Translations under genes and position numbers: made by a program
Shown: positions 1-64,000 of the stretch, in pieces
How positions within the stretch are numbered: the first letter of the stretch is position 1
Layout of the letters: each line of letters starts with the position of its first letter
Origin: Thermococcus thermotolerans
Lineage (GTDB): Archaea > Methanobacteriota_B > Thermococci > Thermococcales > Thermococcaceae
Direction: 5' to 3'
Length of the DNA stretch: 64,000 bases
NCBI RefSeq assembly: GCF_024707485.1
Contig: NZ_CP102602.1
Location: 682,001 to 746,000 of the forward strand
Notes under the pieces: generated by a model
Database searches by the model: none
Told to the model about the DNA's origin: nothing
Seen by the model: only the letters and a program-made list of their open reading frames with translations

Positions 1-909
<909 letters not shown>

Positions 910-1016
910 GAATTTACAAGCTTATGGAGTCTGTGTTAAAGTTGCTCTTTCAATGACCTATTAGGTTCTTTCATGCCCTCTTAAGCACTTCGATGAACAT
1001 CTTTTCGTTGAGGTAA

Positions 1017-1051
1017 AGTTATAAACATTGTCCCGAAGGAAAAGCGGTGAT
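1017..1051 (+). promoter_or_regulatory. Promoter and RBS of the aromatic aminotransferase
   Basis: A TATA-like box (gttataaac, about 1018-1026) lies about 20-25 nt before the GGTGAT ribosome binding site at 1046-1051. GGTGAT followed by four bases and ATG recurs before many genes here (10445, 40482, 63260) and decides the start at 1056 rather than at the in-frame GTG 1047 or ATG 1050. Confidence 0.5.
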
Positions 1052-1055
1052 GCTC

Positions 1056-2225
1056 ATGGCGCTGAGCGACAGGCTGGAACTCGTTAACCCTTCTGAAATT
1101 AGGAAGCTCTTTGACCTCGCTCAGGGTGTTGAAGAGTTAATCTCACTGGGCATCGGTGAGCCTGACTTTGATACTCCCGAGCACATCAAGGAATACGCAA
1201 AAGAGGCCCTCGACAAGGGAATGACGCATTATGGCCCGAATGCTGGACTGATGATGCTCAGGGAAGCCTTGGCGTGGAAGCTCAAGGAGCAGAACGGCAT
1301 CGATGCTGACCCCAAGACTCAAATCATGGTAACCGTTGGCGCTAACCAGGCGTTTCTGATGGGGTTCGCGGCCTTTCTCCGGGAGGGAGAGGAAGTCCTG
1401 ATTCCAAGCCCGATGTTCGTCAGCTACGCCCCGGCGGTTATTCTCGCCGGAGGAAAGCCCGTTGAGGTGCCGACCTACGAGGAGAACGAATTCAGGCTGA
1501 GCGTTGACGACCTCGAAAAGCACGTTAGCGAAAAGACAAGGGCGCTCATCATAAACTCCCCCAACAACCCGACCGGTGCGGTTCTCACCAGGAAGGACCT
1601 CGAGGAGATAGCCGACTTTGCTGTGGAGCACGACCTCATAGTCTTCAGCGATGAAGTTTATGAGCACTTCGTTTATGATGGTGCCAGAAACTACAGCATA
1701 GCCTCCCTCGACGGAATGTTCGAGCGCACCCTCACAATCAACGGCTTTTCCAAGACCTTCGCCATGACCGGCTGGCGCCTCGGGTTTGTCGTAGCTCCGG
1801 AATGGATAATCGAGAGAATGACCCGCTTCCAGATGTACAACTCGACCTGTCCGGTTACCTTCGCACAGTATGCAGCTGCAAAAGCTCTGAAGGACGAGCG
1901 CAGCTGGAAGGCAGTCGAGGAGATGAGGAGGGAGTACGAACGCAGGAGGAACCTCGTTTGGAAGAGACTCAACGAGATGGGACTTCCGACGGTCAAGCCC
2001 AGGGGAGCGTTCTACATCTTCCCGCGCGTGAAGGACACTGGTCTTACCAGCAAGGAGTTCAGCGAGCTGATGCTCCTGGAGGCCAAGGTTGCAGTCGTTC
2101 CGGGCTCGGCGTTCGGAAGTGCCGGAGAGGGCTACATCAGGATAAGCTACGCAACGGCGTATGAACAGCTCGAAGAGGCCATGGACAGGATGGAGAAAGT
2201 GCTGAGGGAGAAGAAGCTCGTTTAA
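1056..2225 (+). CDS. Aromatic aminotransferase, class I PLP enzyme
   Basis: A 389-aa fold-type I aminotransferase starting MALSDRLELV. It matches the length and sequence pattern of the structurally studied Pyrococcus horikoshii aromatic aminotransferase (PH1371) almost throughout. It exchanges amino groups between aromatic amino acids and 2-oxoglutarate using pyridoxal phosphate. Seen directly: the substrate-site segment LGIGEPDFDTP (about 32-42), NSPNNPTGAV (about 167-176), the PLP-binding Lys at about 233 in NGFSKTFAMTGWR, and the carboxylate-binding Arg in YIRISYA near the C-terminus. In Thermococcales such enzymes feed amino-acid fermentation through 2-keto acid ferredoxin oxidoreductases. 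The stop overlaps the convergent phosphoesterase gene by 4 nt. Confidence 0.93.
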   Translation: MALSDRLELVNPSEIRKLFDLAQGVEELISLGIGEPDFDTPEHIKEYAKEALDKGMTHYGPNAGLMMLREALAWKLKEQNGIDADPKTQIMVTVGANQAFLMGFAAFLREGEEVLIPSPMFVSYAPAVILAGGKPVEVPTYEENEFRLSVDDLEKHVSEKTRALIINSPNNPTGAVLTRKDLEEIADFAVEHDLIVFSDEVYEHFVYDGARNYSIASLDGMFERTLTINGFSKTFAMTGWRLGFVVAPEWIIERMTRFQMYNSTCPVTFAQYAAAKALKDERSWKAVEEMRREYERRRNLVWKRLNEMGLPTVKPRGAFYIFPRVKDTGLTSKEFSELMLLEAKVAVVPGSAFGSAGEGYIRISYATAYEQLEEAMDRMEKVLREKKLV

Positions 2226-2866
2226 AGCTTCTTCAGTTCCACCTTTATCTCTTCTTCGAGTTCTATCACGGCGTAATACTTCCTGAAGAGCGGGCCGGGG
2301 TTTACCACGAGGGTTTCTCCGATCCGGTCGATTCCCCTCCCCTCGTGTATGTGGCCGCAGACGACGACCGGGGGAGCTTCCCTCTCGATGAACTCCCTCA
2401 ACGCCCTGCTGCCAACGTGATGACCAAAGTGAACCCGGTCAGCCACCGTCCCATGGGGCGGGACGTGGGAGAGGATTATGTCCCCTTCACGGTAGTTCCG
2501 CTCGAGTATTCTCAGAATCTCGTCCTCCGTCAGCTCCCATATCGTGTGGAATGGCGTGATGTTTGAACCGCCGATTCCAACGATGCCAACTCCACCGACC
2601 TCAACCCGCCTGTTGTGGGCGTTTATCCCGAGTCCGCTCAAAAGTTCCGGAACGTCCCTGCCATCGCAGTTTCCGTGAACGGCAAACACCGGAATATCAA
2701 GCTCCAAAAGGGGTTTGAGAACCTCTACAGCTTTGTCTGCACCGCTGAAATGGGTTAAATCCCCCGCCACAAGGAGTGCATCAAATTCTTCACCCCTTAG
2801 AACCCCTGCAAGCTGTTGGGACCTCTTAGAGTTTTCATGGATGTCCGTTACCGCGACGAACCTCAT
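2222..2866 (-). CDS. Metallophosphoesterase (calcineurin-like, YfcE-type)
   Basis: A 214-aa protein with all metal-binding motifs of the calcineurin-like phosphoesterase fold: DIHEN at residues 8-12, GDLTH near 36, GNCDG near 66, SHVPPHG and GHIHEG in the second half. It should coordinate two divalent metals and hydrolyse phosphodiesters or phosphomonoesters; the small single-domain form resembles YfcE/MJ0936-type phosphodiesterases. It is last in a leftward run with the HtpX protease and AK6-like kinase, 14 nt after the HtpX stop. A GGGGGTG ribosome site precedes the ATG at 2866. The natural substrate is unknown. Confidence 0.88.
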   Translation of the reverse strand: MRFVAVTDIHENSKRSQQLAGVLRGEEFDALLVAGDLTHFSGADKAVEVLKPLLELDIPVFAVHGNCDGRDVPELLSGLGINAHNRRVEVGGVGIVGIGGSNITPFHTIWELTEDEILRILERNYREGDIILSHVPPHGTVADRVHFGHHVGSRALREFIEREAPPVVVCGHIHEGRGIDRIGETLVVNPGPLFRKYYAVIELEEEIKVELKKL

Positions 2867-2880
2867 GGAACCACACCCCC

Positions 2881-3741
2881 TCAGGTGAAGACTCCCATTT
2901 CCTCGGCCATCTTCAAAAGCCTCTCAGCCCTCTCGTCTGTGGGGGGATGTGTAGAGACCATGCGGGCCAGATTTCCCCTAAACGGGTTCACGATGAAAAG
3001 TCCGGACGTTGCCAGATTGCCTCCCTTCATCGGGCGGAAAGATATTGCCTTGTCGAGTTTCAGCAGGGCGCTGGCGAGAGCGAGGGGTTTGCCGCTTATC
3101 CTGGCACCGTGCTCGTCGGCCAGATACTCCCTAGAGGGACTCAGACCTATGTGCAGAAAGCCTCCAGCTACAGGGGCAAGTATCCCAATCAGAAAACCGT
3201 TGTTCGGGTCTTCTCCCTTTCCTCCCTGGAACGCAAAGCTGAACAGCCTGCCAAGGACATAGGCAACACTGAGTATGAAACCTGATATCATGGAAACAAC
3301 GGTCTGAATTGCGATATCCCCGTTCATTATATGGGCTATCTCATGGGCAAGAACTCCCTCTATTTCCTCAGAATCAAGGGCCCTGAGCAGTCCATATGTG
3401 AGAACTATGGTCGTGCTTCCGGAACCTCTGCCCGTTGAGAACAGATTGGGTGTGCCAATTGGGGCTAGGGCCAGTCTGGGAACAGGAACCCCCGCACTGG
3501 ACGAAAGCTTTCTCAGGACAGCGTAGAGGTATGGATAATCGCTCTCGGCAACAGGTCTAGCCCGATACCATTTCATTAAAAATCTGTCACCATACCAGTA
3601 AATTAGCCAGTCGGCGATTATAATGAGAAAAAGCACAGCAATTAGACCGGAGATACCCCCGAGAAGGTACCCCAGTATTGCGGGGACAAGAGCTGCGAGA
3701 AGTATCACAAGCACCAGTCTGAGCCATTTAATGGCTCCCAT
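2881..3741 (-). CDS. htpX: HtpX-like membrane zinc protease (M48)
   Basis: A 286-aa integral membrane metalloprotease. Two N-terminal membrane helices (about 8-28 and 30-50) are followed by a catalytic domain with the zinc motif HEIAH at about 133-137 and the third ligand Glu in SREYLADEHGA near 205, with further hydrophobic helices between. HtpX proteins degrade misfolded membrane proteins. The active site is intact and the length is normal for the family. The gene starts 2 nt after the AK6-like kinase stop, with its GGGGGTGA ribosome site inside that gene's end, so the two are co-transcribed. Confidence 0.9.
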   Translation of the reverse strand: MGAIKWLRLVLVILLAALVPAILGYLLGGISGLIAVLFLIIIADWLIYWYGDRFLMKWYRARPVAESDYPYLYAVLRKLSSSAGVPVPRLALAPIGTPNLFSTGRGSGSTTIVLTYGLLRALDSEEIEGVLAHEIAHIMNGDIAIQTVVSMISGFILSVAYVLGRLFSFAFQGGKGEDPNNGFLIGILAPVAGGFLHIGLSPSREYLADEHGARISGKPLALASALLKLDKAISFRPMKGGNLATSGLFIVNPFRGNLARMVSTHPPTDERAERLLKMAEEMGVFT

Positions 3742-3743
3742 AT

Positions 3744-4286
3744 TTAATCACCCCCGAGCATTAGGTACTGGAGGACATCATCGTATGCTCCGGTCCAGTC
3801 GACAATCCCGACTCTTTTTTTCATTCCCTTCTCAAGAAGTCCCAGGATCTCGTTAACTATCTCCTCGGGAGTTTTACCGGTGGTGTCAACCTCCAAGACA
3901 TTCTCATTCTCCTCCAGTGCCTCAACGAGAATTACATCTATGAGCTCAGCTTCAACGTTTTCAGCGAGCTTTTGACGGGAGTACCTCCGGGATTTGAGTC
4001 TTTCAGCCACTACTTTCGGATGGAGGCGGAGAACCACGACAACATCGGCCGGGACGAGATGACTGAGATGACCATCAATGACAACGTTCTTACCGGAGAA
4101 CTCGGCCCTGACTTCACGGGCCAGTGCATCTACGTCTATCTCAATCTCCTCCCCAACAGGCTCGCCTATGCCCTTCATGAGGGCAAAATCCTTCACACTC
4201 ACGTATTCGTAACCGAGCCTCTCACTTAGGAGCTTTGAAACGGTGGTTTTACCGACTCCGGGAGTACCACTCACGGCGATTATCAT
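3744..4286 (-). CDS. AK6/Fap7-type adenylate kinase family protein
   Basis: A 180-aa P-loop kinase with Walker [10 protein letters not shown] (about 7-15), [12 protein letters not shown] (about 70-81) and the divergent lid region of the AK6/Fap7 subfamily ([19 protein letters not shown]). Eukaryotic Fap7 is needed for late small-subunit maturation with uS11, and archaeal homologues bind the same ribosomal protein; annotation as nucleotide kinase alone may be incomplete. It is the first gene of a leftward run. On the reverse strand a TATA-like box (gcatataaac, about 4326-4336) and GGGGGT site precede the ATG. Confidence 0.82.
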
Positions 4287-4381
4287 CGATTTACCCCCGA
4301 GAACTCACCTTATTTTGTTGCCTGGAGTTTATATGCTTGTTCCTCGTTAATCGTCGAATGCATATGTAGCATTTGGCGAAA

Positions 4382-4391
4382 ACCTTTTAAG
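4382..4391 (+). promoter_or_regulatory. TATA box of the 71-aa coiled-coil gene
   Basis: An archaeal promoter element (cgaaaa then ccttttaagg) lies about 35-45 nt before the ATG at 4426, with a GGTGG ribosome site between. The predicted start of transcription is near 4411. It is arranged divergently from the AK6 kinase promoter in the same gap. Confidence 0.5.
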
Positions 4392-4425
4392 GACTATAGT
4401 TTCTATATAGACCCGGTGGTTCGTC

Positions 4426-4641
4426 ATGGAGAGGCTCAAATTACTCCAGAAGAGGCTGCATGTTGTTAAGAAGCAGAAGGAGCTCCTCATGCTTGAGGAG
4501 GCAAAGCTCATAAGGGTCGCCCGCCAGAAAAAGGCCTCCATGAGGGAGCTTGCAAAGGTGAAAAAGGAGAAGATTGCATTAATGGCAGAGGAAGCAAAGC
4601 TCGTAAGGGTTCTCAAACAGAACGGCTACCCCGCCATTTGA
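4426..4641 (+). CDS. Small charged coiled-coil protein, unknown function
   Basis: A 71-aa protein that is almost entirely predicted helix. It has two similar halves: KKQKELLMLEEAKLIRVARQ and KKEKIALMAEEAKLVRVLKQ, an internal duplication of about 37 residues. The heptad-like pattern with alternating Lys/Glu suggests a helical hairpin or coiled coil. No cysteine, signal peptide or membrane segment is present. It stands alone with its own promoter between divergent and convergent neighbours. I do not recognise a named family. Confidence 0.7.
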   Translation: MERLKLLQKRLHVVKKQKELLMLEEAKLIRVARQKKASMRELAKVKKEKIALMAEEAKLVRVLKQNGYPAI

Positions 4642-4686
4642 TCCTTCCACAATTTTGGCCCACATAGGATAAAAGAAGGAGCAAGC

Positions 4687-5904
4687 TCAGAAGACGCTGA
4701 GCTTGTCATCGAGTATCATCTTCTGGATCTTGGTTATGTCGGCGAGCCATGCGTCCGCTATCTCGTAGGCCGGCTTCTGTATGGTCTCAATGCTGTAGCC
4801 CTTCTTCGGAATGACTTGGACGCTGGCAACAAGCGGCTCGTCGATGGGCTTGCCTATCTGGCTGAGTATCCTGACGTAGACCTCTTCCACTCCTTCAATC
4901 TGCTCTGCAATGTCGTTGGCGATGAGCATCGAGAGGAGGTTGTATATCTTTCCGACGTGGCTGACAGGGTTCTTACCGGCGGCCGCCTCCATGCTCATGT
5001 GCCTGTTCGGGGTGATGAGCCCGTTGACGCGGTTGCCCCTTCCAACGGAACCGTCATCGCCGGCCTCGGCGCTGGTTCCGGTGACGGTTATGTAGTAGAT
5101 ACCCCTCTCCGGGTCGTCGGCGGTGTTGACGTAGATGTTGACCTTCCTCTCGGTGTGCTGCTCGGCAACTCCCCTAGCCGCCTCGTAGATAGCCTCCTTA
5201 ACGGCCATGTAGTCGTCAGGGGTCTGAACCTCGCTGTCAACTATGGCGGCGGCGATGGTAACCTCTATCTCGTCGCCCTTCCTGAGGCCCATGACCTTGA
5301 TGTCCTCACCGACGGCGGGGTGCTTCCTCTTGAACTCGTCGCTGTTGAGCAGTCTCTCGGTCTCAAGGACTATCCTCTCAGTCTCGCTGAGGGGGGCGTA
5401 GCCAACTCCAAAGGAGGTGTCGTTGGCGAGCGGAATCGGGTTCTCCTTGGCCTTGTTAAAGACACCAACGAGGTCAACGCTTCCCTGGCCGATGCGGGAG
5501 TCGATGACGACGTGGTTCTCAAGGTCAAGGTGCCTGACGGCCTTCCTGAGGTACTCGCGTGCTGCTTTGATTGCAACCTCATGAACTGGGAAGAGCTCGC
5601 GGTCAACTATCTCAACCGCCCTACCCGAGAGAAGTATGTAAATCGGCTTGATGACCTCACCGCCGCCGAAGCGCGGGTAGGCCTTACCGCCGACGACCTC
5701 GACCTGGTCGGTGTTGTGGTGCAGGATTATGCCGTATCTCTTTATGTACTCCCTGCTCAGGGCCCTGCTGACGGCCTCGGCTATACCATCTGCAATGCTG
5801 TCCGGGTGCCCGATACCTTTCCTCTCAACGAGCTCAACCTTCTGCATCTCGACAGGAGTCCTTACGAGCTCCTCAACCACTATGTTCCTAACCTTCTCAG
5901 CCAT
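4687..5904 (-). CDS. mat: S-adenosylmethionine synthetase, archaeal type
   Basis: A 405-aa archaeal-type methionine adenosyltransferase, the normal length for this divergent family. It makes S-adenosylmethionine from ATP and methionine for RNA, protein and lipid methylation and polyamine synthesis. Characteristic segments are [20 protein letters not shown] near the N-terminus, [13 protein letters not shown], a glycine-rich region with [20 protein letters not shown] and a C-terminal VQVIPKKGY. The start at 5904 is chosen because GGGGTGA precedes it by six bases; the longer frame to 5931 has no ribosome site. Confidence 0.94.
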
Positions 5905-5947
5905 GATCGTCACCCCTTTTCTGATTTGCATGGACGGGTCTGTTCAT

Positions 5948-5962
5948 CTACTTATATAATTT
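5948..5962 (-). promoter_or_regulatory. Promoter of the SAM synthetase gene
   Basis: Read on the reverse strand, attatataag (5960-5951) is a near-perfect archaeal TATA box, with an A-rich BRE-like stretch just upstream. Its centre is about 50 nt before the ATG at 5904, placing transcription start near 5930 and leaving a short leader holding the GGGGTGA site. Confidence 0.6.
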
Positions 5963-6057
5963 TCGGCATGAATTTGAAACGTCAATATTCCTGGTAGTTA
6001 TTAAATTCGAAATCCTTAAAATTTCCTCCGAAAATCTTCCATGACGGAAGCATCCGA

Positions 6058-6202
6058 CGACGCCCGGTGGCCCGGGCCCGGGAGCCGGCTTAAGGCCAGC
6101 TGTGAGCGGGTGCGACGATGCCGGGCGGACAGGGCCCGCCCTCCGGACTGCCTGAGGATGGCGGTGCCTTCGATGATGGCGGGGGATCGGCCGGGCCCAC
6201 AC
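6058..6202 (+). ncRNA. Double-hairpin H/ACA guide RNA (candidate)
   Basis: A very GC-rich island in an otherwise AT-rich gap. Hairpin 1 is closed by CGCCCGG (6061-6067) with CCGGGCG (6121-6127) and followed by ACA at 6129-6131. Hairpin 2 is closed by GGGCCCG (6132-6138) with CGGGCCC (6192-6198) and followed by ACA at 6199-6201, then a T-run. Inside hairpin 1 an upper stem (CCCG 6077-6080 with CGGG 6107-6110) carries a kink-turn-like GGA/TGTGA element; hairpin 2 has CTGCC (6148-6152) with GGCGG (6178-6182) below a TGA/TGA element. Two hairpins each ending in ACA with L7Ae-type kink-turns define archaeal pseudouridylation guides. The spacing from upper stem to ACA, about 16-17 nt, fits. I cannot name the orthologue. 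Confidence 0.78.
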
Positions 6203-6239
6203 TTTTTAAGCTTTCAGCACAACTTTTCTCGGTGGGAGC

Positions 6240-6863
6240 ATGGGATTGAATGAAATTATACGTGAAATACGTGAGGTTCTCGACGAAAAGGACGCGCTTA
6301 GGGAAGAGGCGCTGAGGCTCACCCGCGAAATTGTAAGACTCAGTGGGGACGCCATAAAGGCCCTTCACAGGGGCGAGATGGGGAAAGCGGAGGAAAGACT
6401 GAAACTGGCCCGTGGAAAGGTGGAGGAGCTCAGGGAAAAGCTCAGGGGGCACCCTGACCTATACCACAGCGGTTACGTCCAGAACGCCCACCAGGAGTTC
6501 GTGGAGGCGACCCTGTTCCTTGCGTATAGAACGGGAAGAAAGTTCCCATCGCCCCGGGAACTCGGAGTACCCCACGCCGATTATGCACTCGGGATAGGGG
6601 ACTTTATAGGTGAGCTGAGAAGGCACTTTCTTCTCCTGCTGCTCGACGGAAACCTGGAGGAAGCTGAGAAGACCTACCGCTTCATGGAGGAGGTCTATGA
6701 AGATCTCATGGCCCTTGAGTATCCCAAGGGACTTGTCAACGTGCGTCAGAAGCAGGATCAGGCAAGACACATACTGGAGAGAACCCTTGAAGACCTGACG
6801 AGGGCAAAGCTGAGCAGAACGCTGGAGGAGAAGCTTGAGGCAGTGGCAAATGATAGCAAATAA
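6240..6863 (+). CDS. Translin-family nucleic-acid-binding protein
   Basis: A 207-aa all-helical protein. The pattern of an N-terminal coiled coil, YVQNAHQEFVEATLFLAYRTG in the middle, HADYALGIGDFIGELRR and LDGNLEEAEKTYRFMEEVYEDL fits the archaeal branch of the translin family (COG2178). Eukaryotic translin and its partner TRAX form octameric RNA-processing complexes; TRAX carries the catalytic acidic residues, and archaeal family members have been reported to form similar barrels. The ATG at 6240 follows GGTGGGA. Endonuclease V starts 28 nt downstream and the genes after it overlap, suggesting an operon of nucleic-acid functions. Confidence 0.82.
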   Translation: MGLNEIIREIREVLDEKDALREEALRLTREIVRLSGDAIKALHRGEMGKAEERLKLARGKVEELREKLRGHPDLYHSGYVQNAHQEFVEATLFLAYRTGRKFPSPRELGVPHADYALGIGDFIGELRRHFLLLLLDGNLEEAEKTYRFMEEVYEDLMALEYPKGLVNVRQKQDQARHILERTLEDLTRAKLSRTLEEKLEAVANDSK

Positions 6864-6873
6864 TTACCCAATT

Positions 6874-6893
6874 ACATAATTAGGTGATTATGT
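6874..6893 (+). repeat. Inverted repeat enclosing the endonuclease V ribosome site
   Basis: ACATAAT (6874-6880) and ATTATGT (6887-6893) are perfect inverted repeats separated by six bases. The loop holds most of the ribosome binding site and the right arm enters the GTG start codon at 6892. It could be an mRNA hairpin limiting endonuclease V translation or a protein-binding palindrome; the AT-rich stem would be weak at growth temperature. Confidence 0.35.
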
Positions 6894-7464
6894 GATTAAT
6901 GAAATGGATAAAAAGCTCGGGAAAATTGGAGAGCTCCAGCGGAAGCTTGCCCGGAGGATAGTGGAGAGACCGGTTGAGGTGGATAGCGTAAGAACCGTCG
7001 GGGCAGTCGATGTTTCTTACGGCAATACTGTCAGAGCGGCCTTTGTCCTCTGCTCCTTTCCGGACTGCAGAATCCTGAAAACCAGGGTAATCGAGACGGA
7101 GGTTGCCTTTCCCTACATCTCAACATTCTTTTTCCTCAGGGAGACGCGGCCGGTTCTCCTCGCGGTGAGGGGAGAGAAGTTCGATGTACTGCTTGTGGAG
7201 GGGCACGGGAGAGCGCATCCCCGGGGCTACGGCCTCGCTTCCCACATCGGCCTGTTGCTCGGAAAACCAACGATTGGCGTCGCCAAGAAGCCCCTGAAGG
7301 GAGTCGCGGAGGGGCAATTCATAAAGGTGGGAAAAGCTTATGTAAGCGTCGGGCATTTAATCGATTTAGAGTCTGCGGTGAGAATCGTCGCGTCTTTGCT
7401 TGAGGACGGCTATCCCATGCCGTTGAAGCTCGCTGACAGGCTGTCAAAGAGGGGAATGCTATGA
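6892..7464 (+). CDS. nfi: Endonuclease V
   Basis: A 190-aa endonuclease V, which nicks DNA (or inosine-containing RNA) one base 3' of hypoxanthine. Motifs: GAVDVSY with catalytic Asp at about 40, [12 protein letters not shown] with the wedge residues and Glu at about 84, and [20 protein letters not shown]. The third metal-ligand position, Asp110 in the Thermotoga enzyme, reads Glu here (LLVEGHG), a conservative change. The start is GTG 6892 with TAGGTGAT just before it; ATG 6904 is an alternative with poorer spacing. The stop overlaps the riboflavin kinase start (ATGA), so they are co-translated. Confidence 0.88.
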
Positions 7465-8099
7465 AAAGAATTCAAATGCTTATACTGCTCGCCCGGAAAG
7501 GCGCGCTTGGCAAGAAGATAAAGATAACCCTGAGAGAGCTCGCCAACGAGCTGGGAATCTCCCCACAGTCGGTTCTCCGGCTCCTTGAAGAGATGGAAGA
7601 GGAGGGGCTAATAGAAAAGGACGTGCTCGGGAGAAAGACCTACGTTGAAATAAGTACCGAAGGACTGGCATTTCTAGAAAGCCTCTGCGATGCCATCTCC
7701 GAGGCCCTCTACAACGGCATAATAATCGGTGAGGTCATATCCGGAATCGGAGAGGGGGCATACTACGTCAGACAGTATTCTCACCTGATAAGGGAGTATC
7801 TTGGCTTCGATCCGTATCCTGGAACATTAAACATCCGTGTGCTGTTTCCAAAGACTGTCTTTGATGCGTTCTGTGGCGTTAGGCCTGTAATTCTGCCCGG
7901 ATTCTCAAAGGAGGGGCGGACATTTGGCGATGTTAAAGCCTACCGCGTCCAGATAGGTGATGTTGAGGGAGCAATAGTCATACCCTCCCGAACAGTTCAC
8001 CCACCGAAAATAGCTGAGATAGTTGCCCCTGTGTACCTCAGGGAGAAGCTGGGGCTCAAGGACGGGAGCAGAGTAACCGTTAAGGTTGTGAGAGGATGA
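7461..8099 (+). CDS. ribK: HTH-riboflavin kinase fusion (CTP-dependent)
   Basis: A 212-aa two-domain protein. Residues 1-70 form a winged-helix DNA-binding domain ([23 protein letters not shown]). Residues about 80-212 are the archaeal CTP-dependent riboflavin kinase, seen as [26 protein letters not shown] and [19 protein letters not shown]. The enzyme makes FMN from riboflavin using CTP rather than ATP. Fusion to a helix-turn-helix is known in many euryarchaea and suggests flavin-sensing autoregulation, comparable to RbkR regulators. It overlaps endonuclease V and the next membrane protein gene by 4 nt each. Confidence 0.92.
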
Positions 8100-8614
8100 A
8101 CTGGCGTTCGGTACTTACCTGGGCCGGCATCGGTGCCTTCATAGGATTCGCCATAGCCGTCGGGATGTACTCTCCGATGAAGAACGAGAACTTTGTGTAT
8201 TTAATATACATAGGAATGCTGGCTGGAGCGCTTTTGGGGATGAGGTATCCAACGGACACACGGGCATCTGCATACGCCTTCCCCCTGGGATTTGCGGCAA
8301 CGACCCTTCTCGCGGGCCTCTGGATGGTCAAGGCGGTTGGCTCCAGCGATGTGTACGCGTTCCTTGCCGTTGTCGTGGCGGTCATGATACTCATTGGCGC
8401 CAACGGCTTTCTCGACATGTTTCTGGTGCCGCTAACGTACTTTGGAGGCTTTACGGTCGCAATGCTGACGTTCAAGGGCTACCAACCCCTGCAGGGCTCG
8501 GAAGGTGCAGTCGTCGGCCTCTTCACTGTGGGTGTCATGGGGGCAATACTGGCCTTTTTCGGGGTCTTTGGGAGATGGGCGTTCACCATGGCCAAAAACA
8601 TCCCGAGGAGGTAA
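8096..8614 (+). CDS. Conserved multi-pass membrane protein, unknown function
   Basis: A 172-aa protein with about five or six hydrophobic helices covering most of its length (about 5-25, 35-50, 60-80, 87-105, 110-125 and 140-165) and short polar loops; the C-terminus ends in basic residues (NIPRR), so that end is probably cytoplasmic. There are no catalytic motifs. It starts within the riboflavin kinase stop codon (ATGA), which ties it to that operon; a role in flavin precursor transport can be imagined, but nothing in the sequence proves it. Confidence 0.75.
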
Positions 8615-8655
8615 CGTTTAAATATGTCCACCAACAACCTAGTCCGGTGATTAAA

Positions 8656-8865
8656 ATGGTGATGCGTCTCTCAAGGCTCTATGGGAAGCAGATATACAAC
8701 ACCAAGGGTTATTACATCGGCTACGTCGATGAGATTCTAATCGAAATAGACAGAGGGCGGGCAAGGGTACTCGCTTTGGGCCTCCCCGGGGAGAAGGTAG
8801 GTGTCCCCTACGACAGGGTTACCGCGATAGGAGACATAATACTGGTGAAAGCAAAGGAGGAGTGA
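8656..8865 (+). CDS. PRC-barrel domain protein
   Basis: A 69-aa protein made of a single PRC-barrel: LYGKQIYNTKGYYIGYVDEILIEIDRGRARVL, then VGVPYDRVTAIGDIILVK. In archaea such stand-alone domains include relatives of CdpB, the adaptor linking FtsZ2 and SepF in cell division, and RNA-maturation-like barrels. The start ATG 8656 follows CCGGTGAT; the longer frame into the upstream gene is rejected. A TATA-like box (gtttaaatatg, about 8614-8624) gives it its own promoter. It ends 1 nt before the convergent DHH gene. Confidence 0.82.
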   Translation: MVMRLSRLYGKQIYNTKGYYIGYVDEILIEIDRGRARVLALGLPGEKVGVPYDRVTAIGDIILVKAKEE

Positions 8866-8866
8866 G

Positions 8867-10330
8867 TCAGCCTTCTTTAACTTTTAATGCCTCCAGGAAC
8901 TTCTCCGTTATCGCCTCTTCTGCCAGCCTCAGCAGTGAGCTCTTGTCTCTGGCGAGCTTGAAGATCCCCAGCGGGATCCTCGCACCCCCAGACTGTGCGT
9001 GACCGCCGCCACTACCTATGTCACCAAAGGCCTCCTTCAGAACCTTCCCAATATTGACCCTGACATCGCGGGTTCTGGCGGAAATCTCTATCCTGTCATC
9101 AACGATGCCGAAGACGAAGACAGTGGTTATTCCCTCAAGGCGGAGAAGGAAGTCAGCCGATTCTGCTATCGCGTCGCGGTTCGTTATGAATCCAACGTTG
9201 CTGACAACAACGTTCTTGTAGATGCGGCGGTTCATTATGGCCTTGGCAAGAATCTCAGCGGTTTCTGTGCTTATGTCAGGGTGCTCTATCTTGTCGAGGA
9301 GCTCGTAGTCGACCTTTCCGGCAAGGAACTCTATGGCCCTCAGGTCTGTGTGGCCCAGCTTGGAGAACTTCTTGGTGTCTATGTAGATACCGTAGAAGAG
9401 CGCCGTTCCAAGGACGGGCGTGATCGAAATGTTAAGGGTCCGGAGATACTCCGCCAGTATCGCTGATGAAGAGTTTACCTCCGGCCTTATGTCAAGGAAA
9501 GCATCGTCCGGAAGGAGATCCTGGAGATGCTGGAGTATCTGGTGATGGTCGATCAATATCTTTATCTTTTCGTAGTCATTGGCCTCCAATACCGTCAGGT
9601 TTCCGTTGGGCTGACAGTCCACGAGGGCTATGAATGGATAGCGCTTGAGCTCATAGGAGCCGCGGGAAATCTTTCTTATGTCAACCCCAAGCAGGTTAAC
9701 AAACGCTCTGTTTTCGTGGTGGGTTATTTCGCCTCCGTACACTATATGGGTCTTAAATCCAAGGGTCTGGGCTATAACGCTCAAGGCCGTTGCACTGGCT
9801 ATTGAGTCAGGATCCGGGTTGTCGTGCATGACTATGAGGAGGGAGTCGCTCTTTGCCTTCAGCTCCTTGAGCTTCTTCACGAGAAGGTTGGCGTTCTTCT
9901 TTTCGCCGAGCATTTCGACCGTCTTCACCACAGCATCCTTAAGGGCGCTCCGGGGTGAGATTGCATAGTCAACCTTGACATCTGCCTCAAACTCCTCGTT
10001 AATCTGCGAAACAAGTTCGTCAAGACTCACCTCGTCCGGAATGACGGTAAGAATCGGAACGTCTCTGTTATTTGTCCTTATCACGTAGACAGTCTTCTTT
10101 ATCGTATCCACATCCATCACAGTGATTATAACCAGCTCAGCCTTATCTATGCCCGCCTTCAGCAGCGTTGCGGTGTATGAAAAGTCCCCCTGAATGACCT
10201 GGAACCCACTCTCTTCGAGAGCCTTTGCCCGAAGCTGATCCTTCTCAATGATTATAATCTCAAACTCTCCTTTGAGGGAGTCTGCTATTGAGCGGCCGAT
10301 TGCCCCGCCTCCAAGTATCAGCACCCGCAT
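8867..10330 (-). CDS. RCK(TrkA-N)-DHH/DHHA1 phosphoesterase
   Basis: A 487-aa fusion. Residues 1-120 are an RCK/TrkA-N nucleotide-binding domain (VLILGGGAIGRSIADSL, then IEKD and GDFSYTATLLKAGIDKA). From about 165 a DHH phosphoesterase follows with MHDNPDPDSIASA, VDCQPN, LIDHHQ and the C-terminal DHHA1 signature GGGHAQSGGARI. DHH/DHHA1 enzymes cleave cyclic dinucleotides or short oligonucleotides, and RCK domains bind NAD or c-di-AMP; the pairing suggests nucleotide-signal turnover, which is inference. The start at 10330 follows GGTGAG. A TATA-like box on the reverse strand (agtatatc, about 10371-10378) fits as promoter. Confidence 0.88.
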   Translation of the reverse strand: MRVLILGGGAIGRSIADSLKGEFEIIIIEKDQLRAKALEESGFQVIQGDFSYTATLLKAGIDKAELVIITVMDVDTIKKTVYVIRTNNRDVPILTVIPDEVSLDELVSQINEEFEADVKVDYAISPRSALKDAVVKTVEMLGEKKNANLLVKKLKELKAKSDSLLIVMHDNPDPDSIASATALSVIAQTLGFKTHIVYGGEITHHENRAFVNLLGVDIRKISRGSYELKRYPFIALVDCQPNGNLTVLEANDYEKIKILIDHHQILQHLQDLLPDDAFLDIRPEVNSSSAILAEYLRTLNISITPVLGTALFYGIYIDTKKFSKLGHTDLRAIEFLAGKVDYELLDKIEHPDISTETAEILAKAIMNRRIYKNVVVSNVGFITNRDAIAESADFLLRLEGITTVFVFGIVDDRIEISARTRDVRVNIGKVLKEAFGDIGSGGGHAQSGGARIPLGIFKLARDKSSLLRLAEEAITEKFLEALKVKEG

Positions 10331-10420
10331 GTTTCTCACCTTTTTGCACAATAATGTTTAAATACAAGCGCCGATATACTAAGACGGTGAATTCCTTTCG
10401 GGATTTCTTTGGCGGAAGGA

Positions 10421-10440
10421 TATATATAGCTAATGGTGAT
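10421..10440 (+). promoter_or_regulatory. TATA-like element and RBS of the DUF2226-type gene
   Basis: tatatata (10421-10428) and GGTGAT (10435-10440) lie immediately before ATG 10445. The GGTGAT plus four-base spacing sets the start. The TATA-like run is too near the ATG to serve a leadered transcript, so the active TATA may be an upstream element (gtttaaata, about 10357-10366). Confidence 0.35.
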
Positions 10441-10444
10441 GAGC

Positions 10445-12184
10445 ATGCAGTTGCCGGACAAGCAACCACTCATTGAAAACATGGTAGTAACTTCGGCGGG
10501 GGAGCTAGGGGAGCTCATCCAAAACGGTCTCTCAAAGGGTAGCGGCGCGTTTCTAAAGATATTCGCCAAGGACTCCGCCGGGAAGTACTACATGACAATA
10601 CTCCTCGACCGCTCCAAGGTACTCGCTGCCGAATGCCTTCTCGTGGACAAAAAGCAGGGCCTCACTGGAGAAGAGGCAATCACTCTGCTGAAGTCACTCA
10701 TCGGTAAACCCATGGTCGTTGACGTTTATACCCTCGATGAGCTGGAAATCAAGCTTTCAATAGCAGATAACGTTGATGTGTACGTTCAGACACCGAAAAT
10801 ACCCCTAAACGAGCTGTTCAAAAAGGCAGAGGAAGGCCCGCCAAAAAGGGAAGAGAGAAGGACAGAATCAGCAGTCCCGGTGACCGTTACGCAGGAAGTC
10901 CCCAAGGCAGTTCCGGCAGTGGCGGAAGCAAAGGCAGAGGAAAAGGCCGAAGTCCCCGCTGAGGAAAAGCCCTCCGCCCCCGCCCTTCCGAAGGAAGAGA
11001 AGAAAAAACCCGCTCCTCCGGAAAAGCCCGAAGTTATCGTCAATCTCACCGGGGGAGAGCTCCCGGAGAGGGCGTTTCAGGTCTACGCCGAGGATCTGCT
11101 CAAGGAAGCCAAGAGGATCAAAGGTCTGAGAATCAACAAGATTGAATTCGACGCAAACGTTGGCGAGGGTGTGGTTTACCTAAACGTCCACATATACGGC
11201 AACTCCGATGGCAGTTCCAGGGACATAGAAATCGCGGAGAAGAGGATGCTCCATGCAGTCAGCAAATACGCGCCTGTTCTCCTCAGGGAAGCCGAAGTCA
11301 AGCCCATAGTCAGGGACGTCAGCGTGGTGATAGACGGGCAGGAGGTTAAGCCCCAGGAGATCGTGGACAAGGACAAAAAGAAGACGGGCAACGTGACAAA
11401 GGACGGAAAGATAAGCCTCTCCGTTCTTGAGGACGTTTGGCCGTATTTCAGCGCCTACGCCAGAACCGTCATAACCGAGCTGGAGGGAACGGGAGTAAGG
11501 GTCAAGAAAGCGTATTTTGATGTCAGGGGACGAAGAGAGTTCGAGATTAACCTGTCCATGGTCGGAGAGACTGAGATGACCAGAGAGACCGTTGAGAGGA
11601 TCGCCAGGGACATCCTCACAAGGCACGCCAGAGAGCTCGGGAGGTCAATAAAGCGCTACATAACCGTCCACAACATCGACGTTGAAGTCCTGACCCCCGC
11701 CGTTGTAAAGGCTGCCAAGGAGGCCCCCAAGGTAACCTCCAGCAAAGCTTCCGAGATTCTGGCAAAGAAAGAACTCCTGGAGAAGGAGGTTGAGCAGCTC
11801 CTCAAGCAGGCAGGGATAGAAGACCTCGCCCCGTTCACGGAGGAAAAGAAGAAAGAGGCAGAGGAGGCCATGGTCAAGGGCCGCATAGAACCCGCAATAG
11901 AGACCCTGAAGACCAGGATTCACGCGGAGATGAAGCTTATACCCAGGGTTACCTTCAAATGGCTCAAAATGAACCACGAAATTAAGGACTCCACGGTGAT
12001 GGTTGATATTGAGGCAAGCTTCCTGAGGGAGGAAACCGGAGGACTCTTCGGATCATTCTCAGGGGTCTCGGAGAGCAAGATAAAGAAGGACATCGAAGAC
12101 GCGATAAGGCGCGTCATTCGCGAAGTTTCAAAGGAGTATGGTGTACGGATAGGGCTGAGGAAGCTAAACATAATCCTCCGCTGA
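10445..12184 (+). CDS. DUF2226-type archaeal protein with repeated alpha/beta modules
   Basis: A 579-aa cytoplasmic protein. The N-terminal about 120 residues resemble the archaeal DUF2226 domain. A Pro/Ala/Glu/Lys linker (about 130-195) leads to three similar modules of about 90 residues, beginning near ERAFQVYAEDLLKEAKRIKG, YFSAYARTVITELEGTGV and the C-terminal HAEMKLIPRVTFKWLKMN, each ending with a strand such as VDVEVLTP or IGLRKLNIIL. A helical charged segment lies between the second and third. No enzyme motif is visible. The repeats suggest a scaffold or binding protein. It is monocistronic, and a candidate C/D guide RNA lies antisense just after its stop. Confidence 0.7.
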   Translation: MQLPDKQPLIENMVVTSAGELGELIQNGLSKGSGAFLKIFAKDSAGKYYMTILLDRSKVLAAECLLVDKKQGLTGEEAITLLKSLIGKPMVVDVYTLDELEIKLSIADNVDVYVQTPKIPLNELFKKAEEGPPKREERRTESAVPVTVTQEVPKAVPAVAEAKAEEKAEVPAEEKPSAPALPKEEKKKPAPPEKPEVIVNLTGGELPERAFQVYAEDLLKEAKRIKGLRINKIEFDANVGEGVVYLNVHIYGNSDGSSRDIEIAEKRMLHAVSKYAPVLLREAEVKPIVRDVSVVIDGQEVKPQEIVDKDKKKTGNVTKDGKISLSVLEDVWPYFSAYARTVITELEGTGVRVKKAYFDVRGRREFEINLSMVGETEMTRETVERIARDILTRHARELGRSIKRYITVHNIDVEVLTPAVVKAAKEAPKVTSSKASEILAKKELLEKEVEQLLKQAGIEDLAPFTEEKKKEAEEAMVKGRIEPAIETLKTRIHAEMKLIPRVTFKWLKMNHEIKDSTVMVDIEASFLREETGGLFGSFSGVSESKIKKDIEDAIRRVIREVSKEYGVRIGLRKLNIILR

Positions 12185-12194
12185 TTTCTTTTTA

Positions 12195-12258
12195 TTATTT
12201 CAGCACTCAAGATCTTCATCATCCTGAACGTCAGTTCTGCCGAGGTCATCATTCGTTG
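12195..12258 (-). ncRNA. C/D box guide RNA (candidate)
   Basis: Read on the reverse strand: box C ATGATGA (12252-12246), an 11-nt guide, box D' CTGA (12234-12231), an 8-nt spacer, box C' ATGATGA (12222-12216), a 12-nt guide agatcttgagtg, and box D CTGA (12203-12200). All four boxes match consensus exactly and the spacings are those of archaeal 2'-O-methylation guides. A reverse-strand TATA-like box (aattaaatacc, about 12284-12274) sits about 25 nt upstream of box C, where a promoter is expected. The rRNA or tRNA targets were not searched. Confidence 0.85.
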
Positions 12259-12346
12259 GGGCTTTGAAGCCTTGGTATTTAATTCTGTCTGTTGTGGCTC
12301 GGGGATATAGGGTTATATGAATTATTCGTCTTCCATCGAAACGCTA

Positions 12347-12378
12347 AGTTTTTAAGCTGAACGTACCCCGGTTCCAAC
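12347..12378 (+). promoter_or_regulatory. Leaderless promoter of the EamA transporter gene
   Basis: A BRE-like cgaaacg and TATA-like gtttttaag (about 12347-12356) lie about 26 nt before ATG 12379, with no GGTG-type ribosome site between. Transcription is predicted to begin within a few bases of the start codon, giving a leaderless mRNA. Confidence 0.45.
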
Positions 12379-13248
12379 ATGGACGGCACACTCCTGGGAG
12401 TCCTGGGGGCACTCACCTCAGCGTTTTCATGGGCGGCCTCCACGATACTCATAAAAGTCGGAATGAGGGACAAGAGCCCTGTGGCAGTTAATATCATTCG
12501 TCTTTACATAGTTTCAGCCATATTTGCCGGCATATTCCTCACCAACGGCACCTTCCAGGAAGTGCTTTCCCTTCACCCAAAGTTGCTCGTGGTGGCGTTT
12601 GTATCAGCGATGTTCGGCTTCGTTGTGGGAGACTACTTCTACTTCAACGCCCTTAACATGATGGGCGTTTCCAGGACGGTGCCGATAACCTCGACATACC
12701 CCCTCTGGGCGATACTCTGGGCGGCCCTGTTCCTTGGGAGGGAGATAGGCATCCAGATAATCCTGGGAGCCCTCCTCGTTGTCCTGGCAATAATAGTGGT
12801 TCGCAGAGCTGAGGAAAGGGAAAATATCAACCCGCGGGGCTTCATCTTCGCACTGCTTGCTCCGGTTTCATGGAGTCTGGCCATACTTACGATGGACTGG
12901 CTGACAGGATATATGGATGTGCTCACCCTGGCAGGGCTGAGAATGATGCTGGCGGCACTGGGAATTTCTGTACTCCTCCCAAGATACCTCCCAGAGCTGA
13001 AGCAAGTAACTCCAAAAGAGGCGCTCATACTGACCGGGGCCGCCATCACCGGACTCATGGTGGGCCAGTACCTCTTTGTATACTCGGTTAACCTTGTGGG
13101 GTCTCAGATAGCCGCCCCGGTCTCGGCGATAAACCCCATAATCTCCTCCGCCCTAGCAATAGTCCTGCTGAAGGAGCCCCCGAACAGGAAGATACTAGAA
13201 GGTCTCGTTCTGGCCGTTCTTGGAGTTATACTTATCTCGACCGCATGA
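12379..13248 (+). CDS. EamA/DMT-family transporter
   Basis: A 289-aa membrane protein with ten predicted helices in two homologous EamA halves (about 5-137 and 150-287). Typical segments are GALTSAFSWAASTILIKVGM at the start of half one, SRTVPITSTYPLWAILWAALFLGREI closing it, and SQIAAPVSAINPIISSALAIVLLKEPP closing half two. Drug/metabolite transporters of this type export amino acids, nucleotides or other metabolites. There is no substrate-specific signature, and the gene is monocistronic between two guide RNA candidates, so context does not help. Confidence 0.88.
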   Translation: MDGTLLGVLGALTSAFSWAASTILIKVGMRDKSPVAVNIIRLYIVSAIFAGIFLTNGTFQEVLSLHPKLLVVAFVSAMFGFVVGDYFYFNALNMMGVSRTVPITSTYPLWAILWAALFLGREIGIQIILGALLVVLAIIVVRRAEERENINPRGFIFALLAPVSWSLAILTMDWLTGYMDVLTLAGLRMMLAALGISVLLPRYLPELKQVTPKEALILTGAAITGLMVGQYLFVYSVNLVGSQIAAPVSAINPIISSALAIVLLKEPPNRKILEGLVLAVLGVILISTA

Positions 13249-13289
13249 GGGGCAGGTTTTTAAATTTTCTACACTATCTTTAACTGCCG

Positions 13290-13450
13290 ACAGCGGGGGG
13301 ACAGTACGTCTCCTCGCACGGGCTCGGTCTACCCGCCTCCGCGAGGTATCGGGTTCCGTGAGCGGAGAGTGCTCACGCCGAGCCCACAGGGCCGGGAGCA
13401 TCCACCCGCGCGAGGGAATGAACGCGGGCCTCTGTGCCCGGCCCACAAGC
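13290..13450 (+). ncRNA. Double-hairpin H/ACA guide RNA with extra 5' hairpin (candidate)
   Basis: A second GC-rich island. Hairpin A is closed by GGGCTCGG (13320-13327) with CCGAGCCC (13378-13385) and followed by ACA 13386-13388; inside, CTCCGC pairs with GCGGAG around a GA/TGA kink-turn. Hairpin B is closed by GGGCCGGG (13389-13396) with CCCGGCCC (13437-13444) and followed by ACA 13445-13447; its pocket strands are agcatcca and cctctgtg and its upper stem is CCCGCG/CGCGGG under a cGA/aTGA kink-loop. This is textbook archaeal H/ACA architecture. A further 8-bp stem (13295-13302 with 13308-13315, five-base loop) precedes hairpin A. A TATA-like gtttttaaat (13256-13265) lies about 25-30 nt upstream. 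Confidence 0.85.
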
Positions 13451-13507
13451 ATTTTCTGAGGAAGGCTTATAACCTCCAAGACTGAAATAAATAACCGGTG
13501 GTTATGT

Positions 13508-14080
13508 ATGGTGACAATCCCCCGCCCCATTGATCCCAGGGAGATAAGGCGAATTCGGAAGGAGCTCGGCATAACGCAGGAAGAGCTCGCCGAGAAGGCG
13601 GGCGTAACTCAGGCGTATATAGCCAAGCTAGAGGCGGGGAAGGTCGACCCGCGATTATCCACCTTCAACCGTATCCTGCAGGCCCTGCTCGAATGCAAGA
13701 GGGCACAGCTTAAAGCAAAGGATGTCATGTCCTCTCCCGTTATCTCAGTTAAGCCCTACGAACTAGTTGAAAACGTCATTAAGATAATGAACGAGCACAA
13801 CATCTCCCAGATTCCAGTCATAGCTGGAAACAAAGTCGTCGGTTCCGTGACGGAGCGGACACTGGTCAGGCAGAGCCTTGAGTACGAGGACATCTACGAC
13901 AGAAAGGTCATGGAGGTCATGGAGGAGCCGTTCCCGATAGTCAACGAGGACGAAGACCTTGAAGTCGTCAAGTACCTCCTTGAAGAGCACCCGGCGGTTC
14001 TGGTTCAGGACAGGGAAGGAAAGGTGGCCGGAATCATAACCCGCGTAGATATCTTCAGGATTGGGAAAATTAAGGAGTAA
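13508..14080 (+). CDS. HTH-CBS domain transcriptional regulator
   Basis: A 190-aa protein with an N-terminal Cro/C1-type helix-turn-helix (RRIRKELGITQEELAEKAGVTQAYIAKLE, about 15-45) and two CBS domains (about 75-185, starting AKDVMSSPVISVKPYELVE and VMEVMEEPFPIVNEDEDLE). CBS pairs usually bind adenosine nucleotides, so this is probably an energy-state-responsive regulator; its regulon is unknown. ATG 13508 follows CCGGTGG. It lies between the H/ACA RNA and a surface protein gene with no operon partner. Confidence 0.85.
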   Translation: MVTIPRPIDPREIRRIRKELGITQEELAEKAGVTQAYIAKLEAGKVDPRLSTFNRILQALLECKRAQLKAKDVMSSPVISVKPYELVENVIKIMNEHNISQIPVIAGNKVVGSVTERTLVRQSLEYEDIYDRKVMEVMEEPFPIVNEDEDLEVVKYLLEEHPAVLVQDREGKVAGIITRVDIFRIGKIKE

Positions 14081-14168
14081 GATTATTACCCCCATTTTCT
14101 TTCGTTTGGAAATGTTTTTATCACCCACAGCCGATTATTTCGAGGAAAATAACGAGAGGGGAAGGGCA

Positions 14169-15386
14169 ATGGGGAAAGTGGCAATTACCTTGATTATTTT
14201 CGTCATCTTTTTCTCTCAGTACGTGGGTGCCGCAACAATAGCGGTCGATGTTTCACACAATGAAGGGACGATAGCACTGGTCTCGTCCATAGTTGATCCC
14301 GTCACGGGGAGGATCATAGCCGAAGGCATGATACCAGCCCTCTCCTGGTACGACTGGGGCTACATCGGCTACAGCTCTGAGCTCGAAAATGCAGGTGTTA
14401 AGCATCTCGGTGACGGCATAACGTACGATGCGCTGGAGGGCGTTGATGTCCTTATAATAGGACAGCCGTGGAAGAGATTCTCCCCCGGGGAGATGGGGGC
14501 CATCGTGAAATGGTTCTCGGAGGGAGGGAAAGTACTGTGGGTTGCCGGAGACTGCGACAGGAAGGATAGTGCCTACGTTCAGCGAAACGTCAACGAACTG
14601 CTCTCCGCGATACCAAACACTAAACTGAGGATAGACTACGCCACCGCAACCGATACCTTCAGCAACGCCGGGAAGAGCGCATACGTGGCGGGCTTCGTCA
14701 GGGCGGACTTGGAAACTCCCGACGCGGGTATTCTCAACAAGGGCTATCAGGGGGAGGTCGGCAAGGTCCTCTTCCATGAGCCGGGCGTCCTGGCATGGGT
14801 GGACGAAAACGGGAGATGGCACCCCCTAATCGCGGGGGAGATTCCCGAGGGAGTCTACAGAATAGTCACGACCAGCGGCAACGGAATGATAGAGGATGAC
14901 TACACCCCGGAGGCAAGGGCTTACAAAGCCTGGGACAGGGGGGTATTCACTCTCCTGGCTGTGGAGTTCGTCAAATTCCCCAACGGGGCAGAGAGCATTC
15001 TGATAGTCAGTGCAGAGAGCCCCTACGGAAGCCCCGTGCCCATATGGGTGAACCGCTACGGTAGCTATCTCTTCGATGGCCAGCAGTTCGTCACCAACCT
15101 ACTCCGCTGGGCCCTTATTGAAGCATCGAAGCTGGCCCCGCCTGAGGAAACCACAACCACCACCGTAACGACGACAACCACGACACAGGGGATAACCACG
15201 ACCACTCACCTCACGGTCTCCACCACGACCACCTCAAACCCCGTGGTAGAGACAACCACGGCCACCAGCGAAACACCAGTAACAACAGCCGCATCGTCAG
15301 GGACTCCAGTCTGGATTGTAGGGGTAGCTGTGGTGCTGCTCACCGGCGCTGCAGTTCTGGTGTTCCTGCTACTCAAAAAACCGTGA
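14169..15386 (+). CDS. Membrane-anchored surface protein with Thr-rich stalk
   Basis: A 405-aa exported protein. An N-terminal signal peptide (GKVAITLIIFVIFFSQYVGA) precedes a globular domain of about 300 residues with DVLIIGQPWKRFSPGEMGAIVKWFSEGGKVLWVAGD, which resembles the glutamine-amidotransferase-like (ThuA/DUF4350-type) fold without its catalytic Cys. A Thr/Ser-rich stalk (about 325-380), probably O-glycosylated, leads to a C-terminal membrane helix and KKP. This is the usual design of Thermococcales cell-surface binding or assembly proteins. The start 14169 follows a purine-rich ribosome site. The next gene, 100 nt on, is a duplicated metal-receptor lipoprotein, so a shared surface role is possible. 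Confidence 0.75.
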   Translation: MGKVAITLIIFVIFFSQYVGAATIAVDVSHNEGTIALVSSIVDPVTGRIIAEGMIPALSWYDWGYIGYSSELENAGVKHLGDGITYDALEGVDVLIIGQPWKRFSPGEMGAIVKWFSEGGKVLWVAGDCDRKDSAYVQRNVNELLSAIPNTKLRIDYATATDTFSNAGKSAYVAGFVRADLETPDAGILNKGYQGEVGKVLFHEPGVLAWVDENGRWHPLIAGEIPEGVYRIVTTSGNGMIEDDYTPEARAYKAWDRGVFTLLAVEFVKFPNGAESILIVSAESPYGSPVPIWVNRYGSYLFDGQQFVTNLLRWALIEASKLAPPEETTTTTVTTTTTTQGITTTTHLTVSTTTTSNPVVETTTATSETPVTTAASSGTPVWIVGVAVVLLTGAAVLVFLLLKKP

Positions 15387-15432
15387 GCAGTCGCTCTTCT
15401 TCCTTTATTCCTACTGGCCAAAATATCCAACA

Positions 15433-15442
15433 ACTTTATATA
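15433..15442 (+). promoter_or_regulatory. TATA box of the metal-receptor lipoprotein gene
   Basis: ctttatatac at about 15433-15442 is a strong archaeal TATA box about 50 nt before ATG 15487, with AGGTGATG as ribosome site at about 15476-15483. The receptor gene is therefore probably transcribed independently of the Thr-rich surface protein. Confidence 0.55.
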
Positions 15443-15486
15443 CCCCCTGCCAAATCAGTGATGGACAAATAATCCAGGTGATGTGA

Positions 15487-17349
15487 ATGAAAAAGACGGC
15501 CCTATTACTGATGCTCCTGCTGTTCGGCGCTGTTATAGCAGCCGGATGCATAGGCGGTAACGAGACCCCCTCAAGCACATCCCAGCCATCAACTCCCACG
15601 GAGACAGCCACCACCTCCCAGACAACCCCGCAGACATCTTCCCCCACTCAGACGCCCACGGAAGCTGAGAAGCCATTTTATCCAGTAACCATTACCGATT
15701 TCGCAAACAGAACTGTCACGATAGACTCCGAACCGCAGCGGGTTGTAACTCTAGCTCCAAGCATTACAGAGGACCTCTATTACCTCGGCCTTTTCGACAG
15801 GGTCGTCGGGGTTACCAATTACGACGATTTTCCGCCGGAGGTTGCCAACGTCACCAAGGTGGGTGGCTACGGAAAGTATGCGAACCTGGAGGTAATCGCT
15901 TCCCTCAACCCGGACCTTATACTCGTTGACAGCTATTCAACGCCAATTCTCAGCGACCTTGAAAAGATAGCTCCCGTGGTTGTCATTGACCCGCACAGCC
16001 TTAGAGACATACCGAAGGCACTCGAACTTCTCGGAGAAGTCTTTAACGTTCCCGGAAACGCTCAGAAGGCAGTAGCAGAATTCCAGGCAAAGATAAACGC
16101 CACCAGCTCTGCCGTTACCGGTAAACCAAAACTCAAGGTGTTCTACGTCGTCTGGAGCAATCCCCTCATGACCGCCGGAGGGGATACCTTCATCAGCGAC
16201 GTTATCAGCCTTGCGGGGGGAGAGAACGTCTTTAAAGACACAAGCGGCTGGCCGACCGTAAGCATGGAGCAGGTTCTTGAGAGAGACCCGGACGTCATAA
16301 TCCTTACCCCGCACTGCGGAATGACCGTCCAGGACGTTTACAAGAGCATTTTGGCAAATACAAAAGCCGCTAGGGAGGGGAGGGTGTACGTTATCGAGAA
16401 CGAAAACGACCTCATACACCCGAGTCCGCGCGTTGTAAACGGTCTGGAAACAGTCGCCAAGTTGCTCCACCCCGATGCCTTCCGTGTGAGCTATCCCCTC
16501 ACCATAACCGACTTCGCCGGGAGGCAGGTTACCATCGAGAAGGAACCCGAAAGGATAGTTTCCCTCGCACCCAGCATAACTGAGACCCTGTTCTACATCG
16601 GTGCAGGAGACAAGCTAGTTGGCGTCACAAAGTGGGCCGACTTTCCTCCGGCTGTTGAGAACATCACAAGGGTAGGCGGCTACGGGCAGTATGCGAACCT
16701 TGAGATAATAGCGTCCCTGAATCCCGATCTTATAATCGCGGACGGCTTCTCGATGTCCATACTGAACGAGCTTGAAAAAATAGCCCCGGTAGTCATAGTA
16801 GACCCCAAGAATATGAGCGGGATTTACAGGAAGATAGAACTCCTGGGAGAAATAACCAACCGCGAAGAAGCTGCCAGGGCAGTGATAGCCGAGATGAAGG
16901 CAAAAGTTAACTACATTACCTCAACGGTTGCCGGAACATCTAGGCCGAGGGTGCTCTTCATAACCTGGTGGAATCCACTTTACGTCCCCGGTAGCGGCAC
17001 CTTCCAGGACGACCTGATCAGACTTGCCGGTGGTGAGAACATATTCTCCGACATGAACGGCTGGGCCCAGGTAAGCATGGAACAGGTTCTTGAGAGGAAT
17101 CCCGATGTAATAATACTGTCCGCCCACGCAGGCATTACCGCAGAGGAGCTCTGCAACACGGAGCTCGTGAACACGAACGCCTTCAAGAACGGCATGGTCT
17201 TTACCATCAGCGACGACAACCTCGTCTCAAGACCCGGGCCGAGAATCGTGCACGGGCTGGAAGAGATTGCAGAGTATCTGCACCCCGATGCTTTCAACTA
17301 TCAGCCACAACCTCTGGTATGCAACGCGACAGCCTCGGCTGGAGGCTGA
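15487..17349 (+). CDS. Lipoprotein with two tandem BtuF/FepB-type receptor domains
   Basis: A 620-aa lipoprotein. The signal peptide ends in a lipobox (VIAAGC, Cys 21), followed by a Ser/Thr/Pro linker to about residue 62. Two complete helical-backbone metal-receptor domains (PF01497 type) follow at about 65-333 and 336-606, with a repeat period of 271 residues; both contain YPxTITDF, LAPSITE, VGGYG.YANLE and LNPDLI. Such proteins bind cobalamin, haem or ferric siderophores for ABC importers. Most are single-domain, so the duplication is unusual. No permease or ATPase gene lies nearby. Both copies look intact, so ligand binding by a dimer-like single chain is likely. Confidence 0.88.
   Translation: MKKTALLLMLLLFGAVIAAGCIGGNETPSSTSQPSTPTETATTSQTTPQTSSPTQTPTEAEKPFYPVTITDFANRTVTIDSEPQRVVTLAPSITEDLYYLGLFDRVVGVTNYDDFPPEVANVTKVGGYGKYANLEVIASLNPDLILVDSYSTPILSDLEKIAPVVVIDPHSLRDIPKALELLGEVFNVPGNAQKAVAEFQAKINATSSAVTGKPKLKVFYVVWSNPLMTAGGDTFISDVISLAGGENVFKDTSGWPTVSMEQVLERDPDVIILTPHCGMTVQDVYKSILANTKAAREGRVYVIENENDLIHPSPRVVNGLETVAKLLHPDAFRVSYPLTITDFAGRQVTIEKEPERIVSLAPSITETLFYIGAGDKLVGVTKWADFPPAVENITRVGGYGQYANLEIIASLNPDLIIADGFSMSILNELEKIAPVVIVDPKNMSGIYRKIELLGEITNREEAARAVIAEMKAKVNYITSTVAGTSRPRVLFITWWNPLYVPGSGTFQDDLIRLAGGENIFSDMNGWAQVSMEQVLERNPDVIILSAHAGITAEELCNTELVNTNAFKNGMVFTISDDNLVSRPGPRIVHGLEEIAEYLHPDAFNYQPQPLVCNATASAGG
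15679..17310 (+). repeat. Intragenic tandem duplication in the receptor lipoprotein
   Basis: The coding sequence 15679-16491 is repeated at 16492-17310 at the protein level: the segment from the TITDF motif to LHPDAF occurs twice with the same order of motifs and a 271-codon period. DNA identity is clearly lower than protein identity, so the duplication is old rather than an assembly error. Confidence 0.85.
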
Positions 17350-17415
17350 ACCTTTCCACCTTTTATTTTCGGGCAACCGTTAAAAAGGCCCCTTCCTATT
17401 TCTTCCGGTGAGAGC

Positions 17416-17592
17416 ATGGAGAAAAGGACCTTTTACAGAATCCTGCTGGCCATAGTGCTTATCCTCGCGGTCGTTTATACAATGGGCATTATGGGGCTCG
17501 TGCCTTTCCAGTGGAGCTACTACATCACGATATTTATGATAGTCCTTTTCATCTACCTGAAGATTGAGAAGAGGCTTCAGGGCGGGCAGTGA
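17416..17592 (+). CDS. Small two-helix membrane protein (58 aa)
   Basis: A 58-aa frame, ATG 17416 to TGA 17590-17592, begins MEKRTFYRILLAIVLILAVV and has two hydrophobic helices (about 8-28 and 35-52) with charged ends (EKR at the start, KIEKRLQGGQ at the end). A good CCGGTGAG ribosome site lies four bases before the ATG, and a TATA-like gttaaaaagg lies at about 17379-17388. Promoter, ribosome site and codon use together support a real gene. The function is unknown. Confidence 0.72.
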   Translation: MEKRTFYRILLAIVLILAVVYTMGIMGLVPFQWSYYITIFMIVLFIYLKIEKRLQGGQ

Positions 17593-17728
17593 GCCGAAGT
17601 TTTTTCTCAGGGAATACCCAGTAGCCCCAACTTTTCCAGCACCACCCGGGCTCTGGATAAACCACATCGAAAACGTGGGCATATACCCGAAATAGCTGGT
17701 CGGCCCATGTCCTCCCGTAAAAAAGTCC

Positions 17729-17751
17729 GTTGTTAACTTTTGGTTTACAAT
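17729..17751 (+). promoter_or_regulatory. SurR-type operator upstream of hydBGDA
   Basis: GTTGTTAAC (17729-17737), five bases, then GTTTACAAT (17743-17751) matches the published Pyrococcus SurR consensus GTTn3AACn5GTT exactly, and the second half-site has eight of its nine positions right counting the n3. A TATA-like box (gggtttaaaaac, about 17757-17768) follows directly. A site just upstream of the TATA/BRE is the position used when SurR activates hydrogenase operons in the absence of sulfur. Confidence 0.8.
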
Positions 17752-17849
17752 TTTCGGGTTTAAAAACGCTTTTTTAACCTCCAGCTAAGCCTCAATTGAG
17801 GGGACAGAGATGAGCACATGCATGGTTATGTTCATTGGAGGTGGTTGGG

Positions 17850-18953
17850 TTGAGATATGTTAAGCTCCCGAAGGAGAACACCTATGCCTTCCTTGAAAGG
17901 CTCAAGGAGTGGGGCAAGCTCTACGCCCCGGTGAAAATCTCCGAAAAGTTCTACGACTTCAGAGAAATAGACGACGTCAAAAAGGTTGAGTTCCACTACA
18001 ACAGAACAATAATGCCGCCGAAGAAGTTCTTCTTCCTGCCGAGGGAGAAGCTCTTTGAGTTCAACATCAGAAAGGCGGAGTACAAGGAAGTTATTGAAGA
18101 TGTGGAGCCGTTTGTGCTCTTTGGCCTTCACGCCTGCGACATCTTCGGCCTCAAGATACTCGACACCATCTACCTCGACGAGCTTCCGGACAAGTACTAC
18201 AAGGTCCGCCGGGAGAAAGGCATCATCATAGGCATCAGCTGCATGCCCGACGAGTACTGCTTCTGCAACCTCCGCGAGACGGATTTTGCCGACGACGGCT
18301 TCGACCTCTTCCTTCACGAGCTCCCGGACGGCTGGCTCGTAAGGGTCGGCACGCCAACAGGTCACAGGATAGTTGACAAGAACATCAAGCTCTTTGAGGA
18401 GGTCAGCACGGAGGACATCTGCAACTTCCGTGAATTCGAGAACAAGCGCTCAAAGGCATTCAAGTATCACGAGGACTGGAGCAACCTTAGGTATCTTCTT
18501 GAGCTTGAGATGGAGCACCCGATGTGGGAAGAGCAGGCCGCCATCTGTCTTGCCTGCGGCAACTGCAACACCACCTGCCCGACCTGCCGCTGCTACGAAG
18601 TCCAGGACATAGTCAACCTCGACGGAAACACCGGCTACCGTGAGAGGCGCTGGGACTCCTGCCAGCTCAGGAGCCACGGACTCGTCGCAGGGAACCACAA
18701 CTTCAGGCCGACCAAGAAGAGCCGCTTCATGAACCGCTACCTCTGCAAGAACTCCTACAACGAGAAGCTCGGCATAAGCTACTGCGTCGGCTGCGGAAGG
18801 TGCACCTACTTCTGCCCCGCTGGCATAAGCTTTGTGAAGAACCTGCGCACGATCATGGGGCTTGAGGAGAAGTCATGTCCCTCGGAGATAAGTGAGGAGA
18901 TTCCAAAGAGGGGCTTCGCCTATGCCACCGAGATAAGGGGTGAGGACATATGA
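17850..18953 (+). CDS. hydB: Sulfhydrogenase beta subunit
   Basis: A 367-aa iron-sulfur electron-transfer subunit of the cytosolic NiFe sulfhydrogenase I. Two ferredoxin-type cluster motifs are visible: [14 protein letters not shown] (about 230-245) and [14 protein letters not shown] (about 310-323). It passes electrons between the flavin subunit and the delta subunit; the Pyrococcus enzyme couples NADPH to H2 and can reduce polysulfide. The start is TTG 17850 ([10 protein letters not shown]), matching the Pyrococcus N-terminus, with GGAGGTGG six bases upstream. It overlaps hydG by 4 nt. It is the first gene of hydBGDA, downstream of the SurR-type operator. Confidence 0.95.
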
Positions 18954-19834
18954 GCGAGGTAGTTCCAAGGGAGATTATGATGCCCGATGAGAATCCCTAT
19001 GCACTTCACAAGGCAAAGGTTCTCAAGGTTTATCAGCTCACAGAGAAGGAGAAGCTATTCCTCTTCAGATTCGAGGATCCGGTATTGGCAGAAAAGTGGA
19101 CTTTCCGCCCAGGACAGTTCGTCCAGCTTACGATACCCGGCGTCGGCGAGGTTCCGATAAGTATCTGCTCCTCCGCCATGAGGCGGGGCTTCTTTGAGCT
19201 GTGCATCAGGAAAGCTGGAAGGGTAACAACCGTCGTCCACAGGCTCAAGCCGGGGGACACCGTCCTGGTGAGGGGACCCTATGGAAACGGTTTTCCGGTT
19301 GATGACTGGGAGGGCATGGACCTACTCCTCATAGCCGCCGGATTGGGGACAGCACCGCTCAGAAGCGTATTTCTATACGCCATGGACAACCGCTGGAAGT
19401 ACGGCAACATAACCTTCATCAACACCGCCCGCTACGGCAAGGATCTCCTGTTCTACAAGGAGCTGGAGGCGATGAAGGATTTGGCGGAGGCAGAGAACGT
19501 CAAGATAATCCAGAGTGTCACGAGGGATCCGGACTGGCCGGGGAGGCACGGCAGGCCACAGAACTTCATCGTTGAGGCGAACACCAACCCGAAGAAGACC
19601 GCGGTGGCAATATGCGGCCCCCCGAGGATGTACAAAGCCGTCTTTGAGTCGCTCATCAACTACGGTTACAGACCGGAGAACATATTCGTCACGCTGGAGA
19701 GAAAGATGAAGTGCGGGATAGGCAAGTGCGGGCACTGCAACGTTGGGACGAGCACCAGCTGGAAGTACATCTGTAAAGACGGTCCAGTCTTCACGTACTT
19801 CGACATAGTATCAACACCGGGACTGCTCGACTGA
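18950..19834 (+). CDS. hydG: Sulfhydrogenase gamma subunit (FAD/NAD(P) reductase)
   Basis: A 294-aa flavoprotein of the ferredoxin-NADP reductase type. FAD-binding [12 protein letters not shown] (about 47-58) and [10 protein letters not shown] precede the nucleotide-binding [14 protein letters not shown] (about 128-141), and a 2Fe-2S motif [12 protein letters not shown] with a later Cys lies near the C-terminus. It exchanges electrons with NADP(H). It overlaps hydB by 4 nt and is followed by hydD after 10 nt. Confidence 0.95.
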
Positions 19835-19844
19835 GGTGGTGGAG

Positions 19845-20639
19845 ATGGAGAACGGAAAAGTTCGCATCGGGTTTTACGCTCTCACCTCATGCTACGGCTG
19901 TCAGCTCCAGTTTGCCATGATGGACGAGATACTCCAGCTCATCCCGAACGCTGAGATAGTGTGCTGGTACATGATAGAGAGGGACTCCTACGAGGACGAG
20001 CCAGTCGATATCGCCTTCATCGAGGGAAGCGTTTCAACGGAAGAGGAGGCCGAGCTCGTAAAGAAGATACGCGAGAACGCGAAGATAGTGGTCGCAGTTG
20101 GAGCCTGTGCAACCCAGGGAGGAGTGCAGAGCTGGGATCAGAACAAGAGCCTGGAGGAGCTGTGGAAGGCTGTCTACGGTGATGCAAAGGTCAAGTTCCA
20201 GCCCAAGCCTGCGAAGCCAGTCGAGGAATACATCAAGGTTGATTACCGCCTCTACGGATGCCCGCCGGAAAAGCGCGACTTCCTCTACGCGATAGGCACC
20301 TTCCTGGTAGGCTCATGGCCGGAGGACATAGACTATCCCGTCTGCGTCGAGTGCAGGCTGAAGGGCAACAGCTGCATACTCATCGAGAAGGGCGAGCCGT
20401 GCCTCGGCCCGCTCACGAGGGCCGGCTGTGATGCAAGATGCCCAGGCTTCAACGTGGCATGCATCGGGTGCAGAGGGGCGATAGGCTACGATGTTGCCTG
20501 GTTTGACTCACTGGCAAAGACCTTCAAGAACAAAGGGTACACCAAGGAGGAGATCATCGAAAGAATGAAGATCTTCAACGGCCACAATCCCAAGGTTGAG
20601 GAAATGGTGGAGGCCGCTTTCAGGGAGGTGGAAGAATGA
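19845..20639 (+). CDS. hydD: Sulfhydrogenase delta subunit (small NiFe subunit)
   Basis: A 264-aa hydrogenase small subunit carrying three 4Fe-4S clusters. Cys ligands are seen in TSCYGCQLQ near the N-terminus, [16 protein letters not shown], and the C-terminal [23 protein letters not shown]-like and ACIGCRG segments. It relays electrons from the NiFe site to the beta subunit. ATG 19845 follows GAGGTGG; two in-frame GTG codons upstream overlap that ribosome site and are rejected. It overlaps hydA by 4 nt. Confidence 0.94.
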
Positions 20640-21925
20640 AGAACCTTTACCTTCCAATCACGGTTGACCACATAGCGAGGGTTGAAGGAAAGGGAGGCGT
20701 AGAAATCATAGTGGGCGACGAGGGAGTAAAGGAAGTCAGGATCAACATCATAGAGGGGCCAAGGTTCTTCGAGGCCATAACCATTGGTAAAAAGCTCGAC
20801 GAGGCTCTGGCGGTTTACCCGAGGATATGCTCATTCTGTTCCGCGGCACACAAGCTCACGGCGCTGGAAGCGGCGGAGAAGGCCCTCGACTTCACTCCCC
20901 GCGAAGAGATTCAGGCCCTGAGAGAGGTGCTCTACATAGGCGACATGATAGAGAGCCACGCGCTCCACCTCTACCTCTTGGTTTTGCCAGACTACCTCGG
21001 CTACTCAAACCCGCTCAAGATGGTGGAAGAGTACAAGAAGGAGATAGGCATCGCACTGGAGCTCAAAAACCTTGGAAGCTGGATGATGGACGAGCTTGGA
21101 AGCAGGGCGATACACCAGGAGAACGCGGTACTCGGAGGCTTCGGAAAACTTCCGGGCAAGGCCACCCTTGAGCTTATGAAGAAGCGCCTCAGCGAGGCAC
21201 TCCCAAAGGCCGAGTATACCTTTGAACTCTTTGCAAGGCTTGAACAGTATAGGGAAGTAGAGGGCCCGATAATCCACATGGCCGTGAAGCCGAGGGGGGA
21301 CGTCTACGGCATATACGGCGACGCCATAAGCGTCAGCGACGGCTTCGAGTTCCCGAGCGAGGACTACAAGATGCATATGGTCGAGCGCGTTGTGGAGCAC
21401 AGCTTCGCCAAGCACAGCTTCTACAACGGCGAAAAGCCCTTCATGACCGGAGCCATATCCCGCGTCGTCAACCACGCTGACAAGCTCTATGGAAGGGCGA
21501 AAGAGCTCTACGAGAGCCACAGGGATCTGCTCAGGCCGACCAACCCCTTTGCCAACAACCTGGCTCAGGCCCTTGAGCTGGTTTACTTCACCGAAAAGGC
21601 GATTGACCTCATAGACGAGGCCCTCGCGAAGTGGCCGGTAAGACCGAGGGACGAGGTCGAGATAAGGGACGGCTTCGGCGTCAGCACGACCGAGGCCCCG
21701 CGCGGAATCCTCGTCTACGCCCTCGAAGTCAAGGACGGAAGAGTAGCTTACGCGGACATCATAACGCCCACAGCCTTCAACCTCGCCATGATGGAGGTTC
21801 ACGTGAGGATGATGGCGGAGAAGCACTACAACGACGACCCCGAAAGGCTCAAGCTCCTTGCCGAGATGGTCGTTCGCGCCTACGACCCGTGCATCTCCTG
21901 TTCGGTGCACGTGGCGAGGCTCTGA
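20636..21925 (+). CDS. hydA: Sulfhydrogenase alpha subunit (NiFe catalytic)
   Basis: A 429-aa large subunit with both NiFe-binding motifs intact: [10 protein letters not shown] at about 63-72 and DPCISCSVH near the C-terminus. The last residues after that His (VARL) are the short tail normally removed by a maturation endopeptidase, and such a protease gene lies about 700 nt downstream. It catalyses reversible H2 oxidation. It is the last gene of hydBGDA; a T-rich stretch (cttttttaagg) follows the stop. Confidence 0.95.
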
Positions 21926-21975
21926 TTTCTCAACTTTTTTAAGGGGCGGGTGACAGAAAAATACTGGGGAGTATT

Positions 21976-22185
21976 ATGGCCGAAGAAATCGTTGACCTTG
22001 TTATACACGTGAAGGTACCCAAGAAGTACGCCGAGACCTTCAGAAAGGACGTTGAGGCTATGGCATGGTATCTCTCTCACAAGGACGAGCTCTTCGAAAA
22101 CATGAAGAAGCTTAAGGGCGTCATGAAGACCAATAAATCCTGGAAGGAGCTCAAGAGGGAAATCTATGAAGGAATTGCTGATTGA
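21976..22185 (+). CDS. Putative antitoxin of a PIN toxin pair
   Basis: A 69-aa protein with a short N-terminal strand region (IVDLVIHVKVPKKYAETFRKDV) followed by charged helices ending KSWKELKREIYEGIAD. No named domain is obvious, but size, charge and a 20-nt overlap with a PIN-domain gene are typical of VapB-like antitoxins. A TATA-like cttttttaag about 35-40 nt upstream may drive the pair. It separates the hydrogenase subunit genes from their maturation protease, an odd position. Confidence 0.68.
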   Translation: MAEEIVDLVIHVKVPKKYAETFRKDVEAMAWYLSHKDELFENMKKLKGVMKTNKSWKELKREIYEGIAD

Positions 22186-22597
22186 CAGCTCCCTTATCGT
22201 GAAGTACTTCAAGGGTAGCGAACGGGCGGTTGAACTTTTTGAGTCCTTTGAGAACGAAGACGTAGCCCTTTACATCACCGAAACAGTGTTCAGTGAGGTT
22301 ACGTATCTGCTCCTCGGCTATTTCTCAAAACTCGCACCCAGGACCCTCAAAGGAAAGAAGGATAAACTGCCGCTCGAGGTTCAGGTTGTTTTTAAAGCTC
22401 TGAGAGGCTTTGGGTTCATTGGGTCCACACAAAGAACGGTCTTTAAGGCTATGGAACTCATCCAAAAGTACGCCATGCTTCCAAACGATGCCCTTATCCT
22501 TGCAACCTGCATCGAGCACGGTCTTGCACTGGCGACCCTCGATGACGACTTTTTTGGTCCCGCGAAGGTGGAAGGTGTTGAAATTATAACGGGGTGA
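22166..22597 (+). CDS. vapC: PIN-domain ribonuclease toxin (VapC-like)
   Basis: A 143-aa PIN domain with Asp in LLIDSSLIVKYFKG (about 7), Glu in TVFSEVTYLLLGYF, Asp in MLPNDALILATCIEHG and Asp residues in LATLDDDF. The active site appears complete. A charged insertion (LAPRTLKGKKDKLPLEV) lengthens the domain between helices. It overlaps the antitoxin-like gene by 20 nt, and the hydrogenase maturation protease starts 4 nt after it. Confidence 0.85.
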   Translation: MKELLIDSSLIVKYFKGSERAVELFESFENEDVALYITETVFSEVTYLLLGYFSKLAPRTLKGKKDKLPLEVQVVFKALRGFGFIGSTQRTVFKAMELIQKYAMLPNDALILATCIEHGLALATLDDDFFGPAKVEGVEIITG

Positions 22598-22601
22598 GAG
22601 C

Positions 22602-23051
22602 TTGAGAACCCTTATCCTTGCCCTCGGCAACGAGCTGATGAAAGATGACGGAGTGGGCCTCAAAGCTGGAAGAATGCTCATCGAGAGGGGATGCGACGTC
22701 CTCGAAGTTGGTACTGACATCTTCAGGCTTTCGAGCTACTATGACGGGGAGGAGAGGCTGATAATCATCGACGCCATTTTGAGCGAAAAGTTCCCCCCAG
22801 GGGAAATAGTACATCTGCAGGGAGCGGAGGTCTTTGAGAAGCTCAAGGGCGAGATAAGGAGCGCCCACTTCATGGGGACGATAGACGGGCTCAGACTGCT
22901 GATGTCGCTCGATGAACGCCTTGCCAGAGCCGAGATACACTTCATCGGCGTCGTTGCCAAGGAGATAGACCTTGGAATGGAGCTCAGCGAGGAAGTTGAA
23001 AAGGCCCTGTCCAAAGTCGTCAGGCTCGTTGAAGAACTGTGCAAAAACTGA
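22602..23051 (+). CDS. Hydrogenase maturation endopeptidase (HycI/HyaD-type)
   Basis: A 149-aa nickel-dependent endopeptidase that trims the C-terminus of a NiFe large subunit after nickel insertion. It has the N-terminal ALGNELMKDDGVGLKAG (Glu and Asp are metal ligands), the central IIDAIL Asp, and HFMGTIDGL with the third ligand His. The start is TTG 22602, with GGGGTGAG at 22591-22598. By location its substrate should be HydA. It lies downstream of a toxin-antitoxin pair, not directly after hydA, yet spacing of 4 nt suggests joint transcription. Confidence 0.9.
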   Translation: MRTLILALGNELMKDDGVGLKAGRMLIERGCDVLEVGTDIFRLSSYYDGEERLIIIDAILSEKFPPGEIVHLQGAEVFEKLKGEIRSAHFMGTIDGLRLLMSLDERLARAEIHFIGVVAKEIDLGMELSEEVEKALSKVVRLVEELCKN

Positions 23052-23065
23052 ATTGAAGAATTAAA

Positions 23066-23362
23066 TCATGACCCAAAAAGTATCTCAAGTTCCTTTTTCA
23101 TCACCTGTCTGTTCAGAAGCAGGTGAATTATTATTAAAAGCATCATTACGATGCCGTAGCGGGCACGGAGCTTGAGATAGTCAAGCTGGGCCATTCCCAG
23201 GAAGCTACCGTTCTTGCTGGCGATTACCGTTCCAATCGTTATGAATATCACTCCCAAAAACCCCACGAGTAGTATCAGAGAGAATGCGGCTTTTATCCTG
23301 AGCCTCTTTCTTAGTTTCGGATTTTTCCTAGCCTCTTCGAAAGCCTTTGCCATAACATCCAT
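23066..23362 (-). CDS. Two-helix membrane protein, unknown function
   Basis: A 98-aa protein with a basic N-terminal region (FEEARKNPKLRKRLRIK), then two hydrophobic helices (about 24-46 and 62-85) and a charged tail (RQVMKKELEILFG). ATG 23362 is chosen because GGTGGTG precedes it; the longer frame would include the promoter. On the reverse strand a BRE/TATA pair (cgaaacg, ttttaac) lies at about 23395-23408. No family was recognised. Confidence 0.72.
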   Translation of the reverse strand: MDVMAKAFEEARKNPKLRKRLRIKAAFSLILLVGFLGVIFITIGTVIASKNGSFLGMAQLDYLKLRARYGIVMMLLIIIHLLLNRQVMKKELEILFGS

Positions 23363-23512
23363 CGACACCACCAAAGAGGAGGGCTCAAAGACAGTTAAAA
23401 CGTTTCGCCAGGATTTTTCAACAAAAGACCGAATGTTCCCTGGAAACATTAAAGACGCAAGAAAAAATCTTCAACTTGATGCCACTGAAATCAGTGTACC
23501 CGTTCAAACATC

Positions 23513-25426
23513 TCATGATTGAATAGAAAGAGGAAGGGCCTCCCGTATGCGCCTGAGCAGCTCCCTCTTCTTCTCGCTTTCTTCGAGGGCTATCTCAAGC
23601 ACCTCGTCTATGGTCTCTACAGGGAATATCTGAATCCTCTCCGCCTTGTCCCTGCTGAGGAAGACATCCTTCTCGTTGCTCTTGGGGATTATGACCGTCT
23701 TTATGCCCGCCTCTATGGCGGCTTCTATCTTTGGGGTCGCCCCACCTATCGGGAGCACCTCGCCGCGAACGCTCAGTGAACCTGTCATGGCCACGTCCTG
23801 CCTTATCGGTATCTCCTCCAGGGCCGAGATGACGGCTGTCGCGACGCTTATGCTGGCAGAGTCACCTTCTACCCCTTCGTAGGTCTGGAGGAACTGGACG
23901 TGAATATCATAGCGACTTATGTCCTCGCCCTTGTAGCGCTTGATTATTGCCGAGACATTCTGGACGGCCTCCTTGGCTATCTCCCCGAGCTTTCCTGTGA
24001 CTATTATCTTGCCCTCCTCCTTGCTCGCGGCAGGGGCAACGACAGCCTCTATGGGCAGAACGATACCGCTCTGCTCACCGATTACGGCCAATCCGTTGAC
24101 ACGGCCTATCTCGCTTCCCTCGGTCTTGATGACCTGGTACTCCTTCTTGCGCTCTATGTACCAGTCGGCCAGCTGCTTTTCGAGCGGCTTGGCCATCCTT
24201 ATCGCTTCAAGGACGTCCTCGCGCTCCACGTACTTCTTGCCCTTCTTGACCGCGATGTCCCCGGCGGCGCGAACGATACCGCCGAGGTCACGGAGGCGGA
24301 GTGTAAGATGGCCTTTTCTGCCCGCCCTTTTCTGGGCCTCCCTGACGATCTCCTCAACTGCCTCCCGCGTGAAGTGCGGAATCTTTCCGTCGCGCTTTAC
24401 CTCCTGGGCGACGAACTGGACGAGCTTGCGCCTGTTCTCAATGGTGTCGGGCATGGTGGTGCGCATGTAGACCTCGTAACCGTAGCCCCTGATACGGGAG
24501 CGCAATGCAGGGTGCATCTTGTCAACGGTGTCTAGGTTTCCGGCCGCGACGAGGACGAAGTCACACGGGACGGGCTCGGTCCGGACCATTGCACCGCTTG
24601 ACATCTCGCTCTGGCCGGTTATCGGGAACTTCTTCTCCTGCATAGCCGTCAGCAGGCTCTGCTGCATCTTCAAGCTGAGAGTTGCTATCTCGTCTATGAA
24701 CAGCACACCTTTATGAGCGCGATGTATCATACCCGGCTCTACCCTCTCGTGGGCTGGCGTTCCCAGTCCGCCGGACTGGAACGGGTCGTGACGTACGTCG
24801 CCGAGGAGCGCACCCGCGTGGGCTCCAGTTGCATCGATGAACGGCGCCTTGGTTCTGCCGCAGTTATCCACCAGAAGCTTGGGGACGAGCACTGTATTGC
24901 GGAGACGCATATTTGACAGGGCCATTATGGTGAGTATAATAACAAACAGGCCCATCAGGAGCGTTGTGGCACTGAACTCTATAAAAAGCGCAAGCATCAC
25001 CGTGAACATGACAAAGAGAAGTATGTAGGATTTTATGCTCTCCTGACCCTTGGCCTTCTCGCGGTACTTTTCGACTATCCTCCTACCCTGACAGGCCGGG
25101 ACGGTTTTTATCCTGGGCATGTTCTCGTCTTCGGAGTTAGGGAAGACGAGTATGTCCTCAAGGTTCTCCGTTGGGAGGAGCTCAGCCATCGCCTGACCGA
25201 GCATTGACTTACCCGTTCCGGGTTCACCTATCAGGAGAACGTGCCTTTTCTGGGTGGCGGCTGTTCTTATGACCTCCACCGCGTGCTCCTGTCCGATGAC
25301 CTGATCGATGAGCTTTTCGGGAACCTCTATCTCCTCGGTCGTGTTGAAATCCAGCCCTAAATCAAGGCTCTCTCCGTATTCCCTGGGGGCCAGGGTTTCC
25401 CTCTCAACCTTCGTGTCTTCCCCCAT
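23513..25426 (-). CDS. lonB: Membrane-anchored ATP-dependent protease LonB
   Basis: A 637-aa archaeal LonB. The AAA+ module has Walker [12 protein letters not shown] (near 65), two membrane helices inserted in the nucleotide-binding domain (about 125-170), Walker [12 protein letters not shown], and an arginine-rich sensor. The C-terminal protease domain (about 430-637) has the Ser-Lys dyad in [13 protein letters not shown] and an [15 protein letters not shown] strand-helix. It degrades unfolded proteins at the membrane. The start at 25426 gives the usual length; the frame continues much further upstream opposite another gene and is rejected there. No intein is present. A reverse-strand TATA (agttataaat) lies at 25480-25471. 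Confidence 0.95.
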
Positions 25427-25543
25427 TTTTCTTCCCTCTTCCACTCTCTCAAACTGGAGTGCTCGGGTCGATTTATAACTTTTTTGAGATGGTCGAGAAA
25501 AAGCTAAAATAGGGCCTGCCATCCATAACCACTGGTGACAGCG

Positions 25544-26344
25544 ATGAAGGTTGAGGATCAGATAGTGTTTACGGCACATCACGGGAACTGGAAGGTGGCT
25601 GACAGGCTCCTGGATATGGATGACGAGAAAGTTGCTCACTTCATAGCGAGCATAGCCAATACTGTCAACGCCAAGATACCCGAGTACCTCACGGAGGTAA
25701 TGAACGTCGCGGGCATAATGAGCCTCGCGGGGGAGCTGGCCAAGAAAGACCTGGGCGATGCGGTTGTCGCACTCAAATCGCCCGGGACTGCCAGGAAGCT
25801 TGGCCAGCTCGTCTTCGAGGAGGACAAGAAGCTCAAAAAGCATCTCGTTGAGGTTGCCAAGGCCCTGCTCGTGAGGGAGGTGCTCTCCAAAAAAGTGCCG
25901 GTCGAGTATCCAGAGGAGCCCCTGAACGAAGTCAGAATAGTATTCCCGTACAACGAAGACCACATCAACTTTGTGGCCTTCCACGTGAGCGGAAAAACGA
26001 AGTGGAGAGCCGTTAGAAGGCTTATTATTGATGAGAAGACTCCCATGGCAGATGTTGCAAGGCTCCTCGCCAGCATAAACGAGAGCATCACGCTCAAACT
26101 GCCCTTCTACGCTGGAATTGACATCAAGGGAATAGAGGCATGGTTTGGTGAATTCAAGAAGGTCAAAAAGGCCGAAATACCTGCAGTCGTTGAGAAGTAC
26201 AAGCATTTCCCGGCCGAGAATTACGCTCCAACCGGCTTCCAGGAGCACGCAAGGGTCTATGCCCTGAGAACCGCCCTTGGAAAGATAGGTCTGCCCCTTG
26301 ACGTTCCTGCGAAGAGCCTTGAGAAGTACCTGGAGAAGAAGTGA
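25544..26344 (+). CDS. DUF2666 family protein with internal duplication
   Basis: A 266-aa soluble protein of the archaeal DUF2666 type. Two halves align: [20 protein letters not shown]...[19 protein letters not shown] (about 8-50) and [20 protein letters not shown]...[19 protein letters not shown] (about 140-185). Shared residues include the W, the RL/RR pair, ASI and the K.P.Y ending. No enzymatic motif is seen. ATG 25544 follows TGGTGAC. It is divergent from lonB, sharing a 117-nt gap that holds lonB's promoter. Confidence 0.8.
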
Positions 26345-26359
26345 AAGCCGGAACAGAAC

Positions 26360-26422
26360 GGAGATGATGAGGCCGAGGACACCCGAGGGGAGCCGATGAG
26401 GAATCTTCGCTTCGCTGATCAA
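26360..26422 (+). ncRNA. C/D box guide RNA (candidate)
   Basis: In the 102-nt gap before ridA: box C ATGATGA (26364-26370), 12-nt guide ggccgaggacac, D'-like CCGA (26383-26386), then C'-like CGATGA (26394-26399), a guide of about 12-15 nt ending cttcgcttcg, and box D CTGA (26415-26418). Boxes C and D are exact; D' and C' each differ by one base, as is common for internal boxes. Spacing fits an archaeal 2'-O-methylation guide. It begins just after the upstream stop codon. Confidence 0.65.
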
Positions 26423-26446
26423 CGGAACAAACTGGAGGTGGTGTAA

Positions 26447-26830
26447 ATGAAGAAGGAAATAGTTTTCACGGAAAAGGCCCCCAGGCCAATAGGCCCCTAC
26501 AGTCAGGGAGTAATCGCCGAGGGCAGGTTCCTGTTCGTTTCAGGGCAGATACCTATAAACCCAGAGACAGGAGAGCTGGTGACTGGTTCGATTGAGGAAC
26601 AGGCCGAGCAGGCAATTAAAAACCTCATAGAGGTCGTTAAAGCGGCAGGCGGAAGCGCCGAGAACATCGTGAAGGTTACCGTCTACATCACGGATATGAG
26701 CGCGTACGCCAGGTTCAACGAGGTCTACGAGAGGTATTTCTCAACCTCAAAGCCCGCCAGAGCTGTCGTAGAGGTCTCGAATCTGCCCAAGGGAGTTGCT
26801 GTCGAGATAGAGGCGATAGCGATTCTCTAG
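26447..26830 (+). CDS. ridA: RidA family enamine/imine deaminase
   Basis: A 127-aa RidA (YjgF/UK114) protein, which hydrolyses reactive enamines and imines released by PLP enzymes. Family signatures are [11 protein letters not shown] at 12-22, [15 protein letters not shown], and the C-terminal [25 protein letters not shown] containing the substrate-binding Arg. It should be a trimer with active sites between subunits. A strong GGAGGTGGTG site precedes ATG 26447. It may protect the several PLP enzymes of amino-acid fermentation, such as the aminotransferase at 1056. Confidence 0.95.
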
Positions 26831-26855
26831 TTTTTCAATATTTTTGGTGAGCGAG

Positions 26856-27227
26856 ATGGAAAAGGTGAAAATCCGGCGCGAACTGTTGGAGTATCTCTTG
26901 GAACTCGCCCGCGATTTTTATCCCAATGAGTTCGCGGGTTTTTTGAGGGAGAAGGGAGGGGTATTTGAGGAGGTGCTCATAGCCCCAAACCCACACTTCG
27001 GGAGGAGTTCAGCCTTCTTTGACACCTGGATGCTCCCCTACGATGAGAGCATCAAGGGGACGGTTCACTCCCATCCGGGGCCGAATCCACGGCCGTCCCG
27101 GGCGGATTTGAACTTCTTCTCAAAGTTCGGCGGGGTGCATATCATAATCGCCTATCCCTTCGTGGAGGACAGTGTGAGGGCGTACCGCAGCGATGGGAGC
27201 ATGCTTCAGATAGAAGTCGTGGAGTAA
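26856..27227 (+). CDS. JAMM/MPN+ metalloprotease domain protein
   Basis: A 123-aa single JAMM domain. The zinc-site residues are present: Glu in PNEFAGFL (about 24), HSHPGPNPRPSRADL (about 74-88) giving two His and an Asp with the catalytic Ser. Archaeal JAMM proteins include SAMP-removing desampylases. This one is shorter than HvJAMM1 homologues but complete in the active site, so desampylase or another isopeptidase activity is plausible. ATG 26856 follows GGTGAG. Confidence 0.85.
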   Translation: MEKVKIRRELLEYLLELARDFYPNEFAGFLREKGGVFEEVLIAPNPHFGRSSAFFDTWMLPYDESIKGTVHSHPGPNPRPSRADLNFFSKFGGVHIIIAYPFVEDSVRAYRSDGSMLQIEVVE

Positions 27228-27238
27228 CATCATGTGAA

Positions 27239-27275
27239 AATTCTTAAAAAGAAACCCCTATAATCCCGTTATAGG
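27239..27275 (+). promoter_or_regulatory. Promoter and operator of the ArsR-family gene
   Basis: A TATA-like attcttaaaaag (27239-27250) is followed by a perfect inverted repeat CCTATAA-tcccg-TTATAGG (27257-27275) covering the expected transcription start near 27270 and ending nine bases before ATG 27285. This is the placement of an autorepressor operator. Confidence 0.7.
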
Positions 27276-27284
27276 TGTTGTGCC

Positions 27285-27662
27285 ATGAAGATTAGAGACC
27301 TCTTGGATGAGCTTAACGCAAAGCAGAAAGAAACGGTTATCCACTGTGCAGAGACCTGCGGTATTCCTGACCTCGACAGGGAAGTGGAAATCAAGATAGA
27401 GGGCGACATGATAAAGTTTCTGAAGGCCCTTTCGAACCCGCTGAGACTCAAGATACTCAAGCTTCTCAGGGACAACTGGCTCTGCGTGTGCCTGATATCC
27501 AAGATACTCGACCAAGATCAGACCCTGATAAGCCACCACCTGCGCACCCTCAAGTCACTCGGACTGATAATCGAAAGAAAGGAGGGCAAGATGCACTTCT
27601 ACAGAACCAACACCGAAGTCCTCCAGAGGTACCTTTCCATGATAAACACCGAGCTGGTGTAA
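27285..27662 (+). CDS. ArsR-type winged-helix regulator
   Basis: A 125-aa transcription regulator. After an N-terminal segment with two cysteines (VIHCAETCGIPDLD), the ArsR winged helix follows at about 40-110: FLKALSNPLRLKILKLLRDN, WLCVCLISKILDQDQTLISHHLRTLKSLGLI and the wing ERKEGKMHFYR. The pairs of Cys (about 21, 25 and CVC at about 67-69) could bind a metal or sense redox. A perfect 7-bp inverted repeat overlaps its start of transcription, suggesting autoregulation. It is 4 nt upstream of a MazG-like gene. Confidence 0.88.
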   Translation: MKIRDLLDELNAKQKETVIHCAETCGIPDLDREVEIKIEGDMIKFLKALSNPLRLKILKLLRDNWLCVCLISKILDQDQTLISHHLRTLKSLGLIIERKEGKMHFYRTNTEVLQRYLSMINTELV

Positions 27663-27666
27663 CGTT

Positions 27667-27966
27667 ATGAACGAGCTGCAGAGACGGGTCGATGAGCTTG
27701 TCACCGAGTTCGGCGGCTACTGGGAACCCTTTCAAATGCTCGCAGCCTTCGTAGAGGAGGTCGGGGAGCTTGCGGACGAGCTCCTGAAGGTGGAAGGAGT
27801 CAAAGGGGCTGGAGATCTAGGTAAACTGGAGGAGGAGCTCGGTGACGTTATGTTCGCACTTGCCTGCATAGCCAACTACTATAAAATAGACCTCCTGGAT
27901 GCGCTTGGAAAGAGCGTTGAGAAATACCGTGAACGTGACAGAAGGAGATGGCCCGGCAATAGATGA
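27667..27966 (+). CDS. MazG-like nucleotide pyrophosphohydrolase
   Basis: A 99-aa single-domain MazG-like protein. The metal-binding pattern EEVGELADELL (about 34-44) followed by KLEEELGDVMFALACIANYY (about 58-77) is the all-alpha NTP pyrophosphatase signature. These enzymes hydrolyse NTPs or non-canonical nucleotides to monophosphates. It lies 4 nt after the ArsR gene and is probably in the same transcript. Confidence 0.9.
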   Translation: MNELQRRVDELVTEFGGYWEPFQMLAAFVEEVGELADELLKVEGVKGAGDLGKLEEELGDVMFALACIANYYKIDLLDALGKSVEKYRERDRRRWPGNR

Positions 27967-27968
27967 AT

Positions 27969-28064
27969 ATCCAGATCAAGTATGATGCCAGTTGTAACAC
28001 AAAGAACTACCATACTGCTGGATTAAACGGGAATGCCCGGTAAAGCGAATGACTAATTGATTAG
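27969..28064 (+). repeat. Hairpins and palindrome between mazG-like and lrp-like genes
   Basis: The 173-nt gap contains ATCCAG..AGTATG (27969-27984) pairing with CATACT.CTGGAT (28011-28023), then a small hairpin CGGG-aatg-CCCG (about 28028-28039), then the palindrome CTAAT-tg-ATTAG (28053-28064). The first two could be a structured 3' end. The palindrome lies about 25 bp upstream of the next gene's TATA box (about 28087-28098) and could be a regulator site. Confidence 0.4.
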
Positions 28065-28139
28065 AAATCCTCCAACTTATCGAAACATTTTTATAATCAG
28101 AGAGCTCAACTTTCACCATGATTCGGGGGAGGTGGAGAC

Positions 28140-28589
28140 ATGGCCGATAAAATAAACGGGATTGACATAAGGATTTTGAAGCTCCTCGCCAAGAACGCCC
28201 GCCTTACCTACAAAGAGCTTGCTGAAATTCTCGGCACTACGAGGCAGAGGATATCCAGGAGGATGGACCGTCTGGAGAGGAACGGCATCATAAAGAAGTA
28301 CACCGTGATACCCAACTATGATGCCCTCGGCTACGTCCATGTGATACTTGGGATCACTATCAAGCCTTCGGTCAGTATTGACGAGATCATCCCTGCCCTC
28401 GTTGAGGACGAAAACATCAAGATAGTCGAGCGCGCCCTCGGTTCACACAACCTTGTGATACACATCGTTGGCCCCAAGGACATGAAGGAGCTTGAGAAGA
28501 TTATAAACGAGGTCTCCCGGAAGATACCCGGCATAGACAAGCTCGATATAACCTTTGTTACGGAGACTGTTAAGTTTGAGGTTCTTTGA
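28140..28589 (+). CDS. Lrp/AsnC-family regulator
   Basis: A 149-aa Lrp/AsnC regulator: an N-terminal helix-turn-helix (IDIRILKLLAKNARLTYKELAEILGTTRQRISRRMDRLE, about 8-46) and a C-terminal RAM effector-binding domain (VHVILGITIKPSV and later strands, about 62-149). Such proteins form octamers responding to amino acids. GGGGGAGGTGG precedes the ATG. A BRE/TATA (cgaaac, atttttataatc) lies at about 28081-28098 and an upstream palindrome may be its own binding site. Confidence 0.92.
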   Translation: MADKINGIDIRILKLLAKNARLTYKELAEILGTTRQRISRRMDRLERNGIIKKYTVIPNYDALGYVHVILGITIKPSVSIDEIIPALVEDENIKIVERALGSHNLVIHIVGPKDMKELEKIINEVSRKIPGIDKLDITFVTETVKFEVL

Positions 28590-28665
28590 TCTCTTTTACT
28601 TCATTCGCTAATAGACGAAAGAAAGAGTAATAAAGGCTTTTTCAAATCCTCCTCCGGTGGCAGGA

Positions 28666-29379
28666 ATGCTTGAGAGGGTGGCAGTGGATCTTGCAGTGGT
28701 CGCAGGACTCGGCATCGGTTCGTACAGGTTCAAGGCTCTCGACGCTAAAGGCGCAATCACTGCGGCACTTCTGGGGCTGTCAGTCATAGAGCTGGGCGGA
28801 GTGTACCCCTTTGCCGCACTGCTGACCTTTGTGGTTCTGGGTGTTTTGGCCACCAAGTACAAGTTCAGGGAGAAGGCCAAGCTGGGTGCCGCTCAGAGCA
28901 GGGGTGGAATAAGGAGCTGGGGTAACGTTCTCGGCAACGGTCTGGCGGCCCTTATCTTCCTCGCATTCGAATATTTCTCCCAGATGGACGTCTTCTGGGC
29001 GGCCAGTTTTGCGGCCATAGCAACGGCCAACGGGGATACCCTTGCCAGTGAGCTTGGCAAAATCTTTGGAAAAAGTCCCAAGCTTATCACAACCCTTAAA
29101 CCCGTCAAGCCGGGAGTAAACGGAGCGGTTTCATTGGCGGGGGAAGTCTTTGCCGTTGTGGGTGCATTTGTAATAGCCCCCTTTGCCCTCCCACTAACGT
29201 CGGAAAAGGCAGCAATGCTCTTCGCCATTACCCTAGGTGGCTTCATCGGCGTTAACCTGGACAGCCTTATAGGGGCAACCCTTGAGAACGAGGGGATAAC
29301 CAACAACAACTCAACTAACTTCCTCGCGAGCCTCTTCGGCGGCTTTATCGGCGCCGTCCTCTTCCACCTCATTGCGTGA
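28666..29379 (+). CDS. DUF92 integral membrane protein
   Basis: A 237-aa protein with six or seven membrane helices matching the DUF92 (PF01940/TIGR00297) family: FKALDAKGAITAALLGL near the start, the conserved AAQSRGGIRSWGNVLGNG, ATANGDTLASELGK, TLKPVKPGVNGAVSLAGE and GVNLDSLIGATLENEGITNN. A plant member, VTE6, is a phytyl-phosphate kinase; the archaeal substrate is unknown, possibly an isoprenoid phosphate. ATG 28666 follows CCGGTGG. A C/D guide RNA candidate lies just downstream. Confidence 0.88.
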   Translation: MLERVAVDLAVVAGLGIGSYRFKALDAKGAITAALLGLSVIELGGVYPFAALLTFVVLGVLATKYKFREKAKLGAAQSRGGIRSWGNVLGNGLAALIFLAFEYFSQMDVFWAASFAAIATANGDTLASELGKIFGKSPKLITTLKPVKPGVNGAVSLAGEVFAVVGAFVIAPFALPLTSEKAAMLFAITLGGFIGVNLDSLIGATLENEGITNNNSTNFLASLFGGFIGAVLFHLIA

Positions 29380-29406
29380 AGTTTTAAAACCCTAGAAGGA
29401 ACTCTT

Positions 29407-29470
29407 TCCGGCGGATGATGACTACGGCGGATTCCTGAACGGTGAGGAAGACCTTAGGGTCTGACGCCGT
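29407..29470 (+). ncRNA. C/D box guide RNA (candidate)
   Basis: In the gap after the DUF92 gene: box C ATGATGA (29415-29421), a 13-nt guide ctacggcggattc, box D' CTGA (29435-29438), C'-like GTGAGGA (29442-29448), a 12-nt guide agaccttagggt and box D CTGA (29461-29464). Flanking ggcgg and cgcc can form the terminal stem. This is standard archaeal C/D guide architecture with two guides. Targets were not searched. Confidence 0.82.
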
Positions 29471-29514
29471 TTGTATAAAAACACAAGTGCAGAATTGAAG
29501 AATTAAAGAAAAAC

Positions 29515-30570
29515 TCAGGTTTTTTCCTCCCGCTTCCGGGCGTACTCCTCGTAAACCTCCCAGAGTGAAACGAGCGCGGCCGGAATGCCGTGCTCTGTGG
29601 CAAACGTCATGTACGGTGCAAGGTCAACCACATAGTCTGCGAAGCGGAAGAGACCCCTTGGGATACCCTCACGGGAGCCGACAAAAATTATGACCTCCTT
29701 CGCATAGAACATATCCTTTGCGAGCCTGTCCTTCACCTCCGCGAGCGTTGGCCCCTTGGGGTCGGTTATTATCAGCAGTCTCTTGCCCCGCCTCTTATCA
29801 CGGACGACCTGATAGAGATCCCAGACGCTCACCGGGACCTTCTCAACCTTCCAGGGATAGGCCTCGCGCTGTATCTGGTGCCTGCTCTCCTGGCCGATTT
29901 TAACGCCTTTTATGAACTCGGCCAGCTCAAAGGCGTCCATCTTCTCCTTGGGCGCTATTATGAGCTCTTTCACCTCGAAAGCCTGGGCAGCCCGGCCTAT
30001 CTTTTCACCGAAGGAGCGACAGGCCTTGTAGTCTCCCCAGTAGGGCATCTGGACGAGCGTAACCTTTCGGAAAAGTTTTCTTGCGTCTATCTTTTCGGGT
30101 GTGAACTTTCTGAACTCCTCCCCCGGAACAACGGAAATGTAAGCTTTGTCGCCTATTATCTCAACCTGAACGACTCTGTCCGGCCAGCTGAGGTTTACGT
30201 CGGCATTCGTGAGCTCCCTTATTTTTGCGCCGAGCTCACGGTTGACGTCCATACTGGTGAACCCGTGCTTTCCGCGCCTCTTCGTCTTCACGGCGAAGGT
30301 CTCGTTTTCGCTGATTAGGGGTGCAATTTTTTCGGCAGTAGCGACGATCGCCTCAAGCTCGGCGGGAACTTCAGCGATGACAGGGATGAGGCGCTCGACC
30401 TCGGGAATCTCAAGTATCTTTTTCTCGACGTTTTCATCCCCGGTTTCGACTATCACAAGCCCGGAGTAGCCCATCGGCGATGCCCAGACGTTCGCATCGG
30501 GTATGGCCTCCCTGATGTAGTTGGCGGCGACACTCTCCATTCCCCGCTGGGTTTTGACTATGAACTTCAT
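29515..30570 (-). CDS. THUMP-domain SPOUT-family RNA methyltransferase
   Basis: A 351-aa protein. The N-terminal about 150 residues form a THUMP-like RNA-binding module (FIVKTQRGMESVAANYIREA; FAVKTKRRGKHGFTSMDVNRELGAKI). The C-terminal half has the SPOUT-like LLIITDPKGPTLAEVK, VIIFVGSREGIPRGLFRFADYVVDL and GIPAALVSL segments that build the trefoil-knot SAM site. It probably methylates tRNA or rRNA. The specific target is unknown. A reverse-strand TATA (gcttttaaac, about 30611-30602) and GGAGGTG site precede the ATG, so it is transcribed separately from rps3ae. Confidence 0.85.
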   Translation of the reverse strand: MKFIVKTQRGMESVAANYIREAIPDANVWASPMGYSGLVIVETGDENVEKKILEIPEVERLIPVIAEVPAELEAIVATAEKIAPLISENETFAVKTKRRGKHGFTSMDVNRELGAKIRELTNADVNLSWPDRVVQVEIIGDKAYISVVPGEEFRKFTPEKIDARKLFRKVTLVQMPYWGDYKACRSFGEKIGRAAQAFEVKELIIAPKEKMDAFELAEFIKGVKIGQESRHQIQREAYPWKVEKVPVSVWDLYQVVRDKRRGKRLLIITDPKGPTLAEVKDRLAKDMFYAKEVIIFVGSREGIPRGLFRFADYVVDLAPYMTFATEHGIPAALVSLWEVYEEYARKREEKT

Positions 30571-30671
30571 GACCGCACCTCCGGTGAGGAATCGGCGGGA
30601 GGTTTAAAAGCCTGCCGAGAAGGCCAAATTCAAATTAGTGACCACGCAGAGAATAGAGAATTGAGAGGCCT

Positions 30672-31274
30672 TCAGGCCTCCGGCTCGGCGAGAACCTTGA
30701 TCTTCCTGATCTCGGCCCTCTTGATCGGGTATATCTTTCTGGCTTCCTTGGCTATCTCCGCGGCCATCTTGCCGCTGACGGCCTCAAGGATGAAGTCCTT
30801 GTAGTTGAGCTCCCCGGCCTTCTTGTAGATGATGTCCCTGATTATCTCCCTGATGGCCCTCTCCTGGCTGGTCTGTATCCTGCGGTAGGCGATGACCATG
30901 CCCATGACGCGGAGCTTGTAGCCGTCCTTGGTGGTGATGTTGAATATGCCATCAACGCGGGTGGTCCTCCTCCTGACGAGGCTCCTTATGTAGCTCCTAG
31001 CGAGGGTGTGGCCCTTGAACTTGGTGTAGGCGTTCTGGCCCTTGACGTCGTAGATCTGGAAGTAGAGCTTGACCTGGCCCTTGGTGAAGTCGCCGGTGAG
31101 GTCCTTGAGGGTGGTCTCGATGACCCTTCCGATGACCTTCTCGGGGTCATCAGCTGGAGTAAGGCCTATCTCCTTGCTTCCGAAGAAGTCCGGAGCGTAA
31201 ACTATATACCACTCTTTCATCTTCCACTTATCCTTGGTAGCAGCAGCCCTCTTCCTTGGGTTACCCTTTGCCAT
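30672..31274 (-). CDS. rps3ae: 30S ribosomal protein S3Ae (eS1)
   Basis: A 200-aa archaeal/eukaryotic-type small-subunit protein eS1. It begins [20 protein letters not shown], followed by [15 protein letters not shown] and the conserved [23 protein letters not shown]. It lies at the ribosome platform near the mRNA exit. It is last in a leftward run S15, GAN nuclease, Pcc1-like, S3Ae, 15 nt after the Pcc1-like gene, with a GGAGGTG site. Confidence 0.96.
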
Positions 31275-31289
31275 CTCAACACCTCCAGT

Positions 31290-31550
31290 TCACACCTTTT
31301 CGGTAACATCTTCGGCGATTTTGATTGAAAACACCAAATCGTCCAGCGCTTTGATGAGTGTCTCAATCTCACCCGAGTATTTAACCTTTGTTATGACGTC
31401 CCCATTTTCCCATCGGGTTAGCACATTTAAACTTTTCTTTAGGCTCTCAGGAAGGCCCACGTTGTCCACTTCCAGTGCCTCGGCTATGGCCTCCGCCCTT
31501 TTAGCATCGCTGTAGTGCCAGACTATCTCCGCCCTGGCCTCAATCTTCAC
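31290..31550 (-). CDS. KEOPS complex Pcc1-like subunit
   Basis: An 86-aa protein with the small alpha/beta Pcc1 fold: an N-terminal strand ([11 protein letters not shown]), helix [17 protein letters not shown] and a C-terminal long helix [23 protein letters not shown] makes the t6A modification of tRNAs; Pcc1 dimerises and binds Kae1. Thermococcales carry a canonical Pcc1 and this paralogue near rps3ae. GTG 31550 is preferred over TTG 31577 because GGTGGGG lies upstream and the protein then begins with the expected strand. It overlaps the nuclease gene by 11 nt. Confidence 0.75.
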
Positions 31551-32967
31551 TGCTCTTTCCCCCCACCTGCCTTTCAAGCGCCTCGTTGAACAGCCGTATG
31601 AACTCGTCTATCCTGTCCTTAGGAAAGCGGATTCCAGCTGCGATAGCGTGCCCTCCACCCTCACCGCCGAGCTTCTCTGCAACTTCTTTGAGCGCCTCTC
31701 CCAGGTGGTATCCCTTGGCCAAGGCCTTCTCTGTAGTTCTGGCGGAGCCCTTTACGAGGTCTGGATCCTCGTCGCTATCGGCCAGCACAACGACGGGCTT
31801 CTCCGGGTCGACGAGGCCGGCGTTTATCGCTATGTTTGCGGCGATTCCAACGAGGGTATCTCTGATGTTTCTGCCAGCGTAGAAGACGTACGCATGCTCC
31901 CCCTCGTCGGCCATGCTCCAGTTCTGGATGAGGAACTTTCTTGCCTCGATTTGCTCCCGCTTGTAGTCCTCCAGCATCTTTCTTGCCTTTCGGTAAGCAT
32001 CCTCGTCGCCGAGGCATATGGCAACGCCCAGGGTTCCGGCGTTTAAGCGACCGGTGGCGTTGAGGAGCGTCGCAAACTCCCTGGCCTCGTGTCGTGGATC
32101 GCCCTCGGGGTAGAGGGGGCTTATAACGACATCCCCGATGAGCCTGTCTATTGCCTCTTTGGGGGCACCGTGCTTGATGAGGTGTATCACCAGCGCGTCG
32201 TGGAGCTTTCTCTTTTCCTCTTCCCTCAACTGCCAGTACTTCATGTCCGGGTCGAAGCCCTTGGCGCGGAGCCACTCTATGGCCTTCCTCTCATCTCCGG
32301 TTATCTCGGGGATCTCAGGATGGGTGGCGTAAGCCAGCATCTGATAGAGCGGCCGGCTCTCCCTCCCAAAGAGGCGGAGCTCTTTTCTGATTTCCAGGAT
32401 ATCCAGCTCTCTGCCGTCCTCAATGATATCGCGGTTAAGACCGTGGAAGGTTCCGTCTATTTCCTGCATATCTCCGACGGCACCAACGAGGGCGATATAG
32501 GCCATGTCCATGTTCCTCTCGTTCATCTCCCTGGCAACGAAGTAGGAAACGCCAGAACCGCTGAGGTCTCGAACACTGTTGGCACCAAAGGGAACGGGGT
32601 TTACCAGCACGTGAGAGTCCGTGGAAAACTCATTCTTCTCAGGGGGGTGGTGATCGGCAACAACAACCGTGGCGAAGTCGAGATGCCGCTCTACCAGTTC
32701 CATGGAACCGCTTCCGAGGTCGGTAAAGACATATATTCTGTGCTTCTCTGCAGCAAGCTCCTTTATGAGCTCCTCGCTGAGCTGTTTGACTATGCTGAGC
32801 TGGAAGCCTCCACCTTCCCGGGCAACGGCCTTGGCAAGAACCGCCCCTGCGGTGATCCCATCAGCATCGCGGTGGGAGACTATCCTGATAGTGTGTCCTA
32901 GCTCGATGTGCATCCTGATTAGCTCTGCTCCCTCTCGGGCCTTCTCCAAGAAAGCACCCCTGTCCAT
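31540..32967 (-). CDS. GINS-associated nuclease GAN (archaeal RecJ-like, DHH family)
   Basis: A 475-aa DHH/DHHA1 exonuclease. Motifs in order: [13 protein letters not shown] (about 31-43), FTDLGSG (about 80), [11 protein letters not shown] (about 100-110), [13 protein letters not shown] (about 155) and the DHHA1 [12 protein letters not shown] near the C-terminus. In Thermococcus kodakarensis the orthologue is a 5'-3' single-strand exonuclease that binds GINS in the Cdc45-GAN-Mcm-GINS replisome assembly. It lies between rps15 and the Pcc1-like gene, the same neighbourhood as in relatives. GGTGGTA-type site precedes the ATG. Confidence 0.9.
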
Positions 32968-32995
32968 TTTACCACCTTATAAGAAGGAAAGGGAA

Positions 32996-33451
32996 TCAGC
33001 GGACCAGGAGCTTGGCCTGCTCCGGATCGTAGCGCCACTTGGCGGGCAGCTTGCCGGTTCTCCTGTAGTACTTGACAAGCCTCCTGATCTTGCTCTCGGT
33101 GAGCTGGAGGCCTCTCCTGGAGTGCTTGTCCTTCGGGTGCATCTCAAGGTGCTTCCTGAGCTTGACGGCCTTCCTGATGAGGGCCATGAGGTCCTCCGGG
33201 ATCTCAGGGGCAAGACCGTTCTCCTCAAGGATCTTGGTTATCTTCTTGCCGGTGATGAGCTTGACGCTCGGAATGCCGTACTGGTCCCTGAGGATCGTTC
33301 CTATCATGGCAGCGCTGTAGCCTTCCTTCCTGAGCTTGATAACGAGCCCCTCGACCTCCTCCGCCGTGTACTCGACCCAGGTCGGCGGAGCGGTCCTCGG
33401 TGGCCTCTTAGAACCAGACTTACCCCTCTTTCTCGCGTGTATCCTTGCCAT
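32996..33451 (-). CDS. rps15: 30S ribosomal protein S15 (uS15)
   Basis: A 151-aa archaeal uS15 with the eukaryotic-type N-terminal extension ([17 protein letters not shown]) and core motifs [18 protein letters not shown] and [25 protein letters not shown]. It binds 16S rRNA at the central domain junction. ATG 33451 follows GGGAGGTG. Its leader is about 50 nt and GC-rich, so autoregulation through leader structure is possible. It is the first gene of the leftward ribosomal/replication run. Confidence 0.96.
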
Positions 33452-33517
33452 ATCATACACCTCCCGGTGACGGCCAGCTCCCGCCAGCCGCCCCTCCGCA
33501 TCGGCGTAGAAGGAGGA

Positions 33518-33552
33518 GTTTAAAAAGTTTGCCGTCAGTGACAGCTGACGGC
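33518..33552 (-). terminator. Hairpin terminator overlapping the S15 promoter
   Basis: GCCGTCAG (33531-33538) and CTGACGGC (33545-33552) form a perfect 8-bp stem with a six-base loop at the stop codon of the lamin-tail gene. Leftward of it the reverse strand reads aaactttttaaac, a T-run that would end transcription. The same bases (ctttttaaac) look like the TATA box of rps15, so one element may both terminate and start transcription. Confidence 0.6.
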
Positions 33553-34002
33553 CCCGCCTTCTTTTCCAGTCCAGCTGCAACTGTCCACAAGGTTTCCCTC
33601 AGAATCATATAGATAGGCAGTGTCTCCATCGTTGTTCCATACTGCCTGCTTCCTGCCCCAGTAGAGGTCCGTTTCAGTGTCCGTACCCTCGCCGGTGTGA
33701 ACCTTAACACTCGCCCCCGCCTTTAGAACAAAGCCTGCAGGGAAAGTATAAACATGATTGCTTTCGTCCATCAGTTTCCATCCACCCATGTCAACATCGG
33801 CGGATCCCTCGTTCGTTATAAGGACGTATTCCCCGCTCACATCGCTACCGGGAGGGTTGTATTCCACGTAGGAAATAACGACTTTGAGATTTTCGGAATT
33901 CGTGGACAAGAGTCCCATCACTACGTATATTGTAAAGGCAACTACGCCAATTGCAACGGCAAGCATAAACAGGTGCTCAATTAAACCTTGGGCCCGCCGC
34001 AT
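33535..34002 (-). CDS. Pilin-like protein with lamin-tail (LTD) domain
   Basis: A 155-aa protein with an N-terminal class III (type IV pilin-like) signal: [20 protein letters not shown], where RRAQG.IE..F resembles the AQGAIEYLF of the pilins at 39110, followed by a hydrophobic helix to about residue 30. The rest (about 38-150) is a lamin-tail Ig-like domain: [61 protein letters not shown]. LTDs on prokaryotic surface proteins are thought to bind polymers or nucleases. Two Cys near the end (SCSW, VSC) may form a disulfide. It suggests a filament or surface anchor displaying an LTD. Confidence 0.8.
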
Positions 34003-34084
34003 AGATCATCACTGTTCCCCACAATTGTAATCTTGAGAGCTATTAGTACAGGACACTAGAAAAATATTATTCCAAATAAACAAC

Positions 34085-34162
34085 TGGTAGCGGGGGGAGG
34101 ATTTGAACCTCCGACCTCCGGGTTATGAGCCCGGCGGGCACTCCTAGCTGCCCCACCCCGCT
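34085..34162 (-). tRNA. Initiator tRNA-Met (CAU)
   Basis: Read on the reverse strand from 34162: acceptor AGCGGGG, D arm, anticodon stem CCGGG, loop CTCATAA with anticodon CAU, stem CCCGG, then T arm GGAGG-TTCAAAT-CCTCC and acceptor CCCCGCT, discriminator A and an encoded CCA (34087-34085). The A1-U72 pair and three GC pairs next to the anticodon loop are initiator features, separating it from elongator Met and Ile2. A reverse-strand TATA (aatttataaacc, about 34203-34192) lies about 30 nt upstream. Confidence 0.93.
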
Positions 34163-34262
34163 GCTCGACCCGTTAGTTAGTGAACAGGGGAGGGTTTATA
34201 AATTTTGTGGCGGGACGAAGTTATACCAAACTGCCAAAAATAGGAAGAAAGCGGGGAGAGTA

Positions 34263-34973
34263 TCAGTCGAGCGGTGTTACGTCCACCACGACTTTGGCGT
34301 CTTTGCTGCCGTATTCGAATCTAACTGGCATTCCCTTGCTGTTTACAAGCACTTTCCATTCCGCCCCGTTTCCGGCAGTAAAGCGATATTCAAAGAGCTT
34401 TTCCTTGAGTCCAAGCCCCATAAGTATCCTGTCCGTCAGGGAGAAGGAGCCCTTGAGGGCCTGGAAGTTCTTGGACTTGAGGGCAACATCGCGTAGCATC
34501 AACGTGGGCAGATTCGCCTTCAGCATCCCCATAGCCTGCTCCTGGCTGATTCCGTAGTACCTCTCCCAGAACTGAAGTATGTCCATCTTAGTTCCATTGG
34601 CGAGGGTTACGGTTCCAGAAATCCTTCCTGTATTGAGGTCAAAAACGGCCTCGCCTTTCATCACAAGGGAACCGTTTATATACAGCTCGTCGTATTCGGT
34701 GACGATTCCCTTGGTGAGATCCACAGTGCCCTTCGTCACCGTCTTGCCGGTGTATAAGAACTCCCGCCGAATGCTCTTCGAGTTCCCGTTGTGGACTACA
34801 TAAACCCGGTACTGCTTGAATTCAACGCTACGGGAAAACTGATACTTCTTCGTGTTTTCCAAGGCCAATGCCAAAGTTTCCTGGGAGGGTGGCTGAGAGA
34901 GGGCATAGGCAGTGCTCAGAATACCTCCAAGGACGATGAGAACTACGACAATCGGGAAGAGATACCTCCTCAC
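34263..34973 (-). CDS. Secreted or membrane-anchored protein, unknown function
   Basis: A 236-aa protein with an N-terminal signal or anchor (RRYLFPIVVVLIVLGGILSTAYA) and an extracellular domain dominated by beta strands (QYRVYVVHNGNSKSIRREFLYTGKTVTKGTVDLTKG, FDLNTGRISGTVTLANG). No catalytic motif. The architecture resembles lipoprotein-like beta cups that bind lipid or glycan, but no family is recognised. Another short exported protein is encoded 13 nt upstream, so the two may act together. Confidence 0.7.
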   Translation of the reverse strand: MRRYLFPIVVVLIVLGGILSTAYALSQPPSQETLALALENTKKYQFSRSVEFKQYRVYVVHNGNSKSIRREFLYTGKTVTKGTVDLTKGIVTEYDELYINGSLVMKGEAVFDLNTGRISGTVTLANGTKMDILQFWERYYGISQEQAMGMLKANLPTLMLRDVALKSKNFQALKGSFSLTDRILMGLGLKEKLFEYRFTAGNGAEWKVLVNSKGMPVRFEYGSKDAKVVVDVTPLD

Positions 34974-34986
34974 TCACATCACCCCC

Positions 34987-35436
34987 TTAAAACGTTCCTG
35001 CACCAACGAGTTTGTAGTGCCACCGCATAGTCATTGTGGAGCGGGGTCCGCCGTCATAGTCGTCAAGGAATGGATAATAGAAGCTCCCCGTGAAGCTCGC
35101 TTGAGTATATGTCCTCGACAGAGAGAAGCCCTGGGTATTTGTGAGTTTCACTGATGAGTAGTCCAGGAAATAGACTCCAAGCACTATCACCGCGATACTG
35201 GAATGTCCCTTACCCTCATACCAAGACGTAGAGTAAGACTCCACTTCCCCCCTCATCACAAAGGCATAGTAGTTGGGCCACAGCCCAACAGTCTTGGTGT
35301 CGTAGAAGGATGCTCCCGTGTCCGACAGAACCACGTCGTATGTGCCTCCCCAGAAATCTGCCGCCACCTGCCCCGCAGTTATGCTACTAAACACCAAAAA
35401 CAGTAGCAAGGCTGCCTTCTTACTCCGGCTTCCCAT
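34987..35436 (-). CDS. Short secreted protein, unknown function
   Basis: A 149-aa protein with a signal peptide (SKKAALLLFLVFSSITAGQVAA) and a mature region rich in Tyr, Ser, Thr and Gly (TKTVGLWPNYYAFVMRGEVE, FSLSRTYTQASFTGSFYYPF). It looks like an all-beta secreted domain and has no Cys. ATG 35436 follows GGGGGTG; the upstream in-frame codons overlap the ribosome site. Reverse-strand TATA elements (ttttataac) occur at about 35480-35503. Confidence 0.68.
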   Translation of the reverse strand: MGSRSKKAALLLFLVFSSITAGQVAADFWGGTYDVVLSDTGASFYDTKTVGLWPNYYAFVMRGEVESYSTSWYEGKGHSSIAVIVLGVYFLDYSSVKLTNTQGFSLSRTYTQASFTGSFYYPFLDDYDGGPRSTMTMRWHYKLVGAGTF

Positions 35437-35574
35437 AGGCAACACCCCCGATAGGCATTAATTATTATCATGAAAGGTTATAAAATTTCCGTTATAAAAC
35501 CCCATGAATCTTGACTTTAGCCAATAGAAGCAAGAGCTTATAAGCAGAGAAGTCTCCTAGATAGTGGTGGTTAG

Positions 35575-36735
35575 ATGTATCTGACAAAGGAAGAGGAGCT
35601 CATACTCACTGGGGAATACGGGTATGCGCTTCAAAAGGCGATGGAGATACTTGTTGCTCTCGGCGAGATATACGGTGCCGACAGGCTCATTCCGATCAAA
35701 AGTGCCCAGATAGCAGGTGTTTCGTACAAGAACATCGGAGAAGCTGGTGTTGAATTCCTTCAGGACTTTGTGGATGCAGGTGCAAAGGTCAGCGTCTATA
35801 CAACTCTGAATCCAGCAGGGATAGGTGACGAGGATTTCATGGAGAAGCAGATTGAGATCCTTGAGCTTTACCGCAGGATGGGAGTTGAGATAACCTCAAC
35901 ATGCACACCTTACTACGGAGCGAATCTCCCAAAGTTCGGAGATCATCTGGCATGGAGTGAAAGCTCAGCCGTCAGCTTTGCAAACTCCATCCTGGGGGCA
36001 AGAACAAACAGAGAAGGGGGGCCCTCAAGCTTGGCCGCGGCAATAGTTGGCAAGACCCCCAACTACGGCCTCCACCGGGAAGAAAATAGGAAGGCAACAA
36101 TCAGGATCAGTGTTGAGGCCAAAGTAGAGACATTCGTTGACTACTCCGCCCTTGGCTATCATCTCGGAAAGGTTCTGGGAAACGATGTCCCATACTTTGT
36201 TGGGTTGAATCCGAAAAACTCAGATTTTCTCAAAGAGCTCGGCGCTGCGATGGCCGCCAGCGGAAGCATAGCCCTCTACCATGTTGAGGGGGAAACTCCC
36301 GAATACCGCAATGCCATCGTAGACAAAATCGAGACAATAACGGTTGAGGACTCTGACATCCAAGCCGTCAAAGAGCAGTTCTCAGACGAATGGAGCGAAA
36401 TTGACATGATACTCATAGGTTGTCCCCACGCATCCCTGGCAGAGATTAAAGAAATCGCCGAACTCCTCAAAATGCGGGGGAGGCCTCTTAGAATCCCCCT
36501 GTTTGTAACAGCCAGCAGGGCTGTTAAAGCTTTGGCGGACTCGCTTGGTTATACGGACATCATAGAAAGGTACAACGGCAGGATTATCCCAGATGCGTGC
36601 TTTGTGGTCTCTCCCATAAGAGACTGGTACAGGGGGATAGCAACCAACAGCGGAAAGAGCGCGTTCTACTTCCGTTCATTCGGCTTCAGCGTACGGCTGG
36701 ATAACGTGGAGAACCTTATTAATAACGCTCCGTGA
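35575..36735 (+). CDS. Phosphomevalonate dehydratase large subunit (aconitase X)
   Basis: A 386-aa aconitase X catalytic subunit. Recognised by MYLTKEEELILTGEYGYALQKAMEIL, IPIKSAQIAGVSYKNIG, the Cys-containing VEITSTCTPYYGANLP and ILGARTNREGGPSSLAAAIVG. In archaea this family with its small partner dehydrates (R)-5-phosphomevalonate to trans-anhydromevalonate phosphate in the archaeal mevalonate route to isoprenoid lipids, and binds a 4Fe-4S cluster. A TATA (gcttataagc, 35536-35545) and GGTGGT precede the ATG. The small subunit follows within 10 nt. Confidence 0.9.
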   Translation: MYLTKEEELILTGEYGYALQKAMEILVALGEIYGADRLIPIKSAQIAGVSYKNIGEAGVEFLQDFVDAGAKVSVYTTLNPAGIGDEDFMEKQIEILELYRRMGVEITSTCTPYYGANLPKFGDHLAWSESSAVSFANSILGARTNREGGPSSLAAAIVGKTPNYGLHREENRKATIRISVEAKVETFVDYSALGYHLGKVLGNDVPYFVGLNPKNSDFLKELGAAMAASGSIALYHVEGETPEYRNAIVDKIETITVEDSDIQAVKEQFSDEWSEIDMILIGCPHASLAEIKEIAELLKMRGRPLRIPLFVTASRAVKALADSLGYTDIIERYNGRIIPDACFVVSPIRDWYRGIATNSGKSAFYFRSFGFSVRLDNVENLINNAP

Positions 36736-36744
36736 GGTGGGATG

Positions 36745-37137
36745 ATGATGCTCAAAGGCAGAAAAATAGTCGGCGGAAAGGCTGAGGGAGAACTGGTAGT
36801 CTCCCAAAAACCCCTATCATTTCTAGGTGGAGTTGATCCCGAAACAGGGATTGTGACGGACGCTGAAAGCGATATACGTGGACAGAGCATAGCCGGGAAA
36901 ATACTCGCCTTTCCGCGCGGTAAGGGCTCAACTGTAGGTTCATATGTCATCTATGCCTTAAAAAAGAACGGAAAGGCTCCGAAAGCAATAATCGTCGGCG
37001 AGGCCGAGACAATAGTTGCTACGGGTGCAATAATAGCTGGGATACCCATGGTGGATGGAATAGATGTCTCAAAGCTCACCACCGGAAAACGTGCCCGTGT
37101 GGATGCCGACAGCGGACTGGTCGAAATTGAGGAATAG
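36745..37137 (+). CDS. Phosphomevalonate dehydratase small subunit (aconitase X swivel)
   Basis: A 130-aa swivel domain: LKGRKIVGGKAEGELVVSQKPLSFLGGVDPETG and the conserved GKILAFPRGKGSTVGSYVIYAL, where the RGKGS loop contacts the substrate phosphate or carboxylate. It completes the large subunit encoded directly upstream. Three adjacent ATG codons (36742, 36745, 36748) follow GAGGTGG; 36745 gives the M.LKGRK start usual in relatives. Confidence 0.9.
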   Translation: MMLKGRKIVGGKAEGELVVSQKPLSFLGGVDPETGIVTDAESDIRGQSIAGKILAFPRGKGSTVGSYVIYALKKNGKAPKAIIVGEAETIVATGAIIAGIPMVDGIDVSKLTTGKRARVDADSGLVEIEE

Positions 37138-37179
37138 ACTTTTTAAGCCATCCGGACTATTCAGATTTAGGGGAGCCAA

Positions 37180-38436
37180 GTGCCAAGGGGAATCTACGAG
37201 TGCATCAACTGCAAGCACAGGGAAACGCTGGATTCCACTGAACCTCTTCTCGAAAAGAGCTGTCCCGTTTGCGGGGGAGACATGGTTCTTGTTGAGTTTC
37301 AAACCGATTTCGATGAACTTACCCTCCAGACAGCCCCTCAACCAAAGCCCTCAACACTTCCAGAGACCCTTGAGAACAAGCTCAGAGAGTTTTACCTCGC
37401 TGACCTGGAAAGAATGGAGGACAATGTTTTCGTTTTTAAGGTTCGTGAGATCCTTGAGAGCGATTTTGAAAAGGTCCTGCGGGAACTGGAGGAAATGGGG
37501 TACTGGGCCACCCTCAAAAAGCGTGATGACGGTGTCATGCTTTTCGTATTTCCTGCGGGAGAAGTGAAAGATGACAACAAGTGGCTTCCCTGGGTGTTCC
37601 TGATAGCCACAATCTTTACCACCCTACTTGCGGGCTATTACCTTTCATTAACATACATTCAGGTTCTGGATTATTACGGTATTCCCGGAATACGGAATCC
37701 ATACATCAATGCCATCGCGTTTTCGATAAGTGTTATGGCAATACTCGGCACCCATGAGCTTGGACACAAGATAGCAGCTGCATATCACGGCGTTAGAGCG
37801 ACGATGCCGTATTTCATACCCTTCCCAAGCATGCTTGGAACTCTCGGAGCGGTGATACGGGTTAAGTCCCCTCTGCCCACAAGAAACGCCGCCATAGACT
37901 TGGGAGTCAGCGGTCCAATAGCGGGTTTTTTAGTTGCGATTCCAGTTAGTATAATCGGCCTCAGACTCTCGGTTCCAGTGCCCCAACACTTAATTCCTCA
38001 AACCCAGGGCGGAATAGCCTTCGGTGAAAACCTTCTGTTCCTGCTCATTGAGAAGTACATCGTTACGTTCCCTGAGAACACTGTCGTGTTCCTTCATCCG
38101 GTTGCCATCGCTGGGTGGGTTGGAATCTTGGTGACGTTTTTGAACCTCATTCCAGCGGCCCAGCTGGATGGAGGACACATCGCCCGCTCATTCCTCGGTG
38201 AGAAGACCCATCGATATCTTACGATGGTTGTGGGGCTTGTTCTTATTGGCATGAGCTTTCTCTGGGTCGGCTGGCTTATATGGGGGATGCTGGTTCTCCT
38301 GATGGGTTCAGCCGGCAATCCTGGTGCGCTTGATGAGGTCTCCCCAATTTCAAAGAAGCGGCTCGCACTTACAATTCTGGCGTTTATAATCTTCGTAATC
38401 TCGGCAACGCCGAGACCCCTGTGGGTCACCGGCTAG
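37180..38436 (+). CDS. Site-2 protease family (M50) membrane protease with zinc ribbon
   Basis: A 418-aa intramembrane metalloprotease. An N-terminal zinc ribbon (CINCKHRE.., CPVCGGD) and a cytoplasmic region precede about seven membrane helices. The catalytic zinc motif HELGH is at about 192-196 in GTHELGHKIAAAYHG and the third ligand Asp in AAQLDGGH at about 330. S2P enzymes cut membrane-bound regulators. The GTG start at 37180 has AGGGGAG upstream; a TATA-like ctttttaag lies at about 37139-37147. It overlaps a convergent regulator gene by 11 nt, near a pilin-like locus. Confidence 0.88.
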   Translation: MPRGIYECINCKHRETLDSTEPLLEKSCPVCGGDMVLVEFQTDFDELTLQTAPQPKPSTLPETLENKLREFYLADLERMEDNVFVFKVREILESDFEKVLRELEEMGYWATLKKRDDGVMLFVFPAGEVKDDNKWLPWVFLIATIFTTLLAGYYLSLTYIQVLDYYGIPGIRNPYINAIAFSISVMAILGTHELGHKIAAAYHGVRATMPYFIPFPSMLGTLGAVIRVKSPLPTRNAAIDLGVSGPIAGFLVAIPVSIIGLRLSVPVPQHLIPQTQGGIAFGENLLFLLIEKYIVTFPENTVVFLHPVAIAGWVGILVTFLNLIPAAQLDGGHIARSFLGEKTHRYLTMVVGLVLIGMSFLWVGWLIWGMLVLLMGSAGNPGALDEVSPISKKRLALTILAFIIFVISATPRPLWVTG

Positions 38437-38992
38437 TGCCTTTCCTGTCCCTGAGAATCTGCTCGATATCGTAGTATATGGAGTCCCTGGACACCCCAAA
38501 CATTCTGGCTATCTCTGAGATGTTGAGGACCCTCGGATTGTAGTTGAAGTTCTCGAGAACTTTGGATAGCAGCTCTCTGCGCTCTTTGATTGTATATTCG
38601 GTGAACGATTTTACCTCAAGAGGGGCGTTGTAGACAACAACCCCCACCGCATACGTTCGTCTTGTCACAGGGGTTGTATATGTTCTGATCTCAAAGTCTA
38701 CAATTTGAGCGCCTCTAGGCAGCGCAGAGTTAAGTTTTTCCAGAGTTTTTTGTATTGCATCTTCCTTGTGTTTCCCGGGGGAGTAATCAGCTAGGATTCC
38801 CTTTCGGTTGTTACCACTGGAGTCAAGTAGAAGTGTTACTGTAAGGTTCATGAAAGCACCAAATGTCAGACGTATTTTTGAAGAATGTATAATGCCATGC
38901 TTTGATGATAAAATGTTCTGCGACTTTGAAACTATATCTCTTACACAATCTTCAATATTAACAGATTCAGATTGAATAGCTATTAATTCCAC
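38426..38992 (-). CDS. Putative regulator with C-terminal helix-turn-helix
   Basis: A 188-aa protein. The first about 130 residues form an alpha/beta region with no recognised family (LTFGAFMNLTVTLLLDSSG, IVDFEIRTYTTPVTRRTYAVGVVVYN). The last about 50 contain a clear helix-turn-helix, LNISEIARMFGVSRDSIYYDIEQILRDRKG. It is divergent from two class III pilin genes, whose promoter carries an inverted repeat over the TATA box, so it is a good candidate for their regulator. Resemblance to archaellum regulators such as EarA is only by position and HTH. Confidence 0.68.
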   Translation of the reverse strand: MELIAIQSESVNIEDCVRDIVSKSQNILSSKHGIIHSSKIRLTFGAFMNLTVTLLLDSSGNNRKGILADYSPGKHKEDAIQKTLEKLNSALPRGAQIVDFEIRTYTTPVTRRTYAVGVVVYNAPLEVKSFTEYTIKERRELLSKVLENFNYNPRVLNISEIARMFGVSRDSIYYDIEQILRDRKGTSR

Positions 38993-39048
38993 ATAACCAC
39001 CCCTGTGCTTTCTACAGTATTGGGGAGATTTGACTTAAATTTGAGGAG

Positions 39049-39065
39049 AAAGCTATATAAGCTTT
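39049..39065 (+). promoter_or_regulatory. Pilin promoter with inverted repeat over the TATA box
   Basis: AAAGCT-atata-AGCTTT (39049-39065) is a perfect inverted repeat centred on the TATA box (ctatataag) of the first pilin gene. Transcription should start near 39080, and GGGGGTGA at about 39097-39104 precedes ATG 39110. A dimeric regulator bound here would block TBP; the divergent HTH gene is the obvious candidate. Confidence 0.5.
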
Positions 39066-39109
39066 TTCAGTGCATTAATGTATGAAGTAATCCTTTGGGG
39101 GTGAATATC

Positions 39110-39286
39110 ATGAAGAGGAAGGCCCAGGGTGCTATCGAGTATCTGTTTATGATTGCAGCTGCCTTGATAATAATCCTGATTGTGGTCAGGCAGCTCCAGG
39201 GTAGAACCAGCAGTGCCACCAACACCATAAACAGCACTGCCAATGAGCTTAACCAGAGCCTCCAAAACCTCAACCAGAGCGGCTGA
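39110..39286 (+). CDS. Class III signal peptide pilin-like protein (58 aa)
   Basis: A 58-aa prepilin-like protein: MKRKAQGAIEYLFMIAAALI, i.e. basic head, cleavage site before QGAIEY, then an uninterrupted hydrophobic helix, and a short tail of Asn/Gln/Ser/Thr (NTINSTANELNQSLQNLNQS). This is the class III signal processed by an FlaK/EppA-type prepilin peptidase; the exposed tail is extremely small, so the filament would be almost all helix core, with possible N-glycosylation sites (NST, NQS). ATG 39110 follows GGGGGTGA. Confidence 0.85.
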   Translation: MKRKAQGAIEYLFMIAAALIIILIVVRQLQGRTSSATNTINSTANELNQSLQNLNQSG

Positions 39287-39363
39287 TCCCAAAAGTACCT
39301 TTCTTTTTAATCTTAATCCTTCACTTTAAGTTAGGAATAGATTAAGTTGCATGGTGGTCAGGG

Positions 39364-39555
39364 GTGAGTAGGAACGCCCAAGCGTCTTTGGAGTACATCA
39401 TGATGTTCGCTGTTGGCATGCTAATTGCTGCCATAATAATATACCGGCTGATAGGGATCAAAGGACTTGCCAAATGGGCAGGGAGCCAAATGAATAGTAC
39501 AGGCAAGGAGATTGCAGAAGGCTTTCAGAATTTAAGCAATACATCAAACCAATAA
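39364..39555 (+). CDS. Class III signal peptide pilin-like protein (63 aa)
   Basis: A 63-aa protein starting at GTG 39364 with GGTGGT four bases upstream. MSRNAQASLEYIMMFAVGML shows the same class III signal (A|QASLEY) and hydrophobic helix, then a short tail ending GFQNLSNTSNQ with NLS and NTS sequons. It lies 77 nt after the first pilin gene; the two probably form one filament as major and minor subunits. Confidence 0.82.
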   Translation: MSRNAQASLEYIMMFAVGMLIAAIIIYRLIGIKGLAKWAGSQMNSTGKEIAEGFQNLSNTSNQ

Positions 39556-39610
39556 AGAAGCAAACCTTTTTAGTGAATAGGTATTCAGTTCTATTCCAAG
39601 GTGGTGCCAT

Positions 39611-40168
39611 ATGGGATTCCTATCTTTTGGCTCAAAAAAAGATAAAATAAAAAAACTCATAGAAAGGGAGCGATTCGATGAGATTGTGTCAATGGCAGTA
39701 AAGGATAAAAAGGCCTTAGATGCACTCATAGAACTTCTGGATGATCCTGCTCCAGGCATCCGAGGGGATGCATTGCTCCTTCTTGGAATGGTGATCGAAC
39801 AGAGGAGTGACGTTATCGAGCCATATGCAGGACGAATATTTCCAAAGGCGGTTGAGCTGACCAAAAATAGAAACCCCTACGTAAAGGAAAATGCAATGAT
39901 CTTATCGTATGAAATCGCACGCAGATTCCCCAACAAAGTTATGAACATTAAGAACACCATCGTTGAAGAACTTATAAGTGAACTGAGGGAGGGGGACAAA
40001 AACACTAAGGGGTTCGCGTTAATACTCGTAGGAGAAATTGGAGCGGTTGAGGCTAAAAAGTACGTAGAGGAGCTAATCGGCGTCGAGGACAAGGTCATAC
40101 TGCCGTTTGAAGGCAAGAAATGGATACCCCTCGGAGAGATAGCAAAAGAGACCCTTGAAAAGCTCTGA
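39611..40168 (+). CDS. HEAT-repeat protein
   Basis: A 185-aa soluble protein built of helical repeats: ALDALIELLDDPAPGIRGDALLLLGMVIE, AVELTKNRNPYVKENAMILSYEIARRF and VEELISELREGDKNTKGFALILVGEIGAVEAKKYV. These are HEAT-like units that usually bind proteins. The gene is 55 nt after the second pilin gene on the same strand and 10 nt before a BofA-like membrane protein gene, suggesting a scaffold role in that locus. Confidence 0.8.
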   Translation: MGFLSFGSKKDKIKKLIERERFDEIVSMAVKDKKALDALIELLDDPAPGIRGDALLLLGMVIEQRSDVIEPYAGRIFPKAVELTKNRNPYVKENAMILSYEIARRFPNKVMNIKNTIVEELISELREGDKNTKGFALILVGEIGAVEAKKYVEELIGVEDKVILPFEGKKWIPLGEIAKETLEKL

Positions 40169-40178
40169 GGTGTTGGAA

Positions 40179-40415
40179 ATGATCGAGACACTGGTTTTCC
40201 TTGTCCTGCTGGCCCTCGTCGGTTATATAGTCCTTAAGCTGACGCTGGCGGTAGTGAAGTGGCTGGCCGTCAACACGATAGTTGGGCTCGTCCTTATAGG
40301 GCTCCTCAACTTCCTGGGAGTAACAAACATCGAAATAACTCCACTGAACCTGCTGATAGTTGCCGTCGGTGGTATCTTGGGAGTCTTTATCCTGGTGCTG
40401 TTATCCTTTTTATAG
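40179..40415 (+). CDS. BofA-like small membrane protein
   Basis: A 78-aa protein with two or three membrane helices: ETLVFLVLLALVGYIVLKLTLAVVKWL, NTIVGLVLIGLLNFLG and LNLLIVAVGGILGVFILVLLSFL. The layout resembles archaeal members of the pro-sigmaK processing inhibitor BofA family. In Bacillus BofA inhibits the site-2 protease SpoIVFB; here a site-2 protease gene lies 2-3 kb upstream, an intriguing but unproven parallel. ATG 40179 follows GAGGTG. Confidence 0.72.
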   Translation: MIETLVFLVLLALVGYIVLKLTLAVVKWLAVNTIVGLVLIGLLNFLGVTNIEITPLNLLIVAVGGILGVFILVLLSFL

Positions 40416-40481
40416 TCTCCAAACCTTTATAAATTCCCTTTTCGTGCCCTTAACGGCGAGAAGTTTTCAGGGGTGATGCTC

Positions 40482-41729
40482 ATGTCTCACAAGTCAGCAG
40501 AGATGTATGAACTCAAGAAAAAGGTTGAGGAGCTGAAGAGCTATCGAGGTCGTGCGACTGAGCTTGTCAGCCTGTATATTCCAGCAGGATACGACATAAA
40601 CAAGGTTATGCAACAGCTCAGAGAGGAGTACGGGACGGCACAGAACATAAAATCCAAATCAACCAGAAAGAACGTTTTGGGTGCACTGGAGAGAGCCATG
40701 CAACACCTCAAGCTCTACAGGAAGACACCCGAAACGGGCCTGGCCCTTTTCGTCGGCAACGTCAGCGAGCAGGAAGGGGTAAGCGACATAAAGCTCTGGG
40801 CGGTGATTCCCCCCGAACCGCTCAAGGTCAGGCTCTACCGCTGCGACCAGACCTTCGTTACTGAGCCCCTTGAGGAGATGCTCCGCGTTAAAGACGCCTA
40901 CGGCCTGATAACGGTCGAGAAGAATGAGGCCACCATAGGTCTCCTGCGCGGGAAGAGGATAGACGTCATTGATGAGCTGACATCAAACGTTCCGGGAAAG
41001 ACGAGAGCTGGAGGTCAGTCCGCCAGGCGTTACGAGCGAATTAGAGAGCAGGAAACGCATGAGTTCATGAAGCGTATAGGCGAACATGCCAACAAGGCCT
41101 TTCTCCCGCTCCTTGAGAAGGGCGAGCTGAGGGGTATAATCATAGGCGGCCCGGGACCGACCAAGGAGGAGTTCGTTGAAGGTGACTACCTCCACCACGA
41201 GCTGAGGAAGAAAGTAATTGGCGTTGTGGACATAAGCTACCACGGGGAGTACGGTCTGAGAGAGCTCGTGGAGAAGGCCAGTGACATACTCAAAGACCAC
41301 GAGGCCGTCAAGGAGCGCCATCTGATTCAGAATTTCTTCAGGCATCTCGTCAAGGACACCGGGATGATAACCTATGGTGAGAAGGAAGTCAGAACCGCCC
41401 TTGAGCTAGGTGCCGTTGACACACTCCTGATAAGTGAGGGATACGACAAGGTCAGGGTTAGGGCGAAGTGCAATGCCTGCGGCTGGAGTGAGGAGAAAAC
41501 GATGAGCGAGCAGGAGTTCCACATATACAGGAAGAAGCTCACTCACTGTCCAAAATGTGGAAGTCAGAATATCAGCTTTGAGAAGTGGGACGTTGCCGAG
41601 GAGCTTATAAAAATGGCGGAGGAGAGCGGCTCCGAGGTGGAGATAATCTCCCTTGACACAGACGAGGGCCAGCAGTTCTACAAGGCCTTCAGCGGCCTCG
41701 GGGCCTTCCTCAGGTACAAGATTCAGTGA
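40482..41729 (+). CDS. prf1: Peptide chain release factor aRF1
   Basis: A 415-aa archaeal class I release factor recognising all three stop codons. The stop-decoding NIKS motif is at about 55-58 ([10 protein letters not shown]) and the catalytic GGQ is in [19 protein letters not shown] near 176. A zinc-ribbon-like CNACGW...CPKCG lies in domain 3. Start ATG 40482 follows GGGTGAT plus four bases. Length is normal. Confidence 0.97.
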
Positions 41730-41731
41730 AC

Positions 41732-42613
41732 TCAGTCCAGCACCTCGGCGAGCAGTTTTCTTATCCCCTCTTTTACGTCCTCCCCGTCCATCTGATAGGG
41801 CGATCTCAGGACAGGTTTTATCGAAAACCCCCTGAGCGACATTGCAAGCTTTATTGCCGAGCCAAAGGACGAGGCAAGGTCATAGACCTTGGAGAGCTTT
41901 GCCAGTCTTCTCGCATGCTCAAAGGCTTCTTCGAACCTCTTTTCCTGGAAGGCCCTGTAGAGAGCAAGATGAACCTCCGGGGCAAAGTTGGCACAGGCCA
42001 TTATACCCCCGTCCCCTCCAAGGATTAACGTGTTCAGGAAGTGCTGGTCGAGACCCGTGAAGACCCTGAAGTCCTTTCTCTCGCCCTTCACCTCAAGAAT
42101 CACGTCGCGGACGTGGTTGACGCTGTCTATCGTCTCTTTTACACCGGCGATGTTTGAGTACTCCAGGGCAAGGCGCTTGATGAGGGAAATACTGAGGGGA
42201 TTGGCGCAGGAGGGGATGTTGTAGAGTATGATTGGGATATCCGTCTTCTCCGCAACCATCGAGTAGTGCCTGAAGAGGGCGTCGTCATTGAGGGGGCAGT
42301 AGTATGGTGGGGCTATGACGACGTAATCTGCCCCGATATCCTGGGCATGCTTCGTAAGCTCAACCACCTCGAAAGTGTTGGAGGATGCGGTACCGACAAG
42401 GTAGAACGTCGAGTTAACGAGTTCCCTACCCTTCTCGGCCAGAAACTTCCTTTCCTCGATGCCGAGGCTCGTGAACTCCCCGGTTGTCGCGTTTATGAAT
42501 ATTCCGTGAACGCCGACCGTCTGGAGAAACTCGATGTGCTCCTCAAGCGCCGGAACGTCAACGGAGTAGTCCTCATTGAAGGGCGTCACAAGGGGCACTA
42601 TAACACCGCGCAT
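41732..42613 (-). CDS. DapA/N-acetylneuraminate lyase-family aldolase
   Basis: A 293-aa TIM-barrel class I aldolase. Schiff-base Lys is in IAGVKETIDS (about 158) and the catalytic Tyr in IILYNIPSCAN (about 130); the substrate-binding segment reads NATTGEF rather than the GTTGE of true DapA. Thermococcales make lysine by the aminoadipate-type route, so a role in 2-keto-3-deoxy sugar acid cleavage or another pyruvate aldolase reaction is more likely than dihydrodipicolinate synthesis. It is convergent with prf1 (2-nt gap) and monocistronic. Confidence 0.85.
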   Translation of the reverse strand: MRGVIVPLVTPFNEDYSVDVPALEEHIEFLQTVGVHGIFINATTGEFTSLGIEERKFLAEKGRELVNSTFYLVGTASSNTFEVVELTKHAQDIGADYVVIAPPYYCPLNDDALFRHYSMVAEKTDIPIILYNIPSCANPLSISLIKRLALEYSNIAGVKETIDSVNHVRDVILEVKGERKDFRVFTGLDQHFLNTLILGGDGGIMACANFAPEVHLALYRAFQEKRFEEAFEHARRLAKLSKVYDLASSFGSAIKLAMSLRGFSIKPVLRSPYQMDGEDVKEGIRKLLAEVLD

Positions 42614-42664
42614 GGAACCACCAGAGGGTTTTGGGGGATGGGGTATTTTAGGGTTCCGGAAAAG

Positions 42665-42707
42665 GTTTTAAGTATCGGTACCGATACCTGGTATCGGGGG
42701 CGATACC
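42665..42707 (+). promoter_or_regulatory. Promoter with two adjoining palindromic operators
   Basis: A TATA-like gttttaag (about 42665-42672) runs into the perfect 16-bp palindrome GTATCGGTACCGATAC (42672-42687) and, two bases on, GGTATCG-gggg-CGATACC (42690-42707), which ends directly before ATG 42709. Thus four copies of GTATCG in alternating orientation cover the predicted start of transcription. There is no GGTGA ribosome site. Confidence 0.75.
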
Positions 42708-42708
42708 T

Positions 42709-43779
42709 ATGCTCTTTGACCCGAGACCCAAAGAGAAGAGAGAAGACATGTTCGACCGCGATAGGGAATTTGAGGAACTCCTGCGTGGAATGGAGGAGTA
42801 CCCAATAACCATTCTCATTGGAATCCGTCGCGTGGGCAAGAGTTCCATTTTAAAGGTTGCTCTAAGGGAGTACGATGGGATTGGTGTCTATCTCGATGCA
42901 AGGAGATTATACGCCGCCGGAGGCGGAACGATGAGCCAGAGCATCCTAGTGGAAGAGCTCACTAGGATTCTAGCAGGAAAGGGCAGAATGGGGTTCCTGG
43001 CAGGAGTAAAGTTAGAACGGATTAGTCTTGGGGGTATAAGCATCAAACCCCGGGAGGCCACCATTATAGACGTATTTGAGCTCCTCAACGGCATTGGAGA
43101 AAGGTCTGGAAAAGTCCTTCTTGCATTCGATGAGGCCCAGTATCTTCGTTTTTATGGCTCGCGGGGTGGAAAGGACCTACTGGCCGGTATAGCATATGCT
43201 TACGATTCCCTACCGAACCTGGGCTTCGTTTTCACCGGCTCAGAAGTTGGTCTGCTCCATGATTTTATGGGAATTGATGACTACTCAAGTCCGCTGTTCG
43301 GCAGGGTATACGATGAAGTTGAAGTCAAACCATTTACAAGGGAACTTTCAGAGGAGTTTCTTTGGAGGGGGTTTAAAGAGGTCGGCCTAAGCGTTTCAAG
43401 GGGGGACATCCAAAGGGCTGTGGATGAGCTCGATGGTATTCCTGGCTGGCTTGTGGAGTTCGGTTTCAATTATTGGAAGAAGCGGAACTTCCAAAAAGCC
43501 CTTGAGACCACCATGGCTAAGGCAAGAACCATGATAAAAGAGGAATTACTGGAACTCGAAAAGCGCTCTCCCAGGTATCCCCTAATACTCAAGGCGGTCG
43601 CTATGGGTCTTTCACGATGGGGTGTCATCCGGGACTATGTTGAAGCCAAGGGTGGACCTATAACAAACGCAAGACTCGCCTCACTCCTTAAAAACCTGGA
43701 AAAGATGGGCTGGATAAGGAAGGAAAACGGCGAGTACCGGATAATCGACCCGGTGGTGGAAAGAATATTGAGAGGGTAA
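42709..43779 (+). CDS. Archaeal AAA/STAND-like ATPase with winged helix
   Basis: A 356-aa P-loop ATPase of the large archaeal ATPase family. Walker A GIRRVGKSS is at 38-46, Walker B VLLAFDEAQYL at about 137-147, a sensor FVFTGSEVGLL at about 176-186, and a C-terminal winged helix (ITNARLASLLKNLEKMGWIRKENGEYRIID, about 315-350). These proteins are abundant and variable in hyperthermophilic archaea; some are linked to mobile elements or defence, most are uncharacterised. The gene is monocistronic under a strong palindromic operator and appears leaderless or nearly so. Confidence 0.85.
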   Translation: MLFDPRPKEKREDMFDRDREFEELLRGMEEYPITILIGIRRVGKSSILKVALREYDGIGVYLDARRLYAAGGGTMSQSILVEELTRILAGKGRMGFLAGVKLERISLGGISIKPREATIIDVFELLNGIGERSGKVLLAFDEAQYLRFYGSRGGKDLLAGIAYAYDSLPNLGFVFTGSEVGLLHDFMGIDDYSSPLFGRVYDEVEVKPFTRELSEEFLWRGFKEVGLSVSRGDIQRAVDELDGIPGWLVEFGFNYWKKRNFQKALETTMAKARTMIKEELLELEKRSPRYPLILKAVAMGLSRWGVIRDYVEAKGGPITNARLASLLKNLEKMGWIRKENGEYRIIDPVVERILRG

Positions 43780-45726
<1,947 letters not shown>

Positions 45727-45771
45727 TTATACCCAACCTTTAAAAAGTTCTCCGAACCATTTACTTTGGGG

Positions 45772-46056
45772 ATGGGTATGAAGCACCACGTTGGAGAGCA
45801 CAAGGCCAGAAAGGGCCTGATAAGGATAGAGTTCGACGAGAGAGACGGAAAAGCAGAACACGTAAAAATCACCGGGGACTTCTTCATGCATCCAGAAGAG
45901 GCAGTCCAGGAGCTTGAAAGGAAACTTGAAGGACACAAACTCGAAGAACTGGAGCAGATTATAGACGAGTTCTTCGCGGTGAGGATGGACATAGAGATGC
46001 CCTACGTTAACGTTGAGGACTTCAAGATTGCCCTCAAGAACGCCCTCAAAGAGTGA
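45772..46056 (+). CDS. Lipoate-protein ligase C-terminal (accessory) domain protein
   Basis: A 94-aa protein matching the C-terminal accessory domain of split archaeal lipoate-protein ligases: GLIRIEFDERDGKAEHVKITGDFFMHPEEAVQELERKLEG. In Thermoplasma-type systems a separate LplA catalytic part needs such a small partner to adenylate lipoate. No LplA catalytic gene is adjacent. Two ATG codons (45772, 45778) are possible; a TATA-like ctttaaaaag (45738-45747) predicts transcription start around 45770, so the mRNA may be leaderless. Confidence 0.78.
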   Translation: MGMKHHVGEHKARKGLIRIEFDERDGKAEHVKITGDFFMHPEEAVQELERKLEGHKLEELEQIIDEFFAVRMDIEMPYVNVEDFKIALKNALKE

Positions 46057-46065
46057 GGTGAGGGT

Positions 46066-46635
46066 ATGCTCGGGCTCAATGTGGATGTTCCCAGAAGGAT
46101 CCTTGGCTACCTCCTCATCGTATTTCTCGTAGCTTCATTCGCCGGATATCTCTTCGCCGTTGGAAATCCCGGGGCAGCCATGGATGCCGTCAAAAAGCTT
46201 GCCGAGCAGATAGGCCCCATCTCCGAGTCCAGCTTTGAGAATTTCGTTAAGATATTCACCAACAACTCGATGGTGGCACTCTTCATGCTCCTATCGGGCC
46301 TCTTCTTCGGCCTGGGACCGTGGCTGATAATGGCCTTCAACGGATTTATGGTCGGCCTCGTCGTCAGGGCCGTTCAGGAGAGCGGGGAGCTTTCATTCCC
46401 CCAGATAATCCTGGGTCTGATACCCCATGGGATTATTGAGATACCCGCGATAGCGCTCGCGGGAGTTTCAGGTATCATCTGGTATAGGGAGATAATAAAG
46501 GGCGAGGGAGAAACGGGGGAGCGGTTCAAAAGAGGAGCGGTGAAGGCACTAAAGCTCTTTGCGCTTTCAGTGTTGCTCCTCCTTGTGGCGGCCGTTATTG
46601 AGGCCTACGTAACCCCGCGCGTTGCCGGTATCTGA
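46066..46635 (+). CDS. SpoIIM-like (stage II sporulation protein M family) membrane protein
   Basis: A 189-aa protein with about five membrane helices. The conserved FTNNSMVALFMLLSGLFFGLGPWLIMAFNGFMVG and LGLIPHGIIEIPAIALAG define the SpoIIM/DUF95 family. Function in archaea is unknown; in Bacillus SpoIIM acts with SpoIIP/D in wall remodelling during engulfment. It begins 9 nt after the lipoate accessory gene (GAGGTGAGGG site). Its last 69 nt overlap the convergent DUF354 gene. Confidence 0.88.
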   Translation: MLGLNVDVPRRILGYLLIVFLVASFAGYLFAVGNPGAAMDAVKKLAEQIGPISESSFENFVKIFTNNSMVALFMLLSGLFFGLGPWLIMAFNGFMVGLVVRAVQESGELSFPQIILGLIPHGIIEIPAIALAGVSGIIWYREIIKGEGETGERFKRGAVKALKLFALSVLLLLVAAVIEAYVTPRVAGI

Positions 46636-47700
46636 CGGTTCCTCCACTTTTATTGTTACAAATGTCCCAAACTCCTCGTAGGTCTCTATCTCCCGGAGAA
46701 TAACGTCCATGGGGTTCTCGAAACCGCTTACGACGCTCCTTATGTAAGCCCGGTAGCTCCCGTTCATCTCCATCATGCGCTCCGCCATTCTGGCAACCTT
46801 CACTGGGTCGGTTGAGTGGAACTTCAGGCCCTTCTCCACGAGCCACCTTGTAACGGCCAAGGGCCTTCCGGGATATGTTGAGATCGTTGGGGTTCCGAGG
46901 GCTATAGCTTCTCTGTTCATCGTCCCACCTGCACCTATCATGAGCCTGGCGTAGTAGAGGAGGCTGAGGCTGTCAACGGGCCTTTCAGGCATTATCACGT
47001 TCTCGAAGCGTTCAAAGCGTTTCCTCTGCTCCTCCGTACGGGGGAAGAGAACTATGGGGACCTCCGGAAGGAGCGGGATAACATCCTCAAGCACGCTCTT
47101 TGGCGGCCCGTTAAAGTAGTTGGCCTTTATAGGCTCGGTGCGCATGACTATGTACTCTCCAGGCCTTACTCCGAGTTCTTTCAGGACAGATCTGCTTGGA
47201 AGGAAGCCGTAGAGGTGCGCCAGCTCGGAGAAGCCCTTAACCGGCCGCATGCCGTTTGGATCCGCACCGCATCTGAGGAGCTCGTATGCGTCTATTGCGG
47301 TGGGATAGATAAGGAGCGTGGTGTACGGTAGGATGAGCTTGTTCTGTGCAACGGCCGTTTCGTTGTCAACGAAACCTATTGCCGGTATCTGGAGGCCGAA
47401 GGCGACCCTTGGTGCCTCGGCGGAGTGCTTGTAAATCGCCAGGTCCGGCTTTTCTTCAATGATAAGCTTGGACAGCTTGTACATTCTCTCGGTGCTCGCC
47501 AGGAGCTTGCCCTCAAGAGTTGCACCGCCGTGCTTCCCGACCACGTAGTAGTCGACTCCAAACATGTCCAGAATGCTGGTTAACCCGTCAAACTCCCGCG
47601 TGGTAACGAGAATCTCGTGGCCGGCCTTTTCGAGCTCCTTTATTATACCCTTGAAAAAGTGAACGTGAGGAGCGTTCGTGATGTCAATCCATACCTTCAT
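46567..47700 (-). CDS. DUF354 glycosyltransferase-like protein
   Basis: A 377-aa protein of the DUF354 family, which shares the GT-B fold with UDP-GlcNAc 2-epimerase and glycosyltransferases: KVWIDITNAPHVHFFKGIIKELEKAGHE at the N-terminus, GKHGGATLEGKL, and MIGAGGTMNREAIALGTPTISTYPG in the C-terminal domain. It is divergent from wecC/wecB, so it may act in the same ManNAc(A)-containing glycan pathway. ATG 47700 follows GGTGGA. The last 23 codons are antisense to the 3' end of the SpoIIM-like gene. Confidence 0.85.
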   Translation of the reverse strand: MKVWIDITNAPHVHFFKGIIKELEKAGHEILVTTREFDGLTSILDMFGVDYYVVGKHGGATLEGKLLASTERMYKLSKLIIEEKPDLAIYKHSAEAPRVAFGLQIPAIGFVDNETAVAQNKLILPYTTLLIYPTAIDAYELLRCGADPNGMRPVKGFSELAHLYGFLPSRSVLKELGVRPGEYIVMRTEPIKANYFNGPPKSVLEDVIPLLPEVPIVLFPRTEEQRKRFERFENVIMPERPVDSLSLLYYARLMIGAGGTMNREAIALGTPTISTYPGRPLAVTRWLVEKGLKFHSTDPVKVARMAERMMEMNGSYRAYIRSVVSGFENPMDVILREIETYEEFGTFVTIKVEEPSDTGNARGYVGLNNGRHKEEQH

Positions 47701-47985
47701 CTCATCCACCAATTTACTGGACAACTCTGTTCAATATAAGGCTTTCCCAAAAACGATTGTGAAGCCTTCTTTTCAAAGTTTTTTCATGCCGTTTCAAGGC
47801 GAACGAACGTTTAGAACGCTTTCTTTCGGTGAAATTAAAGACATTGTTGGAGGGCATCTCGCTGAGGGAATGAAATTACGCGGGAAGCACCACAAAATTG
47901 TGCACATCCAGGAAATCCGGCCAGAAATCGTTTTCTGGAAAAGACTTTTATTCAGGCGGTGGCACTAGGGTAATGGGTGAAGGGC
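47701..47985. promoter_or_regulatory. Divergent intergenic region between DUF354 and wecC
   Basis: A 285-nt gap with two visible promoters: on the reverse strand cttatattga (47740-47731) for the DUF354 gene, and on the forward strand acttttattc (about 47944-47953) about 40 nt before wecC, with GGGTGA at 47975-47980. The middle (47760-47930) is AT-rich and shows no guide-RNA boxes; a 60-codon frame at 47786-47968 lacks a ribosome site and is not called. Confidence 0.45.
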
Positions 47986-49272
47986 ATGCTGGAGAAAATA
48001 GAGGGCAGGAAAGCAGAGATAGCCGTAATCGGCCTGGGATACATCGGTCTTCCGACGGCCATAATGTTCGCCAACGCCGGTTTTCACGTTACGGGCTATG
48101 AAATACGAAGAGATGTGGTGGAGAAAATAAACTCCGGAAAGGCTCATATAGTTGAGCCCGAGATAGACGACCTCCTCAAAAAGGCAATTGAGAACGGAAC
48201 CCTCCGTGCAACTTCCGATCCGGAAGACATCAAAAACAAGGACGTCTACATAATCTGTGTCCAGACACCCCTTAAGGAAGACAAAACTCCAAATCTGGAG
48301 TACCTACAGAATGCCGTTGAAACCGTTGCAAAGGTTATGAAAAGGGGCTCCTTAGTAATAATCGAAAGCACGGTTCCACCCCTCACCACGGTTAAAATGG
48401 CGAAGCTCATCGAGGAGATCACCGGTTTCAAACCGGGCGAGCACTTCTACATGGTTCACGCGCCGGAGAGGGTGATGCCGGGGAGGATTTTCAAGGAGCT
48501 GGTCTACAACTCCCGCATTTTCGGAGGGATAACCCCTGAAAGCGCCGAACTTGCTGAAAGGCTATACCGCTCCTTTGTGAAGGGGCAGACGTTCAAAACG
48601 AGCTCAACCGTCAGCGAGGTTGTCAAGCTCATGGAGAACACCTTCCGCGACGTCAATATAGCCCTCGCCAACGAGTTCGCCCTCCTGGCTCACCAGTACG
48701 GGATAGACGTTTTCGAGGCCATCGAGCTGGCCAATACCCACCCAAGGGTCAAAATACATGTCCCCGGCATAGGGGTTGGCGGCCACTGCCTTCCTAAGGA
48801 CCCGCATCTCCTCGTCTGGCCTGCAGAGAGGGACTTTGGGCTGATACGGTTGGCGAGGGAAATAAACGACTCGATGCCCCTGCTCACGAGGGAACTCCTG
48901 TTCAACGCCCTCCATGAGGCCAACGTCTCCCCGAATAGGGCTGTTGTTGCAGTTCTTGGCTTAGCATACAAGGGCAACAGCGACGACACGAGAAATTCAC
49001 CGGCACTTGCCTTCATAGATGCCATAAGGGACGATGTCGCCGAGGTAAGGACCTACGACCCCTTTGTTGGGGGGACCCACAGGAGCCTTGAGGATGTCCT
49101 CAGGGGAGCGGATGCCGTCGTCATAGCAACCGACCACACCGCTTTCAAGTCCCTCGACTGGGAGAAACTGGGTATGCTTATGAGAACACGGATTCTGGTA
49201 GACGGCAGGCACGTCATCGATGAGCCGCCGCGCGGCTTTATCTTCCGGGGCGTTGGGAGGGGGAAGTATTGA
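47986..49272 (+). CDS. wecC: UDP-N-acetyl-D-mannosamine dehydrogenase
   Basis: A 428-aa nucleotide-sugar dehydrogenase: NAD-binding AVIGLGYIGLPTAIMFANAG at about 13-32, HAPERVMPGRI, the catalytic Cys in GVGGHCLPKDPHLL (about 262), and C-terminal GLAYKGNSDDTRNSPA. It oxidises UDP-ManNAc to UDP-ManNAcA. With the next gene (2-epimerase) it forms the two-step route UDP-GlcNAc to UDP-ManNAcA for surface polysaccharide or N-glycan. ATG 47986 follows GGGTGA. It overlaps wecB by 4 nt. Confidence 0.92.
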   Translation: MLEKIEGRKAEIAVIGLGYIGLPTAIMFANAGFHVTGYEIRRDVVEKINSGKAHIVEPEIDDLLKKAIENGTLRATSDPEDIKNKDVYIICVQTPLKEDKTPNLEYLQNAVETVAKVMKRGSLVIIESTVPPLTTVKMAKLIEEITGFKPGEHFYMVHAPERVMPGRIFKELVYNSRIFGGITPESAELAERLYRSFVKGQTFKTSSTVSEVVKLMENTFRDVNIALANEFALLAHQYGIDVFEAIELANTHPRVKIHVPGIGVGGHCLPKDPHLLVWPAERDFGLIRLAREINDSMPLLTRELLFNALHEANVSPNRAVVAVLGLAYKGNSDDTRNSPALAFIDAIRDDVAEVRTYDPFVGGTHRSLEDVLRGADAVVIATDHTAFKSLDWEKLGMLMRTRILVDGRHVIDEPPRGFIFRGVGRGKY

Positions 49273-50402
49273 AGCCAGCCTTCGTCTTCGGAACGAGGCC
49301 GGAGATAATAAAGCTGGCGCCGGTCATAAGGGCGTTTGAGGAGAGGGACGTTAAGCCCCTCCTCATCCACACGGGACAGCACTACGACTACGAGATGAGC
49401 AGGGTCTTTTTGGAGGAGCTTGAGCTTCCACCCATAGACTACCACCTTGAGGTCGGCTCGGGGACGCAGGCGGAACAGACCGGAACCGCTATGATAAAGA
49501 TTGAAAAGGTTCTGATGGACGAAAAACCCGATGTGGTGCTCGTCCAGGGTGATACCAACACTGTTTTAGCCGGTGCCCTGGCGGCCGTTAAGCTGAAGAT
49601 ACCGGTTGCCCACGTTGAGGCTGGACTGAGGAGCTTCGACAGAACCATGCCGGAGGAGATAAACAGAATCCTGGCCGACCATGCGAGCGAGGTGCTCTTC
49701 GCCCCAACGGAAGAGGCGAGGGAGAACCTTGAGAGGGAAGGGATAACCAGGGGGGTCTACGTCGTTGGCAACACGATAGTTGACGCCGTCCTCCAGAACG
49801 CCGAGGTATCCGAGAGAAAGAGCGACGTCCTTGAGAGGTTCGGCCTTAAGTCGAAAAAATACATACTGATAACCGCCCACAGGGCCGAGAACACGGACAG
49901 CAGGGAAAACCTAACAAAGCTCGTCGAGATACTCGAAGCCCTTCCCATGAGGGCAATCTACCCGATGCACCCGCGCACGAGAAACAGGCTTAGGGAGTTC
50001 GGCCTGTGGGAGAGGATAAACTCGATTGAGAACCTGGCAATCACCAAGCCCCTCGGATACCTTGACTTCCTCAGGCTGGAGAAGAACGCCTTTGCGATAA
50101 TGACCGACTCCGGAGGAATACAGGAGGAGAGCATAATCCTCAACGTACCCTGCCTAACGCTACGCTACAACACTGAGAGGCCTGAAACTGTAAAGGCCGG
50201 CGGCAACGTCCTCGTTGGCCTGGAGAAGGACAGAGCAATTCGCTATCTCAAGAAACTCCTGGATGATGGGGAGTTCTACGGAAGAATGGCGGAGGCGCAG
50301 AACCCCTTCGGCGACGGAAAGGCCGGAGAGAGGATAGCGGAAATACTGCTGGAGCTTCATGAAAAGGGAGAGCTGAAGGTCAGGAGTTCAAGGTTTATTT
50401 GA
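49269..50402 (+). CDS. wecB: UDP-N-acetylglucosamine 2-epimerase (non-hydrolysing)
   Basis: A 377-aa epimerase with FVFGTRPEIIKLAPVIRAFE at the N-terminus, HTGQHYDYEMS, VHVEAGLRSFDRTMPEEINR-type segment and MTDSGGIQEESIILNVPCLTLRYNTERPET. It converts UDP-GlcNAc to UDP-ManNAc. The start is TTG 49269, overlapping the wecC stop (TTGA). Its 3' end overlaps the convergent exported-protein gene by 15 nt. Confidence 0.93.
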   Translation: MKPAFVFGTRPEIIKLAPVIRAFEERDVKPLLIHTGQHYDYEMSRVFLEELELPPIDYHLEVGSGTQAEQTGTAMIKIEKVLMDEKPDVVLVQGDTNTVLAGALAAVKLKIPVAHVEAGLRSFDRTMPEEINRILADHASEVLFAPTEEARENLEREGITRGVYVVGNTIVDAVLQNAEVSERKSDVLERFGLKSKKYILITAHRAENTDSRENLTKLVEILEALPMRAIYPMHPRTRNRLREFGLWERINSIENLAITKPLGYLDFLRLEKNAFAIMTDSGGIQEESIILNVPCLTLRYNTERPETVKAGGNVLVGLEKDRAIRYLKKLLDDGEFYGRMAEAQNPFGDGKAGERIAEILLELHEKGELKVRSSRFI

Positions 50403-51101
50403 GGGCTTGAGGGTCTGGGCCCATTCTTGGATCTCCTTTCCTACCTTCCCGGCCAAGATATCCCAGCAGCTCCTATCGGCCAGCTTACCGCGTCTTACTT
50501 CAAGGACGTTCCAGTAAACCACCTTCAGCGAATAGGGGCTTCCATCGAGGTCGGCCCTTGCTTTGGCGGTGCGGAAAAGGCCGGCGGCAAAATACTGCAG
50601 GTCATCGGTTTTGCTTGAATCTCCGGAGTATCTTTCCTCCACCGACGGATAGCTCCCAACGTCACCGCTGGAGCTCATGTAAACGAGTATGCTCGCGTAG
50701 CAGTTTTCGTAATAGACTCGGTTTTCGTGTCCGTAAAACGGGGCGAAAATGATAACAACCGAGTCGTTTATCCTTGATGGGAGACCTTCACCCGGAAAGA
50801 CTACGACGGGCCTGACGTGAGCGAACTCTGGGGAGAGGTTCTTCGATTCCAGGACTTTCGTTATAGCACCCTTTAGAGAGTCCTCAAACCGCCCGTGGTA
50901 GTCAAGCTCGGGATAGACACCTGGGATGAGCTCAAGTTCAAGGGGCATGTCCACAACCACCTTTCCCGGAACGGTGACGTTGTCGAGGTGATTAAACTCA
51001 CCCTTTGAGTCCCAGGACACTCCTGTTGAGAAGGAGGAGTAAAAGACGAATGCATAGACCACAACGATAAGGAGTGCAAGGCTAATCCCCGAGCGGTTCA
51101 T
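50388..51101 (-). CDS. Membrane-anchored exported protein, unknown function
   Basis: A 237-aa protein with an N-terminal membrane anchor (GISLALLIVVVYAFVFYSSFS) and an extracytoplasmic domain of mixed alpha/beta type (VRPVVVFPGEGLPSRIND, VVIIFAPFYGHENRVYYENCYASILVYM). Two Cys may pair. It starts in the last codons of the upstream exported protein (4-nt overlap), and the two are similar in size and layout, so a heteromeric surface pair is likely. No family recognised. Confidence 0.7.
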   Translation of the reverse strand: MNRSGISLALLIVVVYAFVFYSSFSTGVSWDSKGEFNHLDNVTVPGKVVVDMPLELELIPGVYPELDYHGRFEDSLKGAITKVLESKNLSPEFAHVRPVVVFPGEGLPSRINDSVVIIFAPFYGHENRVYYENCYASILVYMSSSGDVGSYPSVEERYSGDSSKTDDLQYFAAGLFRTAKARADLDGSPYSLKVVYWNVLEVRRGKLADRSCWDILAGKVGKEIQEWAQTLKPSNKP

Positions 51102-51676
51102 TCGACCTCACCATGTGAGATGCTCTCAACGCGATCAACGGTAGCTTTCACCGCCTCCCTCAAGAGATGATTTTGGTAACCCCTGAGAGCGATGATGCCC
51201 CTGGAGTCATCAGAGATGTCGAGGAGGATGTAAGCCTGAAACTGGGGCCTGTCTGTTCTGTCAAAGGTCATCAGGGCGCTTTCCTTATCGGTGGCGTTCC
51301 TGTAACTCAGATAGTGGGCCGGATCGCCGGCGCTTGAATATATGGCAACGATCCTTACCTGCCCCCTCGCAAGTACCGGGGAATAGCTGACGTTGAACCA
51401 CTCAATCCAGACGGCCAGAAACTGGCCGTCACACTCTACCGGGGCAGAAAGGGTTAGAACCTTATGTCCCCTTTCTTCCAGCTCAGCGGCCACCATTTTC
51501 CCAAAAGGGGAGTCGGGGTAAACGCAGAAACCCTCGTTGAAGGTAGCATTGACGTTTTTTAGGCTTCCGATTTGAGAAGTCGCGTGAGTCTCGGACCTGG
51601 CCAGAGCAAAGTCCCCGAAGTAGAATGTCAAGGTCAAGATTATCACAACTGTGCCAACCAGGTACGCCTTTTTCAT
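51098..51676 (-). CDS. Membrane-anchored exported protein, unknown function
   Basis: A 192-aa protein with an N-terminal anchor (KKAYLVGTVVIILTLTFYFGD) and an extracytoplasmic alpha/beta domain (FGKMVAAELEERGHKVLTLSAPVECDGQFLAVWIEWF, VRIVAIYSSAGDPAHYLSYRNATDKES). It has two Cys. ATG 51676 follows GGGGAAG. It overlaps the downstream partner by 4 nt. The domain order, with an early mobile acidic segment then strand-helix-strand, is shared with the partner gene, hinting at an old duplication. Confidence 0.68.
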   Translation of the reverse strand: MKKAYLVGTVVIILTLTFYFGDFALARSETHATSQIGSLKNVNATFNEGFCVYPDSPFGKMVAAELEERGHKVLTLSAPVECDGQFLAVWIEWFNVSYSPVLARGQVRIVAIYSSAGDPAHYLSYRNATDKESALMTFDRTDRPQFQAYILLDISDDSRGIIALRGYQNHLLREAVKATVDRVESISHGEVE

Positions 51677-51736
51677 TTTCTTCCCCAATGGGGTAACACC
51701 GTCATGCAATTTAAACTTTATGGAGTTAAATTTGGA

Positions 51737-51768
51737 CGATGTCCAAAAAATTTATAAATTCGACATCG
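51737..51768 (+). promoter_or_regulatory. Promoter of the 58-aa membrane protein with flanking inverted repeat
   Basis: The TATA box (atttataaat, about 51750-51759) is flanked by a perfect inverted repeat CGATGTC (51737-51743) and GACATCG (51762-51768). A GGTGATGG-type ribosome site follows before ATG 51790. A dimeric repressor spanning the TATA box would fit; chance occurrence of a 7-bp repeat cannot be excluded. Confidence 0.45.
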
Positions 51769-51789
51769 AAGTGGTGATGGTGGAGAGCC

Positions 51790-51966
51790 ATGAAATACAG
51801 CGAGCTGGTGCTCATTCTCTACACGGCCCTTGTGGCAGTGGTGACGCTGGCGGTTGCATGGAAGGGATACACGAGCAGCATAGCAAACGTGGGAGGCGGG
51901 GGGATAATATTCTTCATAGTGCTCGCACTGGTGATGCCTTTCATCGAGAGAAAGGTGAATGGTTAG
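51790..51966 (+). CDS. Small two-helix membrane protein (58 aa)
   Basis: A 58-aa frame, ATG 51790 to TAG 51964-51966, begins MKYSELVLILYTALVAVVTL and has a second hydrophobic helix (GGGGIIFFIVLALVMPF) separated by a short polar loop rich in Gly and Ser; it ends with ERKVNG. It has a TATA box and ribosome site. Size and two-helix layout are like the protein at 17416, but sequences differ. It overlaps the convergent radical SAM gene by 3-4 nt. Function unknown. Confidence 0.72.
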   Translation: MKYSELVLILYTALVAVVTLAVAWKGYTSSIANVGGGGIIFFIVLALVMPFIERKVNG

Positions 51967-53222
51967 ATCGGCGTGCCGATGTAGATACCGTGCCTAGTGC
52001 GGACTATTCTTACTTTTATCCTGTCCCCCACTTCCGCATCGGTGTTTATGACCTCTATGAGCCGGTTTCTGGCCTTTGCCAGCATCTCACCCCTTATTCT
52101 CCCCGGGAGAACGACCTCCGCCTTGACGATTTCGCCCGGACGGAAGGCTAAAGGAATGAACTCGCGCTTTTCCATTCCAAAGTGCTTTGGCTTCAGAACG
52201 AGGGGCTTCATTCCAGTCTTCTCCTCAAGTTTTCTGAGCCAGGCGTAGAACTCCTTGAACGGGACGAGCTTAGCTATCGTGGGATTCCTACCGAACTTGT
52301 ATGGGATGTAGTTCTGGAAACCCAGGGCCGGCCAGCGCTTTCCCGCGCCTATCTTCCTTGCAAACTCTATGAAGGCCTCGGCCTCATCGTCGTTGATTCC
52401 AAATATTATGACCGGAGCGATGAGCACGTCGATTCCAGCGTTTACCAGTGCCTCCGCCATGTCGAGGACATGCTCCAGGTCGTAGTTTTTCATTCCCATG
52501 AGCATCCTAGCCTTGTCTGGATCTAGTGAGTGGAGGGATAGGTTCACCCTATCCAGACCGGCCTCAGCCAGCTCCTCAATGAGTCTGTCGTTCAGCAACG
52601 TGCCGTTGCTCTGCATGGAGATTACAGAGACGTTCGGGTGCTCGTGGAGGGCCTGCACCAGTTCGACGCGGAAGGGATAGATCAGCGGCTCCCCCTGGCC
52701 GTCGAGGTGGGCTTCCAGGCCTTTTCCCTTTATCCTCGCGACCTCGTCGAACCACTTCATCAGGTAGTCTATATCCACAACGTAGTCGAGCTTCCTTGTC
52801 CTGGAATATGGCCCCTCGTCAACGGAGCAGAAGACGCAACTGAGGTTGCAGCCGCTGACACCACGAACCTGTATAAGATTCGTGCCCCTATCGATCAGTC
52901 CAAAAGCGTTGTAGCCGAGAAGGGGGACGTCCATACCCTCATGGATGTAGAGAACCTTCCTGCCGGTGTAGCGGTTTTTGAGAAGGGCGCCGAGGTTGTT
53001 CTGGATATAGATTGCGATGTACTTTTCCACATCAGGATAGTCGGTATCAATTACCATAGCCCCGTCTCTAACCGTTATCTCAGGTGATACGCGGTACTTC
53101 CGTTTAATAACTCTGGAGAGTTCTCCTTTTTTAAAGTCCGCGTAGAGGGTCTCACGCCATATAAGTCTAATGTTCTCACCGGCATCCTCGAAACGTGTGT
53201 GGGGTAACCTGACCTCGATCAT
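51963..53222 (-). CDS. Radical SAM protein with C-terminal TRAM domain
   Basis: A 419-aa radical SAM enzyme of the archaeal COG2100 type. The cluster motif is CNLSCVFC (in VRGVSGCNLSCVFCSVDEG, about 128), followed by EAHLDGQGEPLIYP and SVISMQSNGTLL typical of the SAM-binding barrel, and a C-terminal TRAM RNA-binding domain (about 360-419, AEVVLPGRIRGEMLAKARNR, VGDRIKVRIVR). The TRAM domain suggests an RNA substrate. The start 53222 has no ribosome site, and a reverse-strand TATA-like ttttaaaatc lies about 25 nt upstream, so the mRNA is probably leaderless. Confidence 0.87.
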   Translation of the reverse strand: MIEVRLPHTRFEDAGENIRLIWRETLYADFKKGELSRVIKRKYRVSPEITVRDGAMVIDTDYPDVEKYIAIYIQNNLGALLKNRYTGRKVLYIHEGMDVPLLGYNAFGLIDRGTNLIQVRGVSGCNLSCVFCSVDEGPYSRTRKLDYVVDIDYLMKWFDEVARIKGKGLEAHLDGQGEPLIYPFRVELVQALHEHPNVSVISMQSNGTLLNDRLIEELAEAGLDRVNLSLHSLDPDKARMLMGMKNYDLEHVLDMAEALVNAGIDVLIAPVIIFGINDDEAEAFIEFARKIGAGKRWPALGFQNYIPYKFGRNPTIAKLVPFKEFYAWLRKLEEKTGMKPLVLKPKHFGMEKREFIPLAFRPGEIVKAEVVLPGRIRGEMLAKARNRLIEVINTDAEVGDRIKVRIVRTRHGIYIGTPI

Positions 53223-53411
53223 ATTTGCGGGTTTAGCGGAGATTTTAAAAATCCGCCGATGGATAAAAAATCCGCCCATCAGTGGGGCGTCCATGCCCAC
53301 TCCCGCCCAAAGATTTTTAAGGAGAGACCTTTTGGAGTCATGCGGGCATGGAAACATTTTAATATTATTGAATTAAACAGTCTAGTGATGGACTAGTGTG
53401 GGTGATAGGTA

Positions 53412-53912
53412 ATGTGGGGAAAGATCGAGCATTACTTTGACGAGTATCCCGTGAGGAAGCAGATCGCCAAGACGCTCCTCAAGTACGGCCTCAGGGTTTC
53501 CGATGATATGAAGATCAAGGCAGGGGATATAGAGGTTCCCTACACGAAGATCGCGAAGGCCCTTGATGTCGACAGAAGGGTTGTTAAGGAAACCGTGGGA
53601 ATGATACTCAAGATACCCGAGCTGAAGGAGATCTACGTAAACCTTGAACCGACCGTTCACATGAAGTATGTCGGCAGGCACGTTGGCTACGGCGTCATAG
53701 AGATCGAGCCGGAGCCGAGGGCGATAGGCATACTTGCAAAGATCGCCCAGAAGATAGCCGAGAGGGACATCAACATAATCCAGGTGGTCGCAGAGGATCC
53801 GGAGCTTTATCCGGAGGCAACGCTCACCATAATCACGGAGAAACCAATTCCGGGCGACCTCATCAACGAGCTCTCCAAGCTTGAGGGAGTCAAGAGGATA
53901 TCCATCTACTGA
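53412..53912 (+). CDS. ACT-domain protein, predicted amino-acid-responsive regulator
   Basis: A 166-aa protein. The first about 85 residues contain a helix-turn-helix-like region (VPYTKIAKALDVDRRVVKETVGMIL); the C-terminal about 75 form an ACT domain (YGVIEIEPEPRAIGILAKIAQKIAERDINIIQVVAED). This is the COG2061 type, predicted to sense amino acids and regulate homoserine metabolism or transcription. It has GGGTGATAGG before the ATG. The gap that follows carries the mbx promoter. Confidence 0.82.
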   Translation: MWGKIEHYFDEYPVRKQIAKTLLKYGLRVSDDMKIKAGDIEVPYTKIAKALDVDRRVVKETVGMILKIPELKEIYVNLEPTVHMKYVGRHVGYGVIEIEPEPRAIGILAKIAQKIAERDINIIQVVAEDPELYPEATLTIITEKPIPGDLINELSKLEGVKRISIY

Positions 53913-54054
53913 CCCGCCTCTTCTTTTGATTGAAATTTCCCTCAATTTTTCACACTCACTGTAACCAAATTTGGGAACTCCCTGACTCCTCTCAAGCTAT
54001 GCGCCATGAGGAACCCTTTTTAACATTAGAGAACAAACCTGGTGCCTCTATTTT

Positions 54055-54071
54055 AACCAAACGTTTTAAAC
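54055..54071 (+). promoter_or_regulatory. SurR-type operator upstream of the mbx promoter
   Basis: AAC-caaac-GTT-tta-AAC (54055-54071) is the exact reverse complement form of the SurR consensus GTTn3AACn5GTT. It ends about 20 bp before the mbx TATA box (gtttataagc, about 54092-54101). Confidence 0.72.
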
Positions 54072-54091
54072 CTTTGTTCTTCGTAGGTAAC

Positions 54092-54114
54092 GTTTATAAG
54101 CAATTGTTTTAAAC
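54092..54114 (+). promoter_or_regulatory. mbx TATA box followed by a SurR-type core site
   Basis: The TATA box gtttataagc (about 54092-54101) is followed five bases on by GTTttaAAC (54106-54114), a full SurR core, with near matches to the flanking half-sites on both sides. The site lies between TATA and the predicted transcription start near 54120, a position suited to repression. Confidence 0.62.
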
Positions 54115-54176
54115 CAAAAATTAGCTTCGCTTAACTCTGTAAGGAGCACTTCCATCAACCTGTGGAGGGTTGCTGA

Positions 54177-54683
54177 ATGGGAGAAGCAAGCAAGATAAGC
54201 CGCTACCTGTACACGGTTATCGTACTGTTCCTGATATGGCTGTTTCTAACGGCCAGTTTGGATCCACAGGAGCTAGGATTTGGCCTGCTGCTAGCACTCA
54301 TCGTCGGTGCATTCACCTACGAGATATTCACCACCAACGGCCTCGCAAACCTCAACCCCAAGAGGATCGCCTACGCAATAGCTTACATCCCGTACTTTCT
54401 GTGGGCCATGATAATGGCAAACCTCGACGTCGCATACAGGGTTCTGCACCCCAAGAGGCCCATAAATCCGGGAATCGTCGAGTGCAGAACCGTTCTCAAG
54501 AGCGACGTCGGAAAGCTCAGCCTCGCCAACTCAATCACCCTGACGCCGGGAACCATAACCCTCGACGTCGACGGGGACAGGTACTTCATACACTGGATAG
54601 ACGTCAAGGATTCGAGCGTTGAGGGTGCATCTAAGAACATAACCGAGCCCTTTGAAAAGTTCCTGAGGGTGATCTTCGGATGA
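54177..54683 (+). CDS. mbxA: Mbx subunit A (MnhE/MrpE-like)
   Basis: A 168-aa membrane protein like the Na+/H+ antiporter subunit MrpE: two to three N-terminal helices (YLYTVIVLFLIWLFLTAS, FGLLLALIVGAFTYEIF, YIPYFLWAMIMANLDVAYRVL) and a soluble tail with LANSITLTPGTITLDVDGD. It begins the 13-gene operon for the membrane-bound sulfane reductase, which passes electrons from ferredoxin to polysulfide and pumps ions through its Mrp half. It overlaps mbxB by 4 nt. Confidence 0.93.
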   Translation: MGEASKISRYLYTVIVLFLIWLFLTASLDPQELGFGLLLALIVGAFTYEIFTTNGLANLNPKRIAYAIAYIPYFLWAMIMANLDVAYRVLHPKRPINPGIVECRTVLKSDVGKLSLANSITLTPGTITLDVDGDRYFIHWIDVKDSSVEGASKNITEPFEKFLRVIFG

Positions 54684-54934
54684 TAGGGATAAACGTTTAT
54701 CTCGCGCTTATAGCCATAGCGACGCTTCTCAGCATGTACAGGGTCTTCAGGGGACCGACCACCGTTGATAGGCTTGTTGCGGTCGACATCATGACGACCA
54801 TCACCACGGGCCTCATGGTTCTCTTTGCGCTGTACTACGGGAGAATGATATTCCTCGACGTTGCGCTCGTTTACGCGATACTCGCCTTCGGTGGGGTCAT
54901 AGCCTTCGCGCGCTACATGGAGGGAGGCCTATGA
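54680..54934 (+). CDS. mbxB: Mbx subunit B (MnhF/MrpF-like)
   Basis: An 84-aa protein with three membrane helices and the MrpF signature YRVFRGPTTVDRLVAVDIM. It is a small structural subunit of the ion-translocating module. It overlaps both neighbours by 4 nt (ATGA), so translation is coupled. Confidence 0.93.
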   Translation: MIGINVYLALIAIATLLSMYRVFRGPTTVDRLVAVDIMTTITTGLMVLFALYYGRMIFLDVALVYAILAFGGVIAFARYMEGGL

Positions 54935-55347
54935 ACGCGCTCACCGCTATTGGAGAAATTCTGGTCCTCCTTGGAACGTTCTTCTACATACTCTCATCAC
55001 TGGGCCTCATCAGAATGCCGGACGTCTACAACAGGATGCAGACTGCCACCAAGAGCGCCACCTTGGGTTCGCTCGGCGTTATTATCGGTGTCGGCATCTG
55101 GGCCCTTGGAACTGACTTCGGAAGCATTCCTTGGCTCACGAAGACCATAGTTATAGCCGTCTTCCTCCTGCTCACGAACCCGATAAGCGCCCACGCGCTC
55201 ATAAGGGCGGCCTACAAGAGCGGCATACCTCTCTGGGAGGGCAGTGTTGTTGACAGATACAGGGAGCACCTGGAGGCAAAGGAAAAGGAGGCCGGCTCAC
55301 CCGAGAACCCCGATGAGACCCCCATAAAGGAGGGTGGTGTGGAATGA
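54931..55347 (+). CDS. mbxC: Mbx subunit C (MnhG/MrpG-like)
   Basis: A 138-aa protein with three helices and the MrpG signature LLGTFFYILSSLGLIRMPDVYNRMQTATKSATLG; the C-terminal about 35 residues are a charged tail (KEKEAGSPENPDETPIKEGG) longer than in simple MrpG proteins. It overlaps mbxB and mbxD by 4 nt each. Confidence 0.93.
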   Translation: MNALTAIGEILVLLGTFFYILSSLGLIRMPDVYNRMQTATKSATLGSLGVIIGVGIWALGTDFGSIPWLTKTIVIAVFLLLTNPISAHALIRAAYKSGIPLWEGSVVDRYREHLEAKEKEAGSPENPDETPIKEGGVE

Positions 55348-55628
55348 ACGGTATAACATTCATCGAGTACCTCATAGTTGGCATAATGGTAATCTCCGCA
55401 ATACTTGCGGTCGAATGGAGGGACCTGCTAGCGGCCGCTGTTGGGATGGCGGCAGTAAGCCTGTTCGCATCGCTGCTGTTCTTCATGCTGCAGGCACCGG
55501 ACGTTGCAATGACCGAGGCTGCCATAGGCGCGGCGCTCAGTGCGGCGGTGTTCATCTTCGCCATCAAGAGAACCCAGCGCTTCGAGACAGAGGAGGAAGA
55601 AAAGCCCGGCTGGTGGGTGAGGTGGTGA
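55344..55628 (+). CDS. mbxD: Mbx subunit D (MbhD/DUF4040-like)
   Basis: A 94-aa protein with three helices, corresponding to the MbhD-type part of MrpA: LLAAAVGMAAVSLFASLLFFMLQAPDVAMTEAAIGAALSAAVFI. The conserved PDVAMTEA segment carries a Glu that, in the MBH structure, lies on the proton or sodium path. The tail is acidic. It overlaps mbxC by 4 nt; mbxF begins 2 nt after its stop. Confidence 0.92.
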   Translation: MNGITFIEYLIVGIMVISAILAVEWRDLLAAAVGMAAVSLFASLLFFMLQAPDVAMTEAAIGAALSAAVFIFAIKRTQRFETEEEEKPGWWVRW

Positions 55629-55630
55629 AA

Positions 55631-56338
55631 ATGATGAAGCGCCTCCTTGCAATAATCCTGCTTCTCATCGTGGGTTACTGGCTCGCCCAGGGTCTGGCCG
55701 GTGTCCCCTTCGGCCAGGACAAGATGCTCGTTGGACAGTACTACCTCGACAATGTAAAGCAGCAGACCGGAGCAGTTAACGCGGTAACGGCCGTTGTTGT
55801 CAACTACCGTGGTTTTGATACACTCGGTGAGGTCACCGTCCTGTTCATCGCATCAACCGGTGTCGGGGCACTCCTCTGGAAGAGAAAGAAGAAGAGGAGC
55901 GCGAAAACTGAGGGCTCGATAGTCCTCACAACCGGAACGAGGCTTCTGGTGCCATTTGTGATGCTCTTCGGCGCATACATCTTTATCCACGGACACCTCA
56001 CACCGGGTGGAGGATTCCCCGGCGGAGCCACCATAGCCACGGCCTTCCTGCTGCTCTACCTGGCGTTCATAACCTACGAGATACCCCACAGGGGCTTCGA
56101 GAAGACCGAGGGACTAGCAGGAATGGGCTACGTCCTCGTCGGCCTCATTGGACTCGCGATAGGCGGCTACTTCCTCTTCGACTGGATATGGCAGACTTGG
56201 AACTTCGGCACCGGGAACATCGGGCGGCTGCTTAGCGGCGGCTTCATACCGATAATCTACACCATAATCGGAATCAAGGTCGGCACGGAGCTCAGCGGGA
56301 TCATCGACGGCATGATAAAGGAGGAGGTGAGCGAATGA
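55631..56338 (+). CDS. mbxF: Mbx subunit F, fused MbhE- and MnhB-like domains
   Basis: A 235-aa protein. The first about 80 residues match MbhE (QTGAVNAVTAVVVNYRGFDTLGEVTVLFIASTGVGAL, the MrpA tail), and the rest is MnhB-like (LVPFVMLFGAYIFIHGHLTPGGGFPGGATIATAFLLLYL). In the hydrogenase Mbh these are two genes, E and F; here they are one, as expected for Mbx operons. ATG 55631 follows GAGGTGGTG; a second ATG at 55634 is possible. Seven or eight membrane helices are predicted. Confidence 0.92.
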   Translation: MMKRLLAIILLLIVGYWLAQGLAGVPFGQDKMLVGQYYLDNVKQQTGAVNAVTAVVVNYRGFDTLGEVTVLFIASTGVGALLWKRKKKRSAKTEGSIVLTTGTRLLVPFVMLFGAYIFIHGHLTPGGGFPGGATIATAFLLLYLAFITYEIPHRGFEKTEGLAGMGYVLVGLIGLAIGGYFLFDWIWQTWNFGTGNIGRLLSGGFIPIIYTIIGIKVGTELSGIIDGMIKEEVSE

Positions 56339-56679
56339 TCAGCGTCTACTACTTCGGGGCCATAGCCCTGGTTCTGATAGGTCTCTACGCCATCCTCGTC
56401 AAGAAGAACCTGCTTAAGATACTCATTGGACTCAGCATAATGGAAACCGGGGTCAACCTTCTCCTCATCAGCATCGGCTACGTCTCCGGAAGGAGCGCAC
56501 CTATACTGAGCGAGGGGATAGGCCCAAACCAGGCCGTTGATCCGATTCCGCAGGCGCTGGTTCTTACGGCGATAGTTATCGGTGTCGCAACCACGGCCAT
56601 GGCCCTTAGCGTTGCCATGCTGATCTACGAGAAGTACGGAACACTCAACATTGAGGAGATAAGGAGGTTGAGAGGATGA
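56335..56679 (+). CDS. mbxG: Mbx subunit G (MnhC/NuoK-like)
   Basis: A 114-aa three-helix protein of the MrpC/NuoK type: GLYAILVKKNLLKILIGLSIMETGVNLLLISIGYVSG, with the conserved membrane Glu, and IPQALVLTAIVIGVATTAMALSVAMLIYEKYGTL. It overlaps mbxF and mbxH by 4 nt. Confidence 0.94.
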   Translation: MISVYYFGAIALVLIGLYAILVKKNLLKILIGLSIMETGVNLLLISIGYVSGRSAPILSEGIGPNQAVDPIPQALVLTAIVIGVATTAMALSVAMLIYEKYGTLNIEEIRRLRG

Positions 56680-58163
56680 ACGGGCAGTATGCCGCTCTGC
56701 TCATAGCCGTGCCCCTCATCAGCGCGTTCTTCGTGCCCCTGCTGAAGGGCGCTGGGAAGAACGCCATCAAGTACTTCCTCATAGCAGTCACGGCACTTCA
56801 GACGGGAATAGCCGCGCTGGTCTTCCAGCAGGTCTACACCACCGGCCAGCCGATAATCGTCATGGCCGGAGGCTGGAAGCCGCCCGTTGGAATCAACCTG
56901 TACTTCGGCCACTTCGCGGCGCTCTTCGTGCTGATAGTGGCGGTCGTCAGCTTCCTGATGGCCATTTTCAGCCTTGAGTCAATCAAGGTCGAACCGATAG
57001 ACAAGTACGCCATGCTGTTCCTGCTCCTCATGCTCGGTGCAACGGGCATGATAGCGACTGGAGACATCTTCAACCTCTTCGTCTTCATGGAAATAACCGC
57101 AATCAGCGCCTACGCACTAACAGCCTACAACAAGACCGGCGAAGCCGCGGAGGCTTCAATGAAGTACATAGTCCTCGGTGGAATAGGCTCAAGCTTCTTC
57201 CTCATAGGCGTGGCCCTTATCTACGGCTCCCTTGGAACCCTCAACATGGCCCAGATAGCCCAGCTGGCTGCAACAATGAACCCGACCGTTGCACAGGTGG
57301 GGCTGGCGCTGATCATCTTTGGACTGGCAGTTGAGGCCGAGATATTCCCGCTCAACGCATGGGCGCCCGATGCATACCAAGCCGCACCGCACCCGATAAC
57401 CGCAATGTTCTCCGCCTTCGTCGTCAAGGCTGGCCTCTACGCGATGGCGAGGCTGCTGTACCTCATGCAGGACGTCGGAAGCTGGAACTCTGTCCTCAGA
57501 CTTCTCGTTGTGCTGGCAACCCTCACGGTTATCGTTGCCGAGCTTGCCGCGCTCAGGCAGAGGAACGTCAAGAGGATGATAGCCTACTCCAGTATCGCCC
57601 AGATCGGTCTCATTGCACTCGCCTTTGCCCTCGGTACCCAGAGCGGCGTTGATGCCGGAGTCTTCCACATGGTCAACCACGCCATTGTGAAGGCCATGCT
57701 CTTCCTCGCTGTGGGCTACGTTGCGATGAGCCTTGGAGGGGCGGAGATTGAAAACTTCAAGGGACTGGGCAGAAGAATGCCCCTCATGGCCTTCGCGATA
57801 TCCGTCGGCGCCATAGCCACCGTCGGAATACCGCTCTTCAACATATTCTGGAGTAAGGTCAGAATAATCCTCGCAACACTGCAGGTTGGCTATACCTGGG
57901 CGGCAGTGCTTGTACTGGCGGCGAGCGTCGTGGAGGCGGTTTATTACTTCAGACTGCTCCACGTCATGTGGTTCGAAGGGAACGGTGAGAAGATAAACGA
58001 GAACCTGGCAGTGGGCCTCATGGTGCTCTTCCTTGCGGCCCTGGTTGTCGTCATAGGCATCTACCCGGACTACGTATGGAGCCTTGCCCAGAGGGCGGGA
58101 AGCGACATCTTCAACGTGGCTGACTACATCAAGAACGTTCCACTTATGGGGGTGGGAGCATGA
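56676..58163 (+). CDS. mbxH: Mbx subunit H (MnhD/NuoN-like ion pump subunit)
   Basis: A 495-aa antiporter-like subunit with about 14 helices. Conserved functional residues are visible: the helix 5 Glu in FNLFVFMEITAISAYAL, the helix 7 Lys region MFSAFVVKAGLYAMARL, the broken helix with His in GVFHMVNHAIVKAMLFLAVGYV, and LRQRNVKRMIAYSSIAQIGL. It forms one of two ion-translocating subunits of Mbx. It overlaps mbxH' by 4 nt. Confidence 0.94.
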   Translation: MNGQYAALLIAVPLISAFFVPLLKGAGKNAIKYFLIAVTALQTGIAALVFQQVYTTGQPIIVMAGGWKPPVGINLYFGHFAALFVLIVAVVSFLMAIFSLESIKVEPIDKYAMLFLLLMLGATGMIATGDIFNLFVFMEITAISAYALTAYNKTGEAAEASMKYIVLGGIGSSFFLIGVALIYGSLGTLNMAQIAQLAATMNPTVAQVGLALIIFGLAVEAEIFPLNAWAPDAYQAAPHPITAMFSAFVVKAGLYAMARLLYLMQDVGSWNSVLRLLVVLATLTVIVAELAALRQRNVKRMIAYSSIAQIGLIALAFALGTQSGVDAGVFHMVNHAIVKAMLFLAVGYVAMSLGGAEIENFKGLGRRMPLMAFAISVGAIATVGIPLFNIFWSKVRIILATLQVGYTWAAVLVLAASVVEAVYYFRLLHVMWFEGNGEKINENLAVGLMVLFLAALVVVIGIYPDYVWSLAQRAGSDIFNVADYIKNVPLMGVGA

Positions 58164-60022
58164 TTAACGAGCTCTTAATCATCATTTTCGCGCCCCTCAT
58201 AGCGGGGGTCATAGCGTGGGCGCTCGACATAAAAGGGGTAAGGGAAGCATTGGGTGTAATAGGCGCAGCGATACCACTCGCCTACCTCATTAAGCTCTAT
58301 CCCACCGTTATGGGCGGCGAGACCATCCAGTACGACATCACATTTGGCGGCTTTACCTTCAATTTTGTCCTCGCTCCAATGGGACTGGTATTCGCCATGA
58401 TTGCAGGAGTAGTCGGTCTGGCCGCGGTGCTCGGCATGGCCTCAACCGCAAGGAGCAGCTACGAGTGGCTCTTCGCCCTCATGAGCCTCACCGGTGTCTT
58501 TGGGATATTCCTGTCCTACGACCTGCTGGCGTTCTTCATATTCTGGGAGGTCATGACCTTCGGAAGCTTCATGATGGTGCTCAAGTACAACAAATCCGCC
58601 TCGCTCAAGTACTTCATCCTGAGCGTCATAGGCGCCTACGCCATGCTGATAGCGATAGGCATCATCTACGCCAGAGTGGGCTCCTTCAGCTTCATCAAGG
58701 TTTACAACGCCTTCGCCCAGGACGCTGCCCTCGGCATGGTCGGTGGAGAAACCCTGTTCAGCAGGGGCGATATGGCGGCCATATTTGGCCTCTTCCTGGT
58801 GGCCTTCGGCGTCAAGGCGGGAACCTTCCCGCTCCACGTCTGGGCGCCAGACGCTTACAGCGAGACCAACCAGAGCTACACCGCAATGTTCAGCGGTGTC
58901 CTCAGCAAGACCGGGGTCTACGGCTTTATACTCCTCTACATGCTGATGGGCTACAGACTCATGGCGGAGTTCGGAACATTCAGGAGCGTTCCCTCATTCG
59001 GCTATATAATTGCCTTCCTCGGAGGTCTGACGATAATCGTGGGCGGTCTTCTTGCAGCTTTGCAAGAGGACATCAGAAAGCTCTTCGCGTACTCCAGTAT
59101 AAGCCAGATAGGCTACATCCTCGTTGCCATCGGCGTCGGCAGTGCCCTCAGCATCGAGGCAGGTATATACCACGCTATAAGCCACGCCCTCTTCAAGGGA
59201 CTGTTCTTCCTCATCGTGGCGACGATAATATACCGCACCGGCAAGACCGAGTTCAAGGACATGGGCGGTCTGGCTGAGAAGATGCCGTTCACATTCGCCA
59301 TGGCCTTTGTCGCAATCCTCAGCCTGGCAGGAATACCGCCCCTCGTCGGCTTCGCCAGCAAGTGGCTGATATTCGAGTCAGTCATAAGCCAGAACATGCC
59401 CATACTGGGTGGCATGGTGTTCTTCGGAAGTGCGATAGGCTTCGTCTACCTCATCAGGTTCACCTACGCCGTCTGGTTCGGACAGAGGCCGACTGACCTC
59501 GACGACGTTAAGGATGCTCCCCTACCGCTGGCGATAGGCATGGGCATACTGGCTTTACTCAACGTGGTCTTCGGCATCGCCCCGGGTCTCGTCGCGGGAG
59601 AGCTCAACAAGATAATAGGCAAAGATGTCATCGGTGGAACCATCTGGGAGCTTGACATCGGCGTCGGCAAGTACAACGGACTTCTCATCACAATCTGGCT
59701 CGTAATCGGCCTGCTGGTGGCGGCAATAATATACTTCCTCGGCGCGAGGGTCAGGAGGGTTCCGGTCACCGACACCTACCAGTCAGGAAACCCGGTCACC
59801 ATGGACTACAACCTCACCATAAGGAGGAACTTCTTCCTGCCGCTCAAAGAGGCCCTGTCCTTCTGGCTCAGGATAAGCTTCGACAAGCTCTATAAGGATA
59901 TTGGAAAGACCGCTGAGGACTTCGCCGAGACCATGAAAAACTACGTCTACAATGGAAACGTTCAGAGCTATGCTTGGTATCTGGCCATAATACTCCTTAT
60001 ACTGGCAATGTGGGGGGTGTGA
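58160..60022 (+). CDS. mbxH': Mbx subunit H' (second antiporter-like subunit, NuoL-like)
   Basis: A 620-aa paralogue of MbxH with a C-terminal extension. The core shows DLLAFFIFWEVMTFGSFMMVL, MFSGVLSKTGVYGFILLYM, DIRKLFAYSSISQIGYILVAIG and GIYHAISHALFKGLFFLIVATII. The extra region (about 500-620) carries an amphipathic stretch and last helix, like the lateral arm of NuoL. Having two such subunits separates Mbx from the hydrogenase Mbh, which has one. mbxM begins 3 nt after its stop. Confidence 0.94.
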   Translation: MINELLIIIFAPLIAGVIAWALDIKGVREALGVIGAAIPLAYLIKLYPTVMGGETIQYDITFGGFTFNFVLAPMGLVFAMIAGVVGLAAVLGMASTARSSYEWLFALMSLTGVFGIFLSYDLLAFFIFWEVMTFGSFMMVLKYNKSASLKYFILSVIGAYAMLIAIGIIYARVGSFSFIKVYNAFAQDAALGMVGGETLFSRGDMAAIFGLFLVAFGVKAGTFPLHVWAPDAYSETNQSYTAMFSGVLSKTGVYGFILLYMLMGYRLMAEFGTFRSVPSFGYIIAFLGGLTIIVGGLLAALQEDIRKLFAYSSISQIGYILVAIGVGSALSIEAGIYHAISHALFKGLFFLIVATIIYRTGKTEFKDMGGLAEKMPFTFAMAFVAILSLAGIPPLVGFASKWLIFESVISQNMPILGGMVFFGSAIGFVYLIRFTYAVWFGQRPTDLDDVKDAPLPLAIGMGILALLNVVFGIAPGLVAGELNKIIGKDVIGGTIWELDIGVGKYNGLLITIWLVIGLLVAAIIYFLGARVRRVPVTDTYQSGNPVTMDYNLTIRRNFFLPLKEALSFWLRISFDKLYKDIGKTAEDFAETMKNYVYNGNVQSYAWYLAIILLILAMWGV

Positions 60023-60025
60023 AGG

Positions 60026-60955
60026 ATGTTTGAAGTTGCGCTGAAAGCCCTCTTCCTATTACTTTACGCGACCTTTGTAGGGTTCATCTTCATGGGCATC
60101 ATAAGGAAGGTTTCAGCGAGAATACACAGGAGAGTCGGTCCGCCGCTCTATCAGCCGATACTCGATACCATAAAGCTCCTCTCAAAGAAGAGCAACATAA
60201 CCCACGGCCTCATCTACGACTTCGGAATAATCTACGCCCTCGGAGCAACGATACTGGCGCTGTTTTTCATTCCGATAGGCAGCGTCAGCATACTCAGGGC
60301 CTACGGTGACCTCATCCTCATCACGTTCCTGCTTGAGATACCGATGCTCGGAATAATGTTCGCCGCAATGAGCTCAGGAAACCCATGGGCAGGCCTCGGT
60401 GCCCAGCGTGCACTGCTCACACTACTCGCCATACAGGTTCCGCTCGGCTTCGCCATAGTCGCCCTTGCGGAGTTCTACGGAACGTTCAGCACATACCAGA
60501 TAGTCATGGCCCAGCAGGTCAGCGGGTGGAGCATAACCCACGTATCGCTCCTCCTCGCGGCGATAGCCTACGACATAGTCCTCCAGGCGATGTTCGGAAA
60601 GGAGCCTTTCGACATCATGATCGCACCGGGTGAGATATCCCTCGGTCCAATGGTCGAGTTCGGCGGCAAGCACATGGGAATCCTCCAGATACAGCACGCC
60701 ATAGCACTCTTCGCCGAAACACTGTTCTTCAGCAACATCTTCCTCGGCGGTGCGGTGGTTACTATCTTTGCAAGCCCAGTGCTCAACACTATAGCCAGCC
60801 TCGGAATCCTCCTCATCAAGCAGATAGCCGTGCTCATGGTGGCGATATTCATCGGCAACATCTTCCCGAGGTTCACCATAGACCAGGCGGCCAAGTTCTA
60901 CTGGAAGTGGCCGACTATCATAGCGGCCCTTGGTGCCGTATTAGCGAGTCTGTGA
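60026..60955 (+). CDS. mbxM: Mbx subunit M (NuoH/HyfC-like membrane anchor)
   Basis: A 309-aa protein with about eight helices, related to complex I NuoH. Typical are FMGIIRKVSARIHRRVGPPLYQPILDTIKLLSKKS, the loop GKEPFDIMIAPGEISLGPMVEFGGKHMGILQI with conserved acidic residues, and IFPRFTIDQAAKFYWKWP. It links the peripheral electron-transfer arm to the membrane arm. Its place before J, K, L, N, not at the end, is the Mbx gene order. Confidence 0.94.
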   Translation: MFEVALKALFLLLYATFVGFIFMGIIRKVSARIHRRVGPPLYQPILDTIKLLSKKSNITHGLIYDFGIIYALGATILALFFIPIGSVSILRAYGDLILITFLLEIPMLGIMFAAMSSGNPWAGLGAQRALLTLLAIQVPLGFAIVALAEFYGTFSTYQIVMAQQVSGWSITHVSLLLAAIAYDIVLQAMFGKEPFDIMIAPGEISLGPMVEFGGKHMGILQIQHAIALFAETLFFSNIFLGGAVVTIFASPVLNTIASLGILLIKQIAVLMVAIFIGNIFPRFTIDQAAKFYWKWPTIIAALGAVLASL

Positions 60956-60966
60956 GGTGGTGAGAA

Positions 60967-61560
60967 ATGGATTGGAAGCTCTGGGAACCGCTTATTGAAT
61001 TCGCAAGGAAAAGGAGCCTTTGGATAGTGTCTTTCTGTACGGGATGCGGCGGTATAGAGATGCCGCCGCTCATGACCTCCAGATACGACCTAGAGCGCTT
61101 TGGAATGATGCCCAATCCGGCCCCGAGAATGGCCGACTTGTTCCTCATCACCGGCTACGTCACGCCAAAGACCCTCAAGAGGATAATCATAACCTACGAG
61201 ATGCAGCCGGATCCAAAATACGTCATAGCCCACGGTTCGTGCACCATCAACGGGGGCATCTACTGGGACGCCTACAACGCCATCAAGAGGCTTGACGCAT
61301 ACATCCCGGTCGATGTCTACATAGCCGGCTGTATGCCGAGGCCCGAGTCAGTCATGGAGGGTATCAACAAGATGATGGAGATGATCGAGAACGGCACGGC
61401 CGACAGCTGGAAGCGCTACAAGGAGAACTACGAGTGGTACAAGAAGAACCAGGACGAGCTGTTCGGAGAGGGATGGCGCGAGAGAGAAGCCAAGAGATGG
61501 ATTCCCTGGATAATGGACGACCTCAAGAGGGTCGAAAAGGAGCGTGAGAAGAATGACTGA
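60967..61560 (+). CDS. mbxJ: Mbx subunit J (NuoB-like 4Fe-4S protein)
   Basis: A 197-aa NuoB-like subunit. Four cluster cysteines are present: CTGCGGIEMPP (near 23-26), the Cys in IAHGSCTINGG (about 90) and in YIAGCMPRPESV (about 121). It holds the cluster nearest the reaction site at the interface with MbxL. It overlaps mbxK by 8 nt. Confidence 0.95.
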   Translation: MDWKLWEPLIEFARKRSLWIVSFCTGCGGIEMPPLMTSRYDLERFGMMPNPAPRMADLFLITGYVTPKTLKRIIITYEMQPDPKYVIAHGSCTINGGIYWDAYNAIKRLDAYIPVDVYIAGCMPRPESVMEGINKMMEMIENGTADSWKRYKENYEWYKKNQDELFGEGWREREAKRWIPWIMDDLKRVEKEREKND

Positions 61561-62068
61561 CTACGAGGCTCTCGTTTCAACCATCACCGAAAAGGCCCCG
61601 TACGCGGAGGGAAAGGTCAGGCGCGAGAGGAGAATAGAGTTCAGGATACCCTCCGACAGGATAAGGGACTTCCTCAAGCTGCTCAAGGACAACGACTTTG
61701 AGCTCCTGCTCCAGATCACGGCCGTTGACTGGCCCGACAGGGGAGAAATCGAGCTAATTTATCAGGTCTTCAGCATAACCCACAGGACACACACCTTCGT
61801 GAGAACCGCCATACCGAGGGACAACTCAGTGGTGCCCACCGTCATGGACATCTACCCTGTTGCGGAGACCTACGAGAGGGACGCCCACGAGTTCTTCCAG
61901 GTCGTCTTTGAGGGCAATCCAAAACTTAAGATGCCCTGGATACTGGAGGAGGAAGACAAAGAGGCTGGCCTCTCATACAGGAAGGACTTTGACATGCTCG
62001 GCTACGTGAAGAGGAAGTATAAGATACTGGACAGGTTCGATGAGGATAAGGACACCTATGTGATCTGA
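61553..62068 (+). CDS. mbxK: Mbx subunit K (NuoC-like)
   Basis: A 171-aa soluble NuoC-like subunit: LLLQITAVDWPDRGEIELIYQVFSITH, then VMDIYPVAETYERDAHEFFQVVFEGNP. It pairs with MbxL at the peripheral arm. ATG 61553 inside the end of mbxJ is chosen over the upstream in-frame codon because of a GGAGCGTGAG-type ribosome site. It lies 10 nt before mbxL. Confidence 0.93.
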   Translation: MTDYEALVSTITEKAPYAEGKVRRERRIEFRIPSDRIRDFLKLLKDNDFELLLQITAVDWPDRGEIELIYQVFSITHRTHTFVRTAIPRDNSVVPTVMDIYPVAETYERDAHEFFQVVFEGNPKLKMPWILEEEDKEAGLSYRKDFDMLGYVKRKYKILDRFDEDKDTYVI

Positions 62069-62078
62069 GGTGAGGATA

Positions 62079-63254
62079 ATGGTTTCACAGAGCGAGCTTG
62101 TTAAAGAGGCAAGAGAGAACGGGATGGAGCTGCTTCCAATAGACAAGGATACTTACGAGCTGTTCTTCGGACCGCAGCACATGGCAACCGAGAACTACAG
62201 CATAATCCTCAAGATGGACGGCAACAGGGTCGTTAAGGCTATAGCAAACCCCGGCTTCCTCCACAGGGGGTTCGAGAAGCTGGCCGAGTACAGACCGTGG
62301 TACACGAACATAGCCTTACTGCTTAGAGTCTGTGTTCCCGAGCCCGATGTCCCGGAGGTCATATACTCAATGGCCGTCGAGGAAATACTCGGCTGGGAAG
62401 TCCCGGACAGAGCGCAGTGGATCAGGACAACCGTCCTTGAGATGGCGAGGGTCTCAGCGTACCTGTTCTGGACGATGGGTATGGCCTTCAAGCTCGGTGT
62501 CTATACTGCAGGCCAGTGGGCTGCGGCATACCGTGAGAGGTTCATGGCGCTCTTCGAACAGCTCACCGGGGCCAGGGTCTACCACATTTACACAATCCCG
62601 GGAGGTGTGAGGAGGGACATACCCAGCGACGCCTGGCTGAGGCGCCTCAGGGACACGGTGGAGTACATAAAGAGCAAGCTCCCCGACTTCGACGAGATAC
62701 TCTTCGAGAACTACATAACCCACCGCAGGCTTGAAGGGATAGGCGTTATGGACAAGAAGTTTGCCCTTGACGAGGGCGTTACCGGGCCCAACCTCCGTGC
62801 CACCGGAGTTCCCTACGATGTGAGGCGCGTTGACCCGTATCTCCTCTATCCGGAGCTTGACTTCGAGGTGCCCGTTCTGAGGGACGGGGATGCCCTCGCG
62901 AGGGTCATGGTGAGGCGCTTTGAGATAGAGCAGGACCTCTACATTTTAGAGCAGCTACTCGACATGGGGCCGCCCAGCGGGCCATACAAGATCGAGGACC
63001 CGAGGCTCAAGAACCTGCCTAGGTTCAAGGTTCCGGCCGGAGATGCCTTTGCCCACGTCGAGAGCACCAAGGGAGACTTCGGCGCCTACGTCGTCAGCGA
63101 TGGAAAGAACAAGCCGTACAGGCTACAGCTCAGGGGGCCGAGCATATCCCACGGAATCAGAGTCATCGAGCAGCTCCTCGTCGGAGCGAGAATAGCCGAC
63201 GTGCCCGTGATACTCGTGAGCCTTGACAACTGCCCACCGGATATCGACAGGTGA
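62079..63254 (+). CDS. mbxL: Mbx subunit L (NuoD-like large subunit, modified active site)
   Basis: A 391-aa homologue of NiFe-hydrogenase large subunits. Each of the two CxxC pairs that bind nickel in hydrogenases has only its first Cys left: the N-terminal motif reads RVCVPEPDVP and the C-terminal one SLDNCPPDIDR. This loss of two of four Cys is known for MbxL and means no normal NiFe centre; it is thought to reduce sulfane sulfur near the proximal cluster. RHRGFEKL-type and GPSISHGIR segments are otherwise conserved. GAGGTGAGG precedes ATG 62079. Confidence 0.95.
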   Translation: MVSQSELVKEARENGMELLPIDKDTYELFFGPQHMATENYSIILKMDGNRVVKAIANPGFLHRGFEKLAEYRPWYTNIALLLRVCVPEPDVPEVIYSMAVEEILGWEVPDRAQWIRTTVLEMARVSAYLFWTMGMAFKLGVYTAGQWAAAYRERFMALFEQLTGARVYHIYTIPGGVRRDIPSDAWLRRLRDTVEYIKSKLPDFDEILFENYITHRRLEGIGVMDKKFALDEGVTGPNLRATGVPYDVRRVDPYLLYPELDFEVPVLRDGDALARVMVRRFEIEQDLYILEQLLDMGPPSGPYKIEDPRLKNLPRFKVPAGDAFAHVESTKGDFGAYVVSDGKNKPYRLQLRGPSISHGIRVIEQLLVGARIADVPVILVSLDNCPPDIDR

Positions 63255-63259
63255 TGGCC

Positions 63260-63976
63260 ATGGAGGTAGATTTTAAGGTCGCCCCGGAGAGCAAAATCAG
63301 GAAGAAGCCGTCATACATAAAGCCCTGGATGGGTCTAAAGTACCTCTTCAAGAAGCCGGTCACGATAAAGATACCCCAGGAGAAGACCCAGATTGCGAAA
63401 GAGTACCGTGGGCTTCACACCCTCGACTGGAAGAAGTGCGTCGGCTGTAACTTCTGCGGCCAGATATGCCCGGCGAGAGCCATAGAGATGACCTGGCTCG
63501 AAAAGGACGGCCAGATGGAGAAGAGGCCCCATCCCAAGATAGACTACGGAAGGTGCACCTACTGCCAGTTCTGTGTTGACGTGTGTCCCACCGGAGCCCT
63601 GGGCTTCATCGAGACATTCATGATAACCACCACCTGGCAGGAGGAGCAGCTTGAGATATTCGACTGGGTTCCCATACACCCGAACGAGTTCAGGAAGTAT
63701 CAGGATGAATACGGCGACTACCGCTTCCCGGTCGAGAAGATAGAGTTCAACAGGGAGACCAAGGAAGTTACCTACCACCTCAGGGACGGCACCGTGTTCA
63801 AGTTCAAGATACTCGGCTACGGCATAAGGCCGCCCAAGAAGCCAACCCCGGCCAAGCCCGCGGCAAAGCCCGCCGAGAAGAAGCCCGAGGAAAAAGCGAC
63901 CGCCAAGACCGCAGAAAAGCCTGCGGAGAAGAAGGAAGCCGAGCCCGCCGAAAAGACCGAGGAGAAGAAGGAGTGA
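63260..63976 (+). CDS. mbxN: Mbx subunit N (NuoI-like ferredoxin subunit)
   Basis: A 238-aa subunit with two 4Fe-4S motifs, CVGCNFCGQICPARAIEM (about 57-74) and CTYCQFCVDVCPTGALGF (about 95-112). It accepts electrons from ferredoxin. The last about 50 residues are a low-complexity Ala/Pro/Lys/Glu tail (PAKPAAKPAEKKPEEKATAK and further), absent from minimal NuoI proteins. ATG 63260 follows GGTGAT plus four bases; earlier in-frame GTG/ATG codons lie in the ribosome site. It ends the operon and is followed by a T-rich stretch. Confidence 0.94.
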   Translation: MEVDFKVAPESKIRKKPSYIKPWMGLKYLFKKPVTIKIPQEKTQIAKEYRGLHTLDWKKCVGCNFCGQICPARAIEMTWLEKDGQMEKRPHPKIDYGRCTYCQFCVDVCPTGALGFIETFMITTTWQEEQLEIFDWVPIHPNEFRKYQDEYGDYRFPVEKIEFNRETKEVTYHLRDGTVFKFKILGYGIRPPKKPTPAKPAAKPAEKKPEEKATAKTAEKPAEKKEAEPAEKTEEKKE

Positions 63977-63979
63977 TTC

Positions 63980-63998
63980 CATCTTTTTTCCTTCTTAA
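63980..63998 (+). terminator. T-rich transcription end of the mbx operon
   Basis: After the mbxN stop the sequence becomes T/C-rich (ccatcttttttccttc), including a run of six T. Archaeal RNA polymerase terminates at such oligo-T stretches without a hairpin. Confidence 0.5.
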
Positions 63999-64000
63999 TC

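Follow-up and report, generated by a model that had tools for sequence, protein, structure and literature searches.

What acts on the two palindromes that fill the space between the TATA box and the start codon of an ATPase gene in Thermococcus thermotolerans? We addressed this question in a 64,000-nucleotide stretch of the genome, referred to here as the window. The layout that an earlier sequence-only reading had described is confirmed by the sequence: a perfect 16-bp palindrome (GTATCGGTACCGATAC) is followed, after a gap of 2 bases, by a second perfect palindrome with 7-bp arms and a 4-bp spacer (GGTATCG-GGGG-CGATACC). The dyad centres are 19 bp apart, and the pair occupies the space from a TATA-like TTTTAAGT (42665-42672) to the ATG at 42709, with a BRE/TATA-like element directly to its left (Table 1). 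Elsewhere, the window encodes two tandem 63-aa open reading frames whose products have signal peptides of class III, the archaeal pilin-like kind (39095-39286 and 39364-39555, both on the + strand; the second scores under the Pfam cut-off) and a SpoIIM-family membrane protein (46066-46635, + strand, PF01944).

Table 1. Features of the ATPase gene and its promoter, in window coordinates.
Feature	Coordinates	Strand	Evidence
BRE/TATA-like promoter element GGAAAAGGTTTTAAGT	42657..42672	+	Sequence; same place relative to the operator in relatives; position predicted
Operator palindrome 1, half-sites GTATCG/CGATAC	42672..42687	.	Pattern searches; present in orthologues, exact in 14/22
Operator palindrome 2, GGTATCG-GGGG-CGATACC	42690..42707	.	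Pattern searches; GTATCGGGGGCGATAC exact in 20/22 orthologues
SD-like GGGGGCG inside palindrome 2	42696..42702	+	Sense-strand G-rich spacer in relatives; function predicted
STAND/AAA-type ATPase gene, 356 aa, PF01637 ATPase_2 and PF21100 MCM_C winged helix	42709..43779	+	Pfam, PDB relatives, AlphaFold2, fold search
C-terminal winged helix codons, residues 284-345	43558..43743	+	Pfam PF21100; AlphaFold2
Codons of residues 319-322 (T-N-A-R), recognition helix N-terminus, specificity residues	43663..43674	+	Covariation with operator

The palindromes are unique to this promoter. Exact copies of GTATCGN4CGATAC occur at 2 sites in the whole 2.07-Mb genome, both at the ATPase promoter, and a reversed-pattern control gives 0 genome matches. 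Within the window, the pattern has 11 matches at up to 3 mismatches, where 1.95 would be expected and none of 100 shuffles attains as many, and the matches with 0-1 mismatch are palindromes 1 and 2 only. The sequence-only reading had proposed to find a regulon through further sites of this kind in the genome. When a wider regulon was sought genome-wide with the arm GTATC and one mismatch, the 46 sites found did not exceed the 53 of the reversed control, and no wider regulon emerges on this measure.

The ATPase combines a PF01637 P-loop domain (64.3 bits against a Pfam cut-off of 33.2) with a PF21100 winged helix (45.2 bits against 27), and residues G38, R40, R41, G43, K44, D141 and E142 are invariant. 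The AlphaFold2 model has a mean pLDDT of 91, rising to about 95 in the winged-helix region, which consists of helices 289-298, 304-315 and 320-332 and a two-strand wing (336-339 and 342-345). In this model, the recognition helix begins with residue 320. Two PF01637 proteins of solved structure belong to the same family and share the fold, namely PABY2304 (PDB 2qen; full-length alignment E=5.6e-109, TM 0.90) and SSO1545 (PDB 2fna; E=9.3e-53, TM 0.83). They are the first hits in a fold search of the model, followed by Orc/Cdc6, CED-4 and RuvB. A Pfam search of the protein for an effector domain found none.

We found the operator to be a trait of the ATPase gene. Orthologues that are 67-76% identical are present in 23 of 61 genus genomes (one as a contig-edge fragment), and those with upstream sequence carry the same palindrome pair in the same place; the sequence-only reading, which had named absence of the palindromes before orthologues as grounds for its own rejection, therefore stands on this point. 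The site is thus an inverted repeat that overlaps the gene's own core promoter and is conserved in orthologues, as expected for an autorepressor. The operator goes with the ATPase because the gene adjoins argS in 24 of 24 orthologue records examined, while a dapA-like neighbour is detected within 1.5 kb in only 16. The operator is kept in the other 8, and a main role as operator of the divergent dapA-like gene (41732-42613) was rejected for this reason.

In relatives at 35-55% identity, the corresponding slot also holds an inverted repeat, but its sequence is specific to the lineage; the half-sites include AGTAAY, GGTAAY, ACTTAY, ACTTGY, ACTATC, ACTACT, ACTGGT and others. Paralogue lineages in Thermococcales and Crenarchaeota each have a distinct operator of their own, with four half-sites at a 19-bp pitch. 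T. thermotolerans itself encodes three further paralogues (L045-L047), each with a different double palindrome, as well as a paralogue of 29% identity (L048) with an imperfect element; one lineage (L038) has four tandem copies. Four-half-site agreement of at least 27/36 is reached by 81% of 188 family promoters, by 0 of 481 other own-genome promoters (from a background of 395 kb of own-genome stretches) and by 1 of 1500 random windows. Clusters 3, 4, 5, 7 and 17 have one long palindrome and fall outside the four-site layout, and the covariation code described below covers the four-site subfamilies only.

If the ATPase itself recognizes these sites, its DNA-reading residues should change with them. 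In a partial Mantel scan of one protein column at a time (30 protein units, 412 pairs with <62% ATPase-domain identity, 4999 permutations), we compared residue sharing with half-site sharing beyond the expectation from overall identity. Half-sites were extracted automatically, the operator register was fixed from DNA alone (set by hand, on the same basis, for three units) and the scan was limited to 267 informative variable columns. Residue 320 ranks first among the 267 columns (z=9.0, p=0.0002) and residue 319 second (z=3.7), and the top five 5-residue windows (n=352) all lie within 316-324. Residue 320 is still first when five units of uncertain register are left out (z=8.2); the ATPase-domain columns Y61 (z=5.7) and I58 then also rise, and shared ancestry is therefore not fully removed from the scan.

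The association with residue 320 takes a simple form. In a tally of 173 genes, all 105 genes with D or E at this position have C as the second base of the half-site, and 66 of the 67 with N, K, S or T have G; the sole exception (L251) is a register slip and has AGTTAC when read by eye. One gene with G320 and an ACT site (L077) lies outside these residue classes. That acidic residues should go with C, and N or K with G, is chemically plausible. The association between residue 320 and base 2 reaches a Cramer's V of 1.00 across 68 representatives; residue 319 associates most strongly with bases 4-5, and residue 322 does so with base 5. All 17 representatives with T-x-A have ATC, whatever residue 322 is, and TNA goes with GTATC in both Thermococcales and Crenarchaeota at about 38% ATPase identity.

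The rule was derived from the Thermococcales set and some crenarchaea, and the test set outside this derivation comprised Vulcanisaeta/Pyrodictiaceae loci and 29 further crenarchaeal genes. The test loci pair TNAT with AGTATT (L205), DDKK with ACTGGC (L206), SDGE with ACTACA (L208), DDRT with ACTGAA (L213) and NKKV with GGTTAC (L211). For test genes with a readable operator, D/E, N and K all gave the expected base 2; K320 was expected with GG, and L279 has AG. S and T at position 320 were new in the test set, and both went with G. On a tree restricted to the ATPase domain, we count 6 changes in residue class and 6 in base class, and independent pairs agree in 6 of 6 cases, or in 3 of 3 on well-supported branches (p=0.25). 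The recognition helix thus covaries with its site, as it should in an autorepressor.

Several observations lie beside this code. In clusters 3, 7 and 17 (L151, L136, L131), the single long palindrome (e.g. CCCCCCACCAGT-ACTGGTGGGGGG) apparently holds two inner half-sites only, and ACTGGT still fits by eye in cluster 17, which has DDKN. DUF234-type ATPase_2 genes of Thermococcus (L055-L059, L062, L065, L281-L310), located in the T. thermotolerans genome at about 80, 229, 438, 522, 788 and 1882 kb, often have palindromes between the TATA box and the start codon as well. These differ in geometry (e.g. ATTATCTTGGTGAAGATAAT, ATGATAATCGCAATTATCATAATGGTGATTATCAT), and this branch, the other large one among ATPase_2 genes, may be a parallel case of promoter palindromes. 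Many family members in Vulcanisaeta (G063; L205-L208, L213) are split by frameshifts or stops, and several of them keep intact operators and matching recognition helices.

We propose, with a probability of roughly 0.8, that the palindromes are a private operator of the ATPase itself, through which it would repress its own gene by means of its own winged helix. The sequence-only reading held that the regulator is not in the neighbourhood, and this is very probably wrong, as the evidence favours the protein that the gene itself encodes; its hint that the ATPase's own winged helix might be the binder is supported by the covariation. According to our model, each palindrome would be bound by a dimer of the ATPase by way of the C-terminal winged helix, and the two dimers, lying side by side 19 bp apart, would cover the DNA from the TATA box to the start codon and block initiation at the gene's own promoter. 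The half-site would be read by residues 319-322, at the N-terminal end of the recognition helix, with residue 320 setting base 2 (C for D/E, G for N/K/S/T) and residues 319, 321 and 322 going with bases 4-6. DNA binding presumably changes with the ATP state of the STAND module and with some trigger. Each paralogue would have drifted to its own half-site, leaving the copies in one cell largely insulated from each other. We infer repression, rather than some other effect, because the operator is positioned over the start region, and the dense and probably cooperative repression that had been suggested for this operator is in keeping with our findings.

An unlikely alternative is that the ATPase binds its operator mainly for some other DNA task, such as Orc1/Cdc6-like nucleation or chromosome organisation, or as an autoactivator, with the promoter being where the single site happens to be. 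The structural neighbours that follow 2qen and 2fna speak for such a task, and one nucleation site for each paralogue would give the same picture. However, each site invariably belongs to the promoter of the ATPase gene itself and lies in the stretch from TATA box to start codon, which is the classical repressor position in archaeal promoters, and genomes with several paralogues have a separate site for each. Still less probable is a separate regulator, encoded elsewhere, that binds the palindromes and has the ATPase only as its target, as was first thought. Though trans-acting regulators are common, the genome contains no other site for such a protein, and a dedicated regulator would be needed for each paralogue, yet in both phyla the operator sequence varies with the recognition helix of the ATPase itself. 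We disfavour this explanation because it would require coevolution with the ATPase recognition helix in every lineage.

The gene had also been described as leaderless, for which we find no support. Read on the sense strand, the spacer of palindrome 2 forms a run of G resembling an SD sequence (GGGGGCGAT), and a leaderless transcript is doubtful because this spacer is G-rich on that strand in 148 of 149 family genes; the palindrome 1 spacer has G-, C- or mixed orientation across the family. A leader of about 13-17 nt is predicted from the TATA-to-ATG distance. The gene thus probably lacks a leaderless transcript, and its arrangement suggests that the palindrome 2 spacer has a second function as the Shine-Dalgarno site of a short leader. 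Leader RNA hairpins that control translation would place this SD-like spacer in a loop, but we consider such a role for the inverted repeats very improbable, given that palindrome 1, located downstream of the TATA box but ahead of the expected start site, should be untranscribed, that imperfect pairs show little G-U preference (30 GU versus 21 AC in palindrome 1, 32 versus 25 in palindrome 2) and that the link to recognition-helix residues would be left unexplained.

A connection to defence or mobile elements, raised by the sequence-only reading, is likewise not borne out. PADLOC gives weak partial matches only, to PDC-S27 and PDC-S01 (23 and 21 bits), and a defence family was rejected on the basis of these matches, the conserved argS locus and the lack of an effector domain. 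We found no relatives in IMG/VR, phage and plasmid collections, and a mobile or viral origin was rejected on these grounds.

These results bear on proteins that have long had structures. Two crystal structures of the family (2006-2008) are without an assigned DNA target in the open-licence literature, where our search returned neither an operator or DNA target of 2qen/2fna-type ATPases nor a description of the palindromes of this ATPase promoter. In PMC5760070 and PMC4599002, SSO1545 is cited solely as a structural template. The covariation supplies a candidate target. Residues 319-322 are PEPR in 2qen and SDSE in 2fna, and the predicted half-sites are therefore ACTTAY for PABY2304 and ACTTCT for SSO1545. 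A DNA site that can be read from four residues, and predicted for both solved proteins, would represent a natural wHTH recognition code across two archaeal phyla and would yield candidate heat-stable repressor-operator pairs that are orthogonal to one another. The covariation also provides a direct handle on the role of the multiplying STAND ATPases. More tentatively, and with the odds somewhat against so broad a claim, this large class of archaeal STAND ATPases could consist of self-contained, mutually insulated one-gene switches that follow a simple code and act on their own promoter only. ATP- or trigger-driven oligomerisation would free the promoter, and each paralogue would work as an autonomous sensor in a feedback loop of its own, having diversified in the manner of toxin-antitoxin or restriction controller proteins, though with no partner gene.

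A comparison with known systems highlights both parallels and differences. Autoregulating winged-helix repressors such as the AbiEi antitoxin (PMC7319586) and Stf76 of pSSVx (PMC4027180) control their own promoter via more than one site, as we propose for the ATPase. Compared with these proteins, the putative repressor described here differs in being a STAND ATPase, in having no toxin partner or operon and in being multiplied into paralogues with private operators. MalT and IniR (PMC5760070) resemble the ATPase in joining an NTPase module to a DNA-binding domain, and regulated oligomerisation is plausible. Those proteins activate other operons and have sensor domains (PMC5760070), whereas the ATPase family is two-part, with 356 aa and no recognisable sensor domain in our protein, and apparently targets only its own gene. 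The Orc1/Cdc6 initiators (PDB 1w5t, 2qby) likewise have an AAA+ ATPase followed by a DNA-binding winged helix. In contrast to the sites of these initiators, those of the ATPase are not origins, and there is one double site per gene copy, always at the gene's own promoter.
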